Shown here one piece after another: positions 1 to 37,729 of a DNA stretch of 37,729 nt. Within the stretch, counting starts at the first letter, position 1, and every line of letters begins with the position of its first letter. The DNA is from a virus: IMG/VR virus record IMGVR_UViG_3300030329_001244, positions 1-37,729 of that record. The stretch is one strand, 5' to 3'. The notes beneath the pieces are model-generated. The model did no database searches. It saw only the letters and a program-made list of their open reading frames with translations, and was not told the DNA's origin. The position numbers and the translations under genes are program-made.

Positions 1-2713
1 TTTAGCTTTAGAAATGATAGGTGCTAAAATAGATAGTGGCGTAATAACTGCTCCATTTGCTGGTAAAATGTCTGATTTGCAAGCATGGCAAGGTGCTTGG
101 ACTCAAGATGATGTAACCTATGATTATCTTAATCCAGAACAATTAGCATTAAATAGAAGTGGTACATCGCTAACTAACTCTAATCTTAAACTATGGTATC
201 CAATGAACGATGGTCATAGAGGTAATCAGTCTTATGTATCTGATGCTTCTAATACAGGGCTTGGTGATGAGATGGTTACAAACGGAAGTTTTGACTTTTC
301 GGATGGAACGGATATATGGTTGCAAACTGGTTGGAGTGCTTATTCGGATGCTACAGACCATCATGTATATGACGGAAAATTAAAAATAACACAATCTAGT
401 AGTAATGATGGAGCGTATTATACAATAACTGCTGTATCGGGAACTACATACAAATTTTCTGTAGATTGTTCTGGTGAGGTTGGTACTAGTTGTATTTATG
501 TTCATAATAATGTGAATACTAGAAGTATTAATACTACTTCAGGGACAAACATAGCGTATTTTACAGCTACAGGAAGTGGAACTGTAAATATATATTTTAG
601 AACTCCTGGTAATGATGGCACAGGAGGAACATCTTATTACGATAATTTCTCAATTAAACCAGTAAACAATAAAAACAACGCAACAACTGTATTTTATGGT
701 GATGAGCAGATAACTGACCAAGTAAATAGAGATTTTAGTGGAAGTGGTAATTGGGGTAATTATGGAAGTTCTTCAACTGCTCCCTCTATATCAGGAGGTA
801 AATTAGTATGTGTTACAGATGGAGACGGTGGGAATGAAGGCGCTCAATTAGCTTTAAGTGCTGTAGATGGTACAGGTGGCGCCCATCCAATTGTAGCAGG
901 TAGAACTTATAGAATGAGTGCTAAATTAGATAACACAGCTGGAAAAACTACTCCTGATATAAATTTTTCTTTAGGAGGCAAGCATGTTAATGTAATTAGA
1001 ACAAGCGATAATGACACTACTGGAACTATTGACACAACTGAACAAGCGTATCATGCAGATATTACTGCTGATGATAATTCAACTGCGGTATTAATTTACC
1101 AAACCTCAGCAGACAATGACGCAACTACTACTTTTACTATTGATGATGTTTCTATTAAGGAAGTAGGCACATCTATGGGTTGGACAGATGCAGACCAACA
1201 ACTTGATATACCTCAAACAGCACTACAGTCTTATAATCAATTGGCTTGGTTTGATGGGACACAAGGTGTTGATAATTATATTGCTTTTTCAGATGGGAGT
1301 AGTGATTTAAATTTTCAAGCAACTGATAGAACTATTTCCTTTTGGTTTTATCCTTTAGAAGAAGATGATGAAAATGGATATATAATGAATAAAGGAACAT
1401 TTGGTACAGGCGGTGATGGTTCTGGGTGGTATATTTACTATAACAGTTCAACAGGAGTACTTCAATATTATACAAATCAAACAGGAGCTAATCAACCTAA
1501 TAATTCAATTGCTCTTACATATGGAGAGTGGGCTCATTGTGCAGTTGTAATAAGTGATAGTGGAACAGATTCTACGTGGTATATAAATGGAGAAGCAGGT
1601 ACTCCAAAAACTAATCATATTGCTCCAGCTAGTGATACTCAAAACTTCAATTTAATGAATAGAGCTGGTGCTACTAAAGCATGTGGCGGCTCTATAAATG
1701 AAGTATCTATATGGAATAAAACTTTAACTCAATCAGAAATTAATGAACTGTATAATAATGGTTTAGCGCTTGATGCTACAGGTCATTCTGCATCTGCAAA
1801 TTTATTACATTATTGGAGAAACAATGGTCTCTCAACTTGGACAGATATAGGCAATGCAGGTTCTTTATATAATGGGACTCCAACAAATATTACAGAAACA
1901 ATGTTAATCACAGCAGGAGTAGATGGTTCAAGAGATTCTCAAGGATTTCTAATGAATAGACAAAGAACTACTAATAGTTTGAATAACAATACTATAATAG
2001 ATGGAGATGTTGATAGAGGTGCTTATAGTAAAGTAGAAACTCATCCACTTTATACAGGAAGTGCTGTAACAAATTATAGTATATCTTTTTGGATGAAATT
2101 AGGTATAAAACCAAGTGACTTTTTATCTTCTGGTAATAGTTTTGTTGTATTTGATACTACAAAATCTAATGCTAATAGAGCTTTTAAACTTTATCTACCT
2201 TCAAATACTAATATAATGTATTTATATACATTTTATGATGGTTCTGCAAGTGATAAATCAGTTTATATGGATTACGATTTAGACAATTTAGGCAATTCTA
2301 TAGTAAACCCTCCAACTGCAGCTACCAATGGAATTGGGGAGGCATTTGACCCAAACAAATGGTACCACGTTACTTGTACATTTGACCATGATAGAACTAC
2401 AGGAAGTGGCAATGCGGACAATACAAATGCTGAAGACCATAATTTTACACCTTATTTTCTTTATATTAATGGAATACAGGTTGCTGCAGAAGGAAGAGAA
2501 GGAGCTAATTCAGCAATGACTACAGCTCGTTCTATGCAAAACGCAAATGTTCCTATGATAATAGGTTCTGATATGGGAAGTGATGGAACTATTACAGAAA
2601 CAAGTTACCAAGATTTTCCAGGTGAATTAGATGATATATGTTTTTATTCAGACACATTAACAGATGAAGAAGTAACAAGAAATTATAACGCAGGTAAAAG
2701 GAGTCACAGATAA
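1..2713 (+). CDS. LamG / carbohydrate-binding surface protein, 5' end outside the window
   Basis: The frame is open to the left edge, so the first in-window ATG (14) is probably not the true start and the N-terminus is missing. About 900 residues remain. The visible start (GKMSDLQAWQGAWTQDD) looks like the end of a laminin-G/concanavalin-like domain. Two jelly-roll carbohydrate-binding-like modules follow at about 280-670 (opens NGSFDFSDG, closes YYDNFSIKPV) and 720-1170 (closes FTIDDVSIKEV). Two further LamG-type domains lie at about 1237-1780 (AWFDGT, ISFWFYP, EWAHCAVVI, INEVSIWNKTLTQSEI) and 2070-2700 (YSISFWMKL, KWYHVTCTFD, GELDDICFYSDTLTDEEV). Such domains bind glycans or surface proteins. 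The likely role is a virion appendage or capsid-surface lectin for host or particle attachment. No catalytic motif is recognised. The stop overlaps the next start as TAATG. Confidence 0.8.
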   Translation, partial: LALEMIGAKIDSGVITAPFAGKMSDLQAWQGAWTQDDVTYDYLNPEQLALNRSGTSLTNSNLKLWYPMNDGHRGNQSYVSDASNTGLGDEMVTNGSFDFSDGTDIWLQTGWSAYSDATDHHVYDGKLKITQSSSNDGAYYTITAVSGTTYKFSVDCSGEVGTSCIYVHNNVNTRSINTTSGTNIAYFTATGSGTVNIYFRTPGNDGTGGTSYYDNFSIKPVNNKNNATTVFYGDEQITDQVNRDFSGSGNWGNYGSSSTAPSISGGKLVCVTDGDGGNEGAQLALSAVDGTGGAHPIVAGRTYRMSAKLDNTAGKTTPDINFSLGGKHVNVIRTSDNDTTGTIDTTEQAYHADITADDNSTAVLIYQTSADNDATTTFTIDDVSIKEVGTSMGWTDADQQLDIPQTALQSYNQLAWFDGTQGVDNYIAFSDGSSDLNFQATDRTISFWFYPLEEDDENGYIMNKGTFGTGGDGSGWYIYYNSSTGVLQYYTNQTGANQPNNSIALTYGEWAHCAVVISDSGTDSTWYINGEAGTPKTNHIAPASDTQNFNLMNRAGATKACGGSINEVSIWNKTLTQSEINELYNNGLALDATGHSASANLLHYWRNNGLSTWTDIGNAGSLYNGTPTNITETMLITAGVDGSRDSQGFLMNRQRTTNSLNNNTIIDGDVDRGAYSKVETHPLYTGSAVTNYSISFWMKLGIKPSDFLSSGNSFVVFDTTKSNANRAFKLYLPSNTNIMYLYTFYDGSASDKSVYMDYDLDNLGNSIVNPPTAATNGIGEAFDPNKWYHVTCTFDHDRTTGSGNADNTNAEDHNFTPYFLYINGIQVAAEGREGANSAMTTARSMQNANVPMIIGSDMGSDGTITETSYQDFPGELDDICFYSDTLTDEEVTRNYNAGKRSHR

Positions 2714-3066
2714 TGGCACATTATGAAATGTATTTTTGCATACCTAGCAGCGCATTTAATAGTGCTGTTGGGACTAAAATAAAAGGATTATACCCTATAG
2801 TAGAATCAGTAGATGAAGATACTGGGGATGTAACTTATAAGTCAGCACCTACATGGACTGATATTATAATGAGTGGTAAGGTAGGACCGCCTAGATATTC
2901 ACATGATAAATCTTATGTTATTATTAAGGGTGAATGGTCTATGAAAGATGGTATACTAACAGAGCTTATGGAATTAGGTTATGGTTTAGACTATCCTAAC
3001 TTTAGTGTATTAACTAAAACAGAAGCTCAAACATTAGTAAATAGTAGTACATTTACAGGAGAATAA
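2713..3066 (+). CDS. Small conserved-type virion protein, function unknown
   Basis: This 117-residue protein is not recognised. It begins MAHYEMYFCIPSSAF, is mixed alpha/beta in composition, and has no signal peptide, membrane segment or metal-binding cluster. Its ATG overlaps the stop of the lectin-like gene and its own stop overlaps the next start (both TAATG), so it is translated as part of the same late transcript. An AAGGAG Shine-Dalgarno sequence lies about ten bases upstream inside the previous gene. Position between an appendage protein and an endolysin suggests a minor structural or assembly role, but that is context only. Confidence 0.7.
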   Translation: MAHYEMYFCIPSSAFNSAVGTKIKGLYPIVESVDEDTGDVTYKSAPTWTDIIMSGKVGPPRYSHDKSYVIIKGEWSMKDGILTELMELGYGLDYPNFSVLTKTEAQTLVNSSTFTGE

Positions 3067-3569
3067 TGGAAGAAAAGAAAACACCTTGGGAGACTTATTC
3101 CGAACAGGCTATTGACCCGTTTGGTAATTCTATGCTTGGTCAAACACTTAATCAACAAAGAGAAGACCGTTTAAGACAGCAATTAGATGAAAATGAAGCT
3201 CAACAATTCTGGCAAGATTTTATGGAACAAGGTGGAGCTAGGCAGAATGAGGAGATACCTAATCCAGATGTAATGATGATGGAAGACCCTTCGTTACTTG
3301 ATGCTGCTATTATGGGAAGTTCTAAACCTTTTGCAGCAAGTATGTTAGGATGGCCAGTTAAAAAGGCTTCTGAAAAGTTATTAAAGAAGGGTGTGGCAAA
3401 AACTTTTGCAAAAGGATTAGGCAAGGTAGGTTCAAGGTTTATTCCAGGAGTAGGATGGGCATTGGGAGCTGCAGATTTAGTAGATTATTTTGGTTATCCT
3501 ATATACGACCATATACCTGGAGGTGATTATTTAACTTGGAGAGATACTTCAGAAGGAGAAGAAGAGTAA
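3066..3569 (+). CDS. Probable minor virion or membrane-active protein
   Basis: This is a 167-residue protein. The first 80 residues are polar and Gln/Glu-rich (QQREDRLRQQLDENEAQQFW). The C-terminal half is a Lys/Gly segment (KKASEKLLKKGVAKTFAKGLGK) followed by a Gly-rich hydrophobic stretch (FIPGVGWALGAADLVDYFGY). This layout resembles small ejection proteins or membrane-active peptides; I do not recognise a family. It is coupled by TAATG to the neighbours on both sides, and the next gene is the endolysin. A lysis-accessory or holin-like role is therefore possible but unproven. The hydrophobic stretch is short and interrupted by an aspartate, so a true membrane span is doubtful. Confidence 0.65.
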   Translation: MEEKKTPWETYSEQAIDPFGNSMLGQTLNQQREDRLRQQLDENEAQQFWQDFMEQGGARQNEEIPNPDVMMMEDPSLLDAAIMGSSKPFAASMLGWPVKKASEKLLKKGVAKTFAKGLGKVGSRFIPGVGWALGAADLVDYFGYPIYDHIPGGDYLTWRDTSEGEEE

Positions 3570-3961
3570 TGTATAAATGGGGACCAAGAAGCAGGAAGCA
3601 CTTAGTCACACTAGACGAGAGGCTTCAAAAGGTATTAAATGAAGTTATAAAATATGTTGATTGTTCAATAATAGAGGGTCATAGAAGTGGAGAAAGACAA
3701 AATAAATTGTACGAAGAAGGTAAAACAAAAGTTAAATATCCGCACGGTCGTCACAATGCTAATCCAAGTAGGGCTGTTGATGTGGTCCCTTATCCTATTG
3801 ATTGGAATGATAGGGAACGTTTTCATCTTTTTGCTGGTTTTGTGCTTGGGATTGCTCAGTCTATGGGAATAAAGCTTAGATGGGGTGGTGATTGGAATAT
3901 GAATTTTGAAGTAGACGATAATAATTTTGATGATTTTCCTCATTTTGAATTAATAGATTAA
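3569..3961 (+). CDS. M15-family (VanY/L-Ala-D-Glu peptidase-like) endolysin
   Basis: This 130-residue single-domain zinc peptidase would cut peptidoglycan peptide stems for host lysis. The M15 signature is clear: H62 and D71 in HGRHNANPSRAVDVVPYP, then D122-F-P-H125 in DDFPHFEL supply the zinc ligands and catalytic acid. WGGDW (about 105-109) is typical of this subfamily. Length matches minimal phage endolysins without a cell-wall-binding domain. The frame could be extended upstream to 3536, but ATG 3569 is preferred: it overlaps the upstream stop as TAATG, has AGAAGGAG about ten bases upstream, and removes an Arg-rich N-terminus that is just the previous gene read in another frame. There is no signal peptide, so release would need a holin. 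A bacterial host follows from this activity. Confidence 0.9.
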   Translation: MYKWGPRSRKHLVTLDERLQKVLNEVIKYVDCSIIEGHRSGERQNKLYEEGKTKVKYPHGRHNANPSRAVDVVPYPIDWNDRERFHLFAGFVLGIAQSMGIKLRWGGDWNMNFEVDDNNFDDFPHFELID

Positions 3962-3972
3962 AAGGAGATAGT

Positions 3973-4323
3973 ATGTTAGGAAGAGGTAGGAATATGAAAG
4001 GTTTAATGGGTTTAATGGGTAAGTATTTAAATAAAAATAAAGGTGCACAAGGTGGTCCTCCTCCAAGAGGTATGATGCCACCTCAAAGACCTATGTCTCC
4101 AATGCCTTTAATGCCACCTAATGCACTGCCAATGATTCCAAGACAACCAATGCCGTTACCAAAAGGTCGTACATTTATGCCACCACAAGGTCCTACAGCT
4201 CCTATGAAAAGAGCTCCTGGAATGGCAACGCCTCCTAGAATGGCACCACAAGGAAGAATGTCTCCTTTACAAATGTTGCAAATGCAACAACAAGTTGGAA
4301 TGAACCAAAATCCATACGGGTAA
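3973..4323 (+). CDS. Met/Pro-rich low-complexity protein
   Basis: This is a 116-residue protein of strongly biased composition, with roughly 19 Met and 25 Pro. The short basic N-terminus (MLGRGRNMKGLMGLMGKYLN) may be an amphipathic helix. A long disordered tail of PMSPMPLMPP-like repeats follows, and the C-terminus is Gln/Met-rich. The start is supported by AAAGGAG about seven bases upstream. It lies between the endolysin and the putative small terminase in the same transcript. No family is recognised. Similar Pro-rich tails occur on small virion proteins, but composition gives no function. A long frame on the opposite strand across this region is a by-product of the biased codons. Confidence 0.7.
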   Translation: MLGRGRNMKGLMGLMGKYLNKNKGAQGGPPPRGMMPPQRPMSPMPLMPPNALPMIPRQPMPLPKGRTFMPPQGPTAPMKRAPGMATPPRMAPQGRMSPLQMLQMQQQVGMNQNPYG

Positions 4324-4325
4324 AT

Positions 4326-5081
4326 TTGTACACAATAAATATAGAACATAAGGATAAAGGTCTTACCACTTATTCTGTTTATAGAAAAAAAGAAGCAGAT
4401 GAAAAGGGAATTGATTATGTATACTGGAAAATGGTTAAACCTGGGGGATATGCTATATCTGATGATGATTATGTTGCTAAATGTATTAATCGAAAAGAGT
4501 ATCCTTCTAACCACAACAAAGACAATGTCTATCTTCGTTTCCCATGGGGTTACACTTTTTTTAATCCTAAGTATGCTTCTAAAAAATTAAAAGTATCAGG
4601 TAGGAAAACTAATACTACAATGTCTGGCAAACCTATGCTGGAAGTAAAGTCAAAGCAAGATATGATGAAAAATCTTGCAAAAGCCTATTCTGTTACATGG
4701 GACTATAATCTAGCATTAGATATGGTTCTTGGTAGTTATACACCCACTGAATTTAAAAAGTGGAAACGAATGATGAAAACGGAGGTTTTTGAGAAAATGA
4801 TAAAAGAAGAACTTGCAGACTTACTTACCGACCACGGATTAGACAAGACTTATACTTTAGATTTACTTGCTAAAGTAATAGCTATGGCTGAAGATAAAAA
4901 AGATGTTACTAATCTTATGCGTGCTGTAGAGAATCTACAAGGTATGCACGGTATGAAAGAAAAACAACTTGTTAAAACAACTGAAAAGTTAGAAGCTATA
5001 AGCAATACTAAACTTATAGATGAGTTGAGAGAAGAGGAAGATAAGTTAATAGCTACTAAGACTACTACTGAGGAAAAATAA
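4326..5081 (+). CDS. Probable terminase small subunit
   Basis: This 251-residue protein would recognise packaging sites and regulate the large terminase. The N-terminal 100 residues are mixed alpha/beta. The rest is helical and charged, ending in a coiled-coil-like region (LAKVIAMAEDKKDVTNLMRA, then LQGMHGMKEKQ and KTTEKLEAIS) that resembles the oligomerisation region of many phage small terminases. The assignment rests on that, on length, and on position just before the large terminase, with one small gene between. No ATG fits the N-terminus, so a TTG start at 4326 is used; the next in-frame ATG at 4431 would remove 35 ordered-looking residues. No strong Shine-Dalgarno is visible, which suggests coupling to the gene upstream. 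Confidence 0.6.
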   Translation: MYTINIEHKDKGLTTYSVYRKKEADEKGIDYVYWKMVKPGGYAISDDDYVAKCINRKEYPSNHNKDNVYLRFPWGYTFFNPKYASKKLKVSGRKTNTTMSGKPMLEVKSKQDMMKNLAKAYSVTWDYNLALDMVLGSYTPTEFKKWKRMMKTEVFEKMIKEELADLLTDHGLDKTYTLDLLAKVIAMAEDKKDVTNLMRAVENLQGMHGMKEKQLVKTTEKLEAISNTKLIDELREEEDKLIATKTTTEEK

Positions 5082-5098
5082 TGCCAACAGATAATTGA
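5081..5098 (+). promoter_or_regulatory. Candidate five-codon leader minicistron before the oxygenase gene
   Basis: An ATG at 5081 overlaps the upstream stop (TAATG) and has AGGAAA about seven bases before it. It encodes only MPTDN, then TGA at 5096-5098, which overlaps the TTG start (5095-5097) of the next gene as TTGA. Ribosomes ending here could restart on the TTG. A missing base in the assembly that would fuse the two frames is an equal alternative. Confidence 0.3.
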
Positions 5099-5508
5099 GG
5101 TATTTTATAAAAGATATATTAACAAAAAGAGATGCAAAATGTTTATGTAATTTAAATGTAGATAAATATGACTTTAGTAATAGTATTATGAAAAAGATTA
5201 CAAAAAAAATAAAAAATGTTATTGGGGATATTTCTTTATCTAAACCTAGTTATTACAATATAGATAGCTCTCAAAATGGTCATAACTGGCATAAGGATAC
5301 TGGGACACATGGTCATATGTTATGGTGCAACTATGGAGTTAGCATTCTTTTAAAAAAATCAGAGGGTGGTTTGTTTAAATACAAAAATCCATATAAAACA
5401 TATAACCAAGAAGAACATTATTTAAATGCTATCATACATTCAAGTGATGAATGGCATATGGTAGAGCCATCAAAAAAAGGAAGAACAGTTTTGTTAATGT
5501 TTTTATAA
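5095..5508 (+). CDS. 2-oxoglutarate/Fe(II)-dependent oxygenase-like protein
   Basis: This 137-residue protein fits a minimal double-stranded beta-helix dioxygenase. The HxD pair is H66-K-D68 in HNWHKDTG. The distal ligand is H121 and the 2-oxoglutarate-binding arginine is R130 in HMVEPSKKGRT, with the usual nine-residue spacing. GVSILLKKSEGG matches the core strands. Prolyl-hydroxylase-like members hydroxylate proteins or small molecules; the substrate here is unknown. The start is TTG 5095, because an in-frame stop lies directly upstream. The gene sits between the two terminase genes, an unusual place for an enzyme, and could act on a capsid or terminase protein or simply be carried there. 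The N-terminal 50 residues are short for the family, so other cupin-fold proteins remain possible. Confidence 0.7.
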   Translation: MRYFIKDILTKRDAKCLCNLNVDKYDFSNSIMKKITKKIKNVIGDISLSKPSYYNIDSSQNGHNWHKDTGTHGHMLWCNYGVSILLKKSEGGLFKYKNPYKTYNQEEHYLNAIIHSSDEWHMVEPSKKGRTVLLMFL

Positions 5509-5511
5509 TCA

Positions 5512-7005
5512 ATGGATTACGAAGAACAATATAGTCAAATGCAGGCTTTAAAAAAGCTTCGAAATAACATGGCATTGTTCGGAAGGCACTGCTTCCCTAC
5601 AGCCCTTAGAAAGAGTACACCACCTTTTCATAAAGATGTGTATTCTTCTCTAGCTGACGACAACAAAAGGAGGGTGTTAATTGCAGCTCCCCGTGGTACA
5701 GCCAAGTCTACAGTTACCACCCTCATCTTCCCTTTATGGAGAGTGGCTTTTAAAACAACAAATGAAGATTTATTTATTGTTATAATTTCTGAATCCCAAA
5801 CTCAGTCTATAAACTTCTTATCACGTATTAAATATCATTTAACACATTCAGATAAATTTAGAGAAATATTTGGAGACCTTGGTCCTAATACAGCTAAAAG
5901 ATGGACTAACAATGATGTAGTACTTGCTAATGGAGCTAGGATAATAGCTGTAGGTACTGGACAAAGAGTTAGAGGATTTATTGAAGGAGATACTCGTCCT
6001 AATCTTATTGTAGTAGATGATTTTGAATCTGAGTTAAATGCATACACTGCAGAAGCTAGAGCAAAGAATAGAAAATGGATTACAGAAGCTGTTATACCAT
6101 CATTATCAGATGAAGGTAAAATAGCTATGATTGGAACTGTAATATCAGAAGATTGCTTCTTATACTGGGCAAAAGATTCAGAAGCTTGGAATACATTGTG
6201 GTATTCTATATGGGATGAAGATGAAAAAAGTATTTGGCCTGAAAGATTTCCTAAATCTAGGATAATGGAAATTAAAAAAGAGTTTGCTTCTGTAGGTAAC
6301 TTAAATGGATTTTATCAAGAGTATATGAATATAGCTCAATCTCCAGATATGGCTCCATTCAAACCAGAATGGATTAAACTACACCATTATGATTATAAAC
6401 GAATAGATGGGCAAAATTGCCTAGTTAGGACAAAAGGTGGAGAAGAAGAAATTAAACCAGTGGAAGTCTATTGCGGAGTTGACCCTGCTAGCTCCCTTTC
6501 TTCCACTGCTGATTATTTTGTTGTTACTACAATTGGTATTGACTGTGATAATAACAAGTATATTATTGATATATATAGGGATAGAATTTCTCCTGCAGAA
6601 CAGCCTCAGAAGCTTATTGAAGTTTTTAAGAAGTATAGGCCTAGGAGGATGAAGATTGAAACCGTTGGTTACCAGGAAGCTTTAAGAACTGCTGTAAGAG
6701 AACTTATGTTAAAAGAAAGTTTATTTATACCAGGATTAGAAAAAGGTGTAAAACCAAGAAACAGAAAAAGTGAAAGACTTTTATCACTTGTTCCCTTGTT
6801 TGCAAAAGGTACTTTCTTTTTTAGACCACAAGATAATATAGCACAGCAAGAATTTTTAAGCTATCCTAGAGGTAAACATGATGATGTTATGGATGCAATA
6901 TGGACAGCTTTACATGGTGCTAGGCCTTCTAGAATTAAAAGTTTTGATAAAGATGATAATTATTTAAACAAACCAAAGAAAAAGCTTGATTGGATGACCC
7001 TTTAG
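5512..7005 (+). CDS. terL: Terminase large subunit (ATPase-nuclease packaging motor)
   Basis: This 497-residue motor pumps DNA into the prohead through the portal and cuts it. The ATPase domain is N-terminal: Walker A APRGTAKST (59-67), Walker B LIVVDD (165-170), and a candidate coupling motif MIGTV (about 206-210). The RNase H-like nuclease domain is C-terminal, with acidic residues D324 (VYCGVDPASS) and the D457-D458-x-x-D461 cluster (GKHDDVMDAIW). Length and domain order are normal for a complete large terminase. The ATG lies four bases after the oxygenase stop, and the upstream sequence is AT-rich without a clear Shine-Dalgarno. Packaging strategy (cos, pac or direct repeats) cannot be read from this alone. 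Confidence 0.96.
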   Translation: MDYEEQYSQMQALKKLRNNMALFGRHCFPTALRKSTPPFHKDVYSSLADDNKRRVLIAAPRGTAKSTVTTLIFPLWRVAFKTTNEDLFIVIISESQTQSINFLSRIKYHLTHSDKFREIFGDLGPNTAKRWTNNDVVLANGARIIAVGTGQRVRGFIEGDTRPNLIVVDDFESELNAYTAEARAKNRKWITEAVIPSLSDEGKIAMIGTVISEDCFLYWAKDSEAWNTLWYSIWDEDEKSIWPERFPKSRIMEIKKEFASVGNLNGFYQEYMNIAQSPDMAPFKPEWIKLHHYDYKRIDGQNCLVRTKGGEEEIKPVEVYCGVDPASSLSSTADYFVVTTIGIDCDNNKYIIDIYRDRISPAEQPQKLIEVFKKYRPRRMKIETVGYQEALRTAVRELMLKESLFIPGLEKGVKPRNRKSERLLSLVPLFAKGTFFFRPQDNIAQQEFLSYPRGKHDDVMDAIWTALHGARPSRIKSFDKDDNYLNKPKKKLDWMTL

Positions 7006-7040
7006 GTTGTATATTAAGTTGATAAAAACTAGGTATAATA

Positions 7041-9248
7041 TTGGCAGATAACGAGAAAAAAACACCAGAGATAGTAAATGAAACATTAAGGATTTTTAAG
7101 GATTACAGCAAAAAGCGTGATGCTTGGGCTCAACAAGCCAAAGAAGACAAAGAGTTTCGTTTAGGTCGTCAATGGACTAAAGAACAATCAGAAACATTAG
7201 AAGCTAGAGGACAAGCTCCAATAGTTGTTAATCGTATTCACCCAGCAGTTGAAACAGCAAAAGCTATGCTTACTGCTAATAGACCGTCATTTAGGTGTGC
7301 GCCTAGAGAAGATTCAGATAGAAAAACAGCAAATGTAATGAGTGCATTACTTACTTATATGTATGATATATCTGACGGTAGAACTATCATAAGACAAGCT
7401 ATAGATGATTACTATGTAATGGGAGTAGGATATATTAATGTATATCAAGACCCTATGATGGATATGGGTAAAGGTGAAGTTTGTATGCATGATATAGACC
7501 CATTAGATGTATATGTAGACCCTAATAGTAGAAATAGATTCTTTGATGATGCAGAAAATGTTATTGTTTCTCGTTTATTTAGTAGAGAACAAGCTAAAAA
7601 ACTTTATCCTAAATACAAAAAAGAAATAGATGATGCTAATAGTGAGCAAGACTTTAATATGCCTGAAACAGGTAGAGATAATGAAAGTAGAGTATTTTTC
7701 CCAGAAGATGTAGGTTTATTGCACGAACAAAGTGAATATGTTAGAGGATATGAAAGATACTATAAATTAGAGGTTGAAAAAACAAGAACTTATGAATCCT
7801 TTAGTGGTAATGAAGAATTATTAGATAAAGAAGAATTTGAACAGTACATACAACAGCCAGCTTGGATAATACAAGGCCAAGTTATTGTTGACCAAGAACA
7901 GGCTCAACAAATATCTGCTCAACTAATGGCTCAGTATGAAATGCAAAAAGAAGAAGCTATGGCTATGGAACAGCAAAAAATGACTCAAGCAGGTCTTCCT
8001 CCTGAAGCTGAAATGCCACAAATAGATATTCAACCACCTCAAATTGAACAAACAGACTATCAAGGTCTTATATTAAAACAGTTAATAGAAATAGTAAAGA
8101 TAAAAGTAACAAGAGTAAAACAATGTATTATTGTTGGAGAAACTCTTCTTTATTCTAGAATACTTCCTATAGACCAATATCCTGTAGTTCCAATATGTAA
8201 CCTGCATACTAGAACACCTTATCCTACATCAGATGTAAGAATGGTAAAAGGTTTACAAGAGTATATAAACAAAACTCGTTCTTTAATTATTGCACACGCT
8301 ACTACAAGTACTAATACTAAAATACTAGTTCCTGAAGGTAGTGTAGATATGAAAGACTTTGAAGAAAAATGGGCACAGCCTGGTGTTGCTATACCTTATG
8401 ACCCAACAGATGGGGCTCCTGTAACGGTTCAACCTAGTCCGCTACCTAATGAGCTTTATCAAAATGAAACTACAGCTAAAAATGATATTGACCATCAATT
8501 AGGTTTATATGAAATGATGATGGGCAATTCTCAGGCTGCCCCACAAACTTATAAAGCTACTATATCTTTAGATGAATTTGGTCAACGAAAAATTAAATCT
8601 AAATTAACAGATATAGAGCAAGCATTAGTAAGGGTTGGGCAAATTGCAATACCATTAATGCAACAATTATATAGTGTAGAAAAAACATTTAGACTTGTTA
8701 ATCCAAACAATTCTATGAGTGAGTATGTTGTAAATAAAAGATTATACGATGATAAAACTGGAGAAGTTCAAGTATTTAATGATATAACAGTAGGTAAATA
8801 CGATGTTATAGTTGTAAGTGGAAGTACATTGCCTACTAATAGATATGCTGAACTTGAGTTTTATATGGATGCATATCAAAAAGGACTTGTTGATAGACAA
8901 GAAGTTCTAAAGAAAACTGAAATATTTGATATTGAAGGTGTTATGCAACGTACTGATGAAATACAAAAATTACAATCTATGGTTCAACAACAACAAGAGC
9001 AGATTAAAAACTTACAAGGAGACTTGCAAAGTAGAGACAGAGAAGCAGTTAACCTTCGTAAGAAAGTAGAAGTTGAGAAGTTTAAAGGAGATTTAGACAA
9101 AACATCTAATAAAGCTAAATCTGCTGGAGTCTTGTTCGAAAAAAGATTGGATGACAATTTAGCCACTGTTAAGCGTCAGATTTCTGATGCTAGCAAAAAA
9201 GAAGGCTCACCCTCTCGTGGCAAAGAGGCAGCTAAAAATAGGAAATAA
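7041..9248 (+). CDS. Portal protein, P22-like
   Basis: This 735-residue protein would form the dodecameric ring at the capsid vertex through which the terminase pumps DNA. The N-terminal section EFRLGRQWTKEQ ... PIVVNRIHPAVETAKAMLTA is typical of P22-type portals, as is the DIDPLDVYVDPNSRN segment. A Gln-rich loop lies in the middle. The C-terminal 90 residues are a charged coiled coil (IQKLQSMVQQQQEQIKNLQG onward) that could form the barrel extending into the capsid. The TTG start at 7041 gives the expected MADNEKKTPEIVNETLRIF N-terminus; no ATG serves. Shine-Dalgarno complementarity is weak. Order terminase-portal-scaffold-capsid supports the call. Confidence 0.92.
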   Translation: MADNEKKTPEIVNETLRIFKDYSKKRDAWAQQAKEDKEFRLGRQWTKEQSETLEARGQAPIVVNRIHPAVETAKAMLTANRPSFRCAPREDSDRKTANVMSALLTYMYDISDGRTIIRQAIDDYYVMGVGYINVYQDPMMDMGKGEVCMHDIDPLDVYVDPNSRNRFFDDAENVIVSRLFSREQAKKLYPKYKKEIDDANSEQDFNMPETGRDNESRVFFPEDVGLLHEQSEYVRGYERYYKLEVEKTRTYESFSGNEELLDKEEFEQYIQQPAWIIQGQVIVDQEQAQQISAQLMAQYEMQKEEAMAMEQQKMTQAGLPPEAEMPQIDIQPPQIEQTDYQGLILKQLIEIVKIKVTRVKQCIIVGETLLYSRILPIDQYPVVPICNLHTRTPYPTSDVRMVKGLQEYINKTRSLIIAHATTSTNTKILVPEGSVDMKDFEEKWAQPGVAIPYDPTDGAPVTVQPSPLPNELYQNETTAKNDIDHQLGLYEMMMGNSQAAPQTYKATISLDEFGQRKIKSKLTDIEQALVRVGQIAIPLMQQLYSVEKTFRLVNPNNSMSEYVVNKRLYDDKTGEVQVFNDITVGKYDVIVVSGSTLPTNRYAELEFYMDAYQKGLVDRQEVLKKTEIFDIEGVMQRTDEIQKLQSMVQQQQEQIKNLQGDLQSRDREAVNLRKKVEVEKFKGDLDKTSNKAKSAGVLFEKRLDDNLATVKRQISDASKKEGSPSRGKEAAKNRK

Positions 9249-9251
9249 AAA

Positions 9252-10163
9252 ATGGACGCATTAGAGACAACCAACAATACAGACACCCCTGAATCTCAGG
9301 GCTCTGGACAATTATCGGTAGAAGAAGCGTTTTTCACAAGTGAAGAGCAACCTACGGTAAATAACGAGACAGTCGGGACTCCTGAAACTCAGGAAACTCC
9401 TGCTGGAGATGGTGCTAATTTAAATATTGAAGAAACTCAACAATCAAATGATGAGAGAAGATTTCAATATTGGCAATCAGAAGCTGATAAAGCTAAAAAT
9501 GAAATTGCTCAGTTAAAAGCACAACTGAATCAACAGCCTCAACCACAGCAAGCACAACCTGCTCCTGTGGAACAAAAGCCTGTTGAGGAATTTCCTCCTG
9601 CTCCAGAAAAACCAAAAGCACCTGTAGGCTTCAATAGGGCGGAAGCTAATGAAGACCCTAACAGTGCAAGTGCTCAATACTTAAATCAGTTAGACGAATG
9701 GAGAGACGATATAATACAGTATAATTCACTTAAAAGTGAATACCAAACTGCATTAGTATCTGAACAACTTCAGAATCAAGAAAAAGCTAGACAAGATGAT
9801 ATAAGAAGAGCTCAAGCTTATCAACAGCAACAACAGCAAGTTAATCAAGTACACCAAAGAGTTCAAGGTGAATTTGGTTTAACTGCTGAAGAAGCTACTG
9901 AATTTGTTCAAACAATGTCAAGACCAGAAAGTTTAACTATGGATAATCTTGTTCAACTGTATAGAATGCAGAAAGGTTCTGGGCAGACAGTACAAACACA
10001 ACCGACTGGCCCTAGCGAAACGTTTAATCAACAAGCTAGAGCACAGCAAGTTCCATCACCGATGGGTGTTTTACCTGCACAACAGAATGAATCTACAACC
10101 TCTGCAGAAGACACGATTATGGATTCGATGATTAACGGTTACAAAAAAAGTAACCCTTGGTAA
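9252..10163 (+). CDS. Probable capsid scaffolding protein
   Basis: This 303-residue protein is acidic and low in aromatic residues in its first 70 positions. A helical heptad-like region follows (EADKAKNEIAQLKAQLNQQ), then a Pro/Gln linker and a second helical region rich in Gln and charged residues (about 130-215). The C-terminal tail ends in a basic motif (INGYKKSNPW). This composition and the position between portal and major capsid protein are classic for scaffolds, which template prohead assembly and leave or are degraded; a basic C-terminus often contacts the coat. No protease motif is visible, so the capsid is probably not matured by a protease fused to this protein. Sequence alone would not identify the family. 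Confidence 0.7.
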   Translation: MDALETTNNTDTPESQGSGQLSVEEAFFTSEEQPTVNNETVGTPETQETPAGDGANLNIEETQQSNDERRFQYWQSEADKAKNEIAQLKAQLNQQPQPQQAQPAPVEQKPVEEFPPAPEKPKAPVGFNRAEANEDPNSASAQYLNQLDEWRDDIIQYNSLKSEYQTALVSEQLQNQEKARQDDIRRAQAYQQQQQQVNQVHQRVQGEFGLTAEEATEFVQTMSRPESLTMDNLVQLYRMQKGSGQTVQTQPTGPSETFNQQARAQQVPSPMGVLPAQQNESTTSAEDTIMDSMINGYKKSNPW

Positions 10164-10219
10164 AATAATATATTCTACTCGAAGGTCTACGCGACAGCTG
10201 AGAGAGAATTAAATTGATT

Positions 10220-10223
10220 GGAG
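10220..10223 (+). promoter_or_regulatory. Shine-Dalgarno fixing the capsid gene start
   Basis: GGAG stands six bases before ATG 10230 and selects MANFYSG as the N-terminus, rather than the in-frame TTG at 10218, which overlaps the site itself. Confidence 0.6.
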
Positions 10224-10229
10224 ATTGAA

Positions 10230-11627
10230 ATGGCTAACTTTTATAGTGGTCAAGCTGGTGCTGATGCGCAAGGCGTTTCGATTGACGATACACGTAGAGT
10301 CTTTAATTTTGGGGATAGAGTTGCAGAACTCGCTCCTCAACAAAGCCCGTTTTTCGTTTATCTAAATAAAGTTGCAAAAAAAGCCACAAACGACCCTGTA
10401 TTTAAATTCCTAGAACAACGTCATCAATGGCAAAGACGTAATTTCTTGGTACAGTCAACAGAAGTTTTAGCTGATGGAGGAGCAATTACCGCTAATGGTA
10501 GTGCTACTTTAGCTGCTGATGAAGACTTAGTATTACATTGTAAATATGACCAATATGGTAAAATTGCTACAAGTGAACCTTGTAATTTTATTATGCCAGG
10601 TGCTATACTTGCAATAAAAGCAGACGATGGAGAGGTATATAGATTTAGAGTAGATGAAAATGCTGCTTTTACATCTAGTACATCTTCTTATTCTGCTACA
10701 TCACCAGCAACTGCTCAAGTTCACCATGATACAAATGGTGTAACAACTATCAACGCAGAAGCTTGTATAGCTTTACAAGATATTCCTGAAGATACGACAA
10801 TAACAGCAGGAAATGCTGGAGCAGTAATTGGTAGTTCATTTGCTGAAGGAACTGATAGCCCTATAGGTTGGGAAGATAAAATGTATGATAGAGAAGGTTA
10901 TACTCAAATCTTTAAAACAGGTATGAGTATCTTTTCTGGTACATCTCTTGCTACTGAATATAGAGGTATTAAAAATGAGTTCCAAAGAATATGGACTGAT
11001 AAATTGATGGAACATAAAATGGATATTGAACAAGCTATGTTATTTGGTTATGGTGCTACTTTAAATGACCAGTCTACCAGTGCTCCTGTTAGACAGTCGT
11101 GGGGAATAGTTCCTTACACTAATACATATGGTAAAGTATACAATATGAGTTATTCATCATCTGGATATGATGCTTTCTTAGATGCAATGGAAGATTTCTT
11201 TGCGCCTGAAGGTGGAAACAGTGGAAATAAACTTGTATTAGCTTCAAGAAAAGTAATCACTTACTTAAATAAATTAGGCAGTGGTTCTTTCATGAATAAT
11301 ACTGTAGGTTCATCTCAATACAGATTAGATGTAGATAATGTTCCTGGTCAATTTGGTCATACAGTAACAAAAGTAAATACTATTTTTGGTAATTTACACT
11401 TTGTTGCTGAACCTTTATTAAGAGGACCATGGGAAGATTACTGTGTTGCAGTTGACCTTGGAAATGTAGCTTATAGACCACTTGTGGGTAATGGTATTAG
11501 TCGAGATACCTTCATTGAAACTAACGTTCAAGATAACGGTGTTGATGGTCGACAAGACCAAATCATTACTGAAGCTGGTCTTGAAATTAGTTTACCTGAA
11601 ACTCACGCAATTCTTAAGTTTTCTTAA
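10230..11627 (+). CDS. Major capsid protein, HK97-fold, SU10-like
   Basis: This 465-residue protein would build the icosahedral shell. It follows portal and scaffold directly. The N-terminal region (FNFGDRVAELAPQQSPFFVY, then FLEQRHQWQRRNF) and the central region (LMEHKMDIEQAMLFGYGA followed by SWGIVPY) resemble SU10-type coat proteins of short-tailed phages. The part between about 80 and 210 looks like an inserted beta-rich domain. The C-terminal part (VAVDLGNVAYRPL ... TEAGLEISLPETHAILKF) is the usual P-domain end. The start is ATG 10230 on the strength of its Shine-Dalgarno site. The short leader before it (10164-10229) contains an imperfect 12-base direct repeat. A strong AGGAGG for the next gene follows the stop. 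Confidence 0.88.
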   Translation: MANFYSGQAGADAQGVSIDDTRRVFNFGDRVAELAPQQSPFFVYLNKVAKKATNDPVFKFLEQRHQWQRRNFLVQSTEVLADGGAITANGSATLAADEDLVLHCKYDQYGKIATSEPCNFIMPGAILAIKADDGEVYRFRVDENAAFTSSTSSYSATSPATAQVHHDTNGVTTINAEACIALQDIPEDTTITAGNAGAVIGSSFAEGTDSPIGWEDKMYDREGYTQIFKTGMSIFSGTSLATEYRGIKNEFQRIWTDKLMEHKMDIEQAMLFGYGATLNDQSTSAPVRQSWGIVPYTNTYGKVYNMSYSSSGYDAFLDAMEDFFAPEGGNSGNKLVLASRKVITYLNKLGSGSFMNNTVGSSQYRLDVDNVPGQFGHTVTKVNTIFGNLHFVAEPLLRGPWEDYCVAVDLGNVAYRPLVGNGISRDTFIETNVQDNGVDGRQDQIITEAGLEISLPETHAILKFS

Positions 11628-11641
11628 GTAGGAGGTAGATT

Positions 11642-12169
11642 ATGGCAGTTATAGGTGTAAGAAGTGGTACTGTTACCGAAGGAACTACTCATGCAAATGA
11701 TAGTGCTTATGGAACTTGGAATGAAGAATCAGAAGGTGGTGTTACATATTTAATAACAGATTTAATTGACCCCTCAGATACAGATGCTGAGATTTTAAGT
11801 CCAGGAATACCTGGTTCTTTAATAAATGGCAAAAAAATCATTGTTGGATTTAACACTGTTACTGCTGGTGCTGATGTAGCATCAGATTTTCATATTGATG
11901 GTTCTATAGATGGTAAAAACTGGGTTATGATTGGTTCATCTCTTGATGACGATACAGAACCTAATGTAACAGGTGTTCAACTGTATACAGTTGATTTATC
12001 TGATTATACATTACCATGGTATAGATTATCTTTTAATGATGGTACAGACAACATAACAACTTGGCAAGGAAAGCTGTTTGTTGGCGGATTAGCTGGCGGT
12101 GGCAATACTGGTCTAGATGTTAGCGCATCAACAAGTAAAATTGGTGGTGTTGGAGCTGACCCATCTTAA
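11642..12169 (+). CDS. Beta-rich capsid-associated protein, possible decoration protein
   Basis: This 175-residue protein is rich in Gly, Thr, Ser and Asp with alternating hydrophobics, as in beta-sandwich virion proteins. The central part (DFHIDGSIDGKNWVMIGSSL ... YTVDLSDYTLPWYRLSFND) looks like a discoidin/carbohydrate-binding-like sandwich. The C-terminal tail is Gly/Ser-rich. It follows the major capsid protein with the strongest Shine-Dalgarno in the window (AGGAGG, six bases from the ATG), implying high expression, which suits a head decoration protein. A minor tail role is possible. No family is firmly recognised. Confidence 0.65.
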   Translation: MAVIGVRSGTVTEGTTHANDSAYGTWNEESEGGVTYLITDLIDPSDTDAEILSPGIPGSLINGKKIIVGFNTVTAGADVASDFHIDGSIDGKNWVMIGSSLDDDTEPNVTGVQLYTVDLSDYTLPWYRLSFNDGTDNITTWQGKLFVGGLAGGGNTGLDVSASTSKIGGVGADPS

Positions 12170-12188
12170 TGGTTAAGTAACTAATAAA

Positions 12189-12216
12189 TTATAAGGGGTC
12201 TTCGGGCCCCTTATAA
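12189..12216 (+). promoter_or_regulatory. Stable RNA hairpin with UUCG tetraloop
   Basis: Two 12-base arms, TTATAAGGGGTC (12189-12200) and GGCCCCTTATAA (12205-12216), pair along their length with one G-U wobble. They close on C(UUCG)G, an exceptionally stable tetraloop. It follows the capsid and decoration genes, where phages often terminate or attenuate, but no T-run follows, so it is not a standard intrinsic terminator. The 3' arm reaches into the AAGGAG Shine-Dalgarno of the next small gene (12215-12220) and could mask part of it. It could also serve as an mRNA-stabilising end or processing site. Confidence 0.75.
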
Positions 12217-12225
12217 GGAGAAAAT

Positions 12226-12330
12226 ATGGCAAAAAAAGTATATAGTGGTAGTGTAGGAAATAAATATAATTCTAAAGTCAAACCAGACAATAGAAGAAAA
12301 CATAATGGAAAAACAAAAAAGAAAAAATGA
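12226..12330 (+). CDS. Very basic 34-residue peptide
   Basis: The peptide starts MAKKVYSGSVGNKYNSKVK and ends KTKKKK; about 13 of 34 residues are Lys or Arg and only one is acidic. AAGGAG lies about six bases before the ATG, and the stop overlaps the next start (ATGA), which supports real translation. No family is recognised. Such a charge suggests binding to nucleic acid or to acidic virion surfaces. Very short basic proteins of this kind may be packaged or may act in assembly. The Shine-Dalgarno is partly inside the preceding hairpin, so expression may depend on its melting. Confidence 0.65.
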   Translation: MAKKVYSGSVGNKYNSKVKPDNRRKHNGKTKKKK

Positions 12331-13118
12331 TAGCACCAATAGATAAGATTAAAGCTTTAACAACAGATGATGTTCAAAACCTTTTTGGTGAAGATATTAT
12401 AAATAGCTGTTTCGAGGAAGCTTATAAATTTGTAAACTCATTGATTACAGAAAATCATTGTTATGAAGCATTAGTAGCTACTGATTTACCTTCTGCTAGA
12501 TACAGAACAGATACTGCAGTTAGACTTGGTACTGGAGCTTTGGGTTGGAATGATGAACAGTATCTAAGAAATAGAAGGATACTTTATGTAAATAGGAAAA
12601 TAAAGGATATTTCTCCTGAAATTTTAATTGAAGCTAGTAAAATAGACCCAAATATTTCTACAACAAATATGACTCTTAGTGGTAGTATTTATTATGAAGA
12701 GGACCCTTATGCTCCTAAATATTATTCTACCAATCTAGGTAAACTGCAAATAGTACCTCTTGATGATACTGATAATCCTACTGCTGAAGTTTATTTTTTA
12801 ACTTATCCAATTTTTGGAGAAGCTGATGAATACAATGATACTCATAAGTTACAATCACATAATTTTTCAACTATATCTAAAACTGCAGAACATATGTTAT
12901 TTTACGGTATTCCTAGACAGGCTAAAGAATTAGTCTATTTACAAATGGCATTAAATTTAATTCAATATTATATGGCTAATTTTGTACATGATGATGAAGA
13001 TACTGAACTTAGTGCTTTACTAGCTAGTCAAGTAGCTGCTATAGATAGAGATAGAAAAGAGCAATTACAATTTGTTGTAAGTACTTTTGGTACTGATAAT
13101 ATGGGAGATGTAAAATGA
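12327..13118 (+). CDS. Probable head-tail connector protein
   Basis: This 263-residue protein lies directly between the capsid group and a second adaptor-like gene, with ATGA overlaps at both ends. The first 100 residues are helical and polar (DDVQNLFGEDIINSCFEEAY). A beta-containing middle part includes GKLQIVPLDD and AEVYFLTYPIFGE. A helical C-terminal half follows (ELVYLQMALNLIQYYMANFV, then a charged helix to the end). The YPIFG/AEVYF segment and a long C-terminal helix recur in head-completion and adaptor proteins of short-tailed phages. I infer that it docks on the portal ring. It could alternatively be a tail-tube component; the exact family is not recognised. Confidence 0.6.
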   Translation: MIAPIDKIKALTTDDVQNLFGEDIINSCFEEAYKFVNSLITENHCYEALVATDLPSARYRTDTAVRLGTGALGWNDEQYLRNRRILYVNRKIKDISPEILIEASKIDPNISTTNMTLSGSIYYEEDPYAPKYYSTNLGKLQIVPLDDTDNPTAEVYFLTYPIFGEADEYNDTHKLQSHNFSTISKTAEHMLFYGIPRQAKELVYLQMALNLIQYYMANFVHDDEDTELSALLASQVAAIDRDRKEQLQFVVSTFGTDNMGDVK

Positions 13119-13888
13119 CAAAATTACAAATAAAAGAATTATTAAGGCAACATCATCCACATTTATCTTCTAAGTTATCTGATATGTATCTTGAACAAGC
13201 TGCAAATACTATCTGTTATAAAACTGATGTATCAAAAAGAAGTTTATTAACAAGTTCAGTAGCTGGACAAAGATGGTATAATTTTCCTCAAAAGACTTTA
13301 GTAATAGATTCAGTTTATTTTAATGATGTTAAAATACCTAAACTAATAGGTGACCCAATTATAGATGATGATGAGTTTGGAACTAGTACTGATGATACAG
13401 CTGATACAGAGTTATCTACACCTACAGCTAATGCTGAAAATAAAAGATTTTGGATTTATAGTCCTTATAAAAAATTTGCTGAAGGTTCAACTATTGGAGA
13501 ACAACAAGATGAACGAGTCCAAGCTAGAATAGGTATAGTAGAAAAAGTTACAAATGCTGTTACAAGAGATGGAAGAATAAGTGATTTTCAGTCATGTTCT
13601 ATAACGGGCAGTATGAATATAAGAGTATTAGGTTCTTTTTTGCCAGAAACTTTTGCTTCTACTGACGATGCTACTAAAGATTATGTTGGCCCTTTGTCCT
13701 CTATTCCAGCTCAATTTCATGAAGTTATATTAAATGGGGCAATAGCTAGGGGATATAAAGACCCTACTAATTTTAAATCAGATATGTATCAATTTTTTAC
13801 TAATGAATTTGAAATGGGCATAAAAGAAATTAAGAAAAATACTAGAACTAGAACAGGAACTGGCTTTATAAGGCCACAAACATTTTAA
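13115..13888 (+). CDS. Probable SU10-like adaptor (head-tail joining) protein
   Basis: This 257-residue protein begins with helices (LQIKELLRQHHPHLSSKLSD, then LEQAANTICYKTDVSKRS). A beta segment opens QRWYNFPQKTLVIDSVYFND, the 'Y-x-L-P ... I-x-x-V' pattern usual in podovirus adaptors. An acidic loop (about 88-108) and a strand region follow. The C-terminal part is FHEVILNGAIARGYKDPTNF plus a helix with many Lys. The same arrangement occurs in adaptors that sit beneath the portal and seal the filled head. Placement after the portal-capsid group and before the tail genes agrees. The basic C-terminus (KKNTRTRTGTG) could touch DNA or the portal wing. Confidence 0.68.
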   Translation: MTKLQIKELLRQHHPHLSSKLSDMYLEQAANTICYKTDVSKRSLLTSSVAGQRWYNFPQKTLVIDSVYFNDVKIPKLIGDPIIDDDEFGTSTDDTADTELSTPTANAENKRFWIYSPYKKFAEGSTIGEQQDERVQARIGIVEKVTNAVTRDGRISDFQSCSITGSMNIRVLGSFLPETFASTDDATKDYVGPLSSIPAQFHEVILNGAIARGYKDPTNFKSDMYQFFTNEFEMGIKEIKKNTRTRTGTGFIRPQTF

Positions 13889-13897
13889 GGAGAAACA

Positions 13898-14077
13898 ATG
13901 GACTTAAAACTAATGGTAGCAAATTATATATTTAACGATGAAATGAAAAGTAAAATTATTACAAAGTTAAATGAGAATGTAGACATACCTATCATATCAG
14001 AAAAAACAGAAGAAAAAATTATAACAGCAATTTATGATTCTGTAGAAGAAGTTGTAAAAGAAGCTATAATGAAGTAA
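13898..14077 (+). CDS. Small helical protein, function unknown
   Basis: This 59-residue protein (MDLKLMVANYIFNDEMKSKI ... SVEEVVKEAIMK) is predicted wholly helical with a central VDIPIISEKTE turn. It has no membrane segment. AAGGAGA lies about seven bases before the ATG, and its stop overlaps the zinc ribbon start (TAATG). No family is recognised. It opens a run of non-structural-looking genes between the connector and tail genes, so it may be a partner of the zinc ribbon or phosphoesterase protein. Confidence 0.7.
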   Translation: MDLKLMVANYIFNDEMKSKIITKLNENVDIPIISEKTEEKIITAIYDSVEEVVKEAIMK

Positions 14078-14391
14078 TGATAGAAAAATTATTCGTATTA
14101 TTAAACGATATAACTGATAAAGAGACTGGAGATATAGTTGAAAGAATTGGTATTGAGAGTAATGAAGAATATAAAACAAAGCCTAAAAAATGCCCTACTT
14201 GCAATAAAAAATCTATTGCAGGTTTGGAAATAATAGGAACTCACGATAGTTCTTTATTATGGCAGTGCATTAAATGTGGTGATAGATTTTTGAAATTAGA
14301 TAGAGAAAAAACTTTAGAACTTTTGGAGAACGCGACCTCCGCTTGGACTAATCCTAATGATTGGGGAGAGACTGATAAAACATTAAACTAG
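14077..14391 (+). CDS. Zinc ribbon protein
   Basis: This 104-residue protein has a four-cysteine ribbon: C39-P-T-C42 and C64-I-K-C67 (KKCPTCNKK ... LWQCIKCGDRF), which should hold one zinc ion. Residues 1-35 are a helical, acidic N-terminus. The C-terminal tail is helical then Trp/Asn-rich (SAWTNPNDWGETDK). Ribbons of this type bind nucleic acid, ribosomal or polymerase components, or other proteins. Which applies here is not visible. It starts with TAATG coupling to the 59-residue gene and ends seven bases before the phosphoesterase start. Co-transcription with that enzyme makes a joint function plausible. Confidence 0.78.
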   Translation: MIEKLFVLLNDITDKETGDIVERIGIESNEEYKTKPKKCPTCNKKSIAGLEIIGTHDSSLLWQCIKCGDRFLKLDREKTLELLENATSAWTNPNDWGETDKTLN

Positions 14392-14398
14392 GAGATAT

Positions 14399-15190
14399 AT
14401 GCCAAAAGATAAAGGTGTTTTAAAGAGAGCAATTGTCACACCAGACAAACATGCTCCTTTACAAGACAAAGCAGCAATAAATGTAGTAAAGAAAGCAATA
14501 GAAATAATTAAGCCTGATATATATATAGATTTAGGCGATGTAGGTGAATGGGGTAGTGTATCTCATTGGCAGTGGAAAGCTAAGAAAAAACCGCCATTAG
14601 AGTACATTATACCTAGAGTTGACAAAGATGTAAAAGGTGTTAACGAGCTTCTTGACAGTATAGATGAATCTTTAGATAAAGTAAGTTGTAAAGAGAAATA
14701 CTTATGCGGAGGTAACCATGATGAATGGTGTAATATGTTTGTTAATGAACATCCATATTTACCTCAATATAAATTTCATGAAGCAACTAACTTAAAAGGT
14801 AGAGGGTATAAATATTATCCTGCTGATTTAGAACCAAAGAAATGGTTAAAGATTGGTAAACTACATTACTACCACGGACATCATAAATCAGGTATGCATC
14901 ACGCTAAAGCACATTTAATGTTAGGTGCAAACGTAATGTATGGCCATCATCACGGATTACAACAAGCATCTGTAACTCATATAGATGGGCCTAAGTCTGC
15001 TTGGAGTATGGGATGTTTAAAAGATATGAGTCCTGAAAAGAATAAATGGTTAGGTGGTAGAGCTATAAATTGGGCACATGCTTTTGCAGTAGTTGATTAC
15101 TTTAGAGGAGGTTTATTTACTGTACACGTAGTACAAATAATAAATGGTAAAACCTCTTTATGGGGGGAGCTGTTAGATGGGAATAAGTAG
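14399..15190 (+). CDS. Calcineurin-like metallophosphoesterase
   Basis: This 263-residue protein has the five ordered motifs of the binuclear metallophosphoesterase fold: D16-x-H18 (TPDKHAP), G46-D47 (YIDLGDVGE), GNHDE (105-109), H159 (YYHGHH), and GHHHG (182-186). All expected metal ligands are present, so it should be active. Family members hydrolyse phosphodiesters or phosphomonoesters, including DNA ends, cyclic nucleotides and Ap4A-type dinucleotides; the substrate is unknown here. GGAGAT lies a few bases before the ATG, though ATATAT in between makes the spacing short. It sits among virion genes, with a zinc ribbon gene upstream and membrane proteins downstream. Possible roles are DNA-end processing, defeating a host nucleotide signal, or processing a phage component; none can be chosen. 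Confidence 0.88.
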   Translation: MPKDKGVLKRAIVTPDKHAPLQDKAAINVVKKAIEIIKPDIYIDLGDVGEWGSVSHWQWKAKKKPPLEYIIPRVDKDVKGVNELLDSIDESLDKVSCKEKYLCGGNHDEWCNMFVNEHPYLPQYKFHEATNLKGRGYKYYPADLEPKKWLKIGKLHYYHGHHKSGMHHAKAHLMLGANVMYGHHHGLQQASVTHIDGPKSAWSMGCLKDMSPEKNKWLGGRAINWAHAFAVVDYFRGGLFTVHVVQIINGKTSLWGELLDGNK

Positions 15191-15498
15191 TGGATATATT
15201 TACAATACTGGAACAATTTGGAATACCCGTTGCAATGACAATAGCATTCGGATTTTTCATATGGAAACAGAACAGGTTCATTCAACAGACTCTGATGACA
15301 GAACTAGACCAAGACTTCAAGAGGTTGGAAGGTATTATTATAAAATTGATTGACCAACAAAAGTTGGTTCAAATGGAACAAAAGAAACTTAATGGAATAT
15401 TTAAGGCTCAGGTAGAAATAATAGCAAGACTATCAGGTAATGGACTTAAAGATAAGTTTTTAAGAATGATGGAAAAGGGAGGAATGAATGATGATTGA
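15190..15498 (+). CDS. Small membrane protein, holin-like candidate
   Basis: This 102-residue protein uses a GTG start overlapping the upstream TAG. It has one N-terminal membrane span (about 8-25, FGIPVAMTIAFGFFIWKQ) followed by a long charged helix/coiled coil (about 30-85). The layout resembles BhlA/UviB-type holin-like proteins: a short N-terminal segment, one span, and a cytoplasmic coiled coil. The endolysin lacks a secretion signal, so a holin is needed, and this is a reasonable candidate despite being 11 kb away. Other options are a membrane anchor for the phosphoesterase or a virion membrane-interacting protein. The downstream gene overlaps its end by 11 bases. Confidence 0.6.
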   Translation: MDIFTILEQFGIPVAMTIAFGFFIWKQNRFIQQTLMTELDQDFKRLEGIIIKLIDQQKLVQMEQKKLNGIFKAQVEIIARLSGNGLKDKFLRMMEKGGMNDD

Positions 15499-15739
15499 TT
15501 CAACAATAAGTATAGGAAATATATTTACTGTTGTTACAGTAGCTGGAACTTTGTTTTTTACTACAGGTACTTATTCAAGTAAAATAGATACCCTTGAAAC
15601 TCAACAAGAAAAAACTGTTATAAGAGTTAAAAAAACTGAAAATGATATTACTGATTTAAAAGTAAGTGTCGCTAAAATAGAAACACAGTTAGATGACAGA
15701 TTTGATAGACTTGAAGAAATATTAATGGATTTAGAATGA
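15488..15739 (+). CDS. Small membrane/coiled-coil protein
   Basis: This 83-residue protein has one N-terminal span (about 8-28, SIGNIFTVVTVAGTLFFTTG) then an almost uninterrupted heptad coiled coil (about 33-82: IDTLETQQ ... IETQLDDRFDRLEEILMDLE). It overlaps the preceding gene by 11 bases and the following one by four (ATGA). Paired with the 102-residue membrane protein, it looks like a second lysis component, possibly a holin partner or spanin-like tether. No lipobox or signal peptidase site is seen, which argues against an o-spanin. The family is not recognised. Confidence 0.6.
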   Translation: MMIDSTISIGNIFTVVTVAGTLFFTTGTYSSKIDTLETQQEKTVIRVKKTENDITDLKVSVAKIETQLDDRFDRLEEILMDLE

Positions 15740-15951
15740 TATTGTCTAAAATGCTTATAAACCAAATAGCTACATATTTAACTAAACATTTTAAGTTAGA
15801 CAAGATGATGTCTTATGTATTTGATAAAAACGAATTAGATACAAAAGTAGAAAAATTAGAAAAGGATGTAGAGTTATTAAAATCAATATCTCATACACCT
15901 AAAGAATTTAAATGTAATTATAAACCAAAGAAGGAGATAAAATATGGCTAG
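15736..15951 (+). CDS. Small coiled-coil protein, function unknown
   Basis: This 71-residue protein has an amphipathic N-terminal helix (MLINQIATYLTKHFKLDKMM), a short coiled coil (NELDTKVEKLEKDVELLKSI) and a Lys-rich tail. No membrane span is evident. The start overlaps the upstream stop (ATGA), and its end overlaps the next start by eight bases, with AAGGAGAT for that next gene inside its own tail. It closes the run of three small helical genes and may act with the other two. Nothing specific can be assigned. Confidence 0.55.
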   Translation: MILSKMLINQIATYLTKHFKLDKMMSYVFDKNELDTKVEKLEKDVELLKSISHTPKEFKCNYKPKKEIKYG

Positions 15952-16624
15952 GTCGTACGGAACAGCCACATTAACATTAACTGTAACAGAAGCTATAACA
16001 TTAAATAGTAAAGATGAAGGTCAAACTCATTCGCATACTATTTCTAGTGTATCAGATATTTACAGAAGAACTATGACATCAAACACTAGTACCGATACTT
16101 CTATAGTAAATTTTAGTACTGTATTTGGAGTTGGTCAATTTGTAGCCGCAGATGTAAAGTATTTAAGATTATCAAATCTTGACGATACTAATCATTGTGT
16201 AGCTACTTTTACTAATGAAAATTCAGATGAATTTGCTGTAAAGATAGATAAAGGACAATCTTTTATACTTTGCCCTGATTTATCTGGTGGGTTAGCTGAT
16301 GTGTTTACTGCAAATCAACAAGCATTAACATTTACTGATTCTACTTGTGATTTTAGTAGTGGTAGTGCTACTGTAACTTGTAATTCAAGTTCTAAGATAA
16401 AAGTAGGACAAACAGTAGTTAGTTCTGGAGGTGCTGGTACTAAAACTATTACTGCAGTAAATACGCCAGGAGCTGTAACTTCATTTACTATAGACTCTGC
16501 AGCTGATGGAAGTACAAGTAATGAATCTGCTACATTCACACCTGGATTAGGAGATTTATCAGGTATTACAATAAAAGCAGACACAGCTAATGTTGATGTA
16601 GAATTATATATGGCATTAACTTAA
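15944..16624 (+). CDS. Beta-rich virion protein, probably tail-associated
   Basis: This 226-residue protein consists of two beta-rich parts. The first (1-125, VTEAITLNSKDEGQTHSHTI ... FAVKIDKGQSFILCPDLSGG) resembles jelly-roll-like structural proteins. The second (about 125-226) contains the repeat-like FTDSTCDFSSGSATVTCNSS and SSKIKVGQTVVSSGGAG with Ig-like spacing, and two or three Cys. It has AAGGAG for translation and lies two bases before the nozzle-like gene. A role as a tail or nozzle partner is inferred from position; it could equally be a capsid decoration. The family is not recognised. Confidence 0.6.
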   Translation: MARSYGTATLTLTVTEAITLNSKDEGQTHSHTISSVSDIYRRTMTSNTSTDTSIVNFSTVFGVGQFVAADVKYLRLSNLDDTNHCVATFTNENSDEFAVKIDKGQSFILCPDLSGGLADVFTANQQALTFTDSTCDFSSGSATVTCNSSSKIKVGQTVVSSGGAGTKTITAVNTPGAVTSFTIDSAADGSTSNESATFTPGLGDLSGITIKADTANVDVELYMALT

Positions 16625-16626
16625 AA

Positions 16627-19600
16627 ATGTCTATACAAGTAAAAGAAGTAAGTAAGTTCGATAAAGGACTTCATGGGAGTATATCTGAACAAGATATATC
16701 ACCAGAGGCTGCATCTTTATCTTTAAATATAGACCCTAATTCTGAATATGGTGCATTAAGAGGTATATATGGAGATAAGATATTATCTGCTAATGGGTGG
16801 GAACCTCCTAGACGTTTTACGTTTAATATGGAGTTTTTCAATAATAATCTTGATGCAAATGCTCAAGACGGATTGATTCAAGTTGCTTTATTTGAAAAAA
16901 AGTATTTCATGGTAAATACTTATGACAAACAATATTTACTTGTATTTGTTTTATTAAATAGTTTAGTAGAAACTTATGATTCTAATACAGGTACTGGTTT
17001 TATAGGTGGTACAGCACCTGTTGGGGAGTTTGCAAATAATATAGGAATATCGCCAAATGCATTTGCAGATACTACTGAATATAATATTGCTAACGACATA
17101 AATAGAAGTTTTAATGTAATACCTGTCTTTTTAGAGAACTCTATAACAGGAAATGGTACATTGATTAAGGTTTCTGATTTAGCAAGTGCTGTAAAAACAA
17201 GTTTACAAGACTTTACAAAACCATCTGGTACTTTACAAGATATAAGTGGATTTGACAATTATTTTACTTGTTATAGGCCAGATACATCAAATGATAAAGA
17301 TGGAAGGTTGGTTGCTCAAAGTAACTTTTATGGAGATATAGGAATACCATTTCTTCCTAAAATAGAATTTCCAACTGGAGGAAATATTCTTGGATGGCAG
17401 TCTAGTGATACAGCAGGTCTTAGATTACCAGACCATAGTATATATAGTAATCCTACTAGTTATATAAAAGGAAATGGTTTTACTCCTCCGCAATCATTCG
17501 ATGGAACAGATGGTAATGAAGAAGTTGTTTTTGATTTTATAAAAATAAAAGCATTTAATTCAAAAGGTAATTTAAATATATTAGGAGTTACTAAATCTCA
17601 ACAAGTTCAATTATTTGAAAGTGCTGGACTTAATTCAGAAACTAGTGCAAAAATTTTAGGCTCAGTAAGTATTTCAGAATCAAATTCAGTTTCTATTGAA
17701 CAAAGGAATAAAAATTTATATTTAGGTGTTGGTGATAATGTTGGTAGTTCAAGTTTATGGATAGGATATATTAGTAGAAATCAATTAGGTAAAGATATAG
17801 AAGGTTACCAATTAGAAAAAGCTTCTTTAGAAACAATATCTCCTAGTACTAGTTCATTTAATTACGATAATATAGTAACTCATACTTTACATCATGGATT
17901 AAACTATAGAAATGGAGGAATTGCAGGAGCAGCAAGCCTTTATTGTGATAAAGCTGAAGATGGAAGTGACGTTGACCATTATGGAACCAATATAACTAGT
18001 GGTAGTTTTCAAAGAACTGTAAATGGTTGGGTAAAAGAATGTTTAGATATAAATGCTGGAACTGACCCAACTAAATTTAGTGACTTTAAATTAGGAATGA
18101 TATTTAGAGTTAATTTAGGTGCTGCATTAGTTGCTGGAGATATTGGAACAGCTCCTTCTTCTGGTTTATCTGCTTTTGATTATTTAAGAGAATTAAAACA
18201 AATAGCAAAAGGTGATTTTAGTCCTACAGGAGAATTTTCTAATCATGATGAAGGTTCTTTAACTGGAAAAGGTGGTACAGGAGAAGCGTTACATGATGGG
18301 GATTTATTTCAATTAGTTCATGCTCCATCTCAAGATGATGGCGATGTAAGTAATGATATAATTGACCATGCAGATAATGGTGGATATGGTAAATTTATAG
18401 ATTCTAATAATACTTCAAATATGTTTAGATTAGTATATGTAGGAAGTTTATTTGGTAAGGAGGATAGTGGAACTAATCATCCTTCTTTTGCAGATTCAGA
18501 TGATGCCTATTGTGGTATACCAGCTTATGCATATGCACATATAAATGATGGGGAAACATTGCATAGAGTTAAATTATCTTCTAGACCTGATTTAGATTTT
18601 GAAAGTTTAGGAGATGAAGATAGTGGAATATCAACTATAGCTACATCTTCTGATGGCTTATTTGTTAGCAAAAATAATCCGAGAGTAGATTCTATTAATT
18701 TAAGAATCGAATTAGGTGTTTCAGATTTCGTTATTGGAACTATAGCTGAATGCAAAAGTTGTGATGGTGAAGGCGGTTTTGGTGGTGAAATATCATCTAG
18801 TAAAATAAATTATTTTACAGGCCATGGTAAATTATGGGTAACAAATAAAAATGAACATAATTTTATTTATCTAGTTGATGTTACTAATTGGGATAGATAT
18901 AATAGTTCAAACCCTAGATTAAAAGCTAAAAGAATAGAACTTAATTTTGGTAGGATACATAGACATTTAATATCTGATGATTCAACTGATTATGGAAATG
19001 GTTTAATTAGATTATGGGAAACTCAAAATGGAGTCTCTCAAGATGATGAAGCACATTTTCAAGATTATACATGGAGTCCAGAACCAGACGGTCAATATAT
19101 AGCTTCTGTTTGTGAAACATATTCTCATTTACCTCATATGGGAGACGGGGCTTTGGGTGGAGAAAATAGTGGTGATGGTAAATGGAGAGTATGGGTAGAA
19201 TATAAAAAAACAAATAATGCGGCTCACTATAGATATGATTTATTCTTGTTTAATTTTAGACCACAAGGATGGGATGGTGGAGGCTCTGATACTGGAGAAG
19301 ATTTATCAGGTGATGCAATAGTTCATATGTTTGACAAAACTCCTCCATATCAAGAATGCCAAAAAGTTAGTTTAAGTGCTAATATAGGTGGTCATATGAA
19401 TATGAGCGATAAACCATTTAAAACCATTTATTATCCTTTTGAAAAGTTTGCTATAAAAGAAATGGCTACTATGACCTCAAATGGAAATTTTCAAGAATTT
19501 CTGGACAGTAATTGGGGTCGACATTCTTTAATACGAGCTAAAGGGAATGGTAATGTTGGTAGTACAAAATTATTACATAATGCATCTGCTTCAACTAATA

Positions 19601-22600
19601 TTGTTTATGACAATCTTTTATTTAGAAATCCTTCTGGTGAAATACATTGTGTAACGCCAGGTTTATACGATTGGGCTGCACAAGATTCTGATAATGATGT
19701 CTTCTATAGAAGGGCTATCCCAACATCTAAAATTTGGCTTGGTTGTAATTTAGGCTGGGTATTAGATGATGGTAGAGAATATGTTCCAGTAAGACATACT
19801 TTAAAACCTTATTATAAAAAATGGTATTTTACTGGCGATACAGGAAGCACAACTATACCGCATGCAGAAGAAGATAATTATATGGCATCTGGTAAAAAAA
19901 CATTTACAGCTCATGTAGTTTCTTCTTTTGGTAAATTAAGTGGAAAATTTGTAAAAAATGGAGGTTCTTTAGCAAGCGGTAGAGAAAGAGAAAATGATTT
20001 TGGTGGTTCTAGGTATAGGGCTTCGAACTATAGACAATGGTTTTCTAGAAATCAAGGAGAATTAGAACATTATGAAAATCAATATACAATGTTTACTTTA
20101 CATGATTCTCCTGTTGCTATAGAAACATATTCTGTTGCAAATACTCCTTATGAGGTTCAAGGAAAACCAATGATAGACCATGATACTGAAACAATTTATC
20201 TTCATAAGTTCGCAAATAACGACCATCGAACTAGAATTTATCAAAATGATACAGAAGCTGGGTTTATGGGTAGCAGGACTAATGACGAAACAGGAACAAC
20301 TCCAGATACTATAAATCATAGTTCAGTTTCAGCTACAATGGGCTATAGTAAATATAATCAATATAGGTATCATCATGCAAATAATGGTACTGATAATGTA
20401 GCTAGTGATACAGCTACAACAGGAGAAAATGAAAGCTATAGTAATGGAAATACTTATGGTTACGGAGGTCAGTATCATGGCCAAGATGGATTTGGGCACT
20501 ATGTAAATATAACTCAAACTTGGGCTTGTAATCAAGATTATATTCCACCTTCCCATGATATAGGTGGGTCTTATAGATATATTGATGGCGATTATGAATT
20601 TTATGACCCAAGCAACTATTTATCATTAAACTTCAGAAGCCATGGCTGGGGTGATGGAGCTAGATTTAAAAATAGTAACCATAGAGGAACTAATCCTGGT
20701 GACCAAGATGGTAGATGGTGGGATGGAAACTATTTTAAGTCTTCTGTTGAAAATGAAAGTAATGCTACAATGTCAAGACATGGAACAGGTTATTTTACAT
20801 ATGGTCCAAATCAAGAAGGAACTTTAGGTATAGGATATCATGACCGTTATAGGGATGATGTATTAGTATCTGATTCATCTCGTCATTTTAAATTAAAAAA
20901 TTCTCTTTGGCACAATAGAAGGATAGTACATTGTTGGTCAACTACTTGTTTAACTGATTCTGTTTTAAACTATAATTTTTTGGGAAGAGGGACTACAGAA
21001 GAGGATACTAATGGAAATGATAAATCACATTTTGACCACAGAGAATGGGGTTTATGGAAAACTCCAAGGTGCTCTTTTAGAAAACTTGTTATTCCAAGTA
21101 CATTTGGAACTGATGCAGACCTAAGAAATGTAGATATAGTTAGCTGGTCAGAAAGAAATGTTGTATATCCAAACAAAAATACACATTTAACAAATGACCA
21201 AGTAAAAGTAAAATCTGGATTTCTTTTATCATTTAAACTTCCAAATGCAAATGTTTCTGATTTAGATAATAGTGCTACTGGCGTTATAGTTTATGAACCT
21301 AAAAATAGTACATATTTTACTTATAGGAATAATCCTTCATCTACCATGCCATTTGATGACGTGAGTCCTAAACAAGCTCATTCAAAAGCAGCAATAGATT
21401 TTCTTAGAAGCCTTTATTTTACTGTCAGTATTGTTGATTCAGATAGTTCTACAACAACTTCAAATTGGAATATTTATTCAAATACTGATTTAATAACCAA
21501 AAATATAGTCCCTGGTTTATCTGATGACACTTCAAGTAATTATTCTGGAGGTAATAGTACAAATAGAAGAGAACAAGCTGGAACATGTGCATTTCAAGCT
21601 ACAAATGATGTTTATTGCCCAGTAACAATATCTCAAGATGGTTCAGAATCAAAACAAACTTTAGGTATTTGGTATAGAGCTCAGTTTACAGAAACTCCAT
21701 CTACTCAAGGTTTTTTAAATGGAATGACTACCAGAGAATACCCTTATTATGTTTTTGATAGGTTTTGGAATTACTGGAGTGTTGACGAAAATACAGGTTT
21801 TGATAGAGGCGGGAATACTGCAAATCAATTTATTACAGAAGGTTGGGGTAGTACAGCTGGTGTATCTGCAAACTTTGATAATGCAGATGATGCTTATCCT
21901 ACTGGTTATGAAGGAGGGCAAACCAATAATGCTTTACTTACAACGTCTGGAGCTCATGTTAAAAAAAGTAGTCCAGCTTTATTAGCTCTTGAAGGTAATG
22001 ACCCAGATGCTATTGAAAATCCTGAATTTCCACCTGGTCAAGTTTACTACAAATTTAGTTTTTTATATGACGGATTTCAAGAAAGCCCTTTAAGTTTAAA
22101 TGCATTCCCTATTGATGTTGAAGAAGCTTCAAGTTTATTAAGATTAAAATTAACTATATCTTCAGCTGAAGATTTGGGTCTAAATTCAAGAGTAACACAT
22201 TTAAATATTTATAGAAAAAATAATCCTAAAGAATTATATAGACTTGTAAGGTCTGTTAATTTAAGTAATAATAAAGATTCTTGGACAGATGAGGATGGCT
22301 ATAAAGTATTAAATTTTAATGATGAACAAAGAATGGCTTCTTATGAAGGTATAAATGGAGTTCCAGAATCATTAACTAATTTTACTCCTAATTATAGATT
22401 ATCTTGCCAATTAAACGACTTTCTATTTGTAGGAGGTATTTATCATCCAAATATAGAAGATGGTGACCATTTATTACTTAGGTCTAAACAAGGTAGATTT
22501 TCTGTATTTGATTGGTCTAATGACTTCTTAGATATACCTACTAAACCTGTAGCAATGGCAGCTTTTGCAAATAGAATTTGGGTATTTGATAATAATAATA

Positions 22601-23940
22601 TTTTCAAAATAAATCCTACTGGACTTTATATTGAAGACAGAACTGAAGGTATTGGTATTTTAAATTCAGATTCATATATTGTTACGGACATGGGAATGTT
22701 TTGGTGTGATAGAAATAATATTTATAAACATGATGGGCAGAAAATAAATCAAATAGGTACTTCTATATTAAAAAATCATGCTAATCCAGAATGGCAATTA
22801 GGATATGTTGATGCTGTAAATAAATCTGAAAAATTAGGTTATACACCTAGGATTGGATATGACCCTATAAATCAGTGTATATACATCTCTGTTCAAGGGT
22901 TTAGTAAATCTTTATTAAGTTATAAAAAATATGATGGAAGAATTTATTCGTATGATATAAAACAAGATAGATGGGATTATTATGATTCTCCTGCTGTAAA
23001 AACAATGACAACTGATAGTGCTGGCAATGTTTTAATGAGTGATGGATTTCAAATATATAACTATAGAAGAGATAAAAAAGCCCCTAAATCTTTTTCTTGG
23101 GATAGTAAAACATTTCAACTTGGAAGTGCTAATTATAAAAAAACATTAAAATCATTAAAATTTAATGGAGATTTATGTTTATGGAGGTTTAATAATTCAG
23201 CTAATTTAATAAATGAAACAGCTTTAGATGATTTAGCTGAAGAGGTTCCTGAATTTGAAGTAGGTGATAATGAGCATCAATTAGAAGTTACTGGAGCTTC
23301 GGAAAGTGATGATTTAAAAGTATATGTAGACGGGATTTTACAAACAATGAGAATTAAAAATAAAAATCCTGTAATAGGACGACCTATAGGAAATGATTCG
23401 ACAGGGGAAATATATGCTGTAGAAACACATTTACCTAATTTTGGAACAAAAGGTTTTGGTATGACATATGAAGATTCTTTTTCATTAAGCCCCAATTCTT
23501 GTCCTGAATTTTTAACTTGGCCTAATAGTCAATTTCAAAGACAAGCTTATGAAGGAGAGCTTCTTGATTTAATGCATTTACATAGAGGAATGTATATTTA
23601 TTTTAGAGGAACTGATGAAAAAGGAATGGTTCAAGAAGAAATAGTAAGAATAAGGGATATTAAATTTAATTGGTTTAATACTTCTGAAGGAATTAATGAC
23701 CTAAATACAGGACCTGGTGCTATTGAAGTAAGAACTTGGAGAGGGCAATTGGGTACAAAGGCATATGATTGGACTAATGAAAATATGCTAGCTTCTAAAA
23801 TAGAACCATTAAGACCAGCATCTCCTACCTTTTTATTTCCAAGAGGAACAAAAGGTAACACAGTAAAAATATCCTTGCAAAATCAAAAATCATTTATTGA
23901 TTCTTTTGCAATGTCTTATAGAGTAAAAAGATTTAAATAA
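16627..23940 (+). CDS. Giant tail protein, nozzle-like with a very large insertion
   Basis: At 2437 residues this is the largest complete gene here. The N-terminal motif (FDKGLHGSISEQDISPEAAS, then SLNIDPNSEYGALRGI) is like the opening of podovirus nozzle/tail-tube B proteins, which begin with a G-x-x-x-S-x-x-D element. The C-terminal 640 residues repeat that family's layout: an FN3-like unit (about 1802-1915: VYYKFSFLYDGFQESPLS ... NIYRKNNPKELY) and a propeller-like series of strands (about 1919-2145: FLFVGGIYHP, AFANRIWVFDNNNIFKIN, GMFWCDRNNIYKHDG). Between about 300 and 1800 lies a long Gly/Asn/His/Tyr-rich beta domain with no recognised family, perhaps receptor-binding. The nozzle would close the tail and open on host contact. 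The stop overlaps the fibre gene start (TAATG). Confidence 0.72.
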   Translation: MSIQVKEVSKFDKGLHGSISEQDISPEAASLSLNIDPNSEYGALRGIYGDKILSANGWEPPRRFTFNMEFFNNNLDANAQDGLIQVALFEKKYFMVNTYDKQYLLVFVLLNSLVETYDSNTGTGFIGGTAPVGEFANNIGISPNAFADTTEYNIANDINRSFNVIPVFLENSITGNGTLIKVSDLASAVKTSLQDFTKPSGTLQDISGFDNYFTCYRPDTSNDKDGRLVAQSNFYGDIGIPFLPKIEFPTGGNILGWQSSDTAGLRLPDHSIYSNPTSYIKGNGFTPPQSFDGTDGNEEVVFDFIKIKAFNSKGNLNILGVTKSQQVQLFESAGLNSETSAKILGSVSISESNSVSIEQRNKNLYLGVGDNVGSSSLWIGYISRNQLGKDIEGYQLEKASLETISPSTSSFNYDNIVTHTLHHGLNYRNGGIAGAASLYCDKAEDGSDVDHYGTNITSGSFQRTVNGWVKECLDINAGTDPTKFSDFKLGMIFRVNLGAALVAGDIGTAPSSGLSAFDYLRELKQIAKGDFSPTGEFSNHDEGSLTGKGGTGEALHDGDLFQLVHAPSQDDGDVSNDIIDHADNGGYGKFIDSNNTSNMFRLVYVGSLFGKEDSGTNHPSFADSDDAYCGIPAYAYAHINDGETLHRVKLSSRPDLDFESLGDEDSGISTIATSSDGLFVSKNNPRVDSINLRIELGVSDFVIGTIAECKSCDGEGGFGGEISSSKINYFTGHGKLWVTNKNEHNFIYLVDVTNWDRYNSSNPRLKAKRIELNFGRIHRHLISDDSTDYGNGLIRLWETQNGVSQDDEAHFQDYTWSPEPDGQYIASVCETYSHLPHMGDGALGGENSGDGKWRVWVEYKKTNNAAHYRYDLFLFNFRPQGWDGGGSDTGEDLSGDAIVHMFDKTPPYQECQKVSLSANIGGHMNMSDKPFKTIYYPFEKFAIKEMATMTSNGNFQEFLDSNWGRHSLIRAKGNGNVGSTKLLHNASASTNIVYDNLLFRNPSGEIHCVTPGLYDWAAQDSDNDVFYRRAIPTSKIWLGCNLGWVLDDGREYVPVRHTLKPYYKKWYFTGDTGSTTIPHAEEDNYMASGKKTFTAHVVSSFGKLSGKFVKNGGSLASGRERENDFGGSRYRASNYRQWFSRNQGELEHYENQYTMFTLHDSPVAIETYSVANTPYEVQGKPMIDHDTETIYLHKFANNDHRTRIYQNDTEAGFMGSRTNDETGTTPDTINHSSVSATMGYSKYNQYRYHHANNGTDNVASDTATTGENESYSNGNTYGYGGQYHGQDGFGHYVNITQTWACNQDYIPPSHDIGGSYRYIDGDYEFYDPSNYLSLNFRSHGWGDGARFKNSNHRGTNPGDQDGRWWDGNYFKSSVENESNATMSRHGTGYFTYGPNQEGTLGIGYHDRYRDDVLVSDSSRHFKLKNSLWHNRRIVHCWSTTCLTDSVLNYNFLGRGTTEEDTNGNDKSHFDHREWGLWKTPRCSFRKLVIPSTFGTDADLRNVDIVSWSERNVVYPNKNTHLTNDQVKVKSGFLLSFKLPNANVSDLDNSATGVIVYEPKNSTYFTYRNNPSSTMPFDDVSPKQAHSKAAIDFLRSLYFTVSIVDSDSSTTTSNWNIYSNTDLITKNIVPGLSDDTSSNYSGGNSTNRREQAGTCAFQATNDVYCPVTISQDGSESKQTLGIWYRAQFTETPSTQGFLNGMTTREYPYYVFDRFWNYWSVDENTGFDRGGNTANQFITEGWGSTAGVSANFDNADDAYPTGYEGGQTNNALLTTSGAHVKKSSPALLALEGNDPDAIENPEFPPGQVYYKFSFLYDGFQESPLSLNAFPIDVEEASSLLRLKLTISSAEDLGLNSRVTHLNIYRKNNPKELYRLVRSVNLSNNKDSWTDEDGYKVLNFNDEQRMASYEGINGVPESLTNFTPNYRLSCQLNDFLFVGGIYHPNIEDGDHLLLRSKQGRFSVFDWSNDFLDIPTKPVAMAAFANRIWVFDNNNIFKINPTGLYIEDRTEGIGILNSDSYIVTDMGMFWCDRNNIYKHDGQKINQIGTSILKNHANPEWQLGYVDAVNKSEKLGYTPRIGYDPINQCIYISVQGFSKSLLSYKKYDGRIYSYDIKQDRWDYYDSPAVKTMTTDSAGNVLMSDGFQIYNYRRDKKAPKSFSWDSKTFQLGSANYKKTLKSLKFNGDLCLWRFNNSANLINETALDDLAEEVPEFEVGDNEHQLEVTGASESDDLKVYVDGILQTMRIKNKNPVIGRPIGNDSTGEIYAVETHLPNFGTKGFGMTYEDSFSLSPNSCPEFLTWPNSQFQRQAYEGELLDLMHLHRGMYIYFRGTDEKGMVQEEIVRIRDIKFNWFNTSEGINDLNTGPGAIEVRTWRGQLGTKAYDWTNENMLASKIEPLRPASPTFLFPRGTKGNTVKISLQNQKSFIDSFAMSYRVKRFK

Positions 23941-25556
23941 TGAGAAGAAAAACTTATAAAAAACTTATAAAACCTAGTGAAGAACAACTTATTGATACTG
24001 TTAATGAACTTTTAGAAAGTGTAAATACTGCTAGCGCTTCTGCTGAAGCTGAAAATTACAAAGGAAAACCTGGTGATATAAAAGTAAATAAGATAGGTAG
24101 GAATAAATATGATTTTTATGTAAAAGGAGAAGATGGTTGGCATAAAGATACAAACTCTTCTTATGCTCCAGTTAGTAATAGTGTTAATCAAGAAACTTTA
24201 GCTGTTATGATGCAAAATAATGGGACTATAGATAATTCATTTAAAGGAGCTTCTAGAATATTGCTTGATTTAGATGAAAGTGTAGGTAATACAGGAACAG
24301 CTAGCCCTAAAATTAAAATAACAGGTAATGGAACTTTTTCTACTACTGGAACAATGACTTTAGATTCTTCTAGAGATATAGAATTAAATGCTGATAGTGG
24401 TAACTTATATGTAAAAGATGCAAATGCTGAATTAGCTACATTAAATTCTACTGGTTTAAAGGTTAATAATATTTCTGCAGCTGGGAGTGATACAGATAAA
24501 TTTCTTGTATCTGATTCAGGTGTATTTAAATACAGAACAGGCGCTCAAGTATTAAGTGATATAGGAGCAGGTACAGGTAGTGGAGATATAACAGGCGTAT
24601 CAATAACTACTGATTCAGGAAGTGGTAGTAAAGCTGAAGATACAGGTGGTTCTGCAGACTTTTCTATACTAGGTAGTAATGGTGTAGGAGTTACAAATAG
24701 TGGTACTACAATAACTGCAACTGCAGTTCCTGGAGAAATAGACCATGATAGCTTAAATAATTTTGTAGCTAATGAACATATAGATTGGACAGGAGCAAGT
24801 GCAGGCACTATACATGCTACTAATTATACTAATACAACTTATAGTGAAGCAACTAGTTCAGATGCAGGTTTAATGTCAACTGCTCATCATGATAAATTAG
24901 ATGGTATAGAAGCGGGAGCTACTGCAGACCAAACTAAATCAGATATTGATGGTTTAGCTATAACAACTGTAGGAGCATTAAGTAGTGGTAGTATTGCAAG
25001 TGGATTTGGAGCAATAGATAATGGTAGTAGCAATATAACTACAACAGGCGATGCTTCATTTGGTGAAATAACAGCAGGTGCAGTTATATGGCAATTTTTT
25101 CCATTTCAAGCACAAACTATTACTAATGGTAGAATGTATTATGTAGATGTGGATGATATAGCTAGATATAGATTGTGGGATGATTATGATACAGACCCAA
25201 CAGGCTTTGATTATAGAGATGTTGGAGGGCAATTTGTTGTTCCTGAAGATTGCACATTAGTTGCAATGCGTGGAGTTCTTGCTAATACTAATGGTACTGC
25301 TAATCCTGAAATAGGAATTTATCATGGCACAGTAACTGAATCTACTAGCAATACTACATTAGCTCTTGCACCAGGCAGTGGTGGTGGAGCTAAAACTGTT
25401 GGTATAACTACAATGAGAGTTCCGTATACGTTTAATGATGTATTTAATGTTAATTTAGATGCAGGAGATATTGTTGTTCCTACAATTAGCCATTCTGATA
25501 CATCGGGTACTAGAACTTACGTAGGAGGCATAACATTAAAGTTTATAACGAGATAA
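23940..25556 (+). CDS. Tail fibre protein
   Basis: This 538-residue protein has a helical/basic N-terminus (MRRKTYKKLIKPSEEQLIDT) that may attach to the nozzle or tail. Gly/Ser/Thr-rich shaft sequence follows, with repeating elements such as TGNGTFSTTGTMTLDSSRDI and GLAITTVGALSSGSIASGFG. HHDKLDGIEAGATADQT (about 315-332) is a motif shared by many phage fibres and prophage tail proteins. The C-terminal domain (about 381-538: WQFFPFQAQTITNGRMYYVD ... GGITLKFITR) is a compact beta-rich tip and the best candidate for receptor binding. A trimer is expected. No chaperone gene is seen next to it. TAATG links it to the nozzle gene, which supports a joint tail role. Confidence 0.78.
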   Translation: MRRKTYKKLIKPSEEQLIDTVNELLESVNTASASAEAENYKGKPGDIKVNKIGRNKYDFYVKGEDGWHKDTNSSYAPVSNSVNQETLAVMMQNNGTIDNSFKGASRILLDLDESVGNTGTASPKIKITGNGTFSTTGTMTLDSSRDIELNADSGNLYVKDANAELATLNSTGLKVNNISAAGSDTDKFLVSDSGVFKYRTGAQVLSDIGAGTGSGDITGVSITTDSGSGSKAEDTGGSADFSILGSNGVGVTNSGTTITATAVPGEIDHDSLNNFVANEHIDWTGASAGTIHATNYTNTTYSEATSSDAGLMSTAHHDKLDGIEAGATADQTKSDIDGLAITTVGALSSGSIASGFGAIDNGSSNITTTGDASFGEITAGAVIWQFFPFQAQTITNGRMYYVDVDDIARYRLWDDYDTDPTGFDYRDVGGQFVVPEDCTLVAMRGVLANTNGTANPEIGIYHGTVTESTSNTTLALAPGSGGGAKTVGITTMRVPYTFNDVFNVNLDAGDIVVPTISHSDTSGTRTYVGGITLKFITR

Positions 25557-25561
25557 ATAAC

Positions 25562-25590
25562 TTGGAAAATACTATGGTATTTAGTATATT
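25562..25590 (+). promoter_or_regulatory. Candidate sigma70-type promoter before the ejection-protein genes
   Basis: TTGGAA (25562-25567), a 17-base spacer and TATATT (25585-25590) match a bacterial promoter with four and five of six consensus positions. It is in the longest strictly non-coding gap (25557-25627), and a start near 25597 would give a short leader before the Shine-Dalgarno AAAGGAG. The AT-rich context makes chance matches common. A 6-bp inverted repeat (AAATAC/GTATTT, 25567-25582) overlaps it. Confidence 0.4.
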
Positions 25591-25627
25591 TAAATGATGG
25601 AATACATTCAAAAAGGAGTAATATAAT

Positions 25628-26188
25628 ATGTGGCCAGCTGTGATAGGAGCAGGAGCTTCCTTACTTGGTAGTATGTTTGCTAAAAAACCTAAATTCGAAT
25701 CAGTCTCTAATAAACAGTTAGGTGCACAATATGCTGATTTTAAAAATAACTTAGATAGACAGAACAATTTATCTGAACAGTTAATAGACCCTAATTCTTC
25801 TTACAACTTAGGTAGAGCAAGACAATTAGAAAAAAGTGCTTATGAGCAACAAGCTTTTGGTAATATGCTAAATCAAAGGAACTTTGCACAAGGTGGTATG
25901 GGTGGATTTAGCGGTGTACAAGCACAACAACAGCAAGCCAATATGGACAGAACACAACAACAAAGTGTAGACAGAATAAATGATATGATTGCTAATAACT
26001 TTGGTGTTGGATTTCAAGGTATTCAAGGAGTAGGCAGAGGTTATCAAGCTATGGGTGATACTATGGCTCAGAATATGTTAAACCAAACAGCAGCAAGAAA
26101 TCAAATGGCTCAAGCTCAGGCTCAATCACAAAACCAGGGTTTATTTGGTCTTGGCCAAGGTTTATTAAATTATGCATTAGGGAGTTAA
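25628..26188 (+). CDS. Small internal virion / ejection-type protein
   Basis: This 186-residue protein begins MWPAVIGAGASLLGSMFAKK, a Gly-rich hydrophobic segment with small residues that could insert in a membrane. The middle is charged and Gln-rich (QQQQANMDRTQQQSVDRIND). The C-terminal section is also Gln/Gly-rich and ends GLFGLGQGLLNYALGS, again Gly-zipper-like. This pattern is common in the small ejection proteins of short-tailed phages, which leave the capsid with DNA and help to form the trans-envelope channel. It opens a four-gene run with short gaps and carries its own Shine-Dalgarno (AAAGGAG). The family is not recognised, so the role rests on composition and order. Confidence 0.6.
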   Translation: MWPAVIGAGASLLGSMFAKKPKFESVSNKQLGAQYADFKNNLDRQNNLSEQLIDPNSSYNLGRARQLEKSAYEQQAFGNMLNQRNFAQGGMGGFSGVQAQQQQANMDRTQQQSVDRINDMIANNFGVGFQGIQGVGRGYQAMGDTMAQNMLNQTAARNQMAQAQAQSQNQGLFGLGQGLLNYALGS

Positions 26189-26191
26189 TTA

Positions 26192-27619
26192 ATGGCTTTA
26201 GATTATACAATGACAAGAGATGCTGTTAATGCAGCGGTTCAAAGCGATTTATTAAATGCTAATCGTATTGGTCAAAGTGCAGCTCAACTTGGATATTTAG
26301 GTGCAGATGCCTTTAAAGAGCTAGGATTAGGCCAAGGTGGTTTATTTAATTTTTTAAAAGGAAGACAAAATCCTTTTACTCAAGAAAGTATTGATACTAC
26401 TCCTAATACTCAATTTGGAGATTATGGTGATGTAAATCCAATGGATGTGCCTATGGACGAAAGAGTTTCATTTGAAGACCCTAATCGTGTGTATGACCAA
26501 CCTAATATGGATATATTAAGTCAAGTTCCTACTCATGAAGCTAAACAAGGTTTAATTAATTCTCTTACAGCAGAAGAAGGTGTATCAGAAGAAATTCCTG
26601 AAGTTTTAGATGAGATAGACGCTCCAGTTCAAGAGGTGTCACCTGAACCTACAGGTGCAGCTGCTGGTGGAAGCATTGGCTCAGTAAATCCTGATGGGAG
26701 TTATGAATATATTCATCCTGATGGTAGAATAGAAGTATTTCAAGCAGGAGACCAACCTGGAGTTGACCAAGGTGTTGCTCCTCAAACGCTACCTCAAGCA
26801 CCTATAGGGCCAATTAATACAGCTTTAGCTAATGAGCAAGGTATGGGAATTGTTTCAACAGCCCCACCTATTTCAGCTTCTAATTTACAAGGTGTTGATT
26901 CTCCTGGTATGCCAGGAGATGGGCAAGGATTTTTACCACCTGAATATGGGATGACTGATGAAGAATGGCAAAATCAACAAGAAGAAGATTTTTGGAACTA
27001 TGGAACTCCTGATGACCCTAGATTCCAAACCATTAGGTGGCCTAATGAAGATGAATTTGTAACAGACAGTATAAAAAATGATTTGATTAACTATATGGAT
27101 TGGGGATGGCATGACAGCCCACGGGGTAGTGATGAAGGTTTAACTAACGAGCAAACAGGTAGTCCTTTAATAGATTTTCTTAACAAAGGTAAAGGTTTAT
27201 TTAACAAAGGTAAAGCTGCACTTGGGTTAGGTGAAGAAGACCCTTATAAAGACTTTGAATTTGATGAATCTGGTGGACTAATAAGTGATACTAGATATGG
27301 AGGAAAAACTAAAGAACAATTAGAATCAGGTATGTTTCCTAATTGGCAATCAAATATAAAAGCAGGAGCAGATGGTAGTTTTTTTAGTGATGAATTTAGT
27401 TCATTTTTACCAGAAGCTAGAGATTCTTTAAGACCTACAAATGCTAAACAAATGGATTCTTTTTTTGGACAAGGATTTAGTGATTTACAGCCTGATTTTA
27501 GACTGGCATTTAGAAAAACTGCTGGACGTAAATTACCTAATAAATATTCAACAGACCCTAAGGTTCTTGAATATCTAAAGAGTAAAGGAATAAATCCTGA
27601 GGATGTTATATGGGAGTAA
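26192..27619 (+). CDS. Acidic, partly disordered internal virion protein
   Basis: This 475-residue protein has an ordered N-terminus (about 1-60, helical: RDAVNAAVQSDLLNANRIGQ). A long, acidic, Pro/Gly-rich stretch runs from about 90 to 300. A C-terminal part (about 320-475) contains a Lys/Gly amphipathic element (FLNKGKGLFNKGKAALGLG) and a conserved-looking end (KYSTDPKVLEYLKSKGINPE). It lies between two other ejection-type genes with three-base gaps. I infer a packaged virion protein that unfolds and passes the narrow tail with the DNA; disorder suits this. There is no enzymatic motif and the family is unrecognised. Confidence 0.58.
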   Translation: MALDYTMTRDAVNAAVQSDLLNANRIGQSAAQLGYLGADAFKELGLGQGGLFNFLKGRQNPFTQESIDTTPNTQFGDYGDVNPMDVPMDERVSFEDPNRVYDQPNMDILSQVPTHEAKQGLINSLTAEEGVSEEIPEVLDEIDAPVQEVSPEPTGAAAGGSIGSVNPDGSYEYIHPDGRIEVFQAGDQPGVDQGVAPQTLPQAPIGPINTALANEQGMGIVSTAPPISASNLQGVDSPGMPGDGQGFLPPEYGMTDEEWQNQQEEDFWNYGTPDDPRFQTIRWPNEDEFVTDSIKNDLINYMDWGWHDSPRGSDEGLTNEQTGSPLIDFLNKGKGLFNKGKAALGLGEEDPYKDFEFDESGGLISDTRYGGKTKEQLESGMFPNWQSNIKAGADGSFFSDEFSSFLPEARDSLRPTNAKQMDSFFGQGFSDLQPDFRLAFRKTAGRKLPNKYSTDPKVLEYLKSKGINPEDVIWE

Positions 27620-27622
27620 ATT

Positions 27623-28558
27623 ATGCAAGTTGATTGGGAACAATTAAGACAGTATACAGAAAGAAGAAAACAGAAAAGACAAGCTGATTTTGATGCAGAC
27701 TTTTGGGAGTCTAAGATTAGAAATATGGTATCTAATACTGGTACTTTTAGTGTAAAGGATAAAACTATATCCATACCACAAGATAATGTTAGCACTCCAG
27801 CTGATATGTGGAACCAATATTTACGAGCAACTGAATCTAGAGGTCTTAAACCTGATTACAGACAATTTGTTGACCAATACAATAATTTAAATAAAATTAA
27901 AACTACTAAACTTCTTAATACTTTAGGTAACGCTCAAGCTTCTGGTATGAGTACTAAAGATATAAGGAAAGCTGTCAAAAAAGACCCTGAATTACAAGCA
28001 TTAGTTAAAGAAGCTATGAATCTATTACCTAATGACCAAAAAGCTGAATTAGGTCAGTATATAGCCCCTGGTAGAAAAGGATTTCTTGAAGACCCAATGG
28101 GTAATTTAGGTACTTTAGGAGCTGGAGCAGCTGGTTATTTTGCTGCAACTAAAGGTGGTCCTGCAATAGCTTCTGCATGGCAGAATCTTAGGGGTGCAGA
28201 TACTATAAAATCATTTGATGATTTAAAAGGAAAAGCTATTCCTGATAATATGAAATCAAAATTAAGAAGTGTTCCAGCTAGTAAGAAACAGTATGGAAAG
28301 TATAAAGGTAAAAAATCTTTTGCAGATTGGAAAAAAAGTACTACGCCTAAAAATTGGAGCAAAACAACTTACGATAAAGCTATAGACAAATTTGGTGTAA
28401 AAGACTTTAAAAAAGTAGGTCTTGTAAATCCTAAATCAAGTGTAGCTAAAACATTATTAAAAGGTAGTGGAAAACTCCTAAAAGGAATTTTAGGCCCTAA
28501 AGTTCAATTAGGTTTAGGAGCAATGGCAGCATTTGAAGCATTAAAAAACAGGGAGTAA
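27623..28558 (+). CDS. Basic internal virion / ejection-type protein
   Basis: This is a 311-residue basic protein. The N-terminal 140 residues are helical and charged (WEQLRQYTERRKQKRQADFD; KDIRKAVKKDPELQALVKEA). A Gly/Ala-rich hydrophobic segment follows (about 170-190: LGTLGAGAAGYFAATKGGPA), then a Lys-rich part (KKQYGKYKGKKSFADWKKST), and a second Gly/Leu-rich C-terminus (LLKGSGKLLKGILGPKVQLG). The two Gly-rich segments look membrane-interacting and the lysines could bind DNA. It sits three bases upstream of the giant polymerase-like frame and may be its packaging partner. No known domain is recognised; the assignment is from composition and location. Confidence 0.58.
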   Translation: MQVDWEQLRQYTERRKQKRQADFDADFWESKIRNMVSNTGTFSVKDKTISIPQDNVSTPADMWNQYLRATESRGLKPDYRQFVDQYNNLNKIKTTKLLNTLGNAQASGMSTKDIRKAVKKDPELQALVKEAMNLLPNDQKAELGQYIAPGRKGFLEDPMGNLGTLGAGAAGYFAATKGGPAIASAWQNLRGADTIKSFDDLKGKAIPDNMKSKLRSVPASKKQYGKYKGKKSFADWKKSTTPKNWSKTTYDKAIDKFGVKDFKKVGLVNPKSSVAKTLLKGSGKLLKGILGPKVQLGLGAMAAFEALKNRE

Positions 28559-28561
28559 CCT

Positions 28562-31500
28562 ATGGCTATAAACCCTTATGGTTTATATCAATATGATGAA
28601 GCTCCTGAACAGCCTCAAGGTGACAAGGCCGCTACATCAGAATCCTTTCAACCAACAATATCAAAAGAGCAATTAACTAGCTTAACAAAAGCTTATAAAA
28701 AAACTCCTAATTTATTTGATGAACAATCAAAAGATAAATTAAGAAAGCATGCTATATACTATAATGTCCCTTTCTATGAAGGTGACTTTAGTATAACAGA
28801 TGCTTTAAAGCAGTTTGGTGGTGGATTTATCGAAGGTTTTACTACTCTATCACCTATAGACCATCCTGATAACGAATACGAGGCAATAGCTAGGAATGTA
28901 GGCCATTTACTTGGGTTTGCTCCTAACATGTTAGCTAAACCATTAAAGTTACTTGGTTTAAGTAGAGCAGCTAATGCTATAGGCGGTGTTCGTTCTATTC
29001 CTCTTGGTATAGGTGAGTTTGCTACAAAGAAAGCGGCTAAAGTAATAAACCCAGTATTAAAGACAGCATTAGATGGTAGAGCAAGTGCATCTGGAACAGT
29101 TACTAAGTTTTTAACTGGAGGTGCAACTAAGAGTGTTGTAGAAGAAGGTTTTAAACTTGGTGTTGCTAGTGCTGTAAGTAACTGGAAACAAGGTATAGAT
29201 GGAATGCTTGAAGCTGGAGTAGGTGGTGCTAAATTTGGTGCAGCTTTCGGTGCTTTAGGTAATATAGTTCCAGGTAAAGGCGCTGGTGACTATGCTTTAA
29301 GAGCTGTAGCTGGTTCTTTATATCAAGGATTGCATGCTACACAAAGAGGAGCTACTACTCCTGAACAGGTTTATGAATATTTACTTGGTGCATACTTTGG
29401 TGGTGGAGCAACTGGTTGGAAGCAAAAAGGTGTGCAAGAGTTTATGGTTAGAAAAGAAAAGCAAGCCTATGGTACTGAAGGTAAAAAAGCTGATATTAAA
29501 CTAAGAGTAACTAATGACCCTGAAATGGTTAAAGGTTGGAAGAATTTAGACCCAGAAGTCCAAAAAGAAATTATAAAAGAGATGAATAATCCTAAGAGTA
29601 TTCATTATGACCCTCCTGGTGATGCTGAAGCAAGACTAGCTTTACACGAATATGTAGCTCATAAGATGGGTATTGAGCCTGGTAAGACTACTTTATCTAA
29701 AAAAGGTTGGGAAGAATATGGAAAAATACTTGATAAAGAAGGTACAGAACAAAAGCAAATAGGTTTAGCAGCTCAAACTGAAAAAGATTTAAGTGATATA
29801 TTTAAAGAAAGAAGTGAAATTGTAGATAAACTTCAAACAGAAAGGCTTAGAGTAGACAATTTAACTGGCTCAGAAAGAATCATAGCTAATAAAAATATAG
29901 AAGAAATGGAAAGCCGATTAAATAGGTTGCAAGAAAAAGAAACTAGGCTTTTAGAACTTGAACCTTATCAATTTATAGATAAAGAAACTGATAAGATTGT
30001 TACAGAGGAATTTAGAAATGATGGTAACGATATTGGAATGGTTTCTAATAGAGATTTATTAAAGAAGTCAGAAAAGATAGTATCTGAAAAGTTAAAAGAA
30101 GTTTGGGATAAAGAAAGTTATAGTCCTGCTACAAAAAGAAATGAACTTATCAGACTTACAAATGTAATCGATAATATTGTAAGACAAGAAAAATATTCTA
30201 AAAGAGGACAAAAAGTTGATAGTGAAGCTCTTGTAAAAGAAATTGAAGATACTATTAAATCTACTGAAAAGGTTACAATTAAAGTAGATGAAGGTATAAA
30301 GAATGATTTAAGACAATGGCTTACTCGTAAAAACTTTGGTGAACCAGTAAAGTATTTAAATATAAGAACTACAAAAGATGGTGTTATAGATAAAGAAGTA
30401 GAACTTAGAAAGAGTGATGGATTTACTTTTGCAGGTAATAGGAAACAAAGTATAGAACCTAAGAAAGAGATTCAAAAAGTTTTAGAAGAGTTAGCTGGAG
30501 AAGGTATTGACTCTCATGTTATTTTAGATAACATAACTACAAGAGGTTCTAAAGGTGAGTTTCTTGATATGGAATTGTCTAAGTTTAGACAGAAAGTAAG
30601 TGAAAAGAAATATAACAGTTTTATAAAAGATACTCATAAGAAAATGGCTGAAAAAGACTATTATCCTTATGGTGGTAAAGGTGATAATGATACTATAATA
30701 TATATTAAGAAACATCCTGATATGGCCAAAGGAGAATCAAGAACTTATATAAGACAATACTTAGATAACTTTTTAAAGAAAAAGAATTTTAAAAGGTATC
30801 ATAATCAAGCTTTAAAAAGAAATAAATACTTTAATTCAACTGAGGCAAGAGAACAGTATATAAGTAATATTATGTGGGATTTATCTCTAAATGGTTTTAG
30901 ACCTAAAACTAAAGCTGAATATGATGTAGCGTTAACAAAGCTATTTGAAGGTGAAGGTTACATTAAAAATGCTACTGCTTGGAACAAAAGAAATCAAATT
31001 TGGTTTACACCTACCTGGAATGCTGACAAAGAGTTTGTATCTAATAGTTATAGAGATTATTTAAAAACTTTAAAGGTTAAAGATTTAGATACTATTGCTC
31101 CTGAATATTCAGATGCTATTTTAAAAGGTAATGTAAGATATATTATAGCAAGAGATTTAGACCCTAAGTTATTTAAACTTGTTAAAGGTAAATTAAAAAG
31201 AATTAAAAAGTTAAACAAAGATAGTAAAAATACTGAGTTTAGTGAAAATGTAGATGGTATGACTATTGTAGAAGATAACTATCTTAATACATTAATTAAA
31301 GATAGTGGTTTACCCCAAAGTGGACAAAGCAAAAACTTTATTGTTAGTCCTGATGGAGAAATGGGAGCATTACTTGGTAAACATATGATGCATAGTGCAG
31401 GTAAAGTAGCTTCTAGACAAATGCGTAAAGCTGGTATACAAATGATTATGCAAGAGTCTGCTGTTAAACAAAGAGGCGAAAGACAAATAACAGATTATAA

Positions 31501-34500
31501 TATAAAAAAGGGCAAAGTAGAAATAGAAGACCCTAAGTTAATATATGAAATGCCTGTTGAGCATATTAAATATAGCTACAATGTAAAACAAAGTAATGAA
31601 ATGGCAGGTTATACTGACCCTAAAAATCCTTTTGGAACAAGGCATAAACACGGTATACCTAAACAATTACTAATGGCTATGGGACAAAATACCTTTAAAT
31701 CATTTCCACAAAAGATGATTGAAGATTTCTTTAATGAAACTATTTATAATAAGTTTAAAGGCGAAAAGAAATATAATGACATTCTTATAGAGTATAATGA
31801 AAATCCAAAGAGTAAAACTTTATTAAATATACTAGAAAAGAACATTGATAAACTTGGTATGAACGAACTTCTTTCTATTATAAATGGACCTCCTACTCCA
31901 TTAGCAGATGCTGCTTATTTTAGGTTAATGAAATTAAACAAAGATGCAATATCTTCTAGAGTAGCTGAAGGGGAAATATCTCCAGATGAAGCAGAAAAAG
32001 TACTAGAAAATATGCAAGAGTTTAATAGTGCAACTGATAGAATGGTTTCAGCAGCTCAAGAATGGTCTACAAGAGAAAAAATGGTTGGTAGAGAAGGTAA
32101 TATTAATACCTTATTGTTACACAAATATATAAGACCATATAGATTTCAAGTTATAAGAAACTATGTATTTCAATCTATCAGTAAACCTAAGATAGGTAAC
32201 AGTGGTGTAGCTAGAATGAGAGGTTATGATAAGTGGTTTAGAAATGACCCTAAATTTAAAGAATTAGAGACAAATGATGAGGTATTCTACCTGGATAACT
32301 CTTTCAAAAAAATGCCTCTTAAAACACATATTCCTGGCTATGAAAACATTACTTTAGAGAGACTTTGGAATAACTATAATAATAAAAAGCATAAATTGTA
32401 TCAAAATAAAGATGTAAAGAAGGTATTAAGAGCTTTAACAGTAAGGGTTCCTATGGACTCTGTTAGTGGTGCACAAGCTATGGATTTTGGTGGATTTACT
32501 GGCAGAAATGGTCATGGTATACTAATGCATTCAAGAGCTATGAGAGCTGAAGGTGGCGCTGACCTTGATGGTGATGAAGCTTTTGTGTTCTTTGGCGGTC
32601 GTAAAGGTGCTAAAGGAGGTGGGTTTAAATCTGAATGGATAGAACAGTTCCATAAAAATAAAGATGAGTATTTAGCTAAAGATGGTAGTATTCCTAATAG
32701 AAAAACAGGTTTTGTTCCTGTAGAAGCAAAGGGTAAAAAACTTGTAAAAATAGAAACTGTATCACGGTATACTCCTGAAATATTAAAAGCAAATCCAGAT
32801 AAAGTTTATTTATTTGGAGATAATTTAGAGAAAGTTGGAAGAGGCCCTGGGGCTGGTCAAGCAATTATAAGAGATGAACCAAATGCTTATGGTATTCCAA
32901 CTAAAAAAAGTCCACGATTATTTATGACTGACAAAGAATATGATGCTAATGTAAAAGCTATAGATAAAGCTTTTGCTTCTATACCTAAAGACAAAACTAT
33001 AGTTCTTCCAAAAGATGGGCTTGGTACTGGTAGAGCTCAATTAAAAAATAAAGCACCTAAAACTTGGTCTTATTTACAAAAAAAATTAAATGAATTGAAA
33101 AAAACAATTAAAAAAGAATTTAAAGAAGGGAAAATAACTTACGAAGAGTATTTAACAACTCAAGATAGTTTAAAAGATACTAAAATAGACCCTGATGCTA
33201 GAGATAGTAAAGTATGGCAATATGATAGTGGTTGGAGACAAGAAATATCAGAAAGAGCTGTTGATGGTCGTAACTTACTTGGTGGAACAGTTAGTATGGC
33301 TCAAATATTAAAGGCTTCTCATAATTCTTTACTTGCTTTACCAAATAAAAGTCAAACTTTTACTACTAGAATAAAGGTAAAGGGTAAATTTATACCAGTT
33401 AAAATAACTTTAAAAGCTAAAACAAGTGAAAAAGATTTGAAAGATGCAAGACAATTAGCTTCTTCTATGATAGCATTTACTTCAGACCCTCTTGATGTAG
33501 CTGGTTTAAAAGGTTATGATAATTATTATAGAAAACTAAGTAATGCTTATTTTGATATAAAGGTTGATTCTAAAGTTAAATTAACTGAAAAACAAATAAA
33601 TCAAGCTTTAAAGGGTAAAGATGGTATTATAGGCCAAATGACTGATATAAACTCTGCTTTATATAGTAGAGACTTTATTAATAACAGGTCTTGGGATGCT
33701 CAAAGTATTAAAGAAAAAACATTATCAACTACACTTGATAGTGGACTTGGTTTAGATAAAGCACAAAATACTATGTTACCTAAATTAGGTAAGCTAGCTA
33801 GCTCTATAGAACTTTATGATAGTCCATTTAAGAATATAAACTTACCACATTTAAGACAAATGTATGATGAACATAATAACTTAGTTGATAAATTACCTGA
33901 GTTTAAACAGCTATTAAACAATTTAAGTGTTCCTAGAAACGAACTTCTTTTTAAAATAGCTGAAACTAAACTTTGGGAAAAAGCTAATATAGATAAATAC
34001 TCACATAAAACAAAATTAAAAACATTTAATGCAATAATAAATTCAGAAGGCAGTCCTTTTGCTAAAGGTAGGGGATGGTATGATAGGTTTATTAAAGGTA
34101 AAGAAAATTTAATAGAAAAAAATAGGGAACTTAGAAAAGATTACTTAAAAGAACTTGTTAAATTCTCTGAAGATATGCTAACGCAGGATGTTAGTGATAT
34201 GATATCATTTAGACAGGTTTATCGTTATTATGATGCTGCTGAAGTAGGTCCTGTAGTTTTTAATAAAATGCTTAGAAAAGTAAGTCAATTAAGACGTAAT
34301 AGCTATCTTCAAAGAAAAAACTTAGATGAATCTTATGAAGAAGTTGCAGAAGGTGTACAAGTACCTAAATCAACAGCTGAAATGCTTAGAAAAAGTTTTG
34401 GAGAGTTAACTGTTGAATCTAAGGAAAAAGCTACAACATTAGACCAGTCTACTATTGATGCTGAGATAGCAAACTTTAAAAGAACTTTACCTAATGATAG

Positions 34501-37500
34501 GTCTAAAAAATTATTTGATATGCTAATGTTGGGTAGTTTTAGAGATGGTACTTCTGAAACATCTATAAGTAAATTAGGGTTATCTTCCCAGGCAGTTGAT
34601 AAAGCTAGTGTTGTTGACTTTGTTGGTGACTATTCTACTATAATGAATAAAGCTTATGAAAAGATACCTGTAAAGAAAAGTATTGTAGAAAATCTAGAAA
34701 AAGGTGATATGGTTGAGAAAGATTTACCTGAAAATACAATATTAAGAGATACTACTACAGGTTATGAAGGTTTACATGGTAAGCTTACAGGTAAACAAAT
34801 ACCTAAAGAAGTAAAGCAAGAATTAACTGAACTTGTAGAGAACTTAAAGTTTTATAATGGTAAAATAGGACAAAATCTAAATGAAGTAGTTAGAGGTATT
34901 TTAGGTAAAGACTTTAATACACTACAGTATAAAGACTTTGTAGATTTAAATAATTACTTTAAAGAATTGCAAAGAGGAACTATCTTCCAAAGAATGTTTG
35001 GTGATAAATCTCCTACTCTTAAAAAAAGATACACAATGTTATTTCCTGCTACTATAGGTAGAGAAACAATGAAATATGATATAGAGCTGTTAAAGAAAAG
35101 AGGTTTGTTTCTTACCAAAGCTAGTGAAGTTGTTGAAGGGGATATGCTAATTCCTAGTAACTTTACTGAAAAATTACAGCATGCTGTATCTTTATCTATG
35201 GATAAAGCTCAAGGTAAAGGTGATGAAGAAGTTGGTAGATTAAGAAAAACACTTGAATTTCTTGATTCATTAGAAGATGGTGAAGCTTTAAGACGTGTTG
35301 CTGTTAGAAAGATAGAATCAGATGGTAATAGTGGCAAAACATTACATTCTGATAAAGCTCTTGCTAAAAAATGGGCTGAAAACTATTTAAAAGAATACCA
35401 TAATGAAATGGAAGCTGTTGATTACAACACTTTAAAAGATAATAAATATAGAATTAATGAGATTATCGATGGTAAAACTACTAGATTAGAACTTACTGGT
35501 GAACAAATTGTTAGCAAAGTAGAAGATGTTTATAAGAATCATTTTAAAAATATGTATAAGCTAATAAGAGGTAATCCTGAGCTACTAGAGTCTTATATTC
35601 AAGTTAAATATGGTAAAAAACAATACTTTGATTTTAAAGGTGCAAAAAACGAACCTATTTATGATTACAAAAGATTTGTAAAAGATATATACAAAGCTTA
35701 CGAAAGAGGTGAAGATATTACTACTGAATTTGGTGTTGATGGTCTTCGTGCTATGGCTCGTTCTATGATGATGCAATTACAGCATAAATATAAAAAAATG
35801 AGTAGAAGTGAATTAAGGAAACTAATTGAAGTTCCAGAGCCTACTAGAGAAATGACTGAAGGTTATTGGCCACATATGTTTTTTGATAAAGTATTAGCTA
35901 AAAAATCTCTTGAATCTGCTATAAAGACTATAGAAAATAGCTCTATGTCTCAAGCTGAAAAATCAAGAGAAATTGAAAAAATAATGTGGAGGTCTAAAAC
36001 ATTAACAGGTGATTGGATTACGGGTACTGAAAATTGGGAAACATTTGATAGGCATAATGACCCTGTTAATACTCAAAAAAAATCAGACAAAGTTAGTTGG
36101 TTTAATGCTAATCAAATGACATCTTCTATGCATAGTAGAACAAGTCATATTCCAGGATGGTCTGTTGATGCTACTGTTGCTGAAACTTATTCTAGAAATG
36201 TTTATAAAACCTATTATAAACAGTTAGCTCAAATATTATCTAGAGATATACTTCAAGAATTTGATACTAGAGCTATTAATAAAGGATGGCATAAAACTGA
36301 TGTAAGTTATGAAACTGGTCAAAGAAGAAGTTTAATGGATAGATGGTCTGACCATTATAAATTATATGTTCAAGATGCTATGGGACATCCTAGTATAATA
36401 CCAGATTATATGATTAATGACCCAGGTATGAAGCTTAAAGGTACTCCTTATGCTTGGTGGGCTGATAATAAAGTTACTGAGAGAGTAAATGATATAGGTA
36501 AAAAACTTGGATTAAAACAGCCTGTTGTAAATAAAATACTAAGAGATAAATGGAGTGTTGAAGATATAAGACATTGGTCTAATCTTGAAGCTAAATTTGA
36601 ACTAATGTCATTACTTGCTCATCCTAAGTCTGCTATTAACAATTTATTTGGTGGTTCTTTACATACTATACAAAGCTCAGGTGCTACTGCTCTTAAAAAA
36701 GTATATGATTATAACTTTTTAAGAACTATTAATCCTAAATGGACTAATAGGCAAGCTTTAAAAGATTTTGTTATAAGACAAGGTATATTTCCTGAAATGT
36801 TACAACATGAGTGGGGTTTACAAAAAGAATTTCAATCTGCTAAAGCTAAAGAGTTTTTAAAAGATGTTGGCAAAAAATTAAATCCTGAGGGTGGAATTGA
36901 GAAAACATCATTAAGGGAACTTGCAGATAAACACAAAGTAGCAGCTCCTATAATGAATGCTGCGGCTAAGTTTATGTCTATACCTGAAATGAAACTTCGT
37001 ACTGATGCATTTATGTCTCATTATATAAAAGCCTGGGAAAGATTTGGTGGTGCTATAACTCAGCATGACCATCCATTTTTAATTGAGCAAGCTAAAAAAG
37101 GTGTAAAAGCTACACAATTCTTATACAATGCTCCATTTAGACCAGGATTTGCTAGAACAGCTCTTGGTAAGATAATGACTCGTTTCCAATTATGGGGCTG
37201 GAATGCTCATAGATTTAGAAATGATGTTATAAGAGAAGCTAGAATAAGAGGTTATCGTCAGGGTACTCCTGAATATGAAAAGTTTAAAAGAACAGCTCAA
37301 ATTGATTTACTTACATACTCTTTAGCTAGTGTATTTGCTATGTCTATATTTGAAAATGTATTACCTGCTCCTTTAAATCATTTAAAGGAATCAGCTGAAT
37401 GGTTATTTGGTGATGAAAAAGAAAGAAATAAAGCTTTTTGGGGTAAATCATCTGTTTGGCCTTTAGCTTTAAGACCATTACAAATAATTACTCCACCTAT

Positions 37501-37729
37501 ATCTAGAGTAGCAACTCCATTAAAAGCTTTAGTTAATGATGATTATGATAAATTCTTAAACTATCATATTTATACAATGTTCCCATTTGGTAGGATAGCT
37601 AGAGATGTGTCTCCGTGGGCTAAGGGTAATGTACTTGATAATCCTTATAGAATTGTTGAAAAGTTTACTGGGTTACCTTATGGTGATTTACAGAGACAAA
37701 GAAGAAAATATAAAGATGAAGAAGCTTAT
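28562..37729 (+). CDS. Giant virion protein with double-psi-barrel RNA polymerase motif, 3' end outside the window
   Basis: The frame from ATG 28562 (GGGAG nearby) stays open for 3056 codons to the window edge. Residues about 80-290 are Gly/hydrophobic, as in ejected proteins. Residues 898-903 (DGMTIV) and K940/K948 (LLGKHMMHSAGK) may belong to the first polymerase barrel. R1295-V-P (VRVPMDSVSGAQ) and GGADLDGD (D1334, D1336, D1338) form the second barrel and would bind catalytic magnesium; GRNLLGGTVSMAQI follows at about 1570. Another domain (about 1400-1509, VYLFGDNL ... GIPTKK ... DGLGTG) is inserted between. The C-terminal third has EGYWPHMFF (about 2435), AHPKSAINNLFGG (about 2688) and a possible membrane span (about 2915-2935). 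crAss-like phage phi14:2 gp66 is an established virion RNA polymerase with this barrel type. Motif match is good; polymerase activity and packaging are inferred. Confidence 0.78.
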   Translation, partial: MAINPYGLYQYDEAPEQPQGDKAATSESFQPTISKEQLTSLTKAYKKTPNLFDEQSKDKLRKHAIYYNVPFYEGDFSITDALKQFGGGFIEGFTTLSPIDHPDNEYEAIARNVGHLLGFAPNMLAKPLKLLGLSRAANAIGGVRSIPLGIGEFATKKAAKVINPVLKTALDGRASASGTVTKFLTGGATKSVVEEGFKLGVASAVSNWKQGIDGMLEAGVGGAKFGAAFGALGNIVPGKGAGDYALRAVAGSLYQGLHATQRGATTPEQVYEYLLGAYFGGGATGWKQKGVQEFMVRKEKQAYGTEGKKADIKLRVTNDPEMVKGWKNLDPEVQKEIIKEMNNPKSIHYDPPGDAEARLALHEYVAHKMGIEPGKTTLSKKGWEEYGKILDKEGTEQKQIGLAAQTEKDLSDIFKERSEIVDKLQTERLRVDNLTGSERIIANKNIEEMESRLNRLQEKETRLLELEPYQFIDKETDKIVTEEFRNDGNDIGMVSNRDLLKKSEKIVSEKLKEVWDKESYSPATKRNELIRLTNVIDNIVRQEKYSKRGQKVDSEALVKEIEDTIKSTEKVTIKVDEGIKNDLRQWLTRKNFGEPVKYLNIRTTKDGVIDKEVELRKSDGFTFAGNRKQSIEPKKEIQKVLEELAGEGIDSHVILDNITTRGSKGEFLDMELSKFRQKVSEKKYNSFIKDTHKKMAEKDYYPYGGKGDNDTIIYIKKHPDMAKGESRTYIRQYLDNFLKKKNFKRYHNQALKRNKYFNSTEAREQYISNIMWDLSLNGFRPKTKAEYDVALTKLFEGEGYIKNATAWNKRNQIWFTPTWNADKEFVSNSYRDYLKTLKVKDLDTIAPEYSDAILKGNVRYIIARDLDPKLFKLVKGKLKRIKKLNKDSKNTEFSENVDGMTIVEDNYLNTLIKDSGLPQSGQSKNFIVSPDGEMGALLGKHMMHSAGKVASRQMRKAGIQMIMQESAVKQRGERQITDYNIKKGKVEIEDPKLIYEMPVEHIKYSYNVKQSNEMAGYTDPKNPFGTRHKHGIPKQLLMAMGQNTFKSFPQKMIEDFFNETIYNKFKGEKKYNDILIEYNENPKSKTLLNILEKNIDKLGMNELLSIINGPPTPLADAAYFRLMKLNKDAISSRVAEGEISPDEAEKVLENMQEFNSATDRMVSAAQEWSTREKMVGREGNINTLLLHKYIRPYRFQVIRNYVFQSISKPKIGNSGVARMRGYDKWFRNDPKFKELETNDEVFYLDNSFKKMPLKTHIPGYENITLERLWNNYNNKKHKLYQNKDVKKVLRALTVRVPMDSVSGAQAMDFGGFTGRNGHGILMHSRAMRAEGGADLDGDEAFVFFGGRKGAKGGGFKSEWIEQFHKNKDEYLAKDGSIPNRKTGFVPVEAKGKKLVKIETVSRYTPEILKANPDKVYLFGDNLEKVGRGPGAGQAIIRDEPNAYGIPTKKSPRLFMTDKEYDANVKAIDKAFASIPKDKTIVLPKDGLGTGRAQLKNKAPKTWSYLQKKLNELKKTIKKEFKEGKITYEEYLTTQDSLKDTKIDPDARDSKVWQYDSGWRQEISERAVDGRNLLGGTVSMAQILKASHNSLLALPNKSQTFTTRIKVKGKFIPVKITLKAKTSEKDLKDARQLASSMIAFTSDPLDVAGLKGYDNYYRKLSNAYFDIKVDSKVKLTEKQINQALKGKDGIIGQMTDINSALYSRDFINNRSWDAQSIKEKTLSTTLDSGLGLDKAQNTMLPKLGKLASSIELYDSPFKNINLPHLRQMYDEHNNLVDKLPEFKQLLNNLSVPRNELLFKIAETKLWEKANIDKYSHKTKLKTFNAIINSEGSPFAKGRGWYDRFIKGKENLIEKNRELRKDYLKELVKFSEDMLTQDVSDMISFRQVYRYYDAAEVGPVVFNKMLRKVSQLRRNSYLQRKNLDESYEEVAEGVQVPKSTAEMLRKSFGELTVESKEKATTLDQSTIDAEIANFKRTLPNDRSKKLFDMLMLGSFRDGTSETSISKLGLSSQAVDKASVVDFVGDYSTIMNKAYEKIPVKKSIVENLEKGDMVEKDLPENTILRDTTTGYEGLHGKLTGKQIPKEVKQELTELVENLKFYNGKIGQNLNEVVRGILGKDFNTLQYKDFVDLNNYFKELQRGTIFQRMFGDKSPTLKKRYTMLFPATIGRETMKYDIELLKKRGLFLTKASEVVEGDMLIPSNFTEKLQHAVSLSMDKAQGKGDEEVGRLRKTLEFLDSLEDGEALRRVAVRKIESDGNSGKTLHSDKALAKKWAENYLKEYHNEMEAVDYNTLKDNKYRINEIIDGKTTRLELTGEQIVSKVEDVYKNHFKNMYKLIRGNPELLESYIQVKYGKKQYFDFKGAKNEPIYDYKRFVKDIYKAYERGEDITTEFGVDGLRAMARSMMMQLQHKYKKMSRSELRKLIEVPEPTREMTEGYWPHMFFDKVLAKKSLESAIKTIENSSMSQAEKSREIEKIMWRSKTLTGDWITGTENWETFDRHNDPVNTQKKSDKVSWFNANQMTSSMHSRTSHIPGWSVDATVAETYSRNVYKTYYKQLAQILSRDILQEFDTRAINKGWHKTDVSYETGQRRSLMDRWSDHYKLYVQDAMGHPSIIPDYMINDPGMKLKGTPYAWWADNKVTERVNDIGKKLGLKQPVVNKILRDKWSVEDIRHWSNLEAKFELMSLLAHPKSAINNLFGGSLHTIQSSGATALKKVYDYNFLRTINPKWTNRQALKDFVIRQGIFPEMLQHEWGLQKEFQSAKAKEFLKDVGKKLNPEGGIEKTSLRELADKHKVAAPIMNAAAKFMSIPEMKLRTDAFMSHYIKAWERFGGAITQHDHPFLIEQAKKGVKATQFLYNAPFRPGFARTALGKIMTRFQLWGWNAHRFRNDVIREARIRGYRQGTPEYEKFKRTAQIDLLTYSLASVFAMSIFENVLPAPLNHLKESAEWLFGDEKERNKAFWGKSSVWPLALRPLQIITPPISRVATPLKALVNDDYDKFLNYHIYTMFPFGRIARDVSPWAKGNVLDNPYRIVEKFTGLPYGDLQRQRRKYKDEEAY

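Follow-up and report, generated by a model that had tools for sequence, protein, structure and literature searches.

The window, which spans all 37,729 bases of the record of an uncultured phage, carries a giant gene whose product we regard, over residues ~570–1760, as a single-chain two-barrel RNA polymerase that would be packed into the virion, injected into the host, and there transcribe the early operon of the phage; we put the probability of this reading as a whole at about 0.8. The identification as a two-barrel RNA polymerase is well supported by the catalytic motif, by the invariance of key residues among relatives and by the match of the predicted fold to known enzymes. Catalysis, the use of DNA as template, entry into the virion, injection and action on the early genes are what we infer beyond these data and the position of the gene. 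The principal features are listed in Table 1.

Table 1. Features of the window relevant to the putative polymerase (residue numbers are those of the giant protein)
Feature	Coordinates	Strand	Basis
Terminase large subunit	5512..7005	+	phrog_38, E 1.9e-90
P22-like portal protein	7041..9248	+	PF16510, E 2.1e-71
SU10-type major capsid protein	10218..11627	+	PF17236, E 6.7e-32
Giant ORF, 3056 aa, running off the contig end	28562..37729	+	Reading frame and full-length homologs
Polymerase region equivalent to the model, residues 570-1894	30269..34243	+	Alignment to AlphaFold2-modelled L003 equivalent
Barrel 1 (DPBB-B), residues ~876-1006, with D898, G899, K924, K940, K969; limits approximate	31187..31579	+	Invariance in 101/101 relatives; model strands
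Barrel 2 (DPBB-A), residues ~1204-1349; limits approximate	32171..32608	+	Fold matches; in-register profile match to crAss gp66 barrel 2
Metal loop DLDGD, residues 1334-1338	32561..32575	+	Three D and G invariant in 100/100 covering relatives
Inserted segment, residues ~1387-1523, holding DUF7831 (1401-1507)	32720..33130	+	Pfam, E 1.7e-29
Candidate bridge helix, residues ~1556-1591, with G1569, R1570, L1573, G1574	33227..33334	+	Near-invariant residues; long model helix 862-897

The reading frame is open to the end of the contig and, judging from L001, a full-length homolog of 2918 aa, probably lacks only some 15 C-terminal residues; full-length homologs measure approximately 2,900–3,470 aa. 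Close homologs, about 70% identical, were found on three viral contigs, a profile search recovered 49 loci with identities down to 27%, and a wider profile detected relatives encoded on 211 stretches of viral contigs. A scan of the GTDB genomes revealed no relative of the giant protein, nor did a collection of 50,697 records of isolate phages, where a divergent member used as query gave chance-level matches only. No description of this phage group or of its polymerase was found in the literature searched, which covered few subscription papers.

An earlier note, made from the sequence of this DNA, had read a polymerase signature in positions 31253–33320, that is, residues 898–1586 of the giant protein. 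The motifs named there around the metal loop are all present: GADLDGD at residues 1332–1338, RVPMDSVSGA (1295–1304) and GFTGRNGHGI (1311–1320) ahead of it, and the G-R-N-x-L-G-x-x-V segment after it as GRNLLGGTV (1569–1577). By itself D-x-D-G-D is only suggestive, and since it appears in 4.4% of shuffled copies of the giant protein relatives were needed to judge it. Conservation was counted over 101 non-redundant relatives, 100 of which cover the barrel-2 motif region. D898, G899, K924, K940 and K969 are invariant in all 101, down to 27% identity, as are R1295, P1297, D1299, G1303, G1332, A1333, D1334, D1336, G1337 and D1338 in every one of the 100 that cover them; the metal loop reads GGADLDGD[E/K] across the family. 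At the level of sequence, this conservation confirms that the polymerase signature is real. The first barrel proposed in the earlier note stands in part: DGMTIV is found at residue 898 and K940 never varies, but K948 is not conserved, its position being occupied by proline in 55 of the 101 relatives and by lysine in 13. K924, K940 and K969 are the lysines conserved in barrel 1.

Searches of PDB, Pfam, PHROGs and NCBIfam with the giant protein or its profiles returned no significant match to a known polymerase. Sequence searches having failed to name it, the identification came from comparison of folds. In place of the window protein we modelled residues 566–1765 of L003, a ~70% identical homolog which lacks the DUF7831 insert, using AlphaFold2 and a 39-sequence alignment, and the polymerase region was predicted with confidence (pLDDT 87.3, pTM 0.83). 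Foldseek produced only three PDB chains with E < 0.001, the best being phi14:2 gp66 (2.5e-8), the very structure with which comparison had been proposed, and the others two chains of QDE-1. Ranked by VIA Z-score, QDE-1 came first (17.0; 553 residues, 4.6 A), followed by RDR2 of maize (16.3) and Arabidopsis (13.3), gp66 (11.9 over 825 residues), P74-26 gp62 (11.5), P23-45 gp64 (11.0) and P23-45 gp96 (10.2), with the Rpb1-type subunits of multisubunit polymerases (8–9) next in order. Every one of them is a two-barrel RNA polymerase, and the matches to QDE-1, RDR2, gp66, gp64 and gp96 cover model range 20–1058. In BFVD the nearest entries were unnamed viral proteins (best TM 0.66–0.69), then further unnamed and crAss-type proteins. 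A fold without two double-psi barrels had been named beforehand as the outcome that would count against a polymerase; the significant matches were to two-barrel RNA polymerases only, and together with the invariant catalytic residues they uphold the earlier reading of this region as a double-psi-beta-barrel RNA polymerase.

Going by the strands in the model, K924, K940 and K969 fall on strands of barrel 1 or beside them, and DLDGD comes immediately ahead of a strand of barrel 2. The catalytic magnesium ions would be held by the loop, with the basic side of the active site formed by conserved lysines among these three. Model range 645–954, which includes a long helix at 862–897, matches Rpb1 339–1081, and on these range matches residues ~1556–1591 are predicted to serve as the bridge helix. 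The C-terminal third was modelled with low confidence (pLDDT 62) and had no structural match. Because one moderately hydrophobic segment only was seen, near the C-terminus and in some members, we make no claim of a membrane-pore role.

Families of two-barrel polymerases share hardly any sequence resemblance with one another outside the metal loop (PMC10770324). The whole polymerase region did not match a profile of 39 crAss gp66 relatives significantly (E 0.058). Barrel 2 alone aligned with that of gp66 over 59 columns in exact register, pairing RVPMDSVSGA with RIPNQGQSSN and GGADLDGDEAFIFF with TGSDFDIDKMYVML; the score was 26.8 against a maximum of 19.9 among 52 decoys (P 0.001–0.003). A profile comparison of the bridge helix and trigger loop with gp66 was not significant. 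The YonO profile against the whole region likewise fell short (E 0.15), a test of little power since crAss versus YonO, both accepted members, scores no better. The profile of P23-45 gp64 was in register at the metal loop (E 0.049), while that of P23-45 gp96 gave nothing in register. The Pfam family of eukaryotic RNA-dependent RNA polymerases [PF05183, RdRP] matched two of 39 members at the metal loop inside the giant gene, with E-values up to 0.001; located on the genomes these matches reach 11.4 bits, below the Pfam cut-off of 23.8, and membership of that family was rejected.

Among known enzymes phi14:2 gp66 (PDB 6VR4) is likewise a giant single-chain two-barrel polymerase encoded in a virion gene block. 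Its metal loop reads SDFDIDK, in contrast to GGADLDGD[E/K] here, and in the alignment of gp66 relatives G560, S561, D562, F563, D564, I565, D566 and K567 are invariant; lacking the SDFD-x-DK signature, the window protein was not assigned to the crAss type. The phages differ as well, crAss-like genomes being about 100 kb whereas that of the window belongs to a group of about 50 kb with SU10/P22-like head genes. QDE-1 and RDR2 gave the highest structural scores, yet here we have a phage gene, a giant fusion and no significant sequence match, and the higher Z-scores do not prove closer descent.

Thermus phage P23-45 possesses two single-chain two-barrel polymerases, gp96 and gp64, both with a D-x-D-G-D loop, and gp96 resembles the window protein further in being fused to a giant virion protein. 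In gp96, however, the polymerase stands at the N-terminus of a tail tape measure protein of 5,002 aa, in a phage with a long tail, whereas ours lies in mid-protein (~570–1760 of 3056), in a phage with a P22-like portal and a single polymerase locus found. On this architecture, and with no significant Pfam match to tape measure proteins, a tape fusion of the P23-45 type was rejected; matches to Pfam TMP_3 and SHOCT-like domains, in a helical region, did not reach the cut-off and were disregarded. YonO of the Bacillus prophage SP-beta is also a phage single-chain two-barrel polymerase, with a DNDGD loop, but is free-standing and of 839 aa. The polyvalent phage proteins, into whose frame PMC5512222 places the N4 virion RNA polymerase, offer another parallel as giant proteins of the virion block which combine unrelated domains and are predicted to be injected; the available passages of that paper contain no two-barrel polymerase bearing SLOG, DUF7831 or DUF4326-like inserts.

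The SU10/P22-like head genes claimed in the earlier note are borne out by the Pfam matches of the portal and capsid proteins. In all records examined the gene order is conserved, the head/tail operon (terminase-portal-capsid) terminating at or beside the giant gene. In related records of about 50 kb, an early operon of small genes runs convergent with it, which includes JAB-like and ThiF-like genes, Sak4, a primase-DnaB helicase, endonuclease VII and an exonuclease. In each of 16 records (16/16) the giant gene is matched at one locus only. A search for cellular-type polymerase subunits found none and its control was positive; T7-like polymerases of the N4 virion type [PF00940] gave no match, but here the positive control was equally negative. 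Gene order and the single locus fit an enzyme that is synthesized late and travels in the particle, like gp66 and gp96. The giant protein would be produced together with those of the head and tail, packaged into the particle and injected with the DNA, whereupon the polymerase would transcribe the early operon as crAss gp66 and P23-45 gp96 do. Virion delivery is likely, judging from the position of the gene, the giant fusion and the precedents of gp66 and gp96.

The same fold also occurs in enzymes that are not carried in the virion, such as P23-45 gp64 and YonO, and the window polymerase could similarly be made after infection for later transcription. The register with gp64 at the metal loop agrees with this, but the gene stands last in the head/tail operon, and its product of ~3,000 aa has long non-polymerase regions at both ends, compared with 616 aa in gp64 and 839 aa in YonO; we consider this unlikely. 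Less probable still is a two-barrel fold whose activity has been lost or altered, as in a structural or DNA-translocating virion protein. The large helical extensions would suit such a role, and the activity itself is predicted from sequence and model; against it, relatives down to 27% identity never vary in the three aspartates or in the conserved barrel-1 lysines, for which a non-catalytic scaffold would have no need. That DLDGD arose by chance in a long coiled protein resembling a tape measure has the frequency of the motif in shuffled copies and a weak TMP_3 match, far below cut-off, in its favour, and is contradicted by both invariance and fold to the point where we give it hardly any weight.

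The DUF7831 segment, which the earlier note had overlooked, is cleanly absent from the ~70% identical L001 and L003, and is probably a passenger on the protein surface, in the loop that leads from the catalytic barrel to the bridge-helix region. Three kinds of foreign domain occupy that loop: DUF7831 in the window, L002 and L010; in L033, a domain of the cpYpsA-SLOG kind (E 6.4e-27); and in L084, one resembling DUF4326, whose match (E 1.3e-4) narrowly misses the Pfam cut-off. At other sites in the protein there is an A1S_2505 domain in L041 (E 1.1e-26) and a second SLOG domain in L047 (E 1e-20). SLOG domains of phages are predicted to counter immune signals of the ADP-ribose type, and DUF4326 has been linked to such systems (PMC9503650, PMC7824862). 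Given this literature, and the polyvalent proteins predicted to be injected (PMC5512222), it is a reasonable though tentative suggestion, to which we would give rather less than even odds, that the polymerase, once injected, has a second role in carrying exchangeable domains for counter-defence. If so, one virion protein would, on entry, both set viral transcription going and disable immunity based on signalling.

Two further inserts were noted by eye. One of about 200 aa follows the equivalent of L003 residue 389 in L009, L010, L011, L013, L017, L020, L034, L038 and L042; it has a SGGxxGAD-type start and looks SLOG-like, with no Pfam match in the members tested. The other, in L023, is about 250 aa after the equivalent of L003 residue 728 and appears NADAR-like (YPIKFRGNTYEDAEGAYQAHK), with no Pfam or NCBIfam match.

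Virion two-barrel RNA polymerases have precedents (PMC10770324, PMC7886860), and since the case of P23-45, which lies outside the crAss-like and jumbo phages, is already published (PMC10770324), the window polymerase cannot claim to be first. To the small set of single-chain two-barrel RNA polymerases known so far it contributes a large unannotated branch, the 211 viral-contig stretches, and it suggests that virion-associated two-barrel enzymes are no speciality of crAss-like, jumbo or Thermus phages. As its top structural scores are to the eukaryotic RNA-silencing polymerases, the family should be useful for testing the kinship proposed between these and phage enzymes. The exchangeable domains next to the catalytic barrel would provide a direct and testable link between early transcription and counter-defence.

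In the early operon of relatives the JAB-peptidase-like and ThiF/E1-like genes are adjacent to one another beside Sak4 (L134:2379–4190 in G006, with equivalents in G003, G009 and G014), a pair which is ubiquitin-pathway-like. Strong long-loop hairpins lie upstream of early genes at L134:440–505 and 756–874 (G006) and at L133:4852–4950 and 5187–5346 (G003), and at the same intergenic sites in G009, G014 and G002; their stems show compensated changes between close relatives. Four stretches of relatives, from the early region or the ends, gave no match to a known RNA in Rfam. The hairpins could be promoters, terminators or processing sites.

The structural block of the window contains a second giant gene (16627–23940) whose 2437-aa product is conserved in relatives at low identity; its matches in PHROGs are all weak, and Pfam gave none. 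Near the start of the window, positions 14–2713 specify an 899-aa protein with a Laminin_G_3/concanavalin-like domain, possibly a receptor-binding or fibre protein.
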